From Promicromonosporaceae bacterium (GTDB taxonomy: Bacteria > Actinomycetota > Actinomycetes > Actinomycetales > Cellulomonadaceae): 64,000 nucleotides of DNA. Below the pieces are notes generated by a model, which saw only the letters and a list, made by a program, of their open reading frames with translations, did no database searches and was not told the origin of the DNA. The translations under genes and the position numbers were made by a program. Below are positions 1 through 64,000 of this stretch, piece by piece. How positions within the stretch are numbered: position 1 is the first letter of the stretch; the number at the start of each line of letters is the position of its first letter. The stretch covers positions 1 through 64,000 of the forward strand of contig WRHK01000012.1 in assembly GCA_009783295.1 (NCBI GenBank), written 5' to 3'.

Positions 1-2
1 GG

Positions 3-1502
3 ACCGGCGCGGGCTCCGGCGCGGGCGCGGCCCCTGCTGCTCCGCCCGCCGGGGCCCCCGCTGCCGAGGCTCCGGCGCCCGCTGAGGCTCCGGCGCCCGC
101 CGCCGAGGCTCCCGCCCCGGCTGCCGAGGCTCCCGCCGCCGCTCCGGCCGGCGACGGCACCGAGGTCACGCTCCCCGCGCTGGGCGAGTCCGTCACCGAG
201 GGCACCGTCACCCGCTGGCTCAAGGCCGTCGGCGACTCGGTCGAGGTCGACGAGCCCCTGCTCGAGGTCTCCACCGACAAGGTCGACACCGAGATCCCCT
301 CCCCCGTCGCGGGCACCCTGCAGCAGATCCTCGTGAACGAGGACGACACCGTTGCGGTGGGTGCCGTGCTCGCCGTCGTCGGGTCGGGCGCTCCCGCTCC
401 GGCGCCGGCGGCGCCCGCCGCCCCGGCTGCCCCGGCTCCGGCCGCTCCGGCCCCCGCTCCGGCTCCGGCCGCTGCCGCGCCGGCTCCCGCCCCGGCCCCG
501 GCCGCCCCCGCTGCTCCGGCCCCGGCAGCCGCCCCGGCCGAGCCGGTCGCCGCGGACGGCAAGTCCTACCTGACCCCGCTGGTGCGCAAGCTCGCCGCGG
601 ACAAGGGCGTGGACCTGGCCTCCGTCGTCGGCACGGGTGTCGGTGGTCGCATCCGCAAGGAGGACGTCGTCGCCGCTGCCGAGAAGGCTGCCGCCGCTGC
701 GGCCGCTCCGGCCCCGGCTGCGGCCGCTGCCCCGGCTGCCCCCGCCGCGAAGCCCGCGTCCGTGCCGGCCGTCTCGCCGCTGCGCGGCACGACGGAGAAG
801 ATGACGCGCCTGCGCAAGATCGTCGCCGAGCGCATGGTCGAGGCCCTGCACACGCAGGCCCAGCTGACCACCGTGGTCGAGGTGGACGTCACCAAGGTCG
901 CCGCGCTGCGCGCGAAGGCCAAGGAGTCGTTCAAGGCGCGCGAGGGCGCGAACCTCACGTTCCTGCCCTTCTACACGATGGCCGCCGTCGAGGCGCTCAA
1001 GGCGTACCCGAAGATCAACGCCTCGATCGACCAGGAGAAGGGCGAGATCACCTACCACGGCTCGGAGAACGTCGGCATCGCCGTCGACACCGAGCGTGGC
1101 CTGGTGGTGCCGGTCATCAAGAACGCCGGCGACCTGAACCTGGCCGGCCTGGCCCGCCAGATCGGCGACCTGGGTGCCCGCACCCGCGCCAACAAGGTGG
1201 GCCCGGACGAGCTGTCCGGTGCCACGTTCACGATCACGAACACCGGCTCGGGCGGCGCACTCATCGACACGCCGATCGTGCCCGGCGGCCAGGTCGCGAT
1301 CCTGGGCACCGGCACCATCACCAAGAAGCCGGCCGTGGTGAAGGGCGCCGACGGGTCGGACGTCATCGCGATCCGCTCGTTCGCGTACCTGTTCCTGTCG
1401 TACGACCACCGCCTGGTCGACGGCGCGGACGCCGCCCGCTTCCTGACGGCCGTCAAGGCCCGTATCGAGGAGGGCGCGTTCGAGGCCGAGCTCGGCCTCT
1501 GA
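3..1502 (+). CDS. sucB: 2-oxoglutarate/pyruvate dehydrogenase E2 component (dihydrolipoamide acyltransferase), 5' truncated by window edge
   Basis: Frame open from the window start; lipoyl domain ([50 protein letters not shown]), Ala/Pro-rich linkers, peripheral-subunit-binding domain ([33 protein letters not shown]), catalytic domain ending [16 protein letters not shown]. Confidence 0.95.
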
Positions 1503-1514
1503 CGTTCTGCTGGC

Positions 1515-1550
1515 GAAGGGCCGCCGGACCACCTGGTCCGGCGGCCCTTC
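1515..1550 (+). terminator. Rho-independent-type hairpin downstream of sucB
   Basis: Perfect 16-bp stem GAAGGGCCGCCGGACC / GGTCCGGCGGCCCTTC with 4-nt loop, 13 bp after the sucB stop. Confidence 0.8.
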
Positions 1551-1622
1551 GTGCTTCCCACCAGGCATGACGCGCCCGTACCATGCCCTGGCACGCTGAC
1601 GGTCGGGACGAAGGGACGGGCC

Positions 1623-4370
1623 ATGAGCCTCTACGCGGAACGGCCCGGTCAGGGCCTCGTCGGCAGGCGCCGCGAGCAGCGGGCGCTCGAGGAGCTGCTG
1701 GCCGACGTCCACCGCGGCCGGTCGCGCGCCCTGGTGCTGCGCGGCGAGGCGGGGCTGGGCAAGACGGCACTGCTCGACCACCTGGTCCGCCAGGCGGCAC
1801 CGGCGCAGGTGCTGCGCGTCGCGGGCGTCGAGACGGAGATGGAGCTGACGTTCGCGGGCCTGCACCAGCTGTGCGCCCCGCTGCTCGGCTTCCTCGACCG
1901 CGCGCCGGTGCCGCAGCGCGAGGCCCTCGCGGTCGCCCTGGGACGGCGTCCGGGCGACCCACCGGACCGGTTCCTGGTCGGCCTCGCCGTGCTGACGTTG
2001 CTGCAGGAGGCTGCCGCCGCGCGCCCCGTGGTGTGCGTGGTCGACGACGTGCAGTGGCTCGACGACGCGTCCCAGCAGACCATCGGCTTCGTCGCGCGGC
2101 GCCTGCCGCCGGAGCTGGCCGCCGCGCTGGTGCTGTCCGAGCGCACCGGCTCGGGCGGGCCGGTGCTCCCGGGCATGCCCGAGCTCGCCGTCGGGCCGCT
2201 GCCGGGCCACGACGCGCGCGACCTGTTCGACGCGCTCTTCGCGGGCCCGGTGGACGACCGCGTGCGCGAGCGCTTCCTGGCCGAGGCCGAGGGCAACCCC
2301 CTGGCGCTGGTGCAGCTCTCGCTGCAGCTCACGCCCGAGCGGCTCGCGGGCGGGTTCGGGTTGCCCGGCACCGGGACGGTCGCCGACCGCGTCGAGGTCC
2401 AGTTCGCGGAGGGCCTGGCCACGCTCGAGCCTGCCGCCCGGACGTTCCTGCTGGTGGCGGCCGCGGAGCCCAGCCAGGACGCGCCGCTCGTCGAGCGCGC
2501 GGCCGCCACCCTCGGGGCCGACCCGGCCGGTGCCGTCGCCTCCGGGCTGGTCGAGCTGGACGGGTCGCTGCGGTTCCGCCACCCGCTCGCCCGGTCGGCG
2601 GTGTACCGCGCCGCGTCGTCGACGGAGCGCCGGGCCGCCCACGCCGCCCTTGCGGACGCGGCCGACGACGGGGCCGACCGCGAGCGCCGCGCCTGGCACC
2701 GCGCGCACGCGGCCGACGGCGCGGACGAGGACGTCGCCGCCGAGCTGGAGCGGTGCGCGGAGCTGGCCCAGGGTCGGGGCGGCGTCGCCGCGGCGGCGGC
2801 CTTCCGGGACAAGGCCGCGGCGCTCACCCCGGACCCGCGCCTCCGGGTGGGCCGGACGCTGCTCGCCGCCGAGGCGAAGCTCCGCGCGGGCGCCCCCGAG
2901 CACGCGCTGCGCCTGCTCGCGGCGGCCGACGCCGGGCCCGGGGAGGAGCGCGACCGCGCCGTGTCCCAGCTGCTGCGCGCGCAGGCCGCCGTCGCGCAGG
3001 GGCGGGGGGACGACCAGCTGCTGCCCGCGGCCCGGCGGCTGGAGGCCGTGGACGCGCGCCTCGCGTGGGCGACCTACCGCGACGCCCTGGACGCGGCGCT
3101 CGCCCGGTCGGGTTCCGTCGCGGGGGTCGCGACGGCCGTGCTCGGGGCGCCGGTGCCCGAGCCGCGCCGCGCCGCCGAGGAGGACCTGCTGACCGGGCTG
3201 GCGCTCACCGTCACCGGCGGGTTCGCGACCGGCGCGGACACGCTCCGCCGCGGCGTGCTGGCGTTCCTTCGCGCCGGAGACACCGACGCCGCATGGCTGC
3301 CGCTAGCGACCCGCGCTGCCGTCGAGATCTGGGACGAGGAGGTCTGGGAGGCCCTCACGACGCGCACCCTGGCCCTGGCCAGGCGCCGTGGCGAGCTGCG
3401 CGTGCTGCCCGACGTGCTGCGCTCCCGGACGGCCATCAACCTGCACCGCGGCGACCTCGACGACACCGAGGGCGTGGCGGAGTACGCGCAGATGATCGCC
3501 GAGGTGACCGGTGACCCGGCGCCGCTGCCCTGGTCCCGGGCCGCGCTCGCGGCGTTCCGCGGCCGGCGGGAGGAGTTCCTGGCGATCGTCTCGTCCGCCC
3601 TCGGCGAGGCCGACGCGCGGGCCGAGCGGCAGTGGCACCTGGCGACGAGCTGGTGCTCCGCCGTCCTGCACAACGGGCTCGGACGGTACGACGAGGCGCT
3701 GGAGGCGGCCGAGACCGCCGTGCAGGTGCCGGCGATGCTGGGCATGGCCTCGTGGGCCGCGTCGGAGCTCGCGGAGGCGGCGTCGCGGGCGGGCGACCCG
3801 CTGCGGGCCGAGGCGGCGGTCAAGCGCCTGGAGGAGATCGCCGACGCCGTCGGCACGGACTGGGCGGCCGGGGCGGCGGCGCAGGCCCGCGCGCTGATGT
3901 CCGACGGCGAGACAGCCGAGGCCGCCTATGCCGAGGCGGTCGAGCGGCTGGGCCGCACGCGCCTGGCCGTGCCCACCGCCCGGGCGCGCCTGCTGTACGG
4001 CGAGTGGCTGCGCCGCGCCGGGCGGCGCGTCGACGCGCGTGTCCAGCTGCGCGCGGCACACGACGCGTTCGCCGCCGCCGGCATGGCGGCGTTCGCGGAG
4101 CGGACCCGCCGCGAGCTGCAGGCGACCGGCGAGGTGGTGCGCGGCCGGGGAGCCGACGCGGAGGCGGAGCAGCTGACCGAGCAGGAGCTGCAGATCGCCC
4201 TGCTCGCCGTCCAGGGCCGCACCAACACGGAGATCGCGGGCGAGCTGTTCCTCAGCCCCCGCACCGTGGAGTGGCACCTGCGGAAGGTGTTCACCAAGCT
4301 CGGGATCGCGCGGCGCACCGAGCTGCGCCGGGCGCTCGAGGCCGTGCCGGGCGTGCACCTGCCGGGATGA
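1623..4370 (+). CDS. LuxR-family transcriptional regulator with N-terminal AAA/NTPase (LAL-type)
   Basis: Walker A GEAGLGKTALL, Walker B-like VVCVVDDVQWLDD, C-terminal LuxR HTH LTEQELQIALLAVQGRTNTEIAGELFLSPRTVEWHLRKVFTKLGI; ATG at 1623 preferred over the longer ORF start. Confidence 0.88.
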   Translation: MSLYAERPGQGLVGRRREQRALEELLADVHRGRSRALVLRGEAGLGKTALLDHLVRQAAPAQVLRVAGVETEMELTFAGLHQLCAPLLGFLDRAPVPQREALAVALGRRPGDPPDRFLVGLAVLTLLQEAAAARPVVCVVDDVQWLDDASQQTIGFVARRLPPELAAALVLSERTGSGGPVLPGMPELAVGPLPGHDARDLFDALFAGPVDDRVRERFLAEAEGNPLALVQLSLQLTPERLAGGFGLPGTGTVADRVEVQFAEGLATLEPAARTFLLVAAAEPSQDAPLVERAAATLGADPAGAVASGLVELDGSLRFRHPLARSAVYRAASSTERRAAHAALADAADDGADRERRAWHRAHAADGADEDVAAELERCAELAQGRGGVAAAAAFRDKAAALTPDPRLRVGRTLLAAEAKLRAGAPEHALRLLAAADAGPGEERDRAVSQLLRAQAAVAQGRGDDQLLPAARRLEAVDARLAWATYRDALDAALARSGSVAGVATAVLGAPVPEPRRAAEEDLLTGLALTVTGGFATGADTLRRGVLAFLRAGDTDAAWLPLATRAAVEIWDEEVWEALTTRTLALARRRGELRVLPDVLRSRTAINLHRGDLDDTEGVAEYAQMIAEVTGDPAPLPWSRAALAAFRGRREEFLAIVSSALGEADARAERQWHLATSWCSAVLHNGLGRYDEALEAAETAVQVPAMLGMASWAASELAEAASRAGDPLRAEAAVKRLEEIADAVGTDWAAGAAAQARALMSDGETAEAAYAEAVERLGRTRLAVPTARARLLYGEWLRRAGRRVDARVQLRAAHDAFAAAGMAAFAERTRRELQATGEVVRGRGADAEAEQLTEQELQIALLAVQGRTNTEIAGELFLSPRTVEWHLRKVFTKLGIARRTELRRALEAVPGVHLPG

Positions 4371-4375
4371 CGGCT

Positions 4376-4407
4376 GTGCCGCCCGGGCCACAGGGCCCGG
4401 GCGGCAC
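4376..4407. terminator. Hairpin between convergent LuxR regulator and tannase-like gene
   Basis: GTGCCGCCCGGGC / GCCCGGGCGGCAC perfect 13-bp stem. Confidence 0.75.
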
Positions 4408-4418
4408 GGCCTGCTGGG

Positions 4419-5972
4419 TCAGGAGCGCACGTAGTGCAGCTGGCGGTCCACCGTGGTGCCGTCGGCCCGCGTCAGGGAGGCGGGCAGCGTGGCCGGGGCC
4501 GAGCCGTCCTCGACCCAGTGGACCAGGGCGGTCAGCGCGTCGGTCGGCGCGGGGCCGTCACCGGGGGCGCAGTGCGAGGCGCCCGGGGCGAGGAACAGCC
4601 GGTAGAAGCTGTCGACCGTGCCGGGGAACCGGTCGGCGACGGCGGCCTGGTACTGCAGCGTGCCGCTCACCGGGACGAGCTGGTCGGCGAGGCCCTGCCA
4701 CGACAGGAGCTTGCCGCCCGCCTTGCGGAAGGCCGACAGGTCGGTGTCGTCGGAGCCGATGGCGCCGTGGTACTCGCGCACCGACTGCTCGAACAGCTGC
4801 TGGAACTGCGCGTAGGTGATGCCGGTGACGTCGAACGACGGGTCCTTGACCACGAAGTCCTGCACCCACGCCTCCGCGACGGGGAACGGCTGCGACGTCA
4901 ACCAGGTCAGGTCGGCGCCGCGGGGCAGGCCGTACCAGAGCTGCTTGCCCGACGTGGTGGTGGGCCCGTCCCAGATCTTCTCGACGATGCGGGCGTCCTC
5001 GGCTGTGATGGTGGCCGGCTGCCCGTCGCACACCACGACCGTGCCGACCAGCGTGGCCGGGTCGAACGTGCAGTCGAGCGGGTCGTCGATGATGCCGTCG
5101 GTGTGGCCGTCGAGCGGGTCGCACGCCGCGATCGCGGCCTGCGTGAACGCGTTGAGCTCGCACGGGGTCAGGTCGCTGTGCTCGTTGTTCAGCACGACGT
5201 TCGGCCACAGGTCGGCGACGGCGAAGCGGTCCCAGGACAGCGCCGGCGCGGCGGCGAGGATGCCGTCGAAGTCGCCGGGGTGCTGCTGCGCCTCGACGTA
5301 GCCCTGACGGCCGCCGGTGGAGCAGCCGTTCCAGTAGGAGTACGCGGCGCCGTGGCCGTAGTACGACTTCACCAGGCCCTTGCCCACCAGGGCGAGCTCG
5401 TGCGCGCCGCGGGAGGCGAAGTTCTCCAGGATCGTCTGGTTCACGGTGCCGTCGGCCTGGAGGGCCCACGGGCTGGTCCAGCCGGTGACCGGGGTGGCGC
5501 CGGCGTCCTGCGAGCCGACGGCGTACCCGGCCTTGACCGCAGTGGCGAGATTGGGCCCGAAGTCGCCGGCGGAGTAGCCGGACCCGCCGAGGGCCTGGAA
5601 ACGACCGGCCCAGCCGGACTGCGGCAGCCACACCTCGATGCGCTCGTGGTCGCCGGCGTGGCCGTGCGTGAGGGTCACGACGACGTCGCAGAACGCAGGC
5701 ACGTCGCTCACGGGGGCGGGCGGCTCGGTGGCGCCGGGCTGCACCGGGAAGCTGACCAGGCCGCCGGGGTTGAGCGTGGCCTCGATGCTCTCGACGGTCG
5801 CGCCGGCCGGGGCCTTCACGGACACGGTCTGACACGTGCCGCCGTGGCCGGCCTGGTTCGCGGCGGCGTCGTGGGCCTTGGTCGGGCCGGCCGCCTGAGC
5901 GGCGCCGCCGGCCAGGGAGAGTGCGGCAACCACGGGCAGCACGACTGCCAGGATGCGGGGGACGGTTCTCAT
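4419..5972 (-). CDS. Tannase/feruloyl esterase family alpha/beta hydrolase, secreted
   Basis: Signal peptide MRTVPRILAVVLPVVAALSLAGGAAQAAG; nucleophile motif YWNGCSTGGRQGYVEAQQHPGDFDGILAAAPA; C-terminal GASHCAPGDGP. Confidence 0.88.
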   Translation of the reverse strand: MRTVPRILAVVLPVVAALSLAGGAAQAAGPTKAHDAAANQAGHGGTCQTVSVKAPAGATVESIEATLNPGGLVSFPVQPGATEPPAPVSDVPAFCDVVVTLTHGHAGDHERIEVWLPQSGWAGRFQALGGSGYSAGDFGPNLATAVKAGYAVGSQDAGATPVTGWTSPWALQADGTVNQTILENFASRGAHELALVGKGLVKSYYGHGAAYSYWNGCSTGGRQGYVEAQQHPGDFDGILAAAPALSWDRFAVADLWPNVVLNNEHSDLTPCELNAFTQAAIAACDPLDGHTDGIIDDPLDCTFDPATLVGTVVVCDGQPATITAEDARIVEKIWDGPTTTSGKQLWYGLPRGADLTWLTSQPFPVAEAWVQDFVVKDPSFDVTGITYAQFQQLFEQSVREYHGAIGSDDTDLSAFRKAGGKLLSWQGLADQLVPVSGTLQYQAAVADRFPGTVDSFYRLFLAPGASHCAPGDGPAPTDALTALVHWVEDGSAPATLPASLTRADGTTVDRQLHYVRS

Positions 5973-6044
5973 GGTGGGACTCCTCCGTGCGGTGGTGTGG
6001 GCGTGGGGTGGTGTGGGCGTGCGAGGGGTGCGCGCGGTGCCTCG

Positions 6045-6515
6045 TCAGCGGCCCGGCGCGCGCACGGTGATCTCCTGGGCGAACCACGCGTTGCCGTCGG
6101 GGTCCGCGAACGACACGAACGAGCCGTAGCTGTGGCGCTGCGGGTGCGGGCCCGGGATCCGGGCCTCCGTGCCGGGGTGGTGAAACACGCGGTGGGCGTC
6201 GTGGAAGACGTCGCTCACGTCCACGCCCCGGCGCACCAGGTCGAGGTGCAGGGCGTCGATGTCCTCGACCACCAGCAGCAGGCTGTCGAGGGTGCCGGGC
6301 GCCGACGTCGTGACCTTGGTGCCGAAGATGACCGACGCCGCCGAGCCGGGCGGGGTCACCTGGACGACCCGCAGGCCGTCCTCCGCGGTGACGTCGGCGT
6401 CCAGGCGCCAGCCGAGGCGCCCCGCGTAGAACGCCTTGGCCTGGTCGACGTCGGAGACGGGCACGACGACGACCTCGAGGCGCAGCGCCTGGTCCGGGGT
6501 GGCGGGAGCGGGCAT
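6045..6515 (-). CDS. VOC (glyoxalase/bleomycin resistance) family protein
   Basis: MPAPATPDQALRLEVVVVPVSDVDQAKAFYAGRLGWRLDADV...FADPDGNAWFAQEI. Confidence 0.85.
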   Translation of the reverse strand: MPAPATPDQALRLEVVVVPVSDVDQAKAFYAGRLGWRLDADVTAEDGLRVVQVTPPGSAASVIFGTKVTTSAPGTLDSLLLVVEDIDALHLDLVRRGVDVSDVFHDAHRVFHHPGTEARIPGPHPQRHSYGSFVSFADPDGNAWFAQEITVRAPGR

Positions 6516-6544
6516 GGTTCCTCCTTGAGACGAGGTGCTGCGGG

Positions 6545-6970
6545 TCAGCGGGTCTGCAGGGGGCTGGCGAACGACTTCGCGAAGGCCCCGCCCGACAGCG
6601 GCAGCACGGACGCGAAGATCCGCTGCTTGAACGTGGTGGGGCGGCGCTCGAGCTCGACCTCGACGCGGGTGTCGCCGTCCTCGAGCGGGACGAGCTGGAA
6701 CACCCAGCCGCCAGGGCCGGCCACCTTCGAGTCGTGGGTGGTGATGACGACGCGGCCCGCGGCGTCGTCCCACTCGTAACGGGCGCGCTCCCAGGCGGCG
6801 GCGGTGCCCTCGGTGACCTCGGCCCAGTCGGGGCCGAGCCCGTGGACGCGGAAGTGCTCGGCGTCGATGGAGGGCCAGGTGTCGACGCGGGACGGCGAGA
6901 AGTCGGTGAGGACCTTCATGAGCTCGGGGACGCCGAGGCGCGAGACGACGGAGAAGCGGACGGTAGGCAT
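6545..6970 (-). CDS. SRPBCC / polyketide cyclase-like family protein
   Basis: 141 aa, START/SRPBCC-like beta-strand pattern (TVRFSVVSRLGVPELMKVLTDFSPSRVDTWPSIDAEHFRVHGLGPDWAEVTEGT). Confidence 0.65.
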   Translation of the reverse strand: MPTVRFSVVSRLGVPELMKVLTDFSPSRVDTWPSIDAEHFRVHGLGPDWAEVTEGTAAAWERARYEWDDAAGRVVITTHDSKVAGPGGWVFQLVPLEDGDTRVEVELERRPTTFKQRIFASVLPLSGGAFAKSFASPLQTR

Positions 6971-7076
6971 CGGGGTGGTCCTTTCGGGGGCGGTGGATCC
7001 GATGCCCTCACCGTCGCCCGGCGGCGCCCCCGGTCGCGCCCGTGGGAACCCCTGGTGACACCCTGGTCGGCCCCGG

Positions 7077-8852
7077 TCAGGGGCCCTGGCGGATCTCCAC
7101 GACGGGCAGGCGCAGCGCCCCGGGAGCGGTCGCCGGCACCACCGGGTGCGCGGGCACCGACGGCGCGACGCGCACGTACGGCTGCCCCTGCTTCGGGCGC
7201 GCGTCGGCGTCGCCCTTGTTGGGCCACAGCGCGAACGCGCGCTCCGCCTGCGCGGTGATGGTGAGCGACGGGTTGACGCCCAGGTTGGCCGTCACGGCCG
7301 ACCCGTCGACGACGTGCAGCCCCGGGTACCCGTGCACGCGGTGGTACGGGTCGACGACGCCGTCCGCGGCCGTCGCGCCGATGGTGCAGCCGCCCAGGAT
7401 GTGCGCCGTCATCGGGATGTCGAACGGGTCGCCGACCGTGCCGCCGGCGCGCCCGCCCATCGCGGCCGCCATGAGCCGCACGGCGTCGTGCGCCTTCGGG
7501 ATCCAGGACGGGTTCGGGGCGCCGGTGCCCTGCCGCGAGGTGAGGCGCGGGCCCAGCAGGCCGGGGCGCGTGAACGTGGTCAACGAGTTGTCACGGGCCT
7601 GCATGACGAGCGCGATGACGGTGCGTTCCGACCAGCGCCGCAGGTCGAGGATCTGCGGCAGCGCGCGGCGCAGGCGCCACAGCTCGGCCGTCCAGCGGCG
7701 CCACCGCGAGCCCTCCCCCGGCGCGACGCCGTCCACGAGCACCGTCTGGAGCAGCCCCATCGCGTTCGAGCGGTGCCCGTACCGCACCGGCTCCACATGG
7801 GTGGACGGGTCCGGGTAGAACGACGACGTGATGGCGACCCCGCGCGAGTAGTCCGGCGTGCTGCGGGTGCGGTCGGCGCGCCCGTCCGGCCCCAGCGGCC
7901 CTCGCCGCGGCACGCTCGCGCCGAGCAGCGCCTCGGAGTTGGTGCGCGTCCGGTGCCCCAGGCGGTCCGAGATCTCGGGCAGCGTCCCCGAGTCGCGCAT
8001 CGCGTGCAGCAGCGACTGCGTGCCGAGCGTGCCCGCTGCGAGCACCACCTGCCGCGCCACGAACCGGCGCCGCGGGCCGGGGCGCCCGGTGCGCCGTGTG
8101 TCGACGGCGAACCCCGGCCGGCCGGGCAGCGGCGCCACCGCCGTCACCGTGGTCAGCGGGTGCACGCGCGCGCCCGCGCCTTCGGCCAGGTGCAGGTAGT
8201 TCTTGACCAGCGTGTTCTTGGCGCCGTGGCGGCAGCCCGTCATGCACTCGCCGCACTGGGTGCAGCCCGTGCGGGCCGGGCCCGCGCCGCCGAAGAACGG
8301 GTCCGGGACCGTGCGGCCCGGCGTCTGCTCGCCGTCCGTGCCGAAGAAGACACCCACGTCGGCGTGCCGGAACGTGTCCCCGACGCCCATCTGCTCGGCG
8401 ACGCCCTGCATCACCTCGTCCGCCGGGGTGTGCCCGGGGAAGCGCACCGCGCCGAGCATCCGCTCGGCCTGGTCGTAGTACGGCGCGAGCTCCGCCTTCC
8501 AGTCGGTCAGGTGCGACCAGGCCGGGTCGGCGAAGAACGGCTCGAGCGGCCGGTACAGCGTGTTCGCGTACACGAGCGACCCGCCGCCGACGCCCGCACC
8601 CGCGAGCACCAGCACGTTGCGCAGCAGCCGGACGCGCTGGATGCCGAAGCACCCCAGGGCGGGTGCCCACAGGAAGGAGCGCAGGTGCCAGGAGCTCGCG
8701 GCGAACTCGTCGTCCGCGAACCGCCGCCCGGCCTCGAGCACCCCGACGCGGTACCCCTTCTCGGTGAGGCGCAGCGCGGCGACCGACCCGCCGAACCCCG
8801 AGCCGACCACCAGCACGTCGTAGTCGTACCCGTCGCGCGCTTCGTCCAGCAT
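7077..8852 (-). CDS. GMC-family oxidoreductase (cholesterol-oxidase-like)
   Basis: FAD motif DVLVVGSGFGGSVAALRLTEKGYRVGVLEAG; Cys cluster CTQCGECMTGCRHGAKNTLVKNYL; C-terminal NLGVNPSLTITAQAERAF. Confidence 0.88.
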   Translation of the reverse strand: MLDEARDGYDYDVLVVGSGFGGSVAALRLTEKGYRVGVLEAGRRFADDEFAASSWHLRSFLWAPALGCFGIQRVRLLRNVLVLAGAGVGGGSLVYANTLYRPLEPFFADPAWSHLTDWKAELAPYYDQAERMLGAVRFPGHTPADEVMQGVAEQMGVGDTFRHADVGVFFGTDGEQTPGRTVPDPFFGGAGPARTGCTQCGECMTGCRHGAKNTLVKNYLHLAEGAGARVHPLTTVTAVAPLPGRPGFAVDTRRTGRPGPRRRFVARQVVLAAGTLGTQSLLHAMRDSGTLPEISDRLGHRTRTNSEALLGASVPRRGPLGPDGRADRTRSTPDYSRGVAITSSFYPDPSTHVEPVRYGHRSNAMGLLQTVLVDGVAPGEGSRWRRWTAELWRLRRALPQILDLRRWSERTVIALVMQARDNSLTTFTRPGLLGPRLTSRQGTGAPNPSWIPKAHDAVRLMAAAMGGRAGGTVGDPFDIPMTAHILGGCTIGATAADGVVDPYHRVHGYPGLHVVDGSAVTANLGVNPSLTITAQAERAFALWPNKGDADARPKQGQPYVRVAPSVPAHPVVPATAPGALRLPVVEIRQGP

Positions 8853-8908
8853 GGGCTCGCTCCCCCGTCGACGTCGTCGTCCGGGGGCACCGTAGCCGAG
8901 GCGCGCGG

Positions 8909-10258
8909 TCAGGCGACACCCTCGACCCGCCAGCCGTCGGCCGTCCAGCGCAGCGTCAGCGTGGCCGTGAGCACGGCGGACGCCGGGACGGGCGTGCGTG
9001 CGCCGTCGGCGGCGGCCTGCTCGTGGGCGTCGACGACGTACCGCAGGCGGACGGTCGCTCTGCTCACGCCGTGCCCGAGGCCTGTGGCTTCCTGGACGGT
9101 CGCGTGCGGGCCGACCGGGCGCGTCCCGGCCGCGGCGAGCTGCGTCAGCAGGGCCGTGTCCGCGTCGTGCGCGGGCGAGCCGACGACGTCGATCGCGGCC
9201 ACCTCGGTGGACGCGCCCGCGAGCACGTCGAGGCGGCGTTGGGTCAGCTCGGCGGCTGCAGCCTCGGGGTGGTCGCGGTCGAGGGTGCGGTCGATGGCCG
9301 GGGACGGCGCAGGATCGGCTGTCGCGGCAGCCTCAACCGCGCCAGTCGGTGCCGCCGGACTGCCGTCCCCGCCGCGCAGCTCCAACGCCGCACCCGTCAT
9401 CAGCCCGACCGCGAGCCCCACCCCGACCACGACCGCAGCCGGCCGCAGCACCGCCGCCCCGAGCAGGCGCGGACGCGGGCCCCGGCCCGGCCTGAGGCCC
9501 CGCGCACCCGCGGAGCCGGACTGCCGAACCCCCGGGGTCCCCGGCCGCCGAGGCGCCCGCCGCCCCCGCGCGTCGCCGGCCTCCGCCGCAGCAACGGCTG
9601 AGACCTCGCCCGCACCCCGCCGCCGTCCCGCGAGCGCCGCCCCGGCCAAGGTCGCCGCATCGGGGAGCCGCACGTCGCAGCACTCGCACACGGCGTCGAT
9701 CCCGGCGGCCAGCGTGCCCGCTTCTGGCCGCAGGGCTGCGTCGGCGCCGAGGGCGGGCACGAGAGCGACCCGGAGGGCCCCGTCGGGGTCGGCCACGGGG
9801 TCACCGGCAAGCGTCGCCCCGCCTCCGACCCGCCGCGGACCGAGCAGCGCCTCGACCAGCCGCGCGAGCGAGCGCACGTCCTCGGCCGATGTCCACTCCT
9901 CGGGTGGCATCGCGGCGCGGGCGCGCAGGGCGGGCGCACCGCCGGCGCGCAGCACCACGTCGCCGGGGTCGAGCGGACCGTGGACGAGCCCCGCGGCATG
10001 CAGCGCCGCGAGCGCCTGCGCCACCTGCACCCCGACCGCGGCGGCCTCCCCCGGCGCGAGCCGTCCCCGGACGGCCAGCACAGCGGGCAGGTCGGCGGCC
10101 TCGCCGCGCGCGTGGACCACCGTGATCGTGCCGTCCCCCGTGGGCCGCGCCTCGAGCAGTGCGAGCAGGTGGGGGTGGCGCACGTCGGCGAGCGCCGCCA
10201 GCCGGGTGGTCAGGGCGGCGCGCGCGGCGGCGTCGTCGGGCACGGGGACGGTCAGCAC
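8909..10258 (-). CDS. Protein-kinase-fold-like protein with degenerate catalytic motifs plus one TM segment and extracellular C-terminal domain
   Basis: N-lobe/C-lobe-like text VRHPHLLALLEA...AQALAALHAAGLVHGPLDPGDVVL; TM AAVLRPAAVVVGVGLAVGLMTGAALEL; GTG start at 10258 chosen because the ORF-track start (10276) lies in a hairpin. Confidence 0.6.
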   Translation of the reverse strand: MLTVPVPDDAAARAALTTRLAALADVRHPHLLALLEARPTGDGTITVVHARGEAADLPAVLAVRGRLAPGEAAAVGVQVAQALAALHAAGLVHGPLDPGDVVLRAGGAPALRARAAMPPEEWTSAEDVRSLARLVEALLGPRRVGGGATLAGDPVADPDGALRVALVPALGADAALRPEAGTLAAGIDAVCECCDVRLPDAATLAGAALAGRRRGAGEVSAVAAAEAGDARGRRAPRRPGTPGVRQSGSAGARGLRPGRGPRPRLLGAAVLRPAAVVVGVGLAVGLMTGAALELRGGDGSPAAPTGAVEAAATADPAPSPAIDRTLDRDHPEAAAAELTQRRLDVLAGASTEVAAIDVVGSPAHDADTALLTQLAAAGTRPVGPHATVQEATGLGHGVSRATVRLRYVVDAHEQAAADGARTPVPASAVLTATLTLRWTADGWRVEGVA

Positions 10259-10268
10259 GGACGAATGA

Positions 10269-10298
10269 AACCGCACGGGGCCGCTGCCCCGTGCGGTT
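10269..10298 (-). terminator. Hairpin downstream of the Gfo/Idh oxidoreductase
   Basis: AACCGCACGGGGC / GCCCCGTGCGGTT perfect 13-bp stem just beyond the stop at 10310 (minus strand). Confidence 0.7.
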
Positions 10299-10309
10299 CA
10301 TCCACAGGC

Positions 10310-11350
10310 TCAGACCGTGAGCGCACGCCCCTCGCGCGCGGCGACACGTGCGCCGTCGAGCACCTCGGCGGTGCGGACCGCGTCCTGCGGGTCGACCGGG
10401 ATCTCGCCGTCGCCCTCGAGCCAGTCGACCAGCAGCCGGTAGAAGTCGGCGTGCCCGCCCGGCGCCTGCGGCACGGGGGTGCGCTCGCGCCCGCGCGTGA
10501 GCCAGCCCTCGGTGCCCTCGGGTGCGTCGGCGTCGAACACCTCGAAGGGCGAGGCATCCTGCTCGAACGTGGTGACCACGTACGCGCCGCCGCTGCCGAG
10601 CACGCGCGTGCGCGGGCCGGGCGCCCCGACCAGGGACCCGGCCCAGAGCCGCGACGTGACCGCGTGCGGGGACCTCGCCAGGCCGCCGCCGGGCTCGTGC
10701 TGGAGCACCAGGAACACGTCGTCCTCGGTGGGCGTGGTGAGCTTGCGCGTCTGCGCCCACACGCTGGTCACGCGGCCGAACAGCTGCGTGGCGGAGTCCA
10801 CGAGGTGCGGCCCGAGGTCGAGCAGCAGCCCGCCGGCGACGACGTCGTTCTCCTTCCAGCGCTGCTGCGGCTGGGGCCGCCAGCGCTCCCAGTGCCGCTC
10901 GAACGTGTGCACGTCGCCGAGCTCGCCCCGCTCGACCAGGGCCGCCAGCGTGAGCTGCTCGGGGTCCCAGCGCCGGTTCTGGAACACGGTGAACGGCGTC
11001 GAGGTGGCGGCGGCCTCGGCGACGACGGCGCGCGCCTCGTGCGCGTCCACGCCGATGGGCTTGTCAAGCACGAACGGGATGCCGGCCCGCGCCAGGTGGG
11101 CGGCGTGGTCGGCGTGCAGCCCGGTGGGCGAGGTCACGACGACGACGTCGTACGCGGACCGCGCGGCGACCAGCGCGTCCAGGTCGTCGTGCAGCCGGGC
11201 GCCGGGCCAGTCGGAGGCCGCCTGCTGCCGCCGGCCGGGGTCGCGCGTGACCACCGCCGTGACCGGCAGCCCGGCCTCCCTGGCCAGGCGGGCGTGGATC
11301 CCACGCCCCGAGCCTCCGTACCCGACGATCGCGATGCGCAACGCTGTCAT
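10310..11350 (-). CDS. Gfo/Idh/MocA family oxidoreductase
   Basis: MTALRIAIVGYGGSGRGIHARLAREAGLPVTAVVTRD; PFVLDKPIGVDAHEARAVV; GGGLLLDLGPHLVDSATQLFG. Confidence 0.9.
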   Translation of the reverse strand: MTALRIAIVGYGGSGRGIHARLAREAGLPVTAVVTRDPGRRQQAASDWPGARLHDDLDALVAARSAYDVVVVTSPTGLHADHAAHLARAGIPFVLDKPIGVDAHEARAVVAEAAATSTPFTVFQNRRWDPEQLTLAALVERGELGDVHTFERHWERWRPQPQQRWKENDVVAGGLLLDLGPHLVDSATQLFGRVTSVWAQTRKLTTPTEDDVFLVLQHEPGGGLARSPHAVTSRLWAGSLVGAPGPRTRVLGSGGAYVVTTFEQDASPFEVFDADAPEGTEGWLTRGRERTPVPQAPGGHADFYRLLVDWLEGDGEIPVDPQDAVRTAEVLDGARVAAREGRALTV

Positions 11351-11431
11351 GGGCCCCATCGTGCACCGGGCGGCGCCCGCCACCCGGGCGGCCACGCCCC
11401 GTGCGGGTGAACGGGGGTACGTTGGCTCGCT

Positions 11432-12142
11432 GTGGGAACCCTGGAGATCGAGAACCTGAGCGGGCACGTGGACTACCACGAGGGCTGGGACCTCCAGCGG
11501 CGCACCCACGCCGCGGTGGCCGCCGGCGAGCACCCGCCGATCGCGTACCTGCTCGAGCATGCCAGCGTGTACACGGCCGGACGTCGCACCCGCAAGGACG
11601 AGTACCCCACCGACGGCACGCCCGTGGTCGACGTCGACCGCGGGGGCAAGATCACCTGGCACGGCCCGGGGCAGGTCGTGGCGTACCCGATCGCGCGCCT
11701 GGTCTCTCCCGTCGACGTCGTGCAGTACGTCCGCACGCTCGAGGCGGCCGTGATGGACGTCTGCGCGCAGCTGGGCGTGGAGACCCTCCGCGTGGAGGGC
11801 CGCAGCGGCGTGTGGGTGGCGGCCGACGCCACGCGGCGCGAGCGCAAGGTGTGCGCCATCGGCGCCCGCGTGGCCAAGGGCGTGACGATGCACGGCCTCG
11901 CCCTCAACTGCGACCCCGACCTGGGCGCGTTCGGCTTCATCGTGCCGTGCGGCATCGACGACGCCGATGTCAGCTCGCTGTCCGCCGAGCTCGGCCGGGA
12001 CGTGACGGTGGCGGAGGTGCGGCCCCTTCTGGCCGAGGCGCTGCAGCGCCACCTCGGCCCGCTCGTGACGGAGGTCACCTCCACAGCCCCCGAGACGGCC
12101 TTCGCCAGGGCGACGGAGCTCTCCAAGGCGGTCGTAGGCTGA
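11432..12142 (+). CDS. lipB: Lipoyl(octanoyl) transferase
   Basis: [40 protein letters not shown]; adjacent to lipA. Confidence 0.95.
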
Positions 12143-12170
12143 CCCGGTCCGTCGTTACGAGGGGAGCACC

Positions 12171-13172
12171 GTGACCATCGCGCCTGAGGGCCGCCGCATG
12201 CTGCGCATCGAGGCCCGCAACGCCGAGACGCCCATCGAGAAGAAGCCCGAGTGGATCAAGACCCGGGCCGTCATGGGCCCGGAGTACCGGGACATGAAGA
12301 ACCTCGTCAAGGGCGAGGGCCTGCACACGGTGTGCGAGGAGGCCGGCTGTCCCAACATCTTCGAGTGCTGGGAAGACCGCGAGGCCACGTTCCTCATCGG
12401 CGGCGAGCAGTGCACGCGCCGCTGCGACTTCTGCCAGATCGACACGGGCAAGCCGTCGGCGCTGGACCGTGACGAGCCGCGCCGCGTGGCCGAGTCCGTC
12501 CAGTCGATGGGCCTCAAGTACTCGACGATCACGGGCGTCGCCCGCGACGACCTCCCCGACGGCGGCGCCTGGCTGTACGCGGAGACGGTCCGCGCGATCC
12601 ACGCGCTCAACCCGAGCACGGGGGTCGAGAACCTGATCCCCGACTTCAACGGCATCCCCGAGCTGCTCGACGAGGTGTTCGAGTCCCGCCCGGAGGTGCT
12701 GGCGCACAACCTCGAGACGGTGCCGCGCATCTTCAAGCAGATCCGCCCGGCGTTCCGGTACGACCGCTCGCTCGAGGTGCTCACGCGCGCCCGCGACTTC
12801 GGCCTGATCACCAAGTCCAACCTCATCCTGGGCATGGGCGAGACCATCGACGAGGTCAAGCAGGCGCTCGTCGACCTGCACGACGCCGGCTGCGACCTCA
12901 TCACCATCACGCAGTACCTGCGTCCCTCCCTGCGCCACCACCCGATCGACCGCTGGGTGCGCCCGGAGGAGTTCGTCGAGCTGTCGCAGTTCGCAGAGGA
13001 GACCGGGTTCCTGGGCGTGATGGCGGGGCCGCTGGTTCGCTCGTCGTACCGCGCCGGCCGCCTGTGGGGCCAGGCCATGAGCAAGCACGGGCGTGCCATC
13101 CCCGCCGCGCTCGCCCACCTGGCCGAACCGACGACGGCGCGCCAGGAGGCCGCGAGCCTGCTCGCTCGCTGA
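12171..13172 (+). CDS. lipA: Lipoyl synthase (radical SAM)
   Basis: [13 protein letters not shown] and [15 protein letters not shown] cysteine motifs. Confidence 0.97.
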
Positions 13173-13209
13173 ACGCTCGCACGTCGCCGCGCCGATAGGA
13201 TCTGGACCC

Positions 13210-13926
13210 ATGGCCCGCAACAGCTCGGCGTCGGACACGGCGCCCTCCAAGCCCAAGAAGCAGCGCTGGTACCACCAGGTCTGGGCCGCGTACCAGATGA
13301 CGCGCAAGCAGGACCCGTCGGTGACGTGGCTGCTGCTGGGCATCTTCGTCGGCATCGTGCTCGTGGGCCTCGCCGCCGGCTTCCTCCTCGGCCACCCGGT
13401 CTACTTCACGATCGTCGCCGTGCCGTTCGGCGCGCTCGCCGCGATGTACATGCTCACGCGGCGCGCCGAGCGCGCCGCGTACACGCAGATCGAGGGCCAG
13501 CCCGGCGCCGCGCGCGCCGCGCTCGGCACGGTGCGCGGCGGCTGGACGTTCGAGGACGAGCCGGTGGCCGTCAACGCCCGCACGCAGGACTTCGTGTTCC
13601 GCGGCGTCGGCCGCCCCGGCGTCGTCCTGGTCTCCGAGGGCCCGGCGCACCGCGTGGGCCGCATGCTCGACGACGAGCGCCGCCGCGTCGCCCGCGTGCT
13701 GCCGAACGTGCCGATCACGCTCATCCAGATGGGCGACGGCGAGGGCCAGGTCGCGCTGACCAAGCTGTCGCGCGCGGTCTCGAAGCTCAAGCCGAAGCTC
13801 ACGAAGCCCGAGGCGGCCGAGGTCGGCAAGCGCCTCAAGGCGCTCGGCGGTCAGCGCATGCCGATCCCGAAGGGCATCGACCCGTTCAAGACCCGCCCCG
13901 ACCGCAAGGGCATGCGCGGGCGCTGA
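13210..13926 (+). CDS. DUF4191-family membrane protein
   Basis: MARNSSASDTAPSKPKKQRWYHQVWAAYQMTRKQDPSVTWLLLGIF; conserved position after lipA in Actinobacteria. Confidence 0.8.
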   Translation: MARNSSASDTAPSKPKKQRWYHQVWAAYQMTRKQDPSVTWLLLGIFVGIVLVGLAAGFLLGHPVYFTIVAVPFGALAAMYMLTRRAERAAYTQIEGQPGAARAALGTVRGGWTFEDEPVAVNARTQDFVFRGVGRPGVVLVSEGPAHRVGRMLDDERRRVARVLPNVPITLIQMGDGEGQVALTKLSRAVSKLKPKLTKPEAAEVGKRLKALGGQRMPIPKGIDPFKTRPDRKGMRGR

Positions 13927-14382
13927 TCAGCGCCGCGTGATCACGGTCCCCGCAGCCCTGTCGTGCATCCCCCGGCCGTCGCCGTCCCAGACGACGGCGG
14001 GGATCACCAGGCACAGCAGCACCGAGCGGATCCCTGACCGCCAGAACCCCACGAAGGCGCCGTCGACGGTGCCCTCCCCCGGCTTTCCCAGCACGCGCAC
14101 CTGGAGCCCGAGCAGCCGGTGACCGATCGTGAACCCGATCGACCCGACCAGGATCACGTTCATCAGCAGGAACACCCCGAGCGGGACGAGGCTGTTGCCG
14201 CCGGGGACCAGCTTGGCGATCAGCCAGGCCACGGCCCAGTCGATGCACAGCGCGACCGCGCGACGGCCGAGCGACGCCATCGAGCCGCTGCCCGACTCCG
14301 GCAGCCCGAGCCGCTTCGCGCCGCCTCCGGGCGGCGTGGCGCCGCCCTCGAGCCAGGATCCGAGTTCTTCACGTGATGGCAC
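13927..14382 (-). CDS. RDD family membrane protein
   Basis: LGRRAVALCIDWAVAWLIAKL...GFTIGHRLLGLQVRVL; conserved position before glnA. Confidence 0.85.
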   Translation of the reverse strand: MPSREELGSWLEGGATPPGGGAKRLGLPESGSGSMASLGRRAVALCIDWAVAWLIAKLVPGGNSLVPLGVFLLMNVILVGSIGFTIGHRLLGLQVRVLGKPGEGTVDGAFVGFWRSGIRSVLLCLVIPAVVWDGDGRGMHDRAAGTVITRR

Positions 14383-14516
14383 GGCACCAGGCTAGGCGGC
14401 CCGACGACGACGTCCCGACCGCCAGGCCCGCCCGTCCCGCTGGTCGCTGTGACGTGCGCCGCAGCGTGTCCACGGATCACGTCTGAAATCTCACAGGGCG
14501 GACGTCTGGCGCCCTG

Positions 14517-14532
14517 GTTACACGCCGGAAAC
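14517..14532 (+). promoter_or_regulatory. Candidate GlnR-type half-site upstream of glnA
   Basis: GTTAC-acgccg-GAAAC matches the GTnAC-n6-GAAAC pattern, about 110 bp upstream of the glnA ATG. Confidence 0.5.
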
Positions 14533-14642
14533 ATGAGCGGCATGCGAGAGTAACGGCGTCGGCCTAGGTTCTGGGCCAGCCGCGTGACGCCGGCCGTTGC
14601 ACCAGCACTAGGCGCCGCACCTGTCTTCCCAAAGGAGCTTGG

Positions 14643-16067
14643 ATGTTCAACAACGCCGAGGAGGCCATCGCCTTCACCCGCAACGAAGGGGTGGAGTTCA
14701 TCGATGTCCGTTTCGTCGACCTGCCGGGTGTCTGGCAGCACTTCAACATCCCGACCTCGCAGTTCAGCGAGGACTCGTTCACCGAGGGCCTGATGTTCGA
14801 CGGCTCGTCGATCCGCGGCTTCCAGGCGATCCACGAGTCGGACATGAAGCTGGTCCCGGACGTCAAGACGGCGTTCGTCGACCCGTTCCGCAAGCGCAAG
14901 ACGCTCGTCATGAACTTCTCGATCGTCGACCCGTTCACCGACGAGGCCTACTCGCGCGACCCGCGCACCATCGCCGCCAAGGCCGAGGCCTACCTCGCGT
15001 CGACCGGCATCGCCGACACGGTGTTCTTCGCCCCCGAGGCCGAGTTCTACCTGTTCGACTCGATCCAGTACGCGACCTCGATGCAGGGCTCGTTCTACAA
15101 GATCGACTCCGAGGAGGCCGCGTGGAACACCGGCCGCGAGGAGGAGGGCGGCAACCTCGGGTACAAGACCCGCGTCAAGGGTGGCTACTTCCCCGTCTCG
15201 CCGTCGGACAAGTTCGCGGACCTGCGTGACGACATCTGCGACACGCTGGGCCAGGTCGGCCTGGACGTCGAGCGCGCGCACCACGAGGTGGGCACCGCCG
15301 GCCAGCAGGAGATCAACTACCGCTTCAACACGCTGCTGCACGCGGCCGACGACCTGATGAAGTTCAAGTACGTCGTGCGCAACGAGGTCTACAACGCGGG
15401 CAAGACCGTGACCTTCATGCCGAAGCCGCTGTACGGCGACAACGGCTCGGGCATGCACTCGCACCAGTCGCTCTGGAAGAACGGCGAGCCGCTGTTCTAC
15501 GACGAGAAGGGCTACGGCGGCCTGTCCGACCTCGCCCGCTGGTACATCGGCGGCCTGCTGAAGCACGCCCCGTCGCTGCTCGCCTTCACCAACCCGTCGG
15601 TCAACTCGTACCGCCGCCTGGTGCCGGGCTACGAGGCCCCCGTCAACCTGGTCTACTCGGCCCGCAACCGCTCGGCCTGCATCCGCATCCCGATCACCGG
15701 TTCGTCGCCCAAGGCCAAGCGCGTCGAGTTCCGCGTGCCGGACCCGTCGGCCAACCCGTACCTGGCCTTCGCCGCCCAGCTCATGGCCGGCATCGACGGC
15801 ATCAAGAACCGCATCGAGCCGGCCGCGCCGATCGACAAGGACCTGTACGAGCTGCCCCCCGAGGAGCACGCCCTGATCGCCCAGGTCCCGGCCTCGCTCT
15901 CCGAGGTGCTCGACAACCTCGAGCGCGACCACGAGTTCCTCACGCAGGGTGACGTGTTCACCGAGGACCTCATCGCCACGTGGATCGAGTACAAGCGCAA
16001 GAACGAGGTGGAGCCGGTGCAGCTGCAGCCGACCCCCAAGGAGTTCGAGCTCTACTACGACATCTGA
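14643..16067 (+). CDS. glnA: Type I glutamine synthetase
   Basis: [53 protein letters not shown], adenylylation-loop region [12 protein letters not shown]. Confidence 0.97.
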
Positions 16068-16082
16068 TCCAGACTGTCGCCG

Positions 16083-16139
16083 AGACGGCGGCCGGCCTGC
16101 GCGAACGCCTCAGAGCGGAGCGCGGGTCGGCCGCCGTCT
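16083..16139 (+). terminator. Hairpin downstream of glnA
   Basis: AGACGGCGGCCG / CGGCCGCCGTCT 12-bp stem, long (33-nt) loop. Confidence 0.5.
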
Positions 16140-16243
16140 TGCGTTCCGTGTTGGGGGGCGCCGAGACCGCGAGCGCAGGGGTTGGTCACGGAATCGGGCC
16201 GTGAGCGTGACCAACCACTACGCTCGCTGGCCGCACGCGGCCG

Positions 16244-16468
16244 CTACGCGTCGGCCGGTGGCACCGGCCCGTCGTATGTCGCTACGTATGCCGGGCCCTT
16301 CGCCGTGGCCCGGGTTGCCGGCGTGATCGTGTAGACCGCGGGCGGGCTGCCCGGGCTCGCCGCGTCCTCGAGGGTGAGGCGGGACTCGAGCTGGCTGCGG
16401 TCGACGGGATAGAGCTGGCCGTCGTAGGGACCGCCCTGGAAGACGACGAGGACTTTGAGCGTGGCCAT
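16244..16468 (-). CDS. Small hypothetical protein (74 aa)
   Basis: MATLKVLVVFQGGPYDGQLYPVDRSQLESRLTLEDAASPGSPPAVYTITPATRATAKGPAYVATYDG; coding-like codon use. Confidence 0.55.
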   Translation of the reverse strand: MATLKVLVVFQGGPYDGQLYPVDRSQLESRLTLEDAASPGSPPAVYTITPATRATAKGPAYVATYDGPVPPADA

Positions 16469-16737
16469 GCCGCCCAGGCTCGCGCCGGAACGGTCCGCCC
16501 GCCAGCGCGGGGCGCCAACCTGTCGCTCGTTCGACCATGCAAAGCGCTTCCGCGTTGACCACCCGGCTGTCGTTCGCCGCGTGGACGGGCGCCGCTGACG
16601 GCGCAGGGGCGACTTCACCCGCGCACGGCCTGAGACGAGGCGTGGGCCCGCGCGCCGCTTCGCTAGCATCCCGCCAGCGCACGGCGTCCCCATCGACGGG
16701 GCCCTCGACAGCACGTCCGGCGCGAGAGAGGCCGGTC

Positions 16738-18105
16738 GTGGTTCAGGTGGTGGAGCGCACCCCCGCGCGCTTGCGTGCGGGCGTCGTCGGGCGCCTCGAC
16801 TCGGTGGTGTTCGGGGTGGCGTCGACGGCGCCGTCGTACTCCCTCGCCGTGACCGTGGGGCTGCTGGCCGCCGCCGTAGGTGCCGCGGCGCCGGTGGCGC
16901 TGGCGCTGTCGGCGATCCCGGTCGTGCTCGTCGCCCTGTGCTTCCGTGAGCTGAACCGCGAGCTGCCCGACTGCGGCACCAGCTACGCGTGGGCGCAGCG
17001 GGCCCTCGGGCGGCGCGCGGGCGGGCTGTCGGGCTGGCTCGCCATCGCCGCGTGCCTGCTGGTCATGGCGAACCTCGCCCAGATCAGCGCGCTCTACCTG
17101 TTCGACCTGCTGGGCCTCGACGGCCTCGCCGGCTCGCGGCTCGCGCAGGCGGCGGTCGGGTGCGCGGCCATCGGCGTCATGGCGTGGCTCGCGTACCGCG
17201 GCGTGCAGGTGGCGGCGCGTGTCCAGACGGTGCTCGTCGTCGTCGAGGTCGGGGCCCTGCTGTGGTTCGCGGGCCGGGCGCTCGCGCAGGCCGACCACCT
17301 CGCGGCGCCCACCCTGTCCACAACCGGCGGGACGGGCGGCGTCTCGGGCTGGACCGCGGCGTTCCTGGCCGCCGTGTTCCTCTACTGGGGCTGGGACTCC
17401 AGCTTCTCCACGAACGAGGAGTCGGACGACCCGCGCGAGACGCCCGGCTTCGCCGCGCTGGCCGCCAACGGGGTGCTCGTCGTGCTGTACCTGGTGGTCA
17501 CGTGGGCGGCCGTGAGCTGGGCGGGCACGGACCGGCTCGCCGCCGTCGCCGACGACGACTTCTTCTCCGTCCTGGCCGGCCAGCTCATGGGCACCGTGGG
17601 CGGCAAGGTGCTGGTCGGCGCGGTGCTGGTCTCGGGGCTCGCGTCGGCGCAGACCACGATCCTGCCCACCAGCCGCACGCTGCTCGCGATGGGTCGCGAC
17701 GGCGTGCTGCACCCGCGCCTCGCCGACGTGTCGCCGCGGTACGGCACGCCGTCGGTCGCCACGTGGGCGTTCTCGGGCGCCGCCGCCGTGCTCTACGTGG
17801 TGCTCGTCGGCCTGTCCGACTCCGTGCTCAACGACTCCGTCGCCGCCACGGCCGTCATGGTCGCCGGGTACTACGGGCTCACCGCGTTCGCGACGCTGCG
17901 GTTCCCGTGGTCCGACGGCGCGGCCCGGCGCCCGCTGGCCCGCGTCGTCGTGCCCGCGCTCGCGACGGCCGCGTTCGCCGTGACGCTCGTCGTCTCCCTG
18001 CTCGACATTAGCCCCGTCTCGCTGCTCGTCATCGGCCTGTCGCTCGCCGCGGGGATCCCGGCGCTCGGCCCCACCCGGAAAGCCCTCGTGAAGGAGCCCG
18101 CATGA
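16738..18105 (+). CDS. APC-superfamily amino acid/polyamine permease
   Basis: RLDSVVFGVASTAPSYSLAVTVGLL, FRELNRELPDCGTSYAWAQRALGRRAGGLSGWL, ~12 TM segments; GTG start 16738. Confidence 0.85.
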   Translation: MVQVVERTPARLRAGVVGRLDSVVFGVASTAPSYSLAVTVGLLAAAVGAAAPVALALSAIPVVLVALCFRELNRELPDCGTSYAWAQRALGRRAGGLSGWLAIAACLLVMANLAQISALYLFDLLGLDGLAGSRLAQAAVGCAAIGVMAWLAYRGVQVAARVQTVLVVVEVGALLWFAGRALAQADHLAAPTLSTTGGTGGVSGWTAAFLAAVFLYWGWDSSFSTNEESDDPRETPGFAALAANGVLVVLYLVVTWAAVSWAGTDRLAAVADDDFFSVLAGQLMGTVGGKVLVGAVLVSGLASAQTTILPTSRTLLAMGRDGVLHPRLADVSPRYGTPSVATWAFSGAAAVLYVVLVGLSDSVLNDSVAATAVMVAGYYGLTAFATLRFPWSDGAARRPLARVVVPALATAAFAVTLVVSLLDISPVSLLVIGLSLAAGIPALGPTRKALVKEPA

Positions 18106-18503
18106 CCCCCACCGGCCGCCGCCTGCGCAGCACCTCGGTCACGCTCGGCATCACGGCGCTCATCGCGGCCGGCGTCGCCGGGTGCGGGCACGTGGTCGAC
18201 AACCAGGGCATCTGCGTCGACCCGCAGACGCAGAAGCGCGTCGCCGACTACCTGTGCGACCGCGGCGGATCCGGCGGTGGTGGCGGGTACGCGTGGTACT
18301 ACCTGCGGTCCGGCTCGGCCATCCCCGGCGTGGGCCGGTCGTACGCCGGCTCGGGCGGCACGTTCGACGAGGGCACGCTGCACGGCACGACGTCGCACGG
18401 CGGGGTGTCGTCGTCGGGCGAGGGCGGGTCGTCGGGCGAGTCCGGTTCCCACGGCAGCGTGGCCCGCGGCGGGTTCGGCGGCAGCGCCCACGTCGGCTCC
18501 TGA
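18102..18503 (+). CDS. Gly/Ser-rich putative lipoprotein, member of DUF350/ATP-grasp cassette
   Basis: Lipobox-like LIAAGVAGCGH; Gly/Ser-rich tail; start overlaps permease stop (4 nt). Confidence 0.7.
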   Translation: MTPTGRRLRSTSVTLGITALIAAGVAGCGHVVDNQGICVDPQTQKRVADYLCDRGGSGGGGGYAWYYLRSGSAIPGVGRSYAGSGGTFDEGTLHGTTSHGGVSSSGEGGSSGESGSHGSVARGGFGGSAHVGS

Positions 18504-18527
18504 ACCTCTCTCACGGAAGGCACTGAC

Positions 18528-18950
18528 ATGAACGGACTCCTGCCCGCGCTGGGCTACGGCGTCGCCTACGGGCTGGTCGGCACGCTGGTGCTCATCGGTT
18601 CCTGGTACGTGCTGGACCTGCTGACCCCCGGCCGCCTGGGCGACACGATGCGCGAGTCGCACTCCGCGGCGCTCGTCGGGGCCACGTGGATGGTCACGCA
18701 GGGCGCCATCCTGTTCACCGCGATCTGGACCAACGCGGGCAGCGGGCTCGGCACCGAGCTGGTGTGGACCGTGGCGTTCGGCGCCGTCGGGGTGCTGCTG
18801 CAGACCGCAGCGTTCTGGCTGGTGGACCTGGTGACGCCGGGCCGGCTCGGTGCCGAGGTGGTCGAGCCCGGGCCGGTGCGCCCGCTCGCCCGGCTCAGCG
18901 CCGGGGTCATGGTGGCGGTCGCGCTGGTCGTCGTGGCGAGCATCGCCTGA
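18528..18950 (+). CDS. DUF350 family membrane protein (YjfL-like)
   Basis: 140 aa, repeated TM pattern with LLTPGRLGD...LVTPGRLGAEV; followed by glutathionylspermidine synthase-like gene. Confidence 0.8.
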   Translation: MNGLLPALGYGVAYGLVGTLVLIGSWYVLDLLTPGRLGDTMRESHSAALVGATWMVTQGAILFTAIWTNAGSGLGTELVWTVAFGAVGVLLQTAAFWLVDLVTPGRLGAEVVEPGPVRPLARLSAGVMVAVALVVVASIA

Positions 18951-20158
18951 TGCGCCGCGTCGCCGCCGCGCCGCGCCCCGGCTGGAGGGACACGGTCACG
19001 TCCCAGGGCCTGGTGTTCCCCGTGACGCCGCGGCCCGACGGCGGCGAGGCCGTCTACTGGGACGAGTCGGCCCGGTACGAGCTCACGCTGGCCGAGGTCG
19101 AGGCGCTCGAGGCCGTCACCGAGGAGCTCTACGGCATGTGCCTGGAGGCCGCGCGCGTCATGGCGCACCGCTTCACGGACACCGACCTGCGCCTGCCGGA
19201 CGGGTCGATGGCCCTGGTGCGCGAGTCGCTCGAGCGCGGCGACGACTCCGTCTACGCCCGGTTCGACCTCGCCTACGACGGCGTCGGCCCCGCCAAGATG
19301 CTGGAGATCAACGGCGACACGCCGACCGGGCTGGTCGAGTCCGCCGTCGTGCAGTGGAACTGGCTGGAGGACGTGTTCCCCGACCACGACCAGTGGAACT
19401 CGGTGCACGACCGCCTGGTGGGCTGGTGGCGGGAGCGTGCCGCCCGGTGGCCGCACGGCCTGCACTTCCTGCACTCGAAGGCCGACGACTCCGGCGAGGA
19501 GGAGATGACGGTCGCGTACCTGCGCGACACGGCGGCCTCCGCCGGGGTGGTCACGTACGGGCACCCGATCGAGGACGTGGGCTGGGACTCGGCCCGGAAC
19601 CTCTTCGTCGACCTGCACGACCTTCCGGTCGAGGCGGCGTTCAAGCTCTACCCGTGGGAGGACATGCTCGCCGAGCCGTTCGGCGCGCACCTGCTGCGGC
19701 ACGAGGAGGCGAACCCGGTCCGCTGGCTGGAGCCGACGTGGAAGCTGATGCTCTCCACCAAGGCGATCCTGCCGGTGCTCTGGGAGCTGTACCCCGGCCA
19801 CCCCAACCTGCTGCCCGCCTACCGGGACTACCCGAGCGGGCTGTCCGAGTGGGTCGCGAAGCCGCTGTGGGGCCGCGAGGGCGACAACGTCGTCATGTCG
19901 ACGCGCACGCACCAGGAGCGGCGCGGCGGCTCGTACGCGGGCCAGCCGCTCGTGTACCAGCAGTACACGCGCCTGCCCGTGTTCGACGGCAACCACGTGG
20001 TGCTGGGCTCGTGGGTGGTCGGCGGGCGGTCGGCGGGCTGCCTGGTGCGCGAGTCCGACGGGCCCGTGACCGACTACTTCTCCCGCGTGGTGCCCCACCT
20101 GATCTCGGACGCCGCGATGCCGGACGCGGCACAGGTGGCGGCCTGGCTGCGCGAGTAG
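18950..20158 (+). CDS. Glutathionylspermidine synthase (C-terminal ATP-grasp domain)-like protein, YgiC/YjfC type
   Basis: ARFDLAYDGVGPAKMLEINGDTPTGLVESAVVQWNWLED, EPTWKLMLSTKAILPVLWELYPGHPNLLPAY, KPLWGREGDNV; start overlaps DUF350 stop by 1 nt (TGATG). Confidence 0.9.
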   Translation: MRRVAAAPRPGWRDTVTSQGLVFPVTPRPDGGEAVYWDESARYELTLAEVEALEAVTEELYGMCLEAARVMAHRFTDTDLRLPDGSMALVRESLERGDDSVYARFDLAYDGVGPAKMLEINGDTPTGLVESAVVQWNWLEDVFPDHDQWNSVHDRLVGWWRERAARWPHGLHFLHSKADDSGEEEMTVAYLRDTAASAGVVTYGHPIEDVGWDSARNLFVDLHDLPVEAAFKLYPWEDMLAEPFGAHLLRHEEANPVRWLEPTWKLMLSTKAILPVLWELYPGHPNLLPAYRDYPSGLSEWVAKPLWGREGDNVVMSTRTHQERRGGSYAGQPLVYQQYTRLPVFDGNHVVLGSWVVGGRSAGCLVRESDGPVTDYFSRVVPHLISDAAMPDAAQVAAWLRE

Positions 20159-20214
20159 GCGGGGACCGGCTCCCCCTGGCTGCACCGGTGGCGCCATCCC
20201 GCTACTTTCTGTAG

Positions 20215-22266
20215 ATGGCACTCAGCGGGGAGTCATCGGTGAACGGACACATCATGGCGGCGCTCGTCGGGAGCGCCGGATCGGGCATGACCACCCTCGT
20301 CGAGGCCGTGCTCCACCGCGCCGGAGTGATCCCGCGTGCCGGCACCATCGCCGCGGGGACGACCGTGGGCGACTACCAGCCCGAGGAGATCGCGCGCAGC
20401 ACCACGCTGACGACGGGCCTCACGTTCCTCGAGTGGGACGACGACGACAGCGGCGAGCACTACGCCATGACGCTCGCGGACACGCCTGGGCACCCGGACT
20501 TCGTCGGCGGTGTCGACTCGGCGCTCTCGGCCGCCGACATCGCCGTCGTCGTCGTGTCGGCCGTCTCGGGCGTCACCGCGGGCACGCGGGCCGCCTGGGC
20601 CGCCGCGGACGCCGCCGGCGTGCCCCGCATCGTGATGGTCACGTGCGCCGACCGCCCCCAGGCGAGCTTCCACCGCGTGCTGGCGGAGCTGCGCGAGGCG
20701 TTCGGCCCGCACCTGTGGCCCATCGAGCTGCCGATCGGCACCGAGGAGGACTTCCGCGCCGTGGCCGACGTGCTGGGCAGGCGCGCGCTGGTCCCCGGCC
20801 CCGGGGGGCAGGTCGTCGAGCCGCTGCCGCCCGACGTCGTCGCCGAGAGCCAGACCATGCACGACGACGTGACGGAGGAGATCGTCTCCCACTACGACGC
20901 CCTGCTGGAGGCGTACCTCGACGGGAACGAGCCGTCGTTCGACGAGCTGGAGCAGAAGCTCGCCGAGCAGGTGTCCGAGAGCGAGGCCGTGCCCGTGATC
21001 GTCGCGTCCGGCGTCACCGAGACCGGGGTGGACCGGTTCATCGACGTGCTCTGCCGGCTCGTGCCGGCCCTGACGGCCCGGGACGCGACCATCCACGCGG
21101 CCGACGGCACCGAGATCCGCGTGGCACGCGACCCGTCCGGGGAGCCGCTCGCGCACGCGTTCGACGTCGTGGCCGACCCGTTCCTGGGCCAGATCTCGAT
21201 GCTCAAGGTGCTGTCGGGCACCATCCACGTCGGCGACCGGCTGCACAACGCCACGACCGGCGCGGAGGAGCGCATGAGCGGCCTGTTCCGCCTGCGCGGG
21301 GCGCAGCGCCTGCCGGTCGACTCGCTCCGGGCCGGCGACGTCGGGGGCGTGGCGAAGCTCGTGGGCACGCCCGCCGGGTCGCTGCTGTGGACGCGCGCGA
21401 CCGGGCACGCGTCGCCGCGTCCGCTCCCGCTCCGACCCACGGTGTACGCCGTCGCGCTGGAGCCGGTCAGCCAGTCGGACACGGAGAAGCTCGGGCCCGC
21501 GCTCGCCCGGGCCGCCGCCGAGGACCACACGCTCTCCGTCGAGCTGGTGGGCGGCCACACGATCGTCCGCGGGCTCGGCGACACGCACGTCGCCGTGCTG
21601 GTCGACCGGCTCAAGCGCCTGTTCGGCGTGAACGTCACCACCAGCCCCGCGCCCGTCGCGTACCGCGAGACGGTGGCCGGGCACGCGCAGGCCGAGGGGC
21701 GGCTCAAGAAGCAGTCGGGCGGGCACGGGCAGTTCGCGGTCGTGCAGGTGGTGGTGTCGCCGCTGGCGCCCGGCGGCGGGTTCGAGTTCGTCGACTCCGT
21801 CGTCGGCGGCGCGGTGCCGCGGCAGTACATCCCCGCGGTCGAGAAGGGAGTGCGGGATGCGCTCGAGCGCGGCGGCCCCAACGGCCACCCGGTCGTGGAC
21901 GTGCGCGTCGAGCTGGTGGACGGCAAGTCGCACTCCGTCGACTCGTCCGACATGGCGTTCCGCACCGCCGGCTCGATGGGCATCCACGAGGCGCTCGTCA
22001 AGACCGGCACAGTGGTGCTCGAGCCCGTCTCGACCGTCACCGTCACCGCGCCCATGGCCTACCAGGGCGCGATCATGACCGACCTCGCCGGCCGGCGCGG
22101 CCGCGTCCACGACACCCAGATGACCGACGCCGGCGACGCCGTGGTGATCGCCGGCGTGCCCGACGCCGAGCTCCAGCGCTACGTGCTCGACCTCCGCTCG
22201 CTCACGCAGGGCTACGGCCAGCTGACCATCGAGCCCGACCACTACGAGCCCGCTCCCCGCACCTGA
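20215..22266 (+). CDS. Elongation factor G-like protein (EF-G2 type)
   Basis: GSAGSGMTTLVEAVL, RSTTLTTGLTFLEW, LADTPGHPDFVGGV, C-terminal EF-G domains. Confidence 0.9.
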   Translation: MALSGESSVNGHIMAALVGSAGSGMTTLVEAVLHRAGVIPRAGTIAAGTTVGDYQPEEIARSTTLTTGLTFLEWDDDDSGEHYAMTLADTPGHPDFVGGVDSALSAADIAVVVVSAVSGVTAGTRAAWAAADAAGVPRIVMVTCADRPQASFHRVLAELREAFGPHLWPIELPIGTEEDFRAVADVLGRRALVPGPGGQVVEPLPPDVVAESQTMHDDVTEEIVSHYDALLEAYLDGNEPSFDELEQKLAEQVSESEAVPVIVASGVTETGVDRFIDVLCRLVPALTARDATIHAADGTEIRVARDPSGEPLAHAFDVVADPFLGQISMLKVLSGTIHVGDRLHNATTGAEERMSGLFRLRGAQRLPVDSLRAGDVGGVAKLVGTPAGSLLWTRATGHASPRPLPLRPTVYAVALEPVSQSDTEKLGPALARAAAEDHTLSVELVGGHTIVRGLGDTHVAVLVDRLKRLFGVNVTTSPAPVAYRETVAGHAQAEGRLKKQSGGHGQFAVVQVVVSPLAPGGGFEFVDSVVGGAVPRQYIPAVEKGVRDALERGGPNGHPVVDVRVELVDGKSHSVDSSDMAFRTAGSMGIHEALVKTGTVVLEPVSTVTVTAPMAYQGAIMTDLAGRRGRVHDTQMTDAGDAVVIAGVPDAELQRYVLDLRSLTQGYGQLTIEPDHYEPAPRT

Positions 22267-22272
22267 CCGTCC

Positions 22273-22302
22273 GGACACCCCGACCTCCACCGGGGGGTGT
22301 CC
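22273..22302 (+). terminator. Hairpin downstream of EF-G-like gene
   Basis: GGACACCCC / GGGGTGTCC stem followed by CCCCTTCC. Confidence 0.55.
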
Positions 22303-22341
22303 CCCCTTCCGCCGGGAGCGGCGCGAGCGGACGCTGGGAAC

Positions 22342-23091
22342 GTGGACGTGCTCACCTCCCTCAACGCCTTCGTGCTCGACGCCGCGTCGGGCCCGTGGGC
22401 GCTGGCCGTCCTGTTCCTGTCGTGCGTGGTGGACGGCGTGTTCCCGCCGGTGCCCAGCGAGACCGTGCTCGTGGCGCAGGCCGCGGCGATCGGCGCCGCC
22501 GGTGTGCCCGCGGTCGTCGCGATGCTGCTGGTCGCCGCGGTCGGCGCGTGGTGCGGGGACAACCTCGCCTACCTCATCGGGCGTCATCTCGGCCTGCGCC
22601 GGCTGGCGGCGTCACGCCGTCGGCCCCGCCTGGCCGCCGCCGTGACGGCGGCGGCCGACCGGCTCGAGCGCAACGGCGCGTCCATGATCCTGGCCGGCCG
22701 GTTCGTGCCCGTGGGGCGCGTCGCCGTGAACCTCGCGGCCGGCGCGACGGGCCTGCCCTACCGCCGGTACGCCGCGCTGAGCGCCCTCGCGGCGTGCTCG
22801 TGGGTGGCCGTGACCTCGGTGATCGGTCTCGCGACCGGTGCGTGGCTGGGGGCCCAGCCGCTCGTCGCCGTCGTCGTCTCGGCCTCCGTCGGGCTAGGCG
22901 TCGGTGCGGCGATCGACGCGGTGACGCGACGCCGGCGGCGGGCCGCGCAGCCCCTCCCCGCTCAGCCGGGGCGGGCTCAGGCGAGGCGGCGGAAGGTGGC
23001 GGACCAGTTGACCTCCCAGGTGGCGCCGCCGTCCTCCGAGAACGCCTGCTCCCAGCGCGGGGTCGGCGTGCGGGTGTCCAGCCACTGGTAG
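22342..23091 (+). CDS. DedA/SNARE-associated family membrane protein
   Basis: CVVDGVFPPVPSETVLVAQAA, GRHLGLRRLAASRRRPRL, LAGRFVPVGRVAVNLAAGATGLPYRRY; GTG start 22342; C-terminus overlaps the convergent gene. Confidence 0.85.
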   Translation: MDVLTSLNAFVLDAASGPWALAVLFLSCVVDGVFPPVPSETVLVAQAAAIGAAGVPAVVAMLLVAAVGAWCGDNLAYLIGRHLGLRRLAASRRRPRLAAAVTAAADRLERNGASMILAGRFVPVGRVAVNLAAGATGLPYRRYAALSALAACSWVAVTSVIGLATGAWLGAQPLVAVVVSASVGLGVGAAIDAVTRRRRRAAQPLPAQPGRAQARRRKVADQLTSQVAPPSSENACSQRGVGVRVSSHW

Positions 23092-23432
23092 CGCACCCGG
23101 ATGGGGCGACCCTGCCACGTGTCGTCGCACTCGAACGTGCCGTCGCCGTCGACGAAGCGACCCTCGACGGGCACGTCGAGCCTGCCGTCGCCCGTCGCCC
23201 ACCAGATCCGCCACGTGTCGTCGGACGGGCTGTAGAGGCGCAGCGTGACGCCCTCGATGCCGCGCTCCGGCGCGCGGAGGATGTCGAATGTGCAGTGGCC
23301 GTCCAGGAGCACCTGGGCGTCGAGGGTGGCGGTGAACTCGTACCAGTCGTCGCTGCCGCTGAGCACGCTGGTGAGACGGCGCTGGGTGGAGGTCCAGCTG
23401 CCGGCGACGAAGTCGAAGTCGTGGTTCGTCAT
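22977..23432 (-). CDS. DUF1579-like hypothetical protein
   Basis: MTNHDFDFVAGSWTSTQRRLTSVLSGSDDWYEFTATLDAQVLLDGHCTFDIL... Confidence 0.65.
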   Translation of the reverse strand: MTNHDFDFVAGSWTSTQRRLTSVLSGSDDWYEFTATLDAQVLLDGHCTFDILRAPERGIEGVTLRLYSPSDDTWRIWWATGDGRLDVPVEGRFVDGDGTFECDDTWQGRPIRVRYQWLDTRTPTPRWEQAFSEDGGATWEVNWSATFRRLA

Positions 23433-23525
23433 GAGGTGACGGTACGAACGCCCGGCCCGCTCCGCGCGCCCAGCGCTGCGGGTGGCCCGAAGGCGAGCGG
23501 TCGGCCCTCGTGAAAGCCTGGCCGG

Positions 23526-24311
23526 ATGAACGCCTCGGACGTCCGCGGCGCGGCCCGGAAGGTCAGGGACAACCCGGCGACCGGGTTCTTGGCCCGGCTC
23601 GGGTACGCCGCCAGCGGCGTGCTCCACATCCTTCTCGGCATCATCGCCGCCCGCATCGCCTGGTTCCGCACCGGCGGGTCCGCCGACCAGTCCGGCGCGT
23701 TCGCGACGCTCCGGAACGAGCCGCTCGGCGCGGTCGCGCTGGCGGTGCTGACCTTGGGGTTCGCCGGGCTGGCCGTATGGCAGGTGTCGACGGCGGTCGG
23801 CGCCGCGCGCGGAGCCGGCGACCGGCTCAAGGCGGCGGGGAAGGCGGTCGTGTACGGGGCGCTAACCTGGACGGGCGCACGGTTCCTGCTCGGCAGGCCG
23901 AGCTCGAGCCGCGGCCAGAGCGAGGACTTCACGGCGAAGCTCATGGCCGAGCCCGGCGGCCGGATCGCGGTGGGCGCCGTCGGCGTCGTCGTGCTCGTCA
24001 TCGCGCTGTTCCACGTCTACAAGGGCTGGTCGGGGCGGTTCAGGCGAGACCTGGCGCGGGACCCCGGCCGGTTCGTCACCGCGGCCGGGCACGTCGGCTA
24101 TGTCGCCAAGGGCGTGGCGCTCGGCGTGCTCGGCGCGCTGTTCGTCACCGCGGCGACGCAGGACCGGCCCACGCGGGCGGGCGGGCTCGACGCCGCGCTC
24201 CGGACGCTCGGGCAGCAGCCGTTCGGGTCGGTGCTGCTGACGGTGGTCGCCGTCGGGCTGGTCGCCTACGGCGTGTACTGCTTCGGCCGCGCGCGCTCCA
24301 CCGACACCTGA
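23526..24311 (+). CDS. DUF1206 family membrane protein
   Basis: Three similar TM-hairpin repeats: LARLGYAASGVLHILLGIIAAR / KAAGKAVVYGALTWTGARFLLG / VTAAGHVGYVAKGVALGVLGALF. Confidence 0.85.
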   Translation: MNASDVRGAARKVRDNPATGFLARLGYAASGVLHILLGIIAARIAWFRTGGSADQSGAFATLRNEPLGAVALAVLTLGFAGLAVWQVSTAVGAARGAGDRLKAAGKAVVYGALTWTGARFLLGRPSSSRGQSEDFTAKLMAEPGGRIAVGAVGVVVLVIALFHVYKGWSGRFRRDLARDPGRFVTAAGHVGYVAKGVALGVLGALFVTAATQDRPTRAGGLDAALRTLGQQPFGSVLLTVVAVGLVAYGVYCFGRARSTDT

Positions 24312-24402
24312 GGGCCGCCCGACCTCCGCCGCGCGCACCCGACCGCCTGCGGACACACTGGTGCTGGCCGGTCCGGCACCGGGCGCGCGAGGAGGGGCAG
24401 CC

Positions 24403-25791
24403 ATGGCGGAGCAGGCACGCTCGGGCGAGTGGCTCGAGTCCTGGAACCCCGAGGATGCCGCGACCTGGGACTCCCGGCTGGCGTGGCGCACCCTGTGGGT
24501 CACCACCTTCTGCCTGACGCTCGCGTTCGCCGCGTGGTTCCTGCCGAGCGCGATCATCCCGAAGCTCGGGGCGCTGGGCTACGAGTTCAGCAAGTCCCAG
24601 CTGTACTGGATGGCTGCCATGCCGGGCCTGTCCGGCGGCCTGCTGCGCATCGTGTGGATGGTGCTCCCGCCGATCCTCGGCACGCGCAAGATGGTCGCCT
24701 GGTCGACCCTGCTGCTCATCGCCTCCACGCTCGGCTGGGGCGTGCGCGTCCAGGCGCCCACGGCCCCGTACTGGGAGCTCATGACGCTCGCGTTCCTCGC
24801 GGGTATCGGCGGCGGCGTGTTCTCCGGCTTCATGCCGAGCACGTCGTTCTTCTTCCCCAAGGCGAAACAGGGCGTCGCGCTGGGCCTGCAGGCGGGCATC
24901 GGGAACTTCGGCGTCTCGCTGGTGCAGCTGGCGACGCCGCTGCTCATCGGCGTGGGGTTCCTCGGCTTCATCGGCCACAGCCAGCAGCTCGAGGTGGCCG
25001 GCCAGGCGCCCCGCGAGGTCTGGTACCAGAACGCGGCGTTCATCTGGATCCCGCTCATGGTCATCGGCTCCGGGCTCGCCTGGACCATGCTCAAGTCGGT
25101 GCCGGTCAAGGCGAGCATCAGGCAGCAGTTCGACATCTTCGGCAACGTCGACACGTGGTGGATGACGATCCTCTACATCATGACGTTCGGGACGTTCTCC
25201 GGGCTGTCCGCCCAGTTCGGGCTGCTCATGGCCAACCTGTACGGCTCCGGGAACGTGCACATCGTCAGCGGCACCGGCGCGGCCGCGCACGTGCTGATCG
25301 CCGGCTACGCCGTGCCCGACCCCACCAGGTACGTGTTCCTCGGGCCGCTGGTCGGGGCGGCCGCGCGCATCGCGTTCGCACCGCTCACCGACCGGATGGG
25401 CGGCGCCGTCTGGACGCTGGTCTCGGGCCTGGGGCTCATCGCCTCCATCGCCTACACGATCCCGGCGCTCTCCCCCGACCTGACCTCGGCGGCGACCCTC
25501 CACTCCGGCTTCACGCACTTCCTCTGGGGGATGATCGCGATCTTCCTCTTCACCGGGGTGGGCAACGCGTCCACGTTCAAGCAGATGCCGATGATCTTCG
25601 AGCGGCGGCAGGCGGGCGGTGTCATCGGCTGGACGGCCGCCATCGCCGCGTTCGGCCCGTTCTTCTTCGGCGTCGGCATCACGTCCATCGGCGCGACGGC
25701 GTTCTACGCCGTCGGCATCGGCTGGGCGGTGCTGTGCGTGGTGATCACCTGGCTCCGCTACGCGCGCAAGGGCGCGCCGCGTCCGAGCTGA
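24403..25791 (+). CDS. MFS nitrate/nitrite transporter (NarK family)
   Basis: LAWRTLWVTTFCLTLAFAAWFLPSAIIPKL, GLSGGLLRIVWMVLPPILGTRKMV, GIGGGVFSGFMPSTSFFFPKAKQGVALGLQAGIGNFGVSLVQL. Confidence 0.9.
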   Translation: MAEQARSGEWLESWNPEDAATWDSRLAWRTLWVTTFCLTLAFAAWFLPSAIIPKLGALGYEFSKSQLYWMAAMPGLSGGLLRIVWMVLPPILGTRKMVAWSTLLLIASTLGWGVRVQAPTAPYWELMTLAFLAGIGGGVFSGFMPSTSFFFPKAKQGVALGLQAGIGNFGVSLVQLATPLLIGVGFLGFIGHSQQLEVAGQAPREVWYQNAAFIWIPLMVIGSGLAWTMLKSVPVKASIRQQFDIFGNVDTWWMTILYIMTFGTFSGLSAQFGLLMANLYGSGNVHIVSGTGAAAHVLIAGYAVPDPTRYVFLGPLVGAAARIAFAPLTDRMGGAVWTLVSGLGLIASIAYTIPALSPDLTSAATLHSGFTHFLWGMIAIFLFTGVGNASTFKQMPMIFERRQAGGVIGWTAAIAAFGPFFFGVGITSIGATAFYAVGIGWAVLCVVITWLRYARKGAPRPS

Positions 25792-25799
25792 GCAGCGGC

Positions 25800-26108
25800 G
25801 TGGAGTGGGCGTTCAGCGGTGAGGTGATCGAGTGGCGCGGCCCCGCGCCGTTCTTCTACGTGCCGATGCCCGCCGACGACGCCGACGACCTCAAGGAGGC
25901 GGCGCGCGGGCTCATCTACTGGGGGCAGATCGCGGTCACGGTCACGATCGGCGACACCACGTTCGAGACGGCGGTGTTCCCCCGCGAGGGCACCTACCTG
26001 GTGCCCCTCAAGGACGTGGTCCGGGGCGAGGAGCAGCTCGAGCTCGGCGACGTCGTCGATGTGCGGCTGGTGCTCGGCTCCTCGAAGCGGCCGGTCAGCC
26101 GACGGTGA
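25800..26108 (+). CDS. DUF1905-family small protein
   Basis: MEWAFSGEVIEWRGPAPFFYVPMPADDADDLKEAARGLIYWGQIAVTVTIGDTTFETAVFPREGTYLVPLKDVVR. Confidence 0.8.
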   Translation: MEWAFSGEVIEWRGPAPFFYVPMPADDADDLKEAARGLIYWGQIAVTVTIGDTTFETAVFPREGTYLVPLKDVVRGEEQLELGDVVDVRLVLGSSKRPVSRR

Positions 26109-26793
26109 CGCCCGCGCCGACGACGACGTCGTCCCCCACCCGCACGGCGCCCGGCAGGACGACGTCGGCGTAGACCGCCACCCGCAGCTGCCGCTCGGCC
26201 CCGAGCGCCTTGAGCCACCGGGTGGTGCCCGCGACCCCGTCCTGGGCGAGGTTGATGGTGCGGCACCGCTCCACGCGCTGGACGACGCGCAGCTCGACGC
26301 CGCCCGCCGTGACCGTGGACCCGACCCACGACTCCTCGACGAACGGCTCGTCGGTCTCGATCACCATGTTGGCGCGCAGGCGCCGCGGGTCGGCGTCGAT
26401 CCCCCACCGCTGCGCGCACCACGCGAGGGTGGCGGTGCCGACCAGCGACACGGCACCGTCGTCGAAATGCGGCACCGAGGCCTCCGGAAGCACGCGCGAC
26501 GGCAGGCCGAGCGCGGCCGTCAGCTCGGCGTCGAGCGCAGCGCTCCCCACGGCCCAGCGGCCGGACGTCCCGGTCACGACGACGCCGTCCGCGGTCGTCG
26601 CCGCGGCGTACTGGAACACGCCGTCATGGCGGCGCATACGCCGCGTGTTCTTGCCGGAGGCGAGGTGCCCGTCAGGGTCGACGACGGCGAACCACCGGTC
26701 CCCCACGAGCCCTCGCGCGTCGACCTCGGCCGACTCGAGCGCCTCGCCGCCCATCGCCTTCACCGGGTAGCGCCGCAGGGACCGCACCGTCAT
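26095..26793 (-). CDS. MOSC domain-containing protein
   Basis: LRRYPVKAMGGEALESAEVDARGLVGDRWFAVVDPDGHLASGKNTRRM; RLRANMVIE; RCRTINLAQDG. Confidence 0.88.
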   Translation of the reverse strand: MTVRSLRRYPVKAMGGEALESAEVDARGLVGDRWFAVVDPDGHLASGKNTRRMRRHDGVFQYAAATTADGVVVTGTSGRWAVGSAALDAELTAALGLPSRVLPEASVPHFDDGAVSLVGTATLAWCAQRWGIDADPRRLRANMVIETDEPFVEESWVGSTVTAGGVELRVVQRVERCRTINLAQDGVAGTTRWLKALGAERQLRVAVYADVVLPGAVRVGDDVVVGAGVTVG

Positions 26794-26836
26794 CGTCACC
26801 GGGCAAGGGTACGAGGCCGACCCTAGGGTCGAGGCC

Positions 26837-27478
26837 ATGAACCCGTGGCTCGAGGCGTTCGGCTGGCTGGGCTCGATCCTGGTGGTCTGGTCGCTCACCC
26901 AGGCCCGCGTGCTGCGCTTCCGCTGGCTCAACTTCGTCGGCGCCGTCATCGCGACCGCCTACAACGGGATCATCGGCATCTGGCCGTTCTTCGCCATGAA
27001 CCTCGCCATCGCGCTCATCGACGCGTACTGGCTGTGGCGCCTGCACCGCACCCGCCACGACGAGGCCACCTACGCGGTAGTCGAGGTCGCGCCCGACGAC
27101 GGCTACCTGCTGCACGTGCTGCGCACCTACGCCGCCGACATCGCCCGGTTCGCCCCCGCGTTCACCGCCGCGCCGGGGCCCGGCGAACGTCGCTCGGCGT
27201 TCCTGGTGCAGCGCGCCGACGAGACCGTGGGCGTGGTCGAGGTGGCCGACGGCGGGGGCGGCATCGGCGTCGTGGTGCTCGACTGGGTGACCCGGCGGTT
27301 CCGGGACTTCACGCCCGGGGAGTTCGTGTACCGGCGGTCGGGCGTGTTCGCGGCCAAGGGGTTCACGCGGCTGCTGGTGGACCCGTCCATCGTGGCCGAC
27401 CCCGCCTACCTGACCCGCGTGGGCTTCGCGAGCGAGACGCACGGATGGTCGCGCGCGGTGCCGCCTCACTCGCCGTAG
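26837..27478 (+). CDS. YgjV-like membrane protein
   Basis: SILVVWSLTQARVLRFRWLNFVGAVIATAYNGIIGIWPFFAMNLAIALIDAYWL. Confidence 0.7.
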   Translation: MNPWLEAFGWLGSILVVWSLTQARVLRFRWLNFVGAVIATAYNGIIGIWPFFAMNLAIALIDAYWLWRLHRTRHDEATYAVVEVAPDDGYLLHVLRTYAADIARFAPAFTAAPGPGERRSAFLVQRADETVGVVEVADGGGGIGVVVLDWVTRRFRDFTPGEFVYRRSGVFAAKGFTRLLVDPSIVADPAYLTRVGFASETHGWSRAVPPHSP

Positions 27479-30400
27479 ACGACGCGCTCCACGACGGTCC
27501 GGGCCCGGCGGGCCGTGCGCAGGTAGAGCTCCTCGAGCTCCGACCCCGTCCCCACGTCGCCGAGCAGCCGCGCGATGCCCGCCAGGTCGCGGCGGTCGTG
27601 CGGCAGCACGTCGGTCTGCGCCCCCGTGACGCGCCCGGACCAGAGCACGACGGCGGAGCGCAGCCGCGACGCGAGCGTCCACGCGTCGAGCAGCGAGCGC
27701 GCGTCGTCGGTGTCGAGCAGACCCTCCTTCTCGGCGGCGTCGAGCGCGGCGACGGTGCCCGTGGTGCGCAGCGCCGGCACCTCGTAGGCGTGCTGGAGCT
27801 GCAGCAGCTGGGCCGTCCACTCGACGTCTGCGACGCCGCCGCGGCCCAGCTTGAGGTGGCGCGCCGGCTCGACGCCGCGGGGCAGCCGCTCGGACTCGAC
27901 GCGCGCCTTGATGCGGCGCACCTCCCGCAGCTGGGCCGGCGTGAGACCGCCGCGCGGGTAGCGCAGCGGGTCGACGAGCGCGGTGAAACGCTCGGCGAGG
28001 TCGGCCGGGCCGGCGACGGGGCGGGCCCGCAGCAGCGCCTGCGCCTCCCACACGCTGGACCAGCGCTCGTAGTACTCGGCGTAGGCGTCGAAGCTGCGTG
28101 CCAGGGGCCCCTGCCGTCCCTCGGGGCGCAGGTCGGCGTCGACGGGGAGCGCGGGCTCGGGCCCGACGCCGCCCAGCAGCTCGCGCAGGCGCGTGGCCGT
28201 GACCAGCGCGAACTTCCCCACCTGCTGCGCGTCGGACCCGGCGACGGGGTCGTGCACGAACATCACGTCGGCGTCGGAGCCGTAGCCCATCTCGCGGCCG
28301 CCCAGCCGGCCCATCGCCACCACGAGCATGCGCGTCGGGTTGGCGGACGGGTCCGGGCCGAGCGCCAGGTCGTCGCGCGCGGCGTGCTCGGCGAGGCGCA
28401 GGCCTCCGCGCAGCGCCAGGTCGGCGGCGTCGGAGATCGCGGCGGCCGCGCCGACGGCGTCGAGCGCCCGGAGCAGCTCGCCCGCCCCGGTGCGCGCCAG
28501 CTCGCGGCGGCGGATGGCGCGCAGGCTGGTCGCGGCCTGCTTGAGCACGTCGGCGCGCGTGAGGATCGCGTCGGTCTCGGCCTCCAGCCGGGGCAGGCCG
28601 CGGGGCTCCAGGCCGGACGGATCGTCGAACCACTGCACCGACTCGGGCGAGCGCCCGATCGCGTCGGCCAGGTAGCGCGACGACGACAGCACGTGGGCGA
28701 GCGACTGCGCCGCCGACCCGGAGTCGCGCAGCAGCTTGAGGTACCAGTGGGTCGAGCCGAGGTCGTCCGAGAGGCGGCGGAACGCGAGCAGGCCGCCGTC
28801 GGGGTCGGCGCCCTCGGCGAACCAGCCGAGCATCACGGGCAGCAGCTGCCGCTGCAGCGCGGCCCGGCGCGACGTCCCCTCGGTCAGGGCCGTGACGTGC
28901 CGCATCGCGCCGTCGGGGTCGCGGTAGCCGATGGCGGCGAACCGCTGGCGGGCGGCCTCGGGGGCCAGCGACACCTCGTCCTCGGACAGGTGCGCGTACG
29001 CCGGCAGCAGCGGCCGGTAGAAGAGCGCCTCGTGCAGCGAGCGCACCTCGCGCCGCGTCGCCCGCCAGCGCTCGAGCAGCCCCTCGGCGCCGTCGGCGCG
29101 CAGGCCCACGGCCCGGGCCAGGCGGCGCAGGTCCTCCTCCGCCGTCGGCAGCAGGTGCGTGCGCCGCAGGCGGTAGAGCTGGACGCGGTGCTCGATGGCC
29201 CGCAGGAACCGGTAGCAGACGGCCAGCCGCGCGGCGTGGTCGCGGCCCACGTACCCGGCGGCGGCGAGCGAGGCGAGCGCGGCGAGCGTGTTGGGCGAGT
29301 GGATCGAGTCGTCGGTGCGGCCGTGCACCAGCTGGAGCAGCTGCACCGTGAACTCGACGTCGCGCAGACCGCCGCGGCCCAGCTTGATCTGGCGGTCCGC
29401 CTCGGCCGCCGGCACGTGCGCCTCGACGCGCCGGCGCATGGCCTGGGCGTCCTCGACGAAGTTCTCGCGCGCGACGGCCTTCCAGACCAGCGGGTTCACG
29501 GCCTCGCGGTACGCCCGCCCGAGGGCGACGTCGCCGGCCACGGGCCGCGCCTTGAGCAGGGCCTGGAACTCCCAGGTCGCGGCCCAGCGGTCGTAGTAGG
29601 CGAGGTGGCTGGACAGCGTGCGCACCAGCGGCCCGGCCTTGCCCTCGGGGCGCAGCGCGGCGTCCACCTGCCAGAGCGCCGGCTCGCCCGACGCTCCCCC
29701 GCACGCCTTCTGCAGCGCCGTCGCGAGCCGCGCCCCGACGGACAGGGCGTGCGACTCGTCCGCGGGCTCGGCGTCCGGCCCGACGCCGGGCTCGGCCACG
29801 TAGATGACGTCGACGTCGGAGACGTAGTTGAGCTCGCGCCCGCCCGTCTTGCCCATGCCGATCACGGCCAGGCGCACCGCCGCGTGGTCCGGGTGCTGGG
29901 CCCGCGCGACGGCGAGCGCCGCCTCGAGCGCCGCGGCCGCAAGGTCCGCGAGCGACGCCGCGACGGACGGCAGCGTGGACAGCGGCTCGGCGGCCGTCAG
30001 GTCGTCGGCCGCGAGGTGCAGCAGCCGGGCCCGGTAGGCGCGCCGGAGGGCGTCGGTGGCCGTGCGGGCGCCGTCGTCGGGCCACTCGCCCGGCTCGCGC
30101 CCGGCGACGGGGGCGTCGGCCTCCGGGTCGGCGCCCACCGCGCGCAGCAGCTCGGCGCGCACTGCGGCGGGGTCGGTGCCGACGCCCGCCTCCTCGATGT
30201 GCCCGAGAAGGTCGGGCCTGCGGATCACCTCGTCGCCCAGCGCCTCCGACGCGCCGAGCACGGCGAGGAGCCGCGTCCGCGCCCTGCCGTCGGACGCGAG
30301 GACGTCCGCGAGCGCCGGGGCCGCCGTCGTGCCTGCGAGCCGCACCAGCTGGAGCAGCGCGAGGTCCGGGTCGGCGCAGGCCCCGAGGGCGTCGAGGACG

Positions 30401-30534
30401 CCGTCGGGCTCGGCCGGGAGCACGGCACGGAACGCGGCGTCCTCCCACAGGGACGACGAGCGCGTCAGGTCGGCGAACCCCGCCCGCAGCAGACGGCGGG
30501 TGGGGCTCTCGCGACGCGGACCGGCGGGGCTCAC
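27466..30534 (-). CDS. glnE: Bifunctional glutamine synthetase adenylyltransferase/deadenylyltransferase
   Basis: Duplicated nucleotidyltransferase motifs GMGKTGGRELNYVSDVDVIYV and AMGRLGGREMGYGSDADVMFVHDP; GTG at 30534 overlaps the glnA2 stop. Confidence 0.96.
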   Translation of the reverse strand: MSPAGPRRESPTRRLLRAGFADLTRSSSLWEDAAFRAVLPAEPDGVLDALGACADPDLALLQLVRLAGTTAAPALADVLASDGRARTRLLAVLGASEALGDEVIRRPDLLGHIEEAGVGTDPAAVRAELLRAVGADPEADAPVAGREPGEWPDDGARTATDALRRAYRARLLHLAADDLTAAEPLSTLPSVAASLADLAAAALEAALAVARAQHPDHAAVRLAVIGMGKTGGRELNYVSDVDVIYVAEPGVGPDAEPADESHALSVGARLATALQKACGGASGEPALWQVDAALRPEGKAGPLVRTLSSHLAYYDRWAATWEFQALLKARPVAGDVALGRAYREAVNPLVWKAVARENFVEDAQAMRRRVEAHVPAAEADRQIKLGRGGLRDVEFTVQLLQLVHGRTDDSIHSPNTLAALASLAAAGYVGRDHAARLAVCYRFLRAIEHRVQLYRLRRTHLLPTAEEDLRRLARAVGLRADGAEGLLERWRATRREVRSLHEALFYRPLLPAYAHLSEDEVSLAPEAARQRFAAIGYRDPDGAMRHVTALTEGTSRRAALQRQLLPVMLGWFAEGADPDGGLLAFRRLSDDLGSTHWYLKLLRDSGSAAQSLAHVLSSSRYLADAIGRSPESVQWFDDPSGLEPRGLPRLEAETDAILTRADVLKQAATSLRAIRRRELARTGAGELLRALDAVGAAAAISDAADLALRGGLRLAEHAARDDLALGPDPSANPTRMLVVAMGRLGGREMGYGSDADVMFVHDPVAGSDAQQVGKFALVTATRLRELLGGVGPEPALPVDADLRPEGRQGPLARSFDAYAEYYERWSSVWEAQALLRARPVAGPADLAERFTALVDPLRYPRGGLTPAQLREVRRIKARVESERLPRGVEPARHLKLGRGGVADVEWTAQLLQLQHAYEVPALRTTGTVAALDAAEKEGLLDTDDARSLLDAWTLASRLRSAVVLWSGRVTGAQTDVLPHDRRDLAGIARLLGDVGTGSELEELYLRTARRARTVVERVVYGE

Positions 30535-31868
30535 AGGAACTGCAGGAACCGGCGCAGCTCGTACGGCGTGACCTGGGCCCGGTAGGCGTCCCACTCGGCG
30601 CGCTTGTTGGCGAGGACGTAGCGGAACACGTGCTCGCCGAGGGTCTCGGCCACGAGCTCCGAGCGCTCCATGATGGCGATGGCGGCGTCGAGGTCCTGCG
30701 GCAGCGGCGTGATGCCGAGCGCGCGGCGCTCGGCGTCGGTGAGCTCCCAGACGTCGTCCTCGGTGGCGTCGGGCAGCTCGTAGCCCTCCTCGATGCCCTT
30801 GAGCCCGGCGGCGAGCATGACGGCGAACGCCAGGTACGGGTTGGCCGCCGAGTCGATGCCGCGGTACTCGATGCGCGACGAGTTGCCCTTGCCCGGCTTG
30901 TACATGGGCACGCGCACCAGCGCCGAGCGGTTGTTGTGCCCCCAGCACACGTACGACGGCGCCTCGGCGCCGCCCCACAGCCGCTTGTAGGAGTTGACGT
31001 ACTGGTTGGTCACGGCGGTGACCTCGGCGGCGTGCACCAGCAGGCCGGCGATGAACTGGCGGGCCGTCTTGGACAGCTCGAACTGGGCGCCCGGCTCGTG
31101 GAACGCGTTGCGGTCGCCCTCGAACAGGGACAGGTGGGTGTGCATGCCGGAGCCGGGCTGGTCGGCGATCGGCTTGGGCATGAACGTGGCGAACACGCCC
31201 TGCTCGAGCGCGACCTCCTTGACCACGGTGCGGAACGTCATGAGGTTGTCCGCGGTGGTCAGGGCGTCGGCGTAGCGCAGGTCGATCTCGTTCTGGCCGG
31301 GGCCGGCCTCGTGGTGGGAGTACTCCACCGAGATGCCCATGGACTCGAGCATCGAGATCGCTGCGCGGCGGAAGTCATGTGTTGACCCCCGGGCCAGGTG
31401 GTCGAAGTAGCCGCCGCGGTCCACCGGCACCAGCGGGGCGTCCGGGTTGGCCATCTGCTCGAACAGGTAGAACTCGACCTCGGGGTGCGTGTAGAAGGTG
31501 AACCCCTTGTCGCTGGCCTTGGCCAGGGCGCGCTTGAGCACGTTGCGCGGGTCCGCCAGCGACGGCTCGCCGTCGGGCGTGAGGATGTCGCAGAACATGC
31601 GGGCGGTGCCGTGCCGCTCGCCGCGCCAGGGCAGCACCTGGAAGGTGGTCGGGTCGGGGCGGGCGATCATGTCCGCCTCGTAGACGCGCGTCAGGCCCTC
31701 GATGGCCGACCCGTCGAACCCGATCCCCTCGGTGAACGCCTGCTCCAGCTCGGCCGGGGCCACCGCGACGGACTTGAGCACTCCGAGAACGTCGGTGAAC
31801 CAGAGCCGGATGAAGCGGATGTCGCGCTCCTCGACCGTGCGGAGCACGAACTCCTGCTGCCTGTCCAT
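30531..31868 (-). CDS. glnA2: Type I glutamine synthetase, GlnA2 lineage
   Basis: MDRQQEFVLRTVEERDIRFIRLWFTDVLGVLKSVAVAPAELEQAF; GSGMHTHLSLF; NRSALVRVPMYKPGKGNSSRIEYR; operon with glnE. Confidence 0.95.
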   Translation of the reverse strand: MDRQQEFVLRTVEERDIRFIRLWFTDVLGVLKSVAVAPAELEQAFTEGIGFDGSAIEGLTRVYEADMIARPDPTTFQVLPWRGERHGTARMFCDILTPDGEPSLADPRNVLKRALAKASDKGFTFYTHPEVEFYLFEQMANPDAPLVPVDRGGYFDHLARGSTHDFRRAAISMLESMGISVEYSHHEAGPGQNEIDLRYADALTTADNLMTFRTVVKEVALEQGVFATFMPKPIADQPGSGMHTHLSLFEGDRNAFHEPGAQFELSKTARQFIAGLLVHAAEVTAVTNQYVNSYKRLWGGAEAPSYVCWGHNNRSALVRVPMYKPGKGNSSRIEYRGIDSAANPYLAFAVMLAAGLKGIEEGYELPDATEDDVWELTDAERRALGITPLPQDLDAAIAIMERSELVAETLGEHVFRYVLANKRAEWDAYRAQVTPYELRRFLQFL

Positions 31869-31890
31869 GCGCTCATCCTGCCCGAGAAAT

Positions 31891-31906
31891 GTTGCGTGCG
31901 AGTGAC
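31891..31906 (-). promoter_or_regulatory. Weak candidate GlnR-like site upstream of glnA2
   Basis: Minus strand GTCAC-tcgcac-GCAAC (one mismatch to GTnAC-n6-GAAAC), 22 bp upstream of the ATG. Confidence 0.25.
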
Positions 31907-31943
31907 GCGGACCAGGGGTGTCGCACGGGGGCTGCCTGCGCGC

Positions 31944-32135
31944 TCACGGTGCGTCGTGGCCTGCGGCCCAGTCCTCGTCGTCGTGGTCCCACGCCTCGCT
32001 GCGGCGGCGGGCCTTGTCGAGCGCGCGCTGGGCGTCCTCGCGGGTCGGGTACGGGCCCATGAGGTGGCTCCAGGAGGAGTGCCGACCCTCCTCGACCTCG
32101 TGCGTCTGCGTGTTGAACCAGTACTCCGGTGTCAT
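31944..32135 (-). CDS. Small SPOR-like protein
   Basis: MTPEYWFNTQTHEVEEGRHSSWSHLMGPYPTREDAQRALDKARRRSEAWDHDDEDW. Confidence 0.75.
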   Translation of the reverse strand: MTPEYWFNTQTHEVEEGRHSSWSHLMGPYPTREDAQRALDKARRRSEAWDHDDEDWAAGHDAP

Positions 32136-32185
32136 CGTCCGCCCCTCTTCTCGCCCTCGAGTCGATCGTGCACCACTATGACCCC

Positions 32186-32962
32186 ATGGCACAGCACCTC
32201 GCCTTCGGCATCGACATCGGCGGCTCCGGCATCAAGGGCGCGCCCGTGGACCTGGAGAGCGGCAAGTTCGCCGCCGACCGCCTGCGGATCCCCACGCCGG
32301 AGGCGAGCACCCCGGACGCCGTCGCGGCCGTGCTGGCGGAGCTGGTCGACTCGTTCGACCTGCCCAAGAAGGCGCCGATCGGTGTGGCCTTCCCGGCCCC
32401 GATGGACCACGGGGTCGTCCGCTTCATCGCCAACCTCGACAAGTCGTGGAAGGGCGTGGACCTGCCGGCCCTGCTGCACCAGGCGACGGGCCGCGAGGTC
32501 ACGGCCGTCAACGACGCCGACGCCGCGGGCATCGGCGAGCAGCGCTACGGCGCCGCCAAGGGCAAGGACGGCACGGTCCTGGTGGTCACGCTCGGCACCG
32601 GGATCGGGTCGGCCCTCATCGTCGACGGCGTGCTCGTGCCCAACACGGAGCTCGGGCACCTGGAGATCGACGGGCACGACGCCGAGAGCCGGGCGGCAGA
32701 CTCCGCGCGCGAGCGCGAGAACCTCGACTTCCCAGCCTGGGCGGAGCGCCTGCAGCGCTACTTCGAGACGGTCGAGATGCTGCTGTCGCCCGACCTCATC
32801 GTCGTGGGCGGTGGTGTCAGCAAGAAGCACTCGGAGTTCCTACCCCTGCTGAACCTGCGTGCAAAGATCATCCCCGCCGAGCTGCGCAACGCGGCCGGGA
32901 TCGTCGGAGCCGCCGCGATGGCGGCGTCCGACGTCGAGAAGGCCAAGCGCAAGAAGGACTGA
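32186..32962 (+). CDS. ppgK: Polyphosphate glucokinase (ROK family)
   Basis: [68 protein letters not shown]. Confidence 0.93.
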
Positions 32963-33304
32963 TCAGGCCGCGGGGGTGGTGCGCTCCTCGCAGATGACGC
33001 CCTCGACACCCACCAGGTGAAGCACCTCGGCGACGACGGGCGGCGGGTTGCGCAGCGAGACCTTGAGGCCCTCGTCGGAGCCCAGGCGGCACAGCTGAAC
33101 CAGGAAGGCGACGCCGGCGGAGTCGATGAAGTCCACCTGGGTCGCGTCGACGATCACGGGATGGTCCTGCTCGAGCGCCCCTGCGAGCGCCGCCCCGGCC
33201 TCGGCCCGCAGCGCGGCGTCGATCTCGCCCCACATGCGCACCACGCTGGCTTCGTCACCGCGCACCAGGTCGATCCCACCGCTGCGCGTGCTCGTGACAG
33301 TCAT
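32963..33304 (-). CDS. STAS-domain protein (anti-sigma factor antagonist-like)
   Basis: HPVIVDATQVDFIDSAGVAFLVQLCRLG. Confidence 0.88.
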   Translation of the reverse strand: MTVTSTRSGGIDLVRGDEASVVRMWGEIDAALRAEAGAALAGALEQDHPVIVDATQVDFIDSAGVAFLVQLCRLGSDEGLKVSLRNPPPVVAEVLHLVGVEGVICEERTTPAA

Positions 33305-33439
33305 CTCTGCCCTCTCTCTTCCGCCCGCTGCCGCCCTCTTTGCCTGGAGCGTCGGGCACGCGGCGACGTTGCCGCGCGTTGGCGACAGTACACCCGTCCT
33401 GTGGGCCGACGGAACCTTCCTTTGCGGACTCTTGGCATT

Positions 33440-33460
33440 CGGAGGCGGCTTCCGCCTCCG
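33440..33460 (-). terminator. Hairpin downstream of antiporter gene
   Basis: CGGAGGCGG-ctt-CCGCCTCCG perfect stem 17 bp beyond the stop at 33477. Confidence 0.6.
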
Positions 33461-33476
33461 GCCGGCCCGTGGGCCG

Positions 33477-34454
33477 TCAGGCGCGCAGCGCGACGAGGGA
33501 CGTCATGTACGCCGCGTAGGCCCCCACGAACGCCAGGCCCTCCACGCGGGCGATGCGCCGCCCGGACAGGAACACGGGGATGCACAGCAGGGCCGCGCCG
33601 ATCATGAGCGGCAGGTCCAGGCTGATGAGCTGCTGGTCCACGCCCACCTGGGACGGCCCGAACAGCAGCGACGTGCCGAGGATGAACGTCAGGTTGTAGG
33701 TGCTCGACCCGATGAGGTTGCCGACGGCGATGGAGCGGGCGCCGCGGATCGTCGCGGTGATCGTGGTGGCCAGCTCCGGCAGGGACGTGCCGATCGCCAC
33801 GACGGTCAGGCCGATGAGGGTGTCGGAGACCCCGAAGTGGCCGGCGATGTCGACGGCGGCGGACACCAGCCAGTCCGCCCCGAGCACGACGACGGCGATG
33901 CCCACCACGGTGAGGCCGAGGTAGAGGGCGACCTGCCTGGGCCGCCGCGGCGGGCGGGGCGGCTCGTCGGCCGACTCGTCGACGTGCTTGGCCAGGCCCT
34001 CCGCGCTCGCCTCCCTCCGGGCGGTCCACAGCAGGATCCCGGTGTAGACGATCGCGACGCCGAGCAGCAGCGCGCCGTCCCACGTGGACAGGCTCCCGTC
34101 GAGCGAGAGCACCAGCAGCAGGATCGACGAGACCACCATGGCCGGCAGGTCGAGCCGGAAGGTCTGCTTCTGCAGGGCGATGGGCCGGATGGCGGCCGAG
34201 AGCCCCAGGATCAGCAGCAGGTTCACCATGTTGGTGCCGGCGATGTTGCCGAGCACCAGGGAGCCCGCGTCGCGCCGCATCGCGTCGATGCCGACGGCGA
34301 GCTCGGGCGCGGAGGTGCCGATCGAGACGATCGTCAGGCCGATGATGAGCGGGGAGATCCCGAGCATCCGGGCCAGGCGCGTGCCGAAGTTCACGATGAT
34401 CTCGGCGCCCGCGATGAGCGCGGCAAGACCCGCGACCAGCATCACGATCGTCAC
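33477..34454 (-). CDS. Calcium/sodium antiporter (CaCA family, YrbG-like)
   Basis: Two inverted alpha repeats: LIIGLTIVSIGTSAPELAVGI and TLIGLTVVAIGTSLPELATTITA. Confidence 0.92.
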   Translation of the reverse strand: MTIVMLVAGLAALIAGAEIIVNFGTRLARMLGISPLIIGLTIVSIGTSAPELAVGIDAMRRDAGSLVLGNIAGTNMVNLLLILGLSAAIRPIALQKQTFRLDLPAMVVSSILLLVLSLDGSLSTWDGALLLGVAIVYTGILLWTARREASAEGLAKHVDESADEPPRPPRRPRQVALYLGLTVVGIAVVVLGADWLVSAAVDIAGHFGVSDTLIGLTVVAIGTSLPELATTITATIRGARSIAVGNLIGSSTYNLTFILGTSLLFGPSQVGVDQQLISLDLPLMIGAALLCIPVFLSGRRIARVEGLAFVGAYAAYMTSLVALRA

Positions 34455-34551
34455 GACGCACCACCTCCGCGTGCCATCGTGCCGTGCGCCGCGGGGGTGT
34501 CCGGGCCGATCAGCGCGAGGTGTCGCCCCGCACGGCCGGCCTGCGAGCCGA

Positions 34552-34959
34552 TCAGGCCGGATCGGCCTCCGCCCCGGCGAGCATGAGCCCGGACACGGCG
34601 CCGAGCGCCTCGGTCCACGCGGCCGTCATCTCGGGCGTCCAGGCGTCGCCGCCCAGCTCCTGCATGGCCGCGATCATCGACTCGCCGACGGCGTCGTACA
34701 TGCCCGGCGTGACGCCGTAGCCGACGTGCTTGCGGCCCATGGCACCGAGGGTGCCGGTGAGCCAGGCGGCGTCCTCCAGGTGGTCGAGCACGGCGACGAT
34801 CGCCTCGCGCAGCATCTGCTCCTGCGGCGCGATGTCGGCGGAGAACAGGGGGCGCACCTCGGGGTGCCGCTCGAAGAGGATCTCGTAGAAGCGCGGCGTC
34901 AGCGCCTGCTCCTGGCCGTCGACCAGCAGCAGGGACTCGGTCAGCAGGTTCTTGTCCAT
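34552..34959 (-). CDS. Globin domain protein (flavohemoglobin-type single domain)
   Basis: FYEILFERHPEVRPLFSADIAPQEQMLREAIVAVLDHLED...GRKHVGYGVTPGMYDAVGESMIAAM. Confidence 0.88.
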   Translation of the reverse strand: MDKNLLTESLLLVDGQEQALTPRFYEILFERHPEVRPLFSADIAPQEQMLREAIVAVLDHLEDAAWLTGTLGAMGRKHVGYGVTPGMYDAVGESMIAAMQELGGDAWTPEMTAAWTEALGAVSGLMLAGAEADPA

Positions 34960-35004
34960 GCCGCGGACGCTAGCGTCCCGAGGGGGTGCCCGCCCAGGGG
35001 TGTC

Positions 35005-35625
35005 TCAGGGCAGCTCGCCTGGCGCGCGCACGCCCACGAGGTTCGCCAGCACCTGTCCGGCAGCGTGAACGGGGAGGGCCCACGTCTGTAGCCCGACGAC
35101 GCCGTCCACGCCGGCGCCCGCGGCCCGCTGCGCCGCCTCGACGGCCACCTTGGTGCGAGGCCCGAACACGCCGTCGACGGTCAGCACCGGGGCGCTCCCC
35201 GGGACGAACGACCCGCGGCCCTCGTTCAGCGCCTTCTGGAGCGCTGACACCTTCGTGCCGGTCGAGCCCTCCTGGAGGGTCGGCGGCCGCGTGTCGCTGC
35301 CACCGAGCTTGGCCCAGGTGCGCGGGCCGACGACGCCGTCGGCGGCCAGGCCCTGGCTGCGCTGGAACTCCTTGACGGCCGCCTGTGTGCGCGCGCCGAA
35401 CACCCCGTCGATGTCCGCGTACTGGAGCGTCTGGCGGGTCAGGCAGTACTGGAGCCACCGGACCGTCGGCCCTGAGTCGCCCCGCTGGACCGTCGGCGGC
35501 TCTGAGCGCACGGCCGCCGTCACGGCGGAGCCCAGCGGCTGGGCGATCGCGGTTCCCGTCGCCCCTCCGAGGAGCGCCAAGACCGACACGACGACAGCCA
35601 GCACACGACGCATGACAACGCCCAT
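35005..35625 (-). CDS. Secreted protein with two peptidoglycan-binding repeats
   Basis: Signal peptide; RGDSGPTVRWLQYCL...YADIDGVFGARTQAAVKEFQRSQGLAADGVVGPRTWAKL and EGSTGTKVSALQKAL...LTVDGVFGPRTKVAVEAAQ. Confidence 0.9.
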   Translation of the reverse strand: MGVVMRRVLAVVVSVLALLGGATGTAIAQPLGSAVTAAVRSEPPTVQRGDSGPTVRWLQYCLTRQTLQYADIDGVFGARTQAAVKEFQRSQGLAADGVVGPRTWAKLGGSDTRPPTLQEGSTGTKVSALQKALNEGRGSFVPGSAPVLTVDGVFGPRTKVAVEAAQRAAGAGVDGVVGLQTWALPVHAAGQVLANLVGVRAPGELP

Positions 35626-35704
35626 CGAACCCACCCCGTTCAGGCCTCCGCTCCTGACATGATCACCCCGCAGGGGCGCGTCATCACCGGTCGGAACGGC
35701 TTTT

Positions 35705-37603
35705 TCACCCGTGCTGCGGTGCCACGGCGATGCTCCCGAGCAGCTCGGCGATCGGCACGGCCGCCGCCGCGCTCCAGCACACCAGCGGGCACGCCGCGGG
35801 GTACGGCACGGCGCGCGCCGTCGAGCCCTTCGCATGCCCTCCGAACAGCTCGGGCAGCCGGTACCCGAAGTCCTCGGCGGCGTCGAGCAGCCCGCGCGCG
35901 ATGGTGCGCGCGCCGTCGAGGTGCCCGCACTGGGCGAGCGCCCGCGCGATCAGGACCGAGTCGTGCGGCCACACCGTGCCGCAGTGGTAACGCAGGGGCC
36001 AGTACCCGCCCGCCCGCGTCGACATGGTGCGGACCCCGTAGCCGCTGAACAGGTCGTCGGCCAACAGGCGCTCGGCGACCAGGCGCGTCTGGGCGTCGTC
36101 GAGCATCCCCGTCCCGACGACGTGACCCATGTTGGACGCGACGGCGTCGACCGGACGCTTCTGGCCGTCGAGCGCCATCGCCAGGTACGGCCCGCGCTCG
36201 TCGCGGACCCAGAAGTGCCGATGGAAGGCCTCGCGGAGGCTCGCGGCGCGTGCCCGCCACTCCGCGGCCCCGGGCCTGCCGAAGGCGTCGAGCAGCGCCG
36301 CCCCCGTCAGCAGCGCGCGGTACGTGCACCCCTGCACCTCGACGAGGGCGACCGGGCCGGTGGCGAGCGACCCGTCGGCGAACCGGACGGCGTCCCCGGA
36401 GTCCTTCCACCCCTGGTTGGCGAGTCCCTTGCCGGACTCGTCGACGTACTCGACGAAGCCGTCGCCGTCGGAGTCGCCGAAGTCGCGGACCCACGCGAGC
36501 GCCCGCTCGAGGTGCGGCAGCAGCGCCTCGACCTCCGCGGCGGGCATCCCGGCGCGCCACGCGTCGTGCAGCACGCAGACCCACAGGGGCGTCGCGTCGA
36601 TGGTGCCGTAGTAGACGGGCGGCAGGAGGGCGCGCTGCTCCGCGCCGGCGACGTCCCGCCGCAGCTCGTGGAGGATCTTGCCGGGCTGCTCCCCCGTCTC
36701 GCCGTCGATCCTGGTGCCCTGCAGGCGGGCGAGCGCGCGGAGCGTGCCCGCGGCGACCCGCCAGGTGAGCGGCAGGAGCAGCTGGGCGGTCCAGAGCGAG
36801 TCGCGCCCGTACAGGGTCTGGAACCACGGGATGCCGGCGGCGATGAAGACGTCGCCGTCGCCGCCGCCGGCCACCGTGGCACGCAGTGCCTCGAGGTCCC
36901 GGAGCGCCTGCTCGACGAGCCGGTGCACGCGGCGGTCGTCCGCGACGACGGTGACGGTGCCCCACTCGGGACGGGGGTCGCGGGGCGGTCCCAGCACGGA
37001 GCGTGCGTCCGACGCCGCCACTGCCCACCAGCCCGTGAACGGCTCCCCCGGCCCGACGGTTACGTCCCACCGGAGCACGACGCGGTCGTTGTCGATCGTC
37101 ACCACGCACGCCGGGTCGGCCGTGACGGCGACGTCGACGGCCTCGTCATGCCACCCGGGCCCGCGCGCCGGCGGGACCAGGCCGCCCGACCGGCCCTGCT
37201 TCACGGGGTCCATGCCGGCCAGGTCGGTCGCGACGGACACCTCGACGACGGCTCGCACCGGCGCGCGCGTCGCCGCGAGCACCTCCAGGTCCTCGCGGAC
37301 GGTTCCCGCGGCGCAGGTGCGCGTGCGACGCACCGTGACGGTCGGGTCGGGGTCGGGTTCGTCGACCGCGCGGGCCGCGTACAGGAACTCGGCGCGGTCG
37401 GCGCTGAGCAGCCCCGCCTCGAGCACCTCCGGCTCCTCGCCGCCCACCGCCAGCACCGCGTGGCTGACCACGCGCACGTCCGAGTGGTAGAACCCGTCGA
37501 GCCCGGCGCCGTGCCGGACCTGGCCGTCGTCTGGCGACCACGCCTGGGTGGCGCCGCGCACGATCGCGACGCTGCGGTGCAGGAACGGCTGGCGGGTGGT
37601 CAT
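35705..37603 (-). CDS. Glycogen debranching N-terminal domain / amylo-alpha-1,6-glucosidase family protein
   Basis: LHRSVAIVRGATQAWSPDDGQVRHGAGLDGFYHSDVRVVS; AAGIPWFQTLYGRDSLWTAQLLLP; FWVRDERGPYLAMALDGQKRPVDAVASNMGHVVGTGML. Confidence 0.9.
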   Translation of the reverse strand: MTTRQPFLHRSVAIVRGATQAWSPDDGQVRHGAGLDGFYHSDVRVVSHAVLAVGGEEPEVLEAGLLSADRAEFLYAARAVDEPDPDPTVTVRRTRTCAAGTVREDLEVLAATRAPVRAVVEVSVATDLAGMDPVKQGRSGGLVPPARGPGWHDEAVDVAVTADPACVVTIDNDRVVLRWDVTVGPGEPFTGWWAVAASDARSVLGPPRDPRPEWGTVTVVADDRRVHRLVEQALRDLEALRATVAGGGDGDVFIAAGIPWFQTLYGRDSLWTAQLLLPLTWRVAAGTLRALARLQGTRIDGETGEQPGKILHELRRDVAGAEQRALLPPVYYGTIDATPLWVCVLHDAWRAGMPAAEVEALLPHLERALAWVRDFGDSDGDGFVEYVDESGKGLANQGWKDSGDAVRFADGSLATGPVALVEVQGCTYRALLTGAALLDAFGRPGAAEWRARAASLREAFHRHFWVRDERGPYLAMALDGQKRPVDAVASNMGHVVGTGMLDDAQTRLVAERLLADDLFSGYGVRTMSTRAGGYWPLRYHCGTVWPHDSVLIARALAQCGHLDGARTIARGLLDAAEDFGYRLPELFGGHAKGSTARAVPYPAACPLVCWSAAAAVPIAELLGSIAVAPQHG

Positions 37604-37676
37604 GGCCCGAAGGGCGGCCAGCATCTGTGGCTCACACCGCGACGGTACGTGAAACGACGGCGCTCCTCGCGTCGAC

Positions 37677-37889
37677 CTAGACCAAAGGCGGCAGGTCCTC
37701 GAGGGTCGCCCAGGACATGACCTCTTCGCCGGTCTCCGCGTCCAGCAGGCGGCCCGGGACCGGCAGCCCCTTGCTGGTCACGGGCAGACGGCGGGAGGTG
37801 ACGACCAGCTTGGCGTCGGCGATGCACGACGTGAGCGGCTCGCCCGTGGACCCGCCTCTCGGGACCTCAGGCCCTGGCCTCCAGGGCAC
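37677..37889 (-). CDS. Small protein paralogous to the ORF at 41299-41547 (GTG start, possibly truncated)
   Basis: IADAKLVVTSRRLPVTSKGLPVPGRLLDAETGEEVMSWATLEDLPPL aligns with IQTAKMLLRVRQTNPRGWTLPMPGRLINADTGEEVMSWQTEADLPDF. Confidence 0.55.
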   Translation of the reverse strand: MPWRPGPEVPRGGSTGEPLTSCIADAKLVVTSRRLPVTSKGLPVPGRLLDAETGEEVMSWATLEDLPPLV

Positions 37890-37910
37890 CTCGGATGGTG
37901 CGCTGTGGCC

Positions 37911-38414
37911 ATGACCCGGTTGAGCGACGTCCTCACCCTGCGCGGTCCCCGCTACGCCTTCCGCCGCTGGCTGTACCGCGGCGGCAGCCCGAACCGGCTG
38001 GCGCGCGCCCTGCTGCGCGTCGACGTCGGCGCCGGTCGGCGAGGCGTGGGCCTCGCGCGGCAGGTGGTGCTGGAGGTCCGCGGGCGGACGTCGGGCAAGA
38101 CCATCTCGGTGCCCCTCGTGGTCGCCGCGATCGGCACCGAGCGCTACGTCGTCTCGATGCTCGGCACCGACGCCGGCTGGGTGCGCAACGTGCGCGCCGC
38201 GGGCGGCCACGCGGTGATGGTGCACGGGGAGCGGACGCCGGTGCTCCTCGAGGACGTGCCCGTCGCGGACCGCGCCCCGATCCTCAGGCGGTACCTCGAC
38301 CTGGCACCAGGGGCTCGCGCCCACGTCATCGTCGACAGGCGGGCGCCGCTGGCCGACTTTGCCGAGGTGGCGGGCCGCTACCCGGTGTTCCGGGTCGTGG
38401 ATGTGCCCGCCTAG
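37911..38414 (+). CDS. Nitroreductase family deazaflavin (F420)-dependent oxidoreductase-like
   Basis: LEVRGRTSGKTISVPLVVAAIGTERYVVSMLGTDAGWVRNVRAAGGHAVM. Confidence 0.88.
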   Translation: MTRLSDVLTLRGPRYAFRRWLYRGGSPNRLARALLRVDVGAGRRGVGLARQVVLEVRGRTSGKTISVPLVVAAIGTERYVVSMLGTDAGWVRNVRAAGGHAVMVHGERTPVLLEDVPVADRAPILRRYLDLAPGARAHVIVDRRAPLADFAEVAGRYPVFRVVDVPA

Positions 38415-38704
38415 CGGTGAAGTCGCTCGCTCGCGTGCTCCCGCGCGCCGTCGGGCTGCGTGCGCCGGAGCCGCGCCAGGCGCGCCCGGGCCCAGAACAG
38501 CCCCGCGAGCTTGCCGACGACGGCGCCCGCGAGGCCGACGCCCGCGCCGACGGCGATCAGGGTGACCAGGCTCGCGTCGGACGAGACCTGCACGTTGTGG
38601 ACCACGTACCCCGTGACCGCGAGGAGCATGACGACCATCCCCGCGGTGCAGCCGCACGCGTGCTCGAGCCGCCGGATCTGCTGGTCGCGAGCCGTCGACG
38701 TCAT
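38411..38704 (-). CDS. Small two-TM membrane protein, coupled to metzincin-like gene
   Basis: CGCTAGMVVMLLAVTGYVVHNVQ...LVTLIAVGAGVGLAGAVVGKLAGLFWARARLARLRR; ATGA overlap with upstream gene. Confidence 0.7.
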   Translation of the reverse strand: MTSTARDQQIRRLEHACGCTAGMVVMLLAVTGYVVHNVQVSSDASLVTLIAVGAGVGLAGAVVGKLAGLFWARARLARLRRTQPDGAREHASERLHR

Positions 38705-40095
38705 CAGAAGGCCCTCGTCTCGAGTCGCGACGCATCGACGTTCGCCACGATGTAGTCCCAGGCCTTCTTGCCCTCGTCGAGGATGAAGCCCGCCTCCAGG
38801 CCGTGGGTGAGGTACTGCCACCAGGAGGAGCCGCTCGCGATGCTCTTGTGGGCGTCGTCCGCGTTCGTGTACATGATGCGCAGCAGCCCGTCGACGTGCC
38901 CCAGGCCGAACGTGTGCCCGATCTCGTGGATCGCCGTGTACTTGAAGGCGATGTCGGGCTTCCGGTAGCGGAAGTCGGTGCCGGTGATGCCCTGGCCGGG
39001 GAAGTCCGTGCTCCCCGAGTCGTCCGGCTCGAGGATCGTCGCGTCGGCGAGGTGGGCCGAGATGCCCATCCCGGTGCCGTCGAGGAACCCGAACCCGGCG
39101 ATGCTCAGCGGCTTGGCGACCTCGCCCCGCGCTCCCGCCGGGTCGGCCGACGACTGGATGCGGCCGAACGGCGACTCCGGCAGCACCGGCGGGAAGGCGT
39201 TGCGGTCGACCACGACCTGGTTCTGCTGCTCGAGCATCGTGTCCTCGACCGTCCATCGGAAGATGAGGCCGAGCTCGCTGCTGTGCGCGTCGGCGCAGTC
39301 CAGGCGGGACCGCAGGTCCGAGGTGCTCATCGCGAACAGCGAGAACTGCTTGACGCCCTCGCCCTGCCCACCTGCGGCGATGTAGGCGTCGATGTCCGAC
39401 TCGCTGATGTCGCCGCCGCCGTCGGCGACCAGCTCCGGCCACCCACGGTCCCACCACAGGGGTCGGGTGAAGCCGGCGAGCATCTTCAGGTCGAGCCCGT
39501 TCGCGACCCAGCCGACGAGCGCCGGCGTCGCCGCGCCCCGCGGCGCGAAGTCGGAGCGGATGAACGACCGCCGAGCGAGCGCCTCCAGGCGGAACCCGAA
39601 GCCCCCGCCGCCGGAGAGCCCGAGGGCCGTGAGCATCTGCTGCAGCCCGTCGGGGTCCGACTCGCCATAGGTGCTCGTCAGGAGCCTGCGCACGTAGCGA
39701 CGCAGGGCCCACGCCTCGCCGGCGTCGACGAAGGCGCCCACGAACGTGAGGCCCAGCGCGATCGGGATGAGCTCGCCCACGAACGCGATGACCCCGCCGA
39801 CGATCTCGCCGAATCCGGCGACGATGCGCGACCAGTCCAGGGTGAAGATGCCGACGACGATGTCGATCAGGCCCCTGACGATGTTCGCGGCGAGGTCGAT
39901 GACGTCCCCGACGATCTCGCACACCGTCGTGACCACCCAGGTGACCACGACCACGACGACCCAGGCCAGGAAGCAGAGCCACTTGTTGCAGCAGAGGCAC
40001 CACCAGTCGCAGTCCTGCTCGACGCACTGCTCGACCTGCTGCGTGACGTTTTCAGACACCCACTGGCCGACGTCGTGACACTCCTTGTGAGCCAT
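38704..40095 (-). CDS. Membrane-anchored metzincin-like zinc metalloprotease with Cys/Trp-rich N-terminus
   Basis: HEIGHTFGLGH (HExxHxxGxxH) followed by IMYTN Met-turn-like motif; N-terminal CDWWCLCCNKWLCFLAWVVVVVVTWVVTTVC. Confidence 0.8.
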   Translation of the reverse strand: MAHKECHDVGQWVSENVTQQVEQCVEQDCDWWCLCCNKWLCFLAWVVVVVVTWVVTTVCEIVGDVIDLAANIVRGLIDIVVGIFTLDWSRIVAGFGEIVGGVIAFVGELIPIALGLTFVGAFVDAGEAWALRRYVRRLLTSTYGESDPDGLQQMLTALGLSGGGGFGFRLEALARRSFIRSDFAPRGAATPALVGWVANGLDLKMLAGFTRPLWWDRGWPELVADGGGDISESDIDAYIAAGGQGEGVKQFSLFAMSTSDLRSRLDCADAHSSELGLIFRWTVEDTMLEQQNQVVVDRNAFPPVLPESPFGRIQSSADPAGARGEVAKPLSIAGFGFLDGTGMGISAHLADATILEPDDSGSTDFPGQGITGTDFRYRKPDIAFKYTAIHEIGHTFGLGHVDGLLRIMYTNADDAHKSIASGSSWWQYLTHGLEAGFILDEGKKAWDYIVANVDASRLETRAF

Positions 40096-40301
40096 CGCTC
40101 TCACCTCCAGACTTGGAGTGAGGCGACGGCGAAACTTTCGTGACACGGCTGGGCACCTCGTCCGAGTTGCGGCCGAGTCACCGCCCCATAGCCTGGCGAC
40201 TGCCAGCAGTTCCGCAGCGACGAAGGAGCAGCATGCCGTCGGGTCACGGCAGCTCCCCACGGAGTCCCGGGGAGTCGCCACCGTCGCCTCCCAGGCCGGC
40301 C

Positions 40302-40847
40302 ATGACGCAGCGAGCCGTGGCTGGTCCCGGCTCGGCGGACGAGGACGCCGGACCTGCCTCTCGCCGCGCCGACGCGCTGGGGTCCGAGCACTCCCGGGAG
40401 CTCGTGCGCGAGGCGTGCACGATGGCCCTGTACGTCGCCGTCTGCCTGCTGGCCGCGTTCGCCGCCCTTCCCGGGCGGGGCCACGTCCTCCCGATCGTGT
40501 GGGGGGTCACCGTCGGCCTGGCGCTCGCGCACTGGTTCGCCTTCCGCGTCTCCGCCCGCCTGGTCGGCGTGGGTGCTGTCAGCCGCGCCGACGTCGTCTC
40601 GGGGGCCGCTCAGCTCGCGGGGGCCGTCGCCGTGGCGGTCCTGGCCACGGTGCCCGTGCTGGTCCTGCCCCACTCGGTGGAACTGCTGGCCGACACCCTG
40701 GTGCTTGCCGCATTCATCGGAGTCTTCGGCTACGCCGTCGCGCGGGGCGGCGGATCCTCCAGGATCCGGGCGCTCGTCTACGCGGTGATCGTCCTCGCGT
40801 GCGCGGTGGCGATCGCGCTTCTCAAGCACGCCCTCGGTGGCCACTGA
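40302..40847 (+). CDS. Hypothetical multi-TM membrane protein
   Basis: Four hydrophobic segments (MALYVAVCLLAAFAAL, VLPIVWGVTVGLALAHWFAF, LAGAVAVAVLATVPVLVL, LVYAVIVLACAVAIALL); start uncertain. Confidence 0.65.
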   Translation: MTQRAVAGPGSADEDAGPASRRADALGSEHSRELVREACTMALYVAVCLLAAFAALPGRGHVLPIVWGVTVGLALAHWFAFRVSARLVGVGAVSRADVVSGAAQLAGAVAVAVLATVPVLVLPHSVELLADTLVLAAFIGVFGYAVARGGGSSRIRALVYAVIVLACAVAIALLKHALGGH

Positions 40848-40891
40848 CCACCACGTCACATCAGTCCAGCTCGAGCACCTAGGGAGTTCCG

Positions 40892-41296
40892 ATGTCCTTC
40901 TGGCAGTGGTTCTGGTTGACCGTGCAGGTCTTCCTCTTCTTCTCCTACCTCGTCGTGCTGATCCAGATCGTCACGGACCTGTTCAGGGACAAGGCACTCA
41001 GCGGGCTCGCCAAGGCGGTCTGGGTCTTCTTCCTCGTCGTCGTGCCGCTGCTCACCGCGCTGGTCTACCTCATCACCCGGGGCACAGGGATGACGCAGCG
41101 GCAGCTCCAAGCCCAGCAGGAGGCACGCGCGACGACCGAGGACTACATCCGCTCGGTGACAGGCGCCCAGGCCGCGGGGCCATCCCCAGCGGATCAGATC
41201 GCCACGGCGAAGAGCCTGCTCGACGCCGGCGCCATCGACGCCGGGGAGTTCGCTCGGCTCAAGTCGGCCGCCCTCGCCGGCGTCGGGCCTGCATGA
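40892..41296 (+). CDS. PLDc_N-like membrane domain plus C-terminal SHOCT motif protein
   Basis: FFSYLVVLIQIVTDLFRDKALSGLAKAVWVFFLVVVPLLTALVYLITRG; C-terminal DQIATAKSLLDAGAIDAGEFARLKSAAL. Confidence 0.85.
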   Translation: MSFWQWFWLTVQVFLFFSYLVVLIQIVTDLFRDKALSGLAKAVWVFFLVVVPLLTALVYLITRGTGMTQRQLQAQQEARATTEDYIRSVTGAQAAGPSPADQIATAKSLLDAGAIDAGEFARLKSAALAGVGPA

Positions 41297-41298
41297 CC

Positions 41299-41547
41299 TC
41301 AGGGCTGGGGTGCCGGCGGCTGGTCCTGCCAGAAGTCGGGCAGGTCCGCCTCGGTCTGCCACGACATGACCTCCTCGCCCGTGTCCGCGTTGATCAGGCG
41401 GCCAGGCATCGGCAAGGTCCAGCCCCGGGGGTTGGTCTGCCGGACCCGGAGCAGCATCTTCGCGGTCTGGATGCTGTCGGCGTCGAACGGGGCCTCAGAG
41501 GGGTCGTGCGTGGGTGATGGCGCTTGGACGATCTTGTAGTGGGCCAT
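41299..41547 (-). CDS. Small hypothetical protein, paralogue of 37677-37889
   Basis: MAHYKIVQAPSPTHDPSEAPFDADSIQTAKMLLRVRQTNPRGWTLPMPGRLINADTGEEVMSWQTEADLPDFWQ. Confidence 0.7.
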   Translation of the reverse strand: MAHYKIVQAPSPTHDPSEAPFDADSIQTAKMLLRVRQTNPRGWTLPMPGRLINADTGEEVMSWQTEADLPDFWQDQPPAPQP

Positions 41548-41596
41548 GTGTTCGAGCGTGACACCAAAGCGGGCGGGGCGCGCTGCTTGCGGTGTT

Positions 41597-41987
41597 GCGG
41601 ACGAGTCGGTCTGTACGCCGGGTTCTGTCCCCGGCCCTGGTTACCCGTGGGCCGGGTGACGGTCATCCATCTAGGCCCTGCGTTGCCGCAGGGCTCGAGC
41701 GGTCTACCCGGAAGCTCGGGCGGGCCGCCCTCAAGCACTTCCTGTCTGACCTTGCTCCAGGTGGGGTTTACCTAGCCGCCCCCGTCACCGGGGGCGCTGG
41801 TGGTCTCTTGCACCACCGTTTCACCCTTACCGCCCGGCTTGCGCCGGGAGGCGGTCTGTTCTCTGTGGCACTGTCCCGCGGGTCGCCCCGGGTGGCCGTT
41901 AGCCACCACCTTGCCCTTCGGAGCCCGGACGTTCCTCGGGACCTGTTGCCAGGCCACGCGACCGTCCGACCGACTCGTCCGCCCCGC
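41597..41987 (-). ncRNA. rnpB: RNase P RNA, bacterial class A (approximate ends)
   Basis: Minus strand contains GAGGAACGTCCGGGCTCCGAAGGGCAAGGTGGTGGCTAACGGCCACCCGGGG, GGGACAGTGCCACAGAGAACAGACCGCC, GGTAAGGGTGAAACGGTGGTGCAAGAGACCACCAG, GGACAGAACCCGGCGTACAGACCGACTCGTCCGC; P1 helix GCGGACGAGTCGGTC / GACCGACTCGTCCGC. Confidence 0.97.
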
Positions 41988-42046
41988 AAGGATACGGTGC
42001 GTGACGGCGGTCGGGGCGCACCGTCGCGGCGACTACGCTCGTAGTC

Positions 42047-42502
42047 GTGGCTACTTTCTCTTCCGTGACCCGTCAGCACGTGCTCCAGGCGATCGCCGAG
42101 TACGACGACCGCGGCAGGGACGCCTTCGTGGGCGTGTACGGCTTCCAGCCGTCGGCTCTCGAGACGCTCGTGCACGAGGGTCGGACGTACGACGCCGCTG
42201 CCGTGGTGGGTGTGGCCCACCGATATGCGACCGGCAGGGTCGCGACGGCCGACGACCTGCGCGGGCGTGAGGACGCCGTCGCGTCGGTGCTGGTCAAGGG
42301 TGGTTTCGAGGTGAAGGGCGCTCCGGCGGAGCCGGAGCCCCGCGCGAAGGCCCGTCCGGCTGCCTCGAAGCCGCGCGCCGCTCGGGCGGCGACGCCGCGT
42401 GCCACGACGACGCGCTCCACGACCGAGGAGCGGCCGCCGGCCATCTGCCCGACCTGCTTCACGCAGCTCCCTGCGACGGGCGTGTGCGACAACTGCGCGT
42501 GA
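42047..42502 (+). CDS. ScoMcrA-like N-terminal head domain fused to a C-terminal zinc ribbon
   Basis: VTRQHVLQAIAEYDDRGRDAFVGVYGFQPSALETLVHEGRTYDAAAVVGVAHRYATGRVATADDL...VLVKGGFEV; basic linker; CPTCFTQLPATGVCDNC. Confidence 0.7.
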   Translation: MATFSSVTRQHVLQAIAEYDDRGRDAFVGVYGFQPSALETLVHEGRTYDAAAVVGVAHRYATGRVATADDLRGREDAVASVLVKGGFEVKGAPAEPEPRAKARPAASKPRAARAATPRATTTRSTTEERPPAICPTCFTQLPATGVCDNCA

Positions 42503-42503
42503 C

Positions 42504-42887
42504 TCAGACGTCCACGCGGTAGCCGAGCTCGAGCTCGTCGCCGGCGAGCCCGCGGATGCCCCAGCTGGCGCGCGGGCTCTCCAGGACGACGAGCTCGAGG
42601 TCGTCGGCTTCGAGCCCGACGGCGGGAGCGACGTCGTCGTACATCGCGCGGACCAGCGCGCGCTTGGCCTCGGGGGTGCGGCCCTCGAAGCAGACGATCT
42701 CGACCACCACGTAGGCCGGTGAGCGCGGCGCGACGAGGTCGCCGTCGTCGAGCAGGAGGAAGCGGTGGAACCGCTTCGCCTCCGGAAGCTGCCACACGCG
42801 GACCAGCGCCGCGTGGATCGCGTCGGAGAGCTCCGTGCGGCGCGCGCCCCAGACGGAGCGGTTGCCGTAGACCTTGACCTGCACCAT
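42504..42887 (-). CDS. Tautomerase-family protein
   Basis: MVQVKVYGNRSVWGARRTELSDAIHAALVRVWQLPEAKRFHRFLLLDDGDLV. Confidence 0.8.
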   Translation of the reverse strand: MVQVKVYGNRSVWGARRTELSDAIHAALVRVWQLPEAKRFHRFLLLDDGDLVAPRSPAYVVVEIVCFEGRTPEAKRALVRAMYDDVAPAVGLEADDLELVVLESPRASWGIRGLAGDELELGYRVDV

Positions 42888-43004
42888 GACCCGGACCGTA
42901 GCGGGGGCTCGGACGGGTGTCAGGTGGATTCGACGCGCCTGACCAGGTTGCGACGAGCCCAACCGGTTTTTGACAAGTTCAACCGCCGGAAGGTGTTGTC
43001 GTCG

Positions 43005-43029
43005 AGTACTTGATGTCATACAGTACTTG
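43005..43029 (+). promoter_or_regulatory. Candidate autoregulatory operator of PadR gene
   Basis: Direct repeat AGTACTTG-n9-AGTACTTG (43005-43012, 43022-43029), 17-bp repeat spacing, immediately before the GTG start at 43032. Confidence 0.5.
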
Positions 43030-43031
43030 CT

Positions 43032-43430
43032 GTGACACAGCCACCAGTCCCCACCGACGACGCGTTCGCCGCCGACCTGCTGCGCGGGCACACCGAGACG
43101 ATCGTTCTCGGGTCGCTGCGCAGTGGTGACCGCTACGGCTTCGAGATCTACAAGGCGATCCGTGACGCGACCGGCGGCCGGCATGAGATCAAGGAGGCGA
43201 CGCTCTACGCGACGTACCGCCGCCTCGTGAAGGACGGTCTCGTCGAGGCCTACTGGGGCGACGAGTCCCAGGGCGGCCGCCGCAAGTACTACCGGCTCAC
43301 CGACGCCGGCCGGGCCGTCTACCGCACCAACGTCGCCGCCTGGGTCGCCACGCGCGACGCCATCGACGCGCTGCTCGACACCCGCTCCCCCGCCCCCACG
43401 CAGAGCTCCCAGAAGGGCCAGTCCCGATGA
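43032..43430 (+). CDS. PadR family transcriptional regulator
   Basis: ETIVLGSLRSGDRYGFEIYKAIRDATGGRHEIKEATLYATYRRLVKDGLVEAYWGDESQGGRRKYYRLTDAG. Confidence 0.93.
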   Translation: MTQPPVPTDDAFAADLLRGHTETIVLGSLRSGDRYGFEIYKAIRDATGGRHEIKEATLYATYRRLVKDGLVEAYWGDESQGGRRKYYRLTDAGRAVYRTNVAAWVATRDAIDALLDTRSPAPTQSSQKGQSR

Positions 43431-44356
43431 CCACCGTCCACCGCCTCCTCGACGAGGCGTTCGCCGGCATCCCGCTCACGCCCGAGGTCGCCGACCTCAA
43501 GGAGGAGATCCGCGCCGGCCTGCTCGACCGCGCCGCCGAGCTCGAGGCCGGCGGCGTCGGCTCCGAGGAGGCCGCCCGCCGCGCCGTCGCCGAGCTCGGA
43601 GACGTCCGCGCGCTGGTCGACGAGGTCGCCGACGGCGGCACACCGGCACCGAGCGCGTCCACCGCTTCCCGTTCGACCCGGGTCGACTGGTCGGCCGCCC
43701 ATGAGCTGCACACCCTGCACAAGGTGCGGCCCCGACCCGGTTTCGTGGTCGCGGTCGTGCTCGCCAGCCTGGTCGCCGCGGGCGGGATCGTCGCGTACGC
43801 GCTGGTCGCGGCGTTCGGCGACGGAGCCGTGCTGGTGCCCGTGCTGCTCGCCGTCGTGGTGGGCCCGGCGATCGGGTGGATCCTCGGCAGCTCGCTGGCG
43901 CAGGAGACCACCAGCAACCACCCCGTCCCGCGTCGCCGGGCCGTCGCCTGGGGAGCCGCCTGCGCCTTGACCGTCGGCGGCGCCGGCGTGCTGCTGGCCG
44001 GGCTGCCGCTCTGGGCCGACCAGACGCCGGCCGTCTGGGTGACGGGTGGGCTGCTCACCGTCATGGGCGTCGCGCTGTTCACCTGGGTGGGCGTCACGCA
44101 GACCAACCGGCGCAAGGCGTGGGCCCGCGAGCTCGGCGAGGCCGCCGCCCGCGACGACCGGTTCAGCCGCGACCCCGCGGCGGCCGCACGCTTCGGGATG
44201 TACACCGCCGTCATCTGGGTGAGCGCCGCGGTGGTGGCCGGCGTCGTCGGCATGGCGTGGAGCTGGCGCTGGTCCTGGCTCCCGTTCGTGGCCGGCTGGA
44301 TCGCCATGATGCTGCTCCTGGCCACGATGCTCTTCGGCAAGGAGAAGCAGGACTGA
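43427..44356 (+). CDS. Permease-prefix-domain/HAAS membrane protein, PadR partner
   Basis: MTTVHRLLDEAFAGIPLTPEVADLKEEIRAGLLDRAAELEAGGVGSEEAARRAVAELGDVRALVDE; ATGA overlap with padR-like gene. Confidence 0.85.
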   Translation: MTTVHRLLDEAFAGIPLTPEVADLKEEIRAGLLDRAAELEAGGVGSEEAARRAVAELGDVRALVDEVADGGTPAPSASTASRSTRVDWSAAHELHTLHKVRPRPGFVVAVVLASLVAAGGIVAYALVAAFGDGAVLVPVLLAVVVGPAIGWILGSSLAQETTSNHPVPRRRAVAWGAACALTVGGAGVLLAGLPLWADQTPAVWVTGGLLTVMGVALFTWVGVTQTNRRKAWARELGEAAARDDRFSRDPAAAARFGMYTAVIWVSAAVVAGVVGMAWSWRWSWLPFVAGWIAMMLLLATMLFGKEKQD

Positions 44357-44363
44357 CAAACAA

Positions 44364-44393
44364 GTCCCCGGGCGGCTGCCACCGCCCGGGGAC
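44364..44393 (+). terminator. Hairpin between PadR/HAAS pair and ABC transporter
   Basis: GTCCCCGGGCGG / CCGCCCGGGGAC perfect 12-bp stem, 6-nt loop. Confidence 0.75.
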
Positions 44394-44489
44394 CGCACTC
44401 GAGCCCGGTCGTGACCGGTTCCGAGACGCACTCCCAGCCTACGGGCGCGCGCCGGGCTCTCTCGCAGGACCACGCAGAGAGGAACAGCC

Positions 44490-45476
44490 ATGACCGCCAC
44501 GAACCCGGCTATCGACGTCGCCGGACTGACCAAGACCTACCGGGCCCGCCACCGCGAGGTGCGTGCCCTGGACGGCCTCGACCTCACGGTCGGCGCCGGC
44601 ACCGTGCTCGGCCTGCTCGGCCCCAACGGGGCCGGCAAGTCCACCACCGTCCGCATCCTCGCCACGCTCTCGCTGCCCGACGCCGGCGCCGCCCACGTCG
44701 CCGGGTACGACGTCGTGCGCGACGCCGCCGCGGTGCGCCGGTCGATCGGCTACGTGTCCCAGAAGCCCGTCACCCGGTCGATGGACACGGGGCGCGAGAA
44801 CCTCGAGCTCGCCGGGCACCTCCACGGACTCGGCCGCCGCGAGACCAAGGCCCGCGCCCAGCGGCTGCTCGACGCGTTCGGCCTCACCGAGTCCGCCGAC
44901 CGCCTGGTGCGCACGTACTCCGGCGGCATGGCCCGGAAGCTGGACGTCGCCGTCGGGCTGGTGCACTCGCCCTCCGTGCTGTTCCTCGACGAGCCCACGA
45001 CCGGCCTCGACCCCGAGGCCCGGGCCGAACTCTGGGCCGAGCTGTCGCGGCTCGCGGGCGACAGCGGCATGACGGTGCTGCTCACCACGCACTACCTCGA
45101 CGAGGCCGACCGGCTGGCCGACCAGGTCGTCATCGTGGACCGGGGGCGCGTCGTCACGCGCGGCACGCCGGACGAGCTCAAGGACCAGCTCCACGGCGAC
45201 GGCATCACGGTCGACCTACCGTCCGTCGAGGTCGCGAGCCTCGCGGCCGGGGTCGCGGCGCGCGTCGCCGGGCTCAGCGAGGTGGGCGTCGACGGACGGC
45301 GGCTGCGCGCCCGCGCGGCATCGGGGGCCGGGACCCTGCCCGTGCTCCTCGCCGCACTGGAGGCCGAGGGCGTGCCCGTGCACGCCGCCGGCCTCGCCCG
45401 CCCGAGCCTCGACGACGTGTACCTGCACCACACGGGCCGCACGTTCGAGGCCGAGATGGCGGGGGTGGCGGCATGA
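44490..45476 (+). CDS. ABC transporter ATP-binding protein (DrrA-like)
   Basis: LLGPNGAGKSTTVRILATL, YSGGMARKLDVAVGL, LFLDEPTTGLDPEAR. Confidence 0.93.
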   Translation: MTATNPAIDVAGLTKTYRARHREVRALDGLDLTVGAGTVLGLLGPNGAGKSTTVRILATLSLPDAGAAHVAGYDVVRDAAAVRRSIGYVSQKPVTRSMDTGRENLELAGHLHGLGRRETKARAQRLLDAFGLTESADRLVRTYSGGMARKLDVAVGLVHSPSVLFLDEPTTGLDPEARAELWAELSRLAGDSGMTVLLTTHYLDEADRLADQVVIVDRGRVVTRGTPDELKDQLHGDGITVDLPSVEVASLAAGVAARVAGLSEVGVDGRRLRARAASGAGTLPVLLAALEAEGVPVHAAGLARPSLDDVYLHHTGRTFEAEMAGVAA

Positions 45477-46252
45477 GCGCCGTGACGCACACGCTGATGC
45501 TGACGGCCCGGGCGTCGCGCAGCACGATGCGCATCCCCGTGTTCGCCGGGATGCAGATCATCCAGCCGCTGATCTGGCTGCTGCTGTTCGGGCAGCTCTT
45601 CAAGTCGGTCGTGGACATCCCCGGGTTCGCCATGCCGGGCAGCACCTACCTGGAGTTCATCACCCCGGGCGTGGTCATGATGACGGCCATGTTCGGCGCG
45701 GCCTGGGCCGGGTCGGGCATCGTCGAGGACTCCGAGCGCGGAGTCATGGACTACCTGCTCGCCTCGCCGGCGAGCAGGGTCGCGATCCAGCTCTCCAGCC
45801 TCGTCTGGTTCTCCGTCGTCGCGGCCGTGCAGGCGCTCGTGGTGCTCGGGGTCGCGTGGCTGTGCGGGGCGCGGTTCGCCGGCGGCCTGCCGGGCGTGCT
45901 GCTCATGCTGGTCGGCGTCGTGCTGCTGACGTTCGTGTTCGCGGCGATGTCGAACGCCGTCGCGCTGCTCACTCGGCAGCAGGAGGCGCTCATCGGCGTC
46001 TCGCAGCTGCTGACCATCCCGCTCATGTTCCTGTCGTCCGCCGTGATGGACACGCGGCTCTCGGCCGGCTGGGTGGCCACGGCGGCCCGGTTCAACCCCT
46101 TCGACTGGGCGGTGGTCGCCGGGCGCGAGGTGCTCGGCTCCTCGCCGGACTGGGGGCTGGTGTGGGGGCGGCTCGGGCTGCTCGCGGCGCTCGCCGTCGT
46201 CATGACGTGGCTGGCCACCGGGGCGTTCCGCGCCTACCAGCGCTCGTCCTGA
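45473..46252 (+). CDS. ABC-2 type permease (DrrB-like)
   Basis: FAGMQIIQPLIWLLLFGQLFKSVVDIPGF...TYLEFITPGVVMMTAMFGAAWAG; ATGA overlap with ATPase gene. Confidence 0.92.
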   Translation: MSAVTHTLMLTARASRSTMRIPVFAGMQIIQPLIWLLLFGQLFKSVVDIPGFAMPGSTYLEFITPGVVMMTAMFGAAWAGSGIVEDSERGVMDYLLASPASRVAIQLSSLVWFSVVAAVQALVVLGVAWLCGARFAGGLPGVLLMLVGVVLLTFVFAAMSNAVALLTRQQEALIGVSQLLTIPLMFLSSAVMDTRLSAGWVATAARFNPFDWAVVAGREVLGSSPDWGLVWGRLGLLAALAVVMTWLATGAFRAYQRSS

Positions 46253-46265
46253 CGGGCGCACGCCT

Positions 46266-46357
46266 CGCGGGGACGGACCTCGTGTTCGAAACCCACAGCG
46301 GTATGTGGTGATCACCACTCCCTGCTGTGGGTTTCGAACACGAGGTCCGTCCCCGCG
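46266..46357. repeat. Perfect 34-bp inverted repeat with palindrome-bearing 24-nt loop
   Basis: CGCGGGGACGGACCTCGTGTTCGAAACCCACAGC (46266-46299) / exact reverse complement (46324-46357); loop contains GTGGTGATCACCAC (46305-46318). Confidence 0.97.
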
Positions 46358-46449
46358 TCGGCGATCCACGGGCCGCACGGGCCATCCACCGCTCACCGCG
46401 CGCGCCCGCGCGGTCCAGGCGGCGGCCGGCGCGGCATAGGGTTTCCGCC

Positions 46450-47256
46450 GTGCTCCTGCTGCTCCCCCCGTCCGAGGGCAAGACCCCCGCGCCCGACGAC
46501 GCCGCCCCCGTCGACCTGGCCGCGCTGTCCGGCGCGGACACCCTGACGTCGCAGCGGCAGGCCGTGCTCGCCGCCCTCGCGGAGGCGAGCGCCCGCCCGG
46601 ACGCCCACGCGTTGCTCGGGGTCGGGACGTCGCTGGCGGGCGAGGTGCAGCGCAACACCCGGCTGCACGCCGAGCCCGCCGCACCGGCCGCCCACGTCTA
46701 CACGGGCGTGCTCTACGCGGCGGCGGGGCTCGCGTCCGTGCCGGACACCGGGGCGGTCCGCGTGGTCTCCGGGCTGTGGGGCGCCGTCGCGCCGGGCGAC
46801 CGCATCCCCGCCTACCGCCTGTCCATGGGGGTCGACCTGCCGGGCGTCGGCAAGCTGGCCGCCGCGTGGCGGGTACCGCTCGAGGCCGCGCTCGGCGCGC
46901 GGGCCCCCGGCGACGTGGTGGTCGACTGCCGGTCGGCGACATACCTCGCGGCGTGGAAGCCGCTGCCCGGCACCTCCGAGTGGGTGACGGTGCGCGTCGT
47001 CCGCGAGGTGGCGGGGCGGCGCGCCGTCGTCTCGCACAACGCCAAGCACACCCGCGGCGTCCTGGCCGGCCACCTGCTGCGGCGTGCGGCCGCGCCGACG
47101 TCGGCAGCGGAGCTGCTGGACGCGGCGGGCGAGCTGGTGGGCACCGTGATCGGCACCGAGGTGGGGACGGGGCTCGACTACCGCCTCCTCGAGGTCTCCC
47201 TCGAGAAGGCCCGCACGCGCAGCGCCCCCGCCACGCTCGAGCTCGTCATCGGCTGA
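46450..47256 (+). CDS. yaaA: Peroxide stress protein YaaA family
   Basis: LLLLPPSEGKTPAP...YTGVLYAAAGL...VVSGLWGAVAPGDRIPAYRLSM...VVSHNAKHTRGVLAG; GTG start. Confidence 0.88.
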   Translation: MLLLLPPSEGKTPAPDDAAPVDLAALSGADTLTSQRQAVLAALAEASARPDAHALLGVGTSLAGEVQRNTRLHAEPAAPAAHVYTGVLYAAAGLASVPDTGAVRVVSGLWGAVAPGDRIPAYRLSMGVDLPGVGKLAAAWRVPLEAALGARAPGDVVVDCRSATYLAAWKPLPGTSEWVTVRVVREVAGRRAVVSHNAKHTRGVLAGHLLRRAAAPTSAAELLDAAGELVGTVIGTEVGTGLDYRLLEVSLEKARTRSAPATLELVIG

Positions 47257-47293
47257 CCGGGCGGCCCGCCCGCCGCGCGCGCATGATGCCCGC

Positions 47294-47656
47294 ATGGCGT
47301 ACGACGAGGAGCTGGCCGCGCGCGTGCGCGAGGCCGTCGAGGAGCGGGCCGGCGGGCCCGTCGACGAGAAGAAGATGTTCGGCGGGCTCGCGTTCATGGT
47401 GAACACGCACATGGCCGTCGGCCTGCACGGCGGCGGCGGGCTGATCATGCCCGTCGGAGCCGACGGCGAAGCCGACGCCCTCGCGCGCGGGGCCGTGCCC
47501 ATGTCGATGGGCGGCAGGACGATGTCCGGCTGGGTGGTGGTGCCCGACGAGGCGATCGTCGGCGACGACGACCTCGCCTGGTGGGTCGACGCCGGGGTCG
47601 CGGGCGCGCAGGCCAAGCCTCCGAAGGCCTCGAAGAAGCCCCGTCAGGTCGGGTAG
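47294..47656 (+). CDS. TfoX/Sxy N-terminal domain protein
   Basis: MAYDEELAARVREAVEERAGGPVDEKKMFGGLAFMVNTHMAVGLHGGGGLIM. Confidence 0.88.
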   Translation: MAYDEELAARVREAVEERAGGPVDEKKMFGGLAFMVNTHMAVGLHGGGGLIMPVGADGEADALARGAVPMSMGGRTMSGWVVVPDEAIVGDDDLAWWVDAGVAGAQAKPPKASKKPRQVG

Positions 47657-48843
47657 CCGACCGTGACGACCTCCGTCGTCGTCGGGAAGTAGCGCAGGAT
47701 CGTCAGCGAGCACGGCGGGATCCGCAGGGTCGACCAGGTGGACGGCGGCATCTGCAGCGCGCGGCCCACGAACGTGCGGATCATCGCCGCATGCCCGGCC
47801 ACCACGACCGTCCGGCCCAGACCGGCGGCCCGCAGGTCGTCGAGCGCCTGCGCCACGCGCTCGCCCACCTGCACGTACGACTCGCCACCCGGCGGCGCGA
47901 ACGTGCCCTCGGCGAACCAGCGCTCGAAGTCGCCCGGCCACGCCTCCTCGACCTGCTCGGGCGTCAGACCCTCCCAGCGGCCGAACTCCATCTCGCGCAG
48001 CCGCTCGTCCACGTTCACGTGCAGGCCGAGCCGGCGCCCGATCGCGCCCGCGAGCTCGCGCGTGCGCACCATGGGCGACGACGCGACGTACGAGGCGCGG
48101 GGCAGGTCCGGCCAGGTCTCGTGGAGGCGGTGCACGGCGTCGGCGGCGCGCGCGGCCTGCGTACGCCCCTGGGCGGTGAGCGGCGGCCCCGGCACCTCCC
48201 CGCCCGAGAGTCCGCCGGCGACCGTCATGGGCGTGACGCCGTGGCGCACGAGCACGAGCGTCAGGGCCTGGTCGGGGTCGAGGGCCGAGAAGGCGCCGGC
48301 GGGGCGCCACTTCTGGTCCGGCTCGGCCGGCGTGCCCAGGGTCTCGCCGGGCTCGGCCGTGCCGTGCTTGGCGGTCTCGACGGGCTCGACCCCCGCCGAC
48401 GGGTGGTTGCGGACGATGCGCGCGTCGCGCGAGTCCATCGCCTCGTTCGCCAGGGCGTCCGCGGCCGAGTTGTGGGCGCGCGGGATCCACTCGTAGGTGA
48501 CCTGGCCCGGGTCGAACAGCGCCCGTGCCTGCCCGGCGATGCCCCGCAGCACGTCGTGCTTGATCTGCCAGGCGCCGCCCATCTGCTCCACGACCAGGCG
48601 CGAGTCCATCCGCACGTGCACGCGGGCATCCGGGTCGATGGCCTGGGCGGCCCGCAGCCCCTCGAGCAGGCCGCTGTACTCGGCCACGTTGTTCGTGGCG
48701 ATGCCGAGGTAGCCGGCGCGCTCGGCCAGCACCGCACCGGTGGCGGCGTCGCGCACGAGCGCGCCGTAGCCGGCCGGGCCGGGGTTGCCCCGCGAGCCGC
48801 CGTCGGCCTCGACGACCAGCTCGCGCCCGGCTGCCGCGGCCAT
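47644..48843 (-). CDS. Bifunctional RNase H / acid phosphatase (phosphoglycerate mutase-like)
   Basis: RNase H: VVEADGGSRGNPGPAGYGALV...NVAEYSGLLEGL; PGM: LVLVRHGVTPMT. Confidence 0.93.
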   Translation of the reverse strand: MAAAAGRELVVEADGGSRGNPGPAGYGALVRDAATGAVLAERAGYLGIATNNVAEYSGLLEGLRAAQAIDPDARVHVRMDSRLVVEQMGGAWQIKHDVLRGIAGQARALFDPGQVTYEWIPRAHNSAADALANEAMDSRDARIVRNHPSAGVEPVETAKHGTAEPGETLGTPAEPDQKWRPAGAFSALDPDQALTLVLVRHGVTPMTVAGGLSGGEVPGPPLTAQGRTQAARAADAVHRLHETWPDLPRASYVASSPMVRTRELAGAIGRRLGLHVNVDERLREMEFGRWEGLTPEQVEEAWPGDFERWFAEGTFAPPGGESYVQVGERVAQALDDLRAAGLGRTVVVAGHAAMIRTFVGRALQMPPSTWSTLRIPPCSLTILRYFPTTTEVVTVGYPT

Positions 48844-49580
48844 CAGGACTCGGTGACCCGCACGAGGATCCGGCCGCACTCCTCGCACAGCACCACCTGG
48901 TCGGGGGCTGCGGCGCGGGCCGCGGCGAGGTCGCCCGGGTTGAGCTCGAGGCCGCAGCCCTCGCAGCGCCCGCCGCGCAGGGCGGCGGCACCCTGCCCGC
49001 CGAGGCGGGTGCGGAGCTGGTCGTAGACCTTGACCAGGCCGGCGTCGATGCCGCTCGCGGCCTCCGCACGCTCCGACGTCAACGCCCGGCCCTGCTGGTT
49101 GATCGTGTCGAACGCGGCGTCGCGCTCCCCCTCGGCCGCGGCCTTCGCGTCGACGAGCTGCTGATGGGCCGCCTCGACCTTCGCGAGCGCGTCCTGGTGC
49201 GCCTCGAGCCGCTCCATGACCTCGAGCTGGCCCTCCTCGAGCACGCCCTGACGGCGGCTCAGCGACGCGAGCTCGTCCGTGACGGCGAGCGCGTCCTTGG
49301 CGCCCAGCGCCCCCGAGTCGAGCCGCTGCTGGTTGCGCTCCGCGCGGGCGACCACCTGGGCGACGTCGCTCTCGGCCTTCCGCAGCTCGCGCTCCAGGTC
49401 GCTCACTGCGGTGCGCGAGTCCACGAGCGAGCCGTGCAGGTCGCCGATCTGCTTGTCGAGCTCGGCGATGCGTGCGTGCGACGCATGCGTCTTCTTCGAG
49501 TGCGCGAGCTGCTGGATGCGTGTGTCGAGCGCCTGGAGGTCCAGGAGACGGAGCTGGTCCTGCGGGGCGGCAGTGGTCAC
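48843..49580 (-). CDS. Coiled-coil zinc ribbon protein (CT398/DUF164-like)
   Basis: Long coiled coil, C-terminal CEGCGLELNPGDLAAARAAAPDQVVLCEECGRILVR; ATGA overlap with the next gene. Confidence 0.9.
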   Translation of the reverse strand: MTTAAPQDQLRLLDLQALDTRIQQLAHSKKTHASHARIAELDKQIGDLHGSLVDSRTAVSDLERELRKAESDVAQVVARAERNQQRLDSGALGAKDALAVTDELASLSRRQGVLEEGQLEVMERLEAHQDALAKVEAAHQQLVDAKAAAEGERDAAFDTINQQGRALTSERAEAASGIDAGLVKVYDQLRTRLGGQGAAALRGGRCEGCGLELNPGDLAAARAAAPDQVVLCEECGRILVRVTES

Positions 49581-50449
49581 TGCGGGTCCTTCCTGGCGTG
49601 GTTCACGGCGGTCCACGGGTCGGTGACGCGCGTGGAGACCTTGCAGGTCACCGTACCTTCCCCGCCGGGCCCGTCGAGCAGGGCGGCGACGCCGGCCGCG
49701 AGGTCCGTCGCCGCGTAGCGCAGCCACGGCCACTCCGACGCGAAGTGGGCGGTGTCCACGAGGTACGGCGTGCCGCCCTCGAACAGGGCCCGCTCCCGCA
49801 GCTCCGACGCCGGGTGGTGGCGCAGGTCGCTGGTCACGTACACGTCCGCGCGGGCGGCGCGCACGGCGTCGAACAGCGAGTCGCCCGAGCCCCCGACCAC
49901 GGCCACCGTGCTGACCTCTGCGTCCAGGTCGCCCGCCACCCGGACGCCCTGCGCAGTGGGCGGCAGGGCGTCGGCGACGCGCTGCGCGAACGCGCCCAGC
50001 GTCGTCGGCTCGGGCAGCCGGCCCACGCGGCCGATGCCGGTCTCCGCGCCGTCGGCCCGCGCCACGAGCGGCACGCGGTCCACGAGGCCGACGGCGTCCG
50101 CGAGCGCGTCCGCGACCCCGCGCGGGGCGGCGTCGGCGTTGGTGTGCGCGTTGTACAGCGCGATCCCCGACGTGAGCAGGCGGTGCACCACCGACCCCTT
50201 GAAGGTGGTCGCGGCCACCGAGTGCACGCCCTTGAGGAACAGCGGGTGGTGGGTCACCACCAGGTCGGCGCCCCACGCGATCGCCTCGTCGACGACGTCG
50301 GCCACCGGGTCCACGGCGAGCAGCACCTTGGCGACCGGCGCGGCCGGGTCGCCCGCGATGAGCCCCACGGAGTCCCAGCCCTCCGCCGTGTCCGGCGGGT
50401 ACAGGCCGTCGAGGACGGCGACGACGTCGGCGAGCGTGGCGCGGGTCAT
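49577..50449 (-). CDS. Nif3-like dinuclear metal center hexameric protein
   Basis: LADVVAVLDGLYPPDTAEGWDSVGLIAGDP; WGADLVVTHHPLFLKGV; LVDTAHFASEWPWL. Confidence 0.92.
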   Translation of the reverse strand: MTRATLADVVAVLDGLYPPDTAEGWDSVGLIAGDPAAPVAKVLLAVDPVADVVDEAIAWGADLVVTHHPLFLKGVHSVAATTFKGSVVHRLLTSGIALYNAHTNADAAPRGVADALADAVGLVDRVPLVARADGAETGIGRVGRLPEPTTLGAFAQRVADALPPTAQGVRVAGDLDAEVSTVAVVGGSGDSLFDAVRAARADVYVTSDLRHHPASELRERALFEGGTPYLVDTAHFASEWPWLRYAATDLAAGVAALLDGPGGEGTVTCKVSTRVTDPWTAVNHARKDPQ

Positions 50450-50462
50450 GTGCTGACAGTAG

Positions 50463-52091
50463 CTACTTGGCGTCGGCGTACGACTCGACCGTCGCGACCG
50501 TCAGCGGGAACTCGACCGGGATGTCGCCGAACAGCAGCCGCCCCGCCTCGGCGGCCGCGTCCCGCAGCTCTCGTGCGACGTCGCCTGCCAGCGCCGCCGG
50601 GGTATGCACCACCACCTCGTCGTGGAGGAAGAACGCCAGGTGCGGCCGCGCCTCGAGCGGGCCCTCGCCCAGCTCCCACAGCCGGCGCCGCGCCGACGCC
50701 AGCCACGCCAGCGCCCACTCCGCGGCCGTGCCCTGCACCACGAAGTTGCGCGTGAACCGGCCGAAGGAGCGCGTGTACGACCGGGCGCGGGCGCCGTCGT
50801 CGGCGTCGTACGCGCCCGCCTGCACGCGGTCCCAGTCCGAGCCCGGGAGTGGGGACCCGCGGCCCAGCCACGTGGAGACCACCTCGCCGCGCTCGCCCGC
50901 GCGGGCGGCTTCCTCCACCAGGGCGATCGCGCGCGGGAACGTCCGGGCCAGACGTGGCATGACCTGCGCGCTCGCGCCCGTGGTGCCGCCATACATCGCG
51001 CCGAGCATGCCCACCTTCGCGAGGTCGCGCGTGGCCACGGCGCCGGACGCCACGATCCCGGCGTACATGTCGCCGCCGCGGCCGGCGGCCGCCATCGCCT
51101 CGTCGCCGCTCATCGCGGCCAGCACGCGCGGCTCGAGCTGCGCGACGTCGGCGACGACGAACGTCCACCCCGGGTCGGCGACGACGGCTCGCCGCACGTC
51201 CTTGGGCAGCTGCAGCGCACCCCCGCCCACGCTCGACCACCGCCCCGTCACGACGCCGCCCACCACGTACTCCGCGCGGAACCGGCCGTCGCGCACCCAG
51301 GTGTCCAGCCAGTTCCAGCCGTTCGCGGTGAGCAGCCGGCTCAGCTTCTTGTACTCGAGCAGCGGCGCCACCACGGGGTGGTCGACCTCCAGCAGCTCCC
51401 ACTTGCTCAGGCTCTTGACCCCCACGCCCGCGTACTGGAGCGCCTTGAGCAGCGCCGGGTGCGAGTCGGGGTTGAGGGTGGGCGGCGCGTCGACCAGCTC
51501 GCGGATCCGCGCTGCGAGCGCCTCCAGCCTCGCGGGGCGCTGCCCCAGCGGCGGGCGCGGGCCCAGGCGCTCGGTGAGGATCGCGTCGTGCACGTCGGCG
51601 CGCCAGGGCAGGCCGGTGTGGTGCAGCTCCGCCGCGACGAGCGCACCGGCCGACTCCGCCGCGAGCAGGAAGCGCAGACGCCCGGGGTCGGCGCTCGCGG
51701 CGACCGCCTCCTCCTGTGCGGTGGCCTCGGCGACGACGTCGAGGTCCGGGGCGGGGGCGGCGACCTCGCCCAGGTCGAACAGCCCGTCCGGCCGCGTGCC
51801 GATGCCGGGCACGAGCGGCGGCGGCCCGGCGGGTGTCGGCTCGAGCGCGTCCCACGGCCCGGGTGGGGCGGACGCGAACGGCGTGCGCGCGGTGAGCGGC
51901 GAGCGCCGAAGGATGGCGTGCGCGAGCCGCAGGTCGTGGGCCCGCTCGACGCGGACGCCCTCGTTCAGCAACCGCGGGTACCAGCGGTTGGTGTCGTCCC
52001 ACGTCCAGCGAGGCGCCGGGGCGTCGCGCTCGCCGTCGCGCACGACGGCCAGCACCTCCGGGCGCATGCTCTCGGTGAGGACTCGGTTCAC
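50463..52091 (-). CDS. Family A DNA polymerase-like protein (actinobacterial bifunctional 3'-5' exonuclease/DNA polymerase family)
   Basis: Pol motif A-like DVAQLEPRVLAAMSGD, motif B region KVGMLGAMYGGTTG, motif C HDEVVV. Confidence 0.88.
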   Translation of the reverse strand: MNRVLTESMRPEVLAVVRDGERDAPAPRWTWDDTNRWYPRLLNEGVRVERAHDLRLAHAILRRSPLTARTPFASAPPGPWDALEPTPAGPPPLVPGIGTRPDGLFDLGEVAAPAPDLDVVAEATAQEEAVAASADPGRLRFLLAAESAGALVAAELHHTGLPWRADVHDAILTERLGPRPPLGQRPARLEALAARIRELVDAPPTLNPDSHPALLKALQYAGVGVKSLSKWELLEVDHPVVAPLLEYKKLSRLLTANGWNWLDTWVRDGRFRAEYVVGGVVTGRWSSVGGGALQLPKDVRRAVVADPGWTFVVADVAQLEPRVLAAMSGDEAMAAAGRGGDMYAGIVASGAVATRDLAKVGMLGAMYGGTTGASAQVMPRLARTFPRAIALVEEAARAGERGEVVSTWLGRGSPLPGSDWDRVQAGAYDADDGARARSYTRSFGRFTRNFVVQGTAAEWALAWLASARRRLWELGEGPLEARPHLAFFLHDEVVVHTPAALAGDVARELRDAAAEAGRLLFGDIPVEFPLTVATVESYADAK

Positions 52092-52211
52092 GGGTTCATC
52101 CTTGCCGAGGCCACCGACAGCGACACGGGCGGTATAGGTTCGCCTCCCGGGTCCGATTCGGGCAGCCTGGACGACAGGCCGACAGGGCCTCATCAGGGAG
52201 GAAGTGACCGC

Positions 52212-52400
52212 GTGACGTCCGACGACAAGAGCTCCACCGCCGCGAGCGAGGAGGCCAAGGCGCGGTTCCGTGCAGCGCTCGAGAAGAAGGGCGCCGCACA
52301 GCACCGTCACAACGACGGCCAGCGCAACAGCGGCTCGGTCAAGGGGTCGGAGACCTCGGGTCCCGCCCAGAAGATGTTCCGCCGCAAGAGCGGCGGCTGA
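52212..52400 (+). CDS. DUF5302-family small protein
   Basis: VTSDDKSSTAASEEAKARFRAALEKKGAAQHRHNDGQRNSGSVKGSETSGPAQKMFRRKSGG. Confidence 0.85.
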   Translation: MTSDDKSSTAASEEAKARFRAALEKKGAAQHRHNDGQRNSGSVKGSETSGPAQKMFRRKSGG

Positions 52401-52404
52401 CGGA

Positions 52405-52486
52405 GGTCTCGACAGGCTCGGCCACCGGGGTCGGCTCGGCCAGCGATGGTCGGATCGACCGACGATGGCCGGGCCTGTCGGGTCTC
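52405..52486. repeat. Imperfect inverted repeat between convergent genes (GGTCTCGACAGGCTCGGCC family)
   Basis: GGTCTCGACAGGCTCGGCC (52405-52423) vs GGCCGGGCCTGTCGGGTCTC (52467-52486), mismatches mostly G-U compatible. Confidence 0.7.
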
Positions 52487-53183
52487 ACGGCCCGGTGGCC
52501 GCCACAGCGGTGGCCACGGGCACCTGGCCGGTGGTGAGCTCGAGCGTGCGGCGCACCGCCGCCCCGGACACCACCAGCTCGGCGAGCACCATCGCGACGT
52601 CCTCGCGCGGCACGCTGCCGCGCGGCACGTGCCGGCCCGCGAGCGTGACCCGTCCCGTGCCCGGCCCGGCGGTCAGCGCGCCGGCCCGCAAGATCGTCCA
52701 GTCGAGGCCCGTCGCCTTGAGCGCGTCCTCCGCCTGCGTCTTCGCGTCGATGTAGGCCACCCAGACGGGGGTGGACCCCTTCGCCGCCGGGGCACCGGCG
52801 CGGCTCGTGGAGATCTGCACGAACCGCTGCACGCCGGCCTTCTCGGCGGCGGCGGCGAGCAGGTTCGAGGCGTCGCGGTCCACGGTGTACTTGCGCTCCG
52901 CGGTGGAGCCCGGGCCGGCGCCCGCCGCGAACACGACGGCGTCCGCACCCTCCAGCACGGTGGCGACGGACGCGACGTCCGAGTGCTCCAGGTCCAGCAC
53001 GACGGCCGTGCCGCCCATGGCCTCGACGTCGGCGACGTGGTCCGCGTTGCGGACGATGCCGACCACGGCGTGGCCGCGGTTGGTGAGGGTCCGCGTGAGC
53101 AGCAGCGCGATCTTGCCGTGGCCGCCGGCGACGACGACCCGCAGCTTCTGCCTGGCACTGGTGGGCACGGCCGACCTCCTCAT
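52485..53183 (-). CDS. NAD(P)-binding SDR-like protein (NAD(P)H-binding family)
   Basis: LRVVVAGGHGKIALLLTRTLTNRGHAVVGIVRN; LDWTILRAGALTAGPGTGRV. Confidence 0.88.
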   Translation of the reverse strand: MRRSAVPTSARQKLRVVVAGGHGKIALLLTRTLTNRGHAVVGIVRNADHVADVEAMGGTAVVLDLEHSDVASVATVLEGADAVVFAAGAGPGSTAERKYTVDRDASNLLAAAAEKAGVQRFVQISTSRAGAPAAKGSTPVWVAYIDAKTQAEDALKATGLDWTILRAGALTAGPGTGRVTLAGRHVPRGSVPREDVAMVLAELVVSGAAVRRTLELTTGQVPVATAVAATGP

Positions 53184-53312
53184 GGCTCGCTCGGTCGGGT
53201 TGCCCGAGTCGTCGTCCAGTCTTTCAGCGTGACGCGGCCGTGGCACGCGGTCCCGCAGCACGCGCCGACGGCTGGCGCACCGGGGCGTCGGCGGTGGCGC
53301 GGGGCGACCGGG

Positions 53313-53984
53313 TCAGGCGTCCGACCCGGCAGCGACCGACCGCACCAGCGCGACCGCCTCGCCCAGCGCGGCGCGCTCGTCGTCCCCGGTGTTGCGGCCG
53401 CTCCGGCGGTACTCGGCAGCGGCGTCCAGGTGGGCGGTGAAGGGCTCGGCGGTAGCCGCGAACGTGGTGAGCATGCGCCGGACCGCCGCGCCGATCGCGC
53501 GCCCGTCGACGCCGACGTCGGCGAAGGCGTCCGGCGCGACCAGGGCCATCGCGAGGATCATCGCCGTGATGGCCGCGTCGAGGCCGGGCTCGCCGGGCCG
53601 CGCGTTCGTCCAGTCGAGCAGCACCGGGCCCGAGGCGGTCCAGAGCACGTTGAGCGGGTGCAGGTCGAGGTGCACCAGCGCGCCCCCGTCCCAGGGCACG
53701 GCGTGCAGGCGGCGGTGCAGGTCGGCGAGCGTCACGCCGGCGTCGTCGGGGGTGACGGCGCCCATGAACATGGCCGTCATGAGGTCCGGGCCCGCGACGC
53801 GTTCCAGGACGAGGTCCGGCCCGTCGCCGCCGAGCACGCCGGGCGTCGGGAAGCCCGCGGCCGTGAGGTGGCCGATCACCCCGGCCTCCCGCTGGGCGGA
53901 GCGGCCGTCGCGGTAGCGGCGCAGCACGCGGTGGTCGTCGAGGGCGAAGACGTCGGCGTCGCGACCGGCGGCGAGAAGCTCCAC
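53313..53984 (-). CDS. Aminoglycoside phosphotransferase-like kinase
   Basis: GRDADVFALDDHRVLRRYRDGRSAQREAGVIGHL; LVHLDLHPLNVLWTASGPVLLDWTNARPG; GTG start. Confidence 0.88.
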   Translation of the reverse strand: MELLAAGRDADVFALDDHRVLRRYRDGRSAQREAGVIGHLTAAGFPTPGVLGGDGPDLVLERVAGPDLMTAMFMGAVTPDDAGVTLADLHRRLHAVPWDGGALVHLDLHPLNVLWTASGPVLLDWTNARPGEPGLDAAITAMILAMALVAPDAFADVGVDGRAIGAAVRRMLTTFAATAEPFTAHLDAAAEYRRSGRNTGDDERAALGEAVALVRSVAAGSDA

Positions 53985-53994
53985 GGCGCAGACG

Positions 53995-55821
<1,827 letters not shown>

Positions 55822-55893
55822 GCCGGGGAGCCTACCCAGGGGGTCCGACGACGGTCAGCCGTCGTCCCCAGGACGCCCACCCCGGCGGCCGCG

Positions 55894-56730
55894 TCACTTC
55901 GTCGCCGCCACGACCGCCTTCGGGAGCGCCTCCGGCTCGGTCCACGATCCGGCCCAGCGGGTTCCGTCGATGGTGATCGTCGGGGTGCCCTGGAACGCGG
56001 GGTCGGCCGTGACCGCGGCGGTCGCCGAGTAGACCCACTGCCCGAAGGTCCGCCGCGCCTCCCCCGACCCGATGCCGGAGGCGACGTCGCCCGGGACACC
56101 GGCCTGGCGGGCCAGCGCCGCGAGCTGCGCGTTCGTGAGGCCCGACGTCTGCTCCTTGGGCTGGTGGGCGTACAGCGCCTCGTGGAAGTCGAGCCAGTGC
56201 TTCGGGTCGCGGTCGGCCACCCACGCCGAGGCCGACGCGGCGCGCGTCGAGTAGGCGGTGCCCTGCGAGCTCCGGTCGAGAAGCGCGATCGGGTGCACGA
56301 CGAGGTCCGCCTTCCCGCCTGCCAGGAGCGCCTCGAGGCCGTCCTTGTTCACGGTCTCGAACTGGCCGCAGTACGGGCACATGTAGTCGACGTAGACGGC
56401 GACCACGGGCACGCCACCCGTCGCCTTCCCTCCGGCCGCGCGGTCCACGCCGACCGGGATGCCGCCGTCGGCCTGCGCCGTGGACGGCACGCTCTGGACC
56501 TGGGCGAGGGGGATGTTCGCGACGGGGCTCGCGGCGGCGTCCTGGTGCTGCCGCAGGACCAGGAACCCCACGACGGCCACCAGCGCCAGGACGACCAGGC
56601 CCAGCACGCTCGCGGTGACGACCCGCGCGCGCCGGTCGGCTGCCTCCTGCCGCGCGCGGAGCGCCAGGGCCTCGGCGCGGGCCGCCTCGCGGCGCTGCGT
56701 CTTGCTGGGGTGGGGACCGTTCGTCGCCAT
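55894..56730 (-). CDS. DsbA family membrane-anchored thiol-disulfide protein
   Basis: N-terminal TM; VPVVAVYVDYMCPYCGQFETVN; GTPTITIDGTRWAGSW. Confidence 0.92.
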   Translation of the reverse strand: MATNGPHPSKTQRREAARAEALALRARQEAADRRARVVTASVLGLVVLALVAVVGFLVLRQHQDAAASPVANIPLAQVQSVPSTAQADGGIPVGVDRAAGGKATGGVPVVAVYVDYMCPYCGQFETVNKDGLEALLAGGKADLVVHPIALLDRSSQGTAYSTRAASASAWVADRDPKHWLDFHEALYAHQPKEQTSGLTNAQLAALARQAGVPGDVASGIGSGEARRTFGQWVYSATAAVTADPAFQGTPTITIDGTRWAGSWTEPEALPKAVVAATK

Positions 56731-56824
56731 CGTCGTCCTCGGGGAGAGCTCGTCGCCGCGGGAGGGCGGGCGGACGCAGGCTACCGGCGCCAGGATCGTC
56801 CTGACCAGGCGACTCGCTCCGCCG

Positions 56825-57469
56825 CTACCGCGCCGACGCGACGGCGGCCCGCGCCTCCGCGAGCGCCGAGCGGGCGCCGCGGCTCGGGTTGCGCACCACG
56901 AGCGCCTCGAGGGCGGCGAGCAGGGCCCGGCCGGCGTCGGCGTCGTCGTCGGCGACCGCCTTCTGGACGTCGGCGGCCAGGGCGCGGGCCCGCTCGACGG
57001 GGGGCCTCGTGTCCTGCGGCTCGGGCTCCGGGGCGGCCGCCTCGTCCTCGACGGGCACGGGGGTGCGCATGACGCGCACCCAGTTGCCGGCCGGGTCGAT
57101 CACGCTGAACCCGCTGAGGCCGCCGTCGCCGGCACGCTCGCGCGGCCGCGTGATGCGCGGGAACCCGGCCACGGGCACCCTCCCGTAGAGCGCGCGCAGG
57201 CCGGCGGAGAACAGCTCGAACAGCGGCCGGGTGTCGGGCACGACGACGGCGCACGTCGAGTGCGACTGCGCGGGCTCCCACCCGTCGACGCGGTAGTACT
57301 GCAGCTCGATCCCGCCCAGCGTGACGGCCCCCGACGGCTGACGGCGCAGCTGGTGGTCGGTGCGCCGCAGGCCGAGCGCCGCCCAGAACTCGACCATCGC
57401 CTCGACGTCGGCACAGGGCAGCATCGGGACCATCACTGCCTGTGCGGCGACGTCGGAGGGGGAGCTCAC
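56825..57469 (-). CDS. VOC-family protein with C-terminal extension
   Basis: MVPMLPCADVEAMVEFWAALGLRRTDHQLRRQPSGAVTLGGIELQYY...SGFSVIDPAGNWVRVMR. Confidence 0.85.
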   Translation of the reverse strand: MSSPSDVAAQAVMVPMLPCADVEAMVEFWAALGLRRTDHQLRRQPSGAVTLGGIELQYYRVDGWEPAQSHSTCAVVVPDTRPLFELFSAGLRALYGRVPVAGFPRITRPRERAGDGGLSGFSVIDPAGNWVRVMRTPVPVEDEAAAPEPEPQDTRPPVERARALAADVQKAVADDDADAGRALLAALEALVVRNPSRGARSALAEARAAVASAR

Positions 57470-57473
57470 GCCG

Positions 57474-58172
57474 TCAGCGTAGGTCGGGGTGCTGAACCTC
57501 GCCTGGCGCTGTGCGGGGTCGGCGGCGCAGCACGAGCGCTCGGTCGGCGCCGACCTGGAACGTGTACGGGACGCGGCGGATCTCGACGCCGTGACCCTGC
57601 CCGCGGAGCTCGTCCAGGAGCACCGGCAGGAACTCGACGGGGGCGCCCGCGCCCTGGTGGACCAGCGGGAACACGCGCACCTCCCGCGCCACGCGCAGCA
57701 GCTCGGCGAGCGCCGCGCGGTGGAACGCGGCGTCGAAGAGGTGGGCCCAGGTGAAGAGCAGGTGGGAGCAGACGGCGAGGTCGAACGCGTCGTCGTCGAA
57801 CGGGAGCGCGGGCAGGGAGCCGGCGACGTACCGCTCAGGGCACGCGTCGAGGTCGGCGAGGAACGCGCGGCGGGCCTCGTCGCGCAGCGCCTGCCGGCGC
57901 TCGGGCGTGCCGTACCAGGCCCAGGTGAAGCGCTGGTCGTGCGCGGCGACGATCGCGGCGCCGTCGGCCTCCGAGCGGGCGGCGGCGGCGCGCAGCGCGT
58001 CGAGGTCGTCGTAGGCAGGGTCGACGGCGGTGACGTCCCCGCCCGCCGCGTTGACGGCGGCCGCGAACCCGGACGCGCCCGCGGAGCAGTCGAGGACGCG
58101 CCCGGCGAGGTCGTCGTCGGTGAGGTCCAGGAAGGCCCGGTACTCGTCGACGTGCCGCGAGGTCACCAGCAT
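57474..58172 (-). CDS. Class I SAM-dependent methyltransferase-like protein
   Basis: LAGRVLDCSAGASGFAAAVNAAGGDVTAVDPAYDD...LPFDDDAFDLAVCSHLLFTW. Confidence 0.85.
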   Translation of the reverse strand: MLVTSRHVDEYRAFLDLTDDDLAGRVLDCSAGASGFAAAVNAAGGDVTAVDPAYDDLDALRAAAARSEADGAAIVAAHDQRFTWAWYGTPERRQALRDEARRAFLADLDACPERYVAGSLPALPFDDDAFDLAVCSHLLFTWAHLFDAAFHRAALAELLRVAREVRVFPLVHQGAGAPVEFLPVLLDELRGQGHGVEIRRVPYTFQVGADRALVLRRRPRTAPGEVQHPDLR

Positions 58173-58263
58173 CCGGCCAGGCTAGGCGGGCGGCGAGGCC
58201 GGGACCAGGGAGATTGACCGAGGCGCGTGACCGGCCCACCAGCCTCCCGCTACGTTGCCTGCC

Positions 58264-58553
58264 GTGGGGACGGACATCGCGGACGACGGCGGACCGGGCC
58301 TGCTCCTCGCGCACGACTACTTCCGCGCGGTGGTGGGTCCGCTGCTCGGCCGGTGGTGCCCAGACGTCCCGTTCGCCGCGGCCAGGGTGGGCGCGGGGTC
58401 GGACGTGCTCGGGCTCTCGACACCGTGCGCGACCCCGCGGTGCGGGCGCTACCGCTCGGCGTCGGGGGCATCGACCAGCGCACCGACAACGTCGACGTGC
58501 TCACGCACGCCGCTCGCCGCCGTGCGGCGGTCGGGTGCACCACGCAGTGCTGA
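58264..58553 (+). pseudogene. Decayed DUF4037-like nucleotidyltransferase remnant (frameshift/internal deletion)
   Basis: Frame 1 LLLAHDYFRAVVGPLLGRWCPDVPFAAARVGAGSDVLGL continues in another frame as DTVRDPAVRALPLGVGGIDQRTDNVDVLTHAARR; overlaps the convergent EamA gene end. Confidence 0.5.
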
Positions 58554-59414
58554 ACCGGGGAGCGACGTCAGCACCAGCGCACACAGCAGCACCGCCCCGC
58601 CCACCGTGGCCGCCGTCGTCAGGTGCTCGTGGAGCACCGCGACGCCCAGCACGGCGGCCAGCAGGGGTTCGGCCAGGCTGAGCGTGCCGGCCTCGGCGGC
58701 GCTGGTGCGGCGCAGACCGAACACGAAGGCGGCGTACGCGCCGGCCGTCGCGGCAAGGCCGATCCACGCGACCAGGGCGATCGACCGCGGGTCGAGCACG
58801 TGCTGCGGGTGCAGCGCCACCAACGGCGACAGCGCCGCCCCGGCCGCGACCAGCGTGATCGCCGTCGCCGGGACGGCGGGCACGCCCGCGTCGAGGAACC
58901 GCTTGGCCGCCACCGTGTACACCCCGTAGCAGGCGCCGGAGAGAAGTCCCGCCGCGACGCCCACGACGTCGACGCGTGCGCCGCCCGGCGCCAGCAGCGC
59001 CGCACACCCCGCCACCGCGGCCGCGGTGCCGAGGGCCCAGCGGCGGCCGAGCCGCTCGCCCGTCCACCGGCGCGCGCACAGCCCGGTGGCCACGGGGGCG
59101 ACGCCCAGCGCGATCGTGGTGCCGAGCGCTGCGCCCAGGTGCGCGACGGCATGCATGAACGCCACCTGGTACACCCCCGTCGCGGCGGCGGCGACCTGCA
59201 CCCACCGCACGACGTCGCGCCGCCCGACGGCCCGCCAGGCGGCGAGACCGCCCCCGAACGCGAGGAGCGCGACCCCGCCCACGAGCAGGCGCAGCACGCC
59301 GAGGGCGCCGGGGTCGGCCGCGGAGGCCGCCAGCACCTGCGCAGGGCCGACCGTGCCCCAGAGCGCGGCGGCGACCAGCACTCCGGTGCGACCACCGGAC
59401 GTCGTGCGTGACAT
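58449..59414 (-). CDS. EamA/DMT-family transporter
   Basis: Two EamA repeats: GVLVAAALWGTVGPAQVLAA and VVGVAAGLLSGACYGVYTVAAKRFLDAG. Confidence 0.9.
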   Translation of the reverse strand: MSRTTSGGRTGVLVAAALWGTVGPAQVLAASAADPGALGVLRLLVGGVALLAFGGGLAAWRAVGRRDVVRWVQVAAAATGVYQVAFMHAVAHLGAALGTTIALGVAPVATGLCARRWTGERLGRRWALGTAAAVAGCAALLAPGGARVDVVGVAAGLLSGACYGVYTVAAKRFLDAGVPAVPATAITLVAAGAALSPLVALHPQHVLDPRSIALVAWIGLAATAGAYAAFVFGLRRTSAAEAGTLSLAEPLLAAVLGVAVLHEHLTTAATVGGAVLLCALVLTSLPGSALRGAPDRRTAASGVREHVDVVGALVDAPDAER

Positions 59415-59484
59415 GCGGTGAACACTAGGCATGCATGCATCACGATGGATCCGATTCCGAACATCGTCCGGCTAGAGTCGCCCC

Positions 59485-59970
59485 ATGGCGGACCTCGACG
59501 AACTTGATACGGCGATCCTGCGGGCTCTGCAGCACGATGCACGGCGCACCAACCGCGACGTCGCGGCCGCCGTCGGCGTCTCCCCCACCACCGCGCTGGA
59601 CCGCACGCGCGCCCTGCGCGAGCGCGGCGTGATCGCCGGCGCGCGCCTCGAGGTGGACCTCGCCAAGGTGGGCCGCCCCGTCCAGGCGATGGTCGCGGTG
59701 CGCGTGCGGCCGCCCACACGCGCCCTCATCGAGGGGTTCCGGGAGTGGGCCGCGCGCCTGCCGGAGGTGCTCGGCGTGTTCGTCACGAGCGGCTCCGAGG
59801 ACTTCCTGCTCCATGTCGCCGTGCCCGACAACGAGCACCTCTACGCGTTCGTCATCGACCGCCTCACGCAGCGCCGCGAGATCGCCGACGTCCGCACGTC
59901 GATCGTGTACGAGCACCTCCGGAACGACGCCGTCGTCCCGGAGCCGCCGCGGGCGTCACGCCCGCGGTGA
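59485..59970 (+). CDS. Lrp/AsnC family transcriptional regulator
   Basis: MADLDELDTAILRALQHDARRTNRDVAAAVGVSPTTALDRTRALRERGVIAGARLEVD. Confidence 0.94.
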   Translation: MADLDELDTAILRALQHDARRTNRDVAAAVGVSPTTALDRTRALRERGVIAGARLEVDLAKVGRPVQAMVAVRVRPPTRALIEGFREWAARLPEVLGVFVTSGSEDFLLHVAVPDNEHLYAFVIDRLTQRREIADVRTSIVYEHLRNDAVVPEPPRASRPR

Positions 59971-60813
59971 CCCCGCGAGCGCCTGCGTCCCGACGACGGT
60001 CGCGAGCGCCAGCTTCTCGGCATCCTCGGTGCCGGGCGCGGCCGTGTAGACCATGACGCGCAGGTCGTCGCCGGCGATGATCAGCGTGTCGCAGTCGAGC
60101 TCGACGCGGCCCACCACGGGGTGGTCGACCACCTTGTGGCGCCCGGTCTCGCGGGGCTCGAGCGACGCCGCCGCCCACAGCCGCTCGAACCGGGGGCTGT
60201 TCGCGGTGAGGTCGGCGACGAGCCGACGCAGCCGCCGGTCGGCCGGGTAGCGGGCGGCGGTGAGGCGCAGGTCCGCGACGATGCCGGCCTCGAAGTCGGC
60301 GAGCGCCTGCGGCGTGTGCACCGCCCGCGACCCCGGCCCGACGAGGTACCGCCACACGGAGTTGCGCTCGTTGCCCTGCCAGGTGGTGGTGTCGCCCATG
60401 AGGGCGTCGTAGGCGGCGTTCGCCGTGAGCAGCGTCCAGGTGGCGTCGAAGACGGCGACGGGCGTGCCGTCCAGCCGGTCGAGCAGCCGCTGCACGCTCG
60501 GCACCAGGCGGGTCGGCACGGTGCCGGGGCCGGGCGGCGTGAGCCCGGCGAGGCGGAACAGCACCTCGCGCTCGGTGTCGGCCAGCCGGAGCGCGCGGGC
60601 GAGGGCCTCCACCACCTGGTCCGACGGCGACGTCGCGCGGCCCTGCTCGAGGCGGGTCAGGTAGTCGACGGAGATGCCCGCGAGCCGCGCGAGCTCTTCG
60701 CGGCGCAGTCCGGCGGCGCGGCGTCGGCCGCCGCTCGGCAGGCCCGCCTGCTCGGGGGTCACGCGGTCACGCCAGCGGCGCACCGCCTCGCCGAACTCCC
60801 ACCCGTGGTCCAC
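59956..60813 (-). CDS. XRE-type (MmyB-like) helix-turn-helix regulator
   Basis: GGRRRAAGLRREELARLAGISVDYLTRLEQGRATSPSDQVVEALARALRL; C-terminal ligand-binding-like domain. Confidence 0.92.
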   Translation of the reverse strand: MDHGWEFGEAVRRWRDRVTPEQAGLPSGGRRRAAGLRREELARLAGISVDYLTRLEQGRATSPSDQVVEALARALRLADTEREVLFRLAGLTPPGPGTVPTRLVPSVQRLLDRLDGTPVAVFDATWTLLTANAAYDALMGDTTTWQGNERNSVWRYLVGPGSRAVHTPQALADFEAGIVADLRLTAARYPADRRLRRLVADLTANSPRFERLWAAASLEPRETGRHKVVDHPVVGRVELDCDTLIIAGDDLRVMVYTAAPGTEDAEKLALATVVGTQALAGSPRA

Positions 60814-60915
60814 CGCCCCAGTGTGACCCGCCCGCGCGGCGGTGTCGTGGCCCTGGCAGTCCTACGACACGCGGACGACTCCCTGCGCCGCGGGCGCCGC
60901 CCGAGGGTGGGGGGC

Positions 60916-61653
60916 ATGACATCAGCAACGAAGGTCGCCGTGGTCACCGGTGGTTCGCGCGGCATCGGCCGCGCCGCAGCGGAGAGACTTGCCCGCGAGG
61001 GCTACTCCGTGGTGGTCGGGTTCGCGGGCAACGTCGAGGCGGCGGACGACGCCGTCGCCGCGATCACCGCGGCCGGCGGGACGGCGGTGGCCGTGAAGGG
61101 CGACGTCGGCGACGCGTCGGACGTCGCCGCGCTGTTCGACGCCGCGCAGGACGCGTTCGGCGGCGTCGACGTCGTGGTGCACGCCGCCGGGATCATGCGG
61201 ATCACCCCCCTCGCCGAGTACGACGTCGACGACCTGGACGCCGTGCTGCGCGCCAACGTGCGCGGCACCCTCCTGGTGGCGCAGCAGGCGGCGCGGACGG
61301 TGCGCCCCGGGGGCAGCGTGGTGCTGTTCTCGTCGTCGGTGATCGGCCGCGCGCTTCCCGGGTACGCGGTGTACGCCGCGAGCAAGGGCGCGGTGGAGGC
61401 AGTGCCGTTCATCCTCGCCCACGAGCTGCGCGGGCGGGACGTCACGGTGAACGCGATCGCGCCCGGGCCCACGGCCACCGACCTGTTCCTGGACGGCAAG
61501 ACGCCGGAGCAGCTCGCGTTCTTCGCCGCGGCGTCGCCCCTCGACCGCCTGGGCACCCCGGAGGACATCGCAGAGGTGGTGACGTTCCTGGCCGGCCCGG
61601 CGGGGCACTGGGTCAACGGCCAGGTGCTCCGCGCGAACGGCGGCCTGCACTAG
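60916..61653 (+). CDS. SDR-family oxidoreductase
   Basis: KVAVVTGGSRGIGRAAAERLAREGYSVVVG; YAVYAASKGAVEA. Confidence 0.94.
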   Translation: MTSATKVAVVTGGSRGIGRAAAERLAREGYSVVVGFAGNVEAADDAVAAITAAGGTAVAVKGDVGDASDVAALFDAAQDAFGGVDVVVHAAGIMRITPLAEYDVDDLDAVLRANVRGTLLVAQQAARTVRPGGSVVLFSSSVIGRALPGYAVYAASKGAVEAVPFILAHELRGRDVTVNAIAPGPTATDLFLDGKTPEQLAFFAAASPLDRLGTPEDIAEVVTFLAGPAGHWVNGQVLRANGGLH

Positions 61654-61667
61654 GAAGCCCGCCCCCC

Positions 61668-61820
61668 CGCGAGATACCGCACCGGCCCGCGAGATAGCAC
61701 GTTCGGGCGCGAGATAGAGCGGACCGGCGCGAGATAGAGCCCCGGCCGCTCTATCTCGCGGCCCGGCGCTCTATCTCGCGGCCCGGCGCTCTATCTCGCG
61801 GGGGAAGGCTCTATCTCGCG
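61668..61820. repeat. Symmetric 4+4 inverted array of 13-mer CGCGAGATAGAGC on a 20-bp period
   Basis: Forward units start at 61668, 61688, 61708, 61728; inverted units start at 61748, 61768, 61788, 61808; two-fold symmetric about 61744. Confidence 0.97.
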
Positions 61821-61833
61821 GGGAGGCGGCGGC

Positions 61834-62580
61834 CTAGAGCTCCACCCTGACCCCCGGTCTCGTCGGCATGAGCAGGGCAGCGAGGCCCGCATCCGCGAAC
61901 GCCGCGCGCAGGGTCGCCCCGTCCTGCGTGAAGTGGGCCCATCCGTCCGTGTGCACCGGCAGCACGCGCGGGCGGCCCAGCAGGGCGGCCGCCGCCGCTG
62001 CCTCGGCGCTGGTCAGCGTCAAGAACGCGTCGGCGAGCGGCGTCTTGGCCGCGCCCGCGAAGAGCACCGCGACATCGATCGCGGGGAACCGCGCCGCGAC
62101 CTCGCCCACCAGGCGCAGGGACGCGTTGTCGCCGCTCACGTAGACGGTGGGGGCGCCGTCGGCCTCCAGCACGAACCCCGTGACCGGGCCCGTGAGGTGC
62201 TCGATCCCGTCGGGGCCGTGCTGCGCGGGCACCGCCGTGACGGTCACCGCCCCGACCTGGTGCGCCTGCCACGGCTCCAGCCCGACGGCGGTCGCCTCCA
62301 GCCGCCCGGCCGCCAGCGGCGTCGTCAGCGTGAGCGGCGTCGTGCGCAGCAGCTCGCGGCCGCGGTGGTCGAGGTTGTCGGGGTGCTGGTCGTGCGAGAG
62401 CAGCACGGCGTCGACGGCGCCCACGCGGTCGGGCGTCCACGTCGCGTCGGCGGTCTTGCGCAGCGACCGCGACCCGATGGGGTACTCCTGCGCGTCGTCG
62501 AACGTGGGGTCGACGACGAACCGCACGCCGGCGAGCTCGATCACGACGGTGGGGCCGTCGAGCGGGGTCAGGGAGTTCAT
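61834..62580 (-). CDS. MBL-fold metallo-hydrolase
   Basis: GVRFVVDPTFDDAQEYPIGSRSLRKTADATWTPDRVGAVDAVLLSHDQHPDNLDHRGRELL. Confidence 0.92.
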   Translation of the reverse strand: MNSLTPLDGPTVVIELAGVRFVVDPTFDDAQEYPIGSRSLRKTADATWTPDRVGAVDAVLLSHDQHPDNLDHRGRELLRTTPLTLTTPLAAGRLEATAVGLEPWQAHQVGAVTVTAVPAQHGPDGIEHLTGPVTGFVLEADGAPTVYVSGDNASLRLVGEVAARFPAIDVAVLFAGAAKTPLADAFLTLTSAEAAAAAALLGRPRVLPVHTDGWAHFTQDGATLRAAFADAGLAALLMPTRPGVRVEL

Positions 62581-62713
62581 GCGCCCGACTCTGCCACGCG
62601 CGGGCCACGCACAGGCTCGCCCAGGGGATTGAGCAAGTTCCCAGACAACGTGCAGAGGAACTCACGTTTCGAGGCGTCCACTCATCTCAGGAACCACGGA
62701 GGAGGGCGCAACC

Positions 62714-63913
62714 ATGAAGCAGATCACCACCAAGCAGGCCGGGTTCGTCGCGGGAGGGCTCACGCTGACGCTCGTGCTCGGCGCGGGCGGGTACGCCGTC
62801 GTGCAGGGGCGCTCGGCGCCCGAGCCGTCGACCACCTCCGCGTCCGGCTTCGACCCGTGGTGGTGGTCCCAGCGTGACCGCTCCGGCCAGTCCGGCCAGT
62901 CCGACCAGTCGGGCGCGTCCGGCCAGCAGCAGGCGCAGCTCCCGCCGTGGCTCCAGGGCAGCCAGTCCACGCAGCAGCAGACCCCGTCGACCCAGCCCAC
63001 GGCCGACGCCACCGCCACCCAGGAGCGCGGCGTCGTCGTCATCGAGACCGTGCTCGGGTACGAGGGCGCCCAGGCCGCGGGCACCGGCGTCGTGCTCACG
63101 TCCGACGGCGAGGTGCTCACCAACAACCACGTCGTCGAGGGCTCCACCCAGATCAAGGTGACCGTCGCGGCCACGGGAGCCACGTACACGGCCACCGTGG
63201 TGGGCACCGACGCGACCGACGACGTCGCCGTCCTGAAGCTGCAGGGCGCGCACGGCCTGGAGACGGCGCCGCTCTCCGACGGCACCACCCCGACCGTCGG
63301 CTCCGCGGTCACGGCCGTCGGCGACGCCGGCGGCACCGGCACCCTGACCGCCGCGACCGGCACGGTGACGGCGCTCGACCAGACCATCACCACGCAGAGC
63401 GAGCTCGCGACGGTCGGCGAGTCCCTGCACGGCCTCATCGAGGTCTCCGCCGACGTGATCCCCGGCGACTCGGGCGGCCCGCTGCTCGACGCGGCCGGGC
63501 GGGTCGTGGGCATCGACACCGCGGCGTCGTCGGGCTCCGTCGACGTCACGGGCTACGCCATCCCCCTCACCACCGCGCTGACCATCGCCGGCTCGATCGA
63601 GTCCGGCACGGCGAGCAGCACCGTGACGATCGGCTACCCGGCGTTCCTGGGCGTGCAGATCGCGTCGCAGTACACGGGCGTCGGCGGGGCCGTGGTGGCC
63701 GGGGCGATCGACGGCACGCCCGCCCAGGCGGCCGGCATCACCGCGGGCAGCACCATCACCGCGGTGGACGGCACGCCCGTCACGTCGGCGAGCGGGCTGA
63801 CGGCGGCGCTCGCCGGCCACAAGCCGGGCGACCGGGTGTCGATCACCTGGGACGACGCCTCCGGCCAGCAGCACTCCGCGACGGTCACCCTCGCGCAGGG
63901 CCCGGCGGCCTGA
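62714..63913 (+). CDS. S1C trypsin-like serine protease with C-terminal PDZ domain (HtrA/DegP-like)
   Basis: TGVVLTSDGEVLTNNHVVEGS; GTDATDDVAVLKLQG; VIPGDSGGPLLDAAGRVVGIDTA; PDZ GTPAQAAGITAGSTITAVDGTPVTSASGL. Confidence 0.94.
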   Translation: MKQITTKQAGFVAGGLTLTLVLGAGGYAVVQGRSAPEPSTTSASGFDPWWWSQRDRSGQSGQSDQSGASGQQQAQLPPWLQGSQSTQQQTPSTQPTADATATQERGVVVIETVLGYEGAQAAGTGVVLTSDGEVLTNNHVVEGSTQIKVTVAATGATYTATVVGTDATDDVAVLKLQGAHGLETAPLSDGTTPTVGSAVTAVGDAGGTGTLTAATGTVTALDQTITTQSELATVGESLHGLIEVSADVIPGDSGGPLLDAAGRVVGIDTAASSGSVDVTGYAIPLTTALTIAGSIESGTASSTVTIGYPAFLGVQIASQYTGVGGAVVAGAIDGTPAQAAGITAGSTITAVDGTPVTSASGLTAALAGHKPGDRVSITWDDASGQQHSATVTLAQGPAA

Positions 63914-64000
63914 CCTCGGGGGCCGCAGGGCCGTCCCACGTCCAGGCGGGCATCGGCAGGTCGTGCGGCACGGCCGCCTGGGACTCGAACTCGTGGTTGA
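63885..64000 (-). CDS. Possible C-terminus of a minus-strand gene continuing beyond the window
   Basis: Open minus frame ...NHEFESQAAVPHDLPMPAWTWDGPAAPEVRPPGPARG*; too short to assign. Confidence 0.3.
   Translation of the reverse strand, partial: NHEFESQAAVPHDLPMPAWTWDGPAAPEVRPPGPARG

Follow-up and report, generated by a model that had tools for sequence, protein, structure and literature searches.

A dispersed family of phased, gene-oriented repeat arrays at gene 3' ends in Cellulomonadaceae, possibly acting as bidirectional transcription-end elements

Why should the space between two convergent genes hold eight copies of a 13-mer, four forward and then four inverted, in strict phase? The array that raises this question lies at 61668-61820 of the window, which is the whole stretch of 64,000 nucleotides that was analysed, between an SDR-family oxidoreductase gene and an MBL-fold hydrolase gene (Table 1). 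We could reproduce all coordinates of the 4+4 palindromic array given in the original prediction, including the exact 20-bp period and the 7-bp spacers between the 13-bp units. The SDR transcript reads units 1-4 in sense and the MBL-fold transcript reads units 8-5 in sense. Eleven matches to the motif at ≤2 mismatches were found in the 64-kb window against 3.0 expected, a number reached by 0 of 100 shuffles, and 8 of the 11 were the array units. A degenerate inverted motif pair at 55465-55477 (+) and 55506-55518 (-), within a predicted gene at 53995-55821, may be due to chance. The two outermost units on the left are indeed the most degenerate, the other six being exact. The decay at array edges that this had suggested was at most hinted at across the genome, with 0.88 mismatches in outer and 0.64 in inner units (one-sided p = 0.053) and 0.92 in middle ones.

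Table 1. The window array and its flanking genes, with the orientation of each unit or gene
Feature	Position	Strand	Description
SDR-family oxidoreductase gene (adh_short_C2)	60823..61653	+	Called by a purpose-written gene finder, start approximate
Unit 1	61668..61680	+	CGCGAGATACCGC, 2 mismatches
Unit 2	61688..61700	+	CGCGAGATAGCAC, 2 mismatches
Unit 3	61708..61720	+	Exact CGCGAGATAGAGC
Unit 4	61728..61740	+	Exact CGCGAGATAGAGC
Central spacer	61741..61747	.	7 bp, CCCGGCC; holds the two-fold axis (61744)
Unit 5	61748..61760	-	Exact CGCGAGATAGAGC, inverted
Unit 6	61768..61780	-	Exact CGCGAGATAGAGC, inverted
Unit 7	61788..61800	-	Exact CGCGAGATAGAGC, inverted
Unit 8	61808..61820	-	Exact CGCGAGATAGAGC, inverted
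MBL-fold hydrolase gene (Lactamase_B_2)	61834..62580	-	Convergent with the SDR gene

Searches of the whole genome and of the family strongly supported the proposal that the array is a dispersed intergenic repeat, and the motif is not unique to the locus. In the genome of the window (G000; 3.98 Mb in 119 contigs), exact matches numbered 95 for CGCGAGATAGAGCC and 70 for GCGAGATAGAGCG, and the pattern CGAGRTAG formed 150 tandem pairs at 19-21 bp. Stretches gathered around the matches, which captured about 144 of the 150 exact tandem pairs, yielded a total of approximately 54 arrays and 300 units, or 358 units with degenerate ones counted. These counts are lower bounds since the CGAGRTAG pattern missed a further array of G000, at 17471-17578 of locus L140, which contains the core variants CGAGCTAG and CGAGTTAG. 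Several contig ends carry arrays, suggesting that these repeats cause breaks in the assembly. Among 200 genomes of the family, 70 contained matches and 50, spanning at least 11 genera, contained at least 10 tandem pairs; some had more than 200. The reversed-pattern control was near zero outside G000, and was uninformative for GCGAGATAGAGCG because this sequence is identical when read backwards. Named relatives with the same array were a Cellulosimicrobium MAG and Cellulosimicrobium sp. CUA-896. G000 was the only one of 11 genomes of genus g1 with many arrays, and many genomes of genus g34 and some of genus g35 had none. In other families of the order, we found 36 pairs in G340 and a few in G406 and G227, while genomes outside the order yielded merely one or two chance-like matches each. 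A search of the accessible literature found no paper with the motif or with an equivalent Actinobacterial family.

The repeat unit consists of an oriented core, CGAGNTAG, extended in the window array to the 13-mer listed in Table 1. The cores of neighbouring units were 0.956 identical in G000 and 0.988 in G103, whereas the spacers, which are fixed in length, were 0.573 and 0.58 identical, respectively. Of the near steps between units of the same orientation in G000, 143 of 145 were exactly 20 bp, and 14 further steps were 40 bp; in G103, 229 tandem pairs were spaced by exactly 20 bp as compared to 231 at 19-21 bp. Arrays were located via exact cores, a bias that weighs less on internal slots, where skipped positions, each off by one base, numbered 12 against 218 intact links in G000 and 4 against 93 in G103. 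Forward-to-inverted centres in G000 were most commonly 21 bp with the remainder scattered, and inverted-to-forward centres were 9 bp in 11 of 13 cases, producing the fused palindrome CTATCTCGCGAGATAG. The period was specific to the genus, being 19 bp in G204, G340, G048 and G067, 20 bp in G000, G064, G079, G103 and G120, and 21 bp in G133 and mostly also in G017. The 2+2 form (++--) was common in other genera. Conserved cores and spacing with free spacers accord in part with the earlier suggestion of a DNA-binding or structural element, with a binding factor as the putative reader. In G103, an array at C1:404938-405065 (locus L206) has alternating spacers, that is, a 40-bp higher-order period, indicative of growth by duplication of two units per step.

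To place the arrays relative to genes, we called genes with a program that had been trained on the GC content of codon positions and that also recovered the SDR and MBL-fold genes. The arrays of G000 were situated in 34 convergent, 14 tandem and 2 divergent contexts, with 2 more lying within genes and 2 at the ends of contigs. Thus, 34 of 50 classifiable arrays were convergent, as compared to 28 convergent, 112 tandem and 30 divergent junctions in an unselected baseline (Fisher p = 1e-11). Arrays in tandem context mostly adjoined the stop of the upstream gene. The neighbours of arrays in divergent promoter regions, inspected by eye, had no family in common, and the idea that such arrays mark a cognate regulator was abandoned. 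In 12 genomes from several genera, the first unit past the stop codon was in the sense orientation by 147 to 33 (p = 1e-18, a value that overstates independence since the genomes and the repeat copies are related). The TAG of the unit itself served as the stop codon (offset -8) in 34 of 180 cases in the same 12 genomes, and in some g35 genes one unit is translated as AEVV with the stop in the next unit, read as PR*. Extrapolating from the baseline junction sample, arrays occupy roughly 6% of the convergent junctions in G000, and are thus not the general terminator.

We also examined orthologous junctions, which were identified by searching relatives with concatenated C-terminal pieces of the flanking genes; the gene names used here (thiC, M13-peptidase, catalase-like, glyoxalase and HemQ) are readings from sequence. 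A syntenic relative of the window's own SDR/MBL junction was sought, and none was found. Among the thiC genes of g35, those of G103 and G120 end in arrays and that of G158 in one CGAGGTAG stop; those of G044, G112 and G172 have plain stops. Another g35 gene ended in two units in G120 and one unit in the array-free G044. At the M13-peptidase, catalase-like and glyoxalase junctions, relatives of G000 that lack the array had either perfect hairpins of 15-22 bp or a different dispersed palindrome, TGGTTGAGCCTGTCGAAACCA, and the HemQ junction of G004 contained a 1+1 CGAGGTAG hairpin. Convergent junctions of G000 that lack arrays were more structured (median z -2.0) than coding (-0.3) and divergent (-0.9) sequences. 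Since array-free relatives carry an ordinary hairpin at the same junctions, the array would seem to sit in the slot of a bidirectional terminator at several of them. The original prediction of a bidirectional terminator assembled by unit duplication thus agrees with the position of the arrays and with the orthologous slots, with termination itself as a putative role. Another convergent junction in the window, at 52400-52484, has an imperfect palindrome of another kind, GGTCTCGACAGGCTCGGCC...GGCCGGGCCTGTCGGGTCTC (fold z -7.6), which resembles a dispersed TGGTTTCGACAGGCTCAACCA palindrome of relatives G001 and G004; a literature search for the latter string found no paper.

Folding of 61654-61833 as RNA gave -133.6 kcal/mol (z -8.6) for the + strand and -139.9 kcal/mol (z -9.2) for the - strand. 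Two-armed arrays place a stable hairpin directly past the stop codon and single-armed arrays do not. The 13-bp blocks are complementary, as had been noted, but the 7-nt segments between them are not mirrored, GGACCGG facing GCCGGGC and GTTCGGG facing GCCGGGC in the window array. Identity between mirrored spacers was 0.445 as compared to 0.364 by chance (p = 0.016), an excess that comes mainly from a small number of short arrays, apparently the products of recent mirror duplication; two such duplications with identical spacers were seen at L093 9016 and L117 10784. Mirrored unit variants in G000 agreed in 19 cells (9.8 in shuffles, p = 0.001) and disagreed in 152. A single arm was present in 12 of 21 arrays sampled from G103, and the sequence downstream of single-armed g35 arrays had neither a complementary arm nor an obvious hairpin. 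Nor were hairpins enriched 3' of sense arrays in g35 (13% versus 20% after other genes), and we rejected the idea that a hairpin always follows the array. No T5/A5 run was found within 30 bp of any G000 array checked, and a search for terminator-like sites found none; hence, these arrays are not classical U-tract terminators. A search of Rfam gave no match above the gathering score, only sub-threshold microRNA-type matches to the long hairpin. With mirrored spacers only slightly above chance and the signal coming mainly from few short arrays, a continuous RNA hairpin under selection was discarded. Because mirrored spacers are mostly non-complementary and most of the sampled G103 arrays are single-armed, the palindrome is mostly two gene-oriented arms that face each other and not one selected long hairpin.

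Copies of the repeat were also found in frame inside genes, namely in nadB (L127 2523-2544), in a gene for a MutM-like protein (L219 2503-2569) and in one for a probable acyltransferase (L130 2504-2545), where they lengthen a linker or a terminus by about 10-30 residues; in the MutM-like gene, G067 has a degenerate copy at the same linker. The family is thus able to insert or to be copied. Mobilisation by a RAYT was rejected since no gene for a Y1_Tnp (PF01797) transposase was detected in G000; matches to this domain were obtained in 2 of the 200 family genomes and in 5 control genomes. Similar DNA was not found in phage, plasmid and viral collections, and an origin from such elements was also rejected. 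Larger dispersed elements adjoin or separate array arms at L174, L175, L178 and L179 in G133 and at L206, L208 and L299 in G120/G103. They have long inverted repeats (the 24-bp GGGGTGGGTGGTGGTGCCGCGTC in G133 and GGTGTCGGGTCCCGTGCACGGTCG in G103/G120), and both are often preceded by GCCYGACGGCG directly past the array (5 of 22 and 5 of 51 runs, with 0.2-0.3 expected), possibly indicative of a composite mobile element.

Could such a family have accumulated without any benefit to the host? A selfish or neutral repeat that has spread, been eliminated from coding and promoter sequences and persisted at gene ends is a credible explanation, although we consider it rather unlikely. It would account for the patchy presence, the in-frame insertions into three genes, the duplications in G103, both tandem and of 40-bp higher order, and the recent mirror duplications. 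Neutral decay, however, would hit cores and spacers alike, whereas cores are 96-99% identical and spacers 57-58% with almost no change in length, and tolerance alone fails to predict the sense bias. We also think it unlikely that the arrays are plain intrinsic-type hairpin terminators that arose by duplication of units and work without a sequence-specific factor, the core being maintained by pairing and recency. The fold energy, the convergent position, the hairpins in the same slot of relatives and the excess of mirrored changes to the same variant over shuffles all fit with this. Yet uncompensated mirrored differences far outnumber the compensated ones, the spacers are unmirrored in most arrays, and within-array pairing has no need for a core that is common to several genera and families of the order. 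A hairpin alone leaves the single arms, the uncompensated mirrors and the cross-genus core without an explanation.

Two further explanations were given lower probabilities. That the arrays are 3'-UTR sites on the sense strand of the RNA, bound by a protein involved in protecting or processing the ends of mRNAs, is improbable; the sense bias, the closeness to the stop codon and the single sense arms are as expected, but two-armed arrays would sequester the sense sites in a duplex and no candidate protein was found. More improbable still is a BIME-like supercoiling or nucleoid site, in which gyrase, a topoisomerase or a nucleoid protein binds phased units where positive supercoils accumulate through convergent transcription. 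Such a site would suit the convergent position, the strict phase and the approximately two helical turns per unit, but does not predict single sense arms at tandem genes, and with periods of 19, 20 or 21 bp depending on genus the exact helical phase is not shared.

The nearest functional parallel is the paired DNA uptake sequences that act as terminators in Neisseria and Pasteurellaceae (Kingsford et al. 2007, PMC1852404). In that study, inverted pairs are enriched at tail-to-tail regions with a preference for the +- orientation, few are divergent or intragenic, and close pairs of the same orientation are rare. The arrays are similarly built from a short dispersed motif with inverted pairs in the +- orientation between convergent genes, but unlike the paired sequences described there they form long same-orientation tandem runs with a fixed period and no T-tail. 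A reading of the motif as an uptake sequence was rejected. Such a sequence has hundreds to thousands of copies, some of them single or intragenic. Inside genes, 184 kb of unselected sequence contained no copy of the 8-mer core in sense, and the 13 antisense 8-mers there may be chance. Single sense copies are thus not scattered as in uptake sequences, and the copies are concentrated in arrays. REPs are mainly located between convergent and co-directional genes near stop codons, and no Actinobacteria are mentioned among the GTAG-tagged REP families (PMC3733652). Like REP, BIME and REPIN sequences, the arrays are extragenic palindromic elements dispersed in dozens per genome, with clusters and mirrored dimers, and they share with REPs a TAG/GTAG in the core, a high copy number and a location at convergent and tandem gene ends. 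They differ in that a REP is a 20-40-bp palindromic unit with an unpaired GTAG or CGTC tag, whereas the 13-mer is oriented, forms no stem-loop by itself and finds its complement between whole arms, in a genome without a Y1 transposase. As with Rickettsia palindromic elements, a few copies lie in frame in coding regions, but nearly all are at gene ends and are phased rather than single palindromes. Compared by repeat layout, CRISPRs also combine a conserved repeat with a variable spacer of constant length, but have repeats in one orientation and unique spacers of 25-40 bp, whereas the arrays invert at the centre, have spacers of 7 bp here and 7-12 bp across arrays, and place their units at dozens of gene ends.

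Our best reading is that the arrays constitute a dispersed family that resembles REPs but has no RAYT transposase, and that would function as a transcription-end element. For the window array, membership of this gene-3'-end family combined with a bidirectional transcription-end role and a phased core read by a factor has, in our estimate, about an even chance of being correct; the array probably helps to stop transcription from both sides. Each arm is a run of oriented, phased sites in sense for the adjoining gene, and two convergent genes with a sense arm each thus yield the mirrored 4+4 form. RNA polymerase arriving from either gene would meet the sense arm and then the complementary arm, and every inverted unit that emerges could pair with whichever sense unit is free, so that several 13-bp hairpins would form one after another, none with a U-tract. 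A factor would further recognise the phased core, either in the DNA or in the RNA, which we propose because core and spacing are conserved while spacers are not and because single-armed arrays exist. Counted against the transcription-end reading are the lack of U-tracts, the single arms without a hairpin, the small share of convergent junctions occupied and the several relatives in the same genus that have no arrays.

A bolder version, which we regard as doubtful, is that a polar sequence-specific factor on phased CGAGNTAG arrays past stop codons halts RNA polymerase from one side throughout the lineage, with the period set by the version of the factor in each genus and with palindromes as two facing polar terminators. 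This would be a bacterial counterpart of protein-dependent terminator boxes. In eukaryotes, Sal boxes at gene 3' ends are bound by TTF-I and terminate transcription by RNA polymerase I. Like these, the arrays are oriented, repeated sites just past the transcribed unit, a likeness of architecture with no evidence of homology.

The repeat family bears on how high-GC Actinobacteria may end transcripts without U-tracts. Orientation, spacing and natural pairs of presence and absence at the same junctions open termination, and a possible cognate factor, to direct testing. The family is also an example of REP-like repeats that proliferate without a RAYT transposase.
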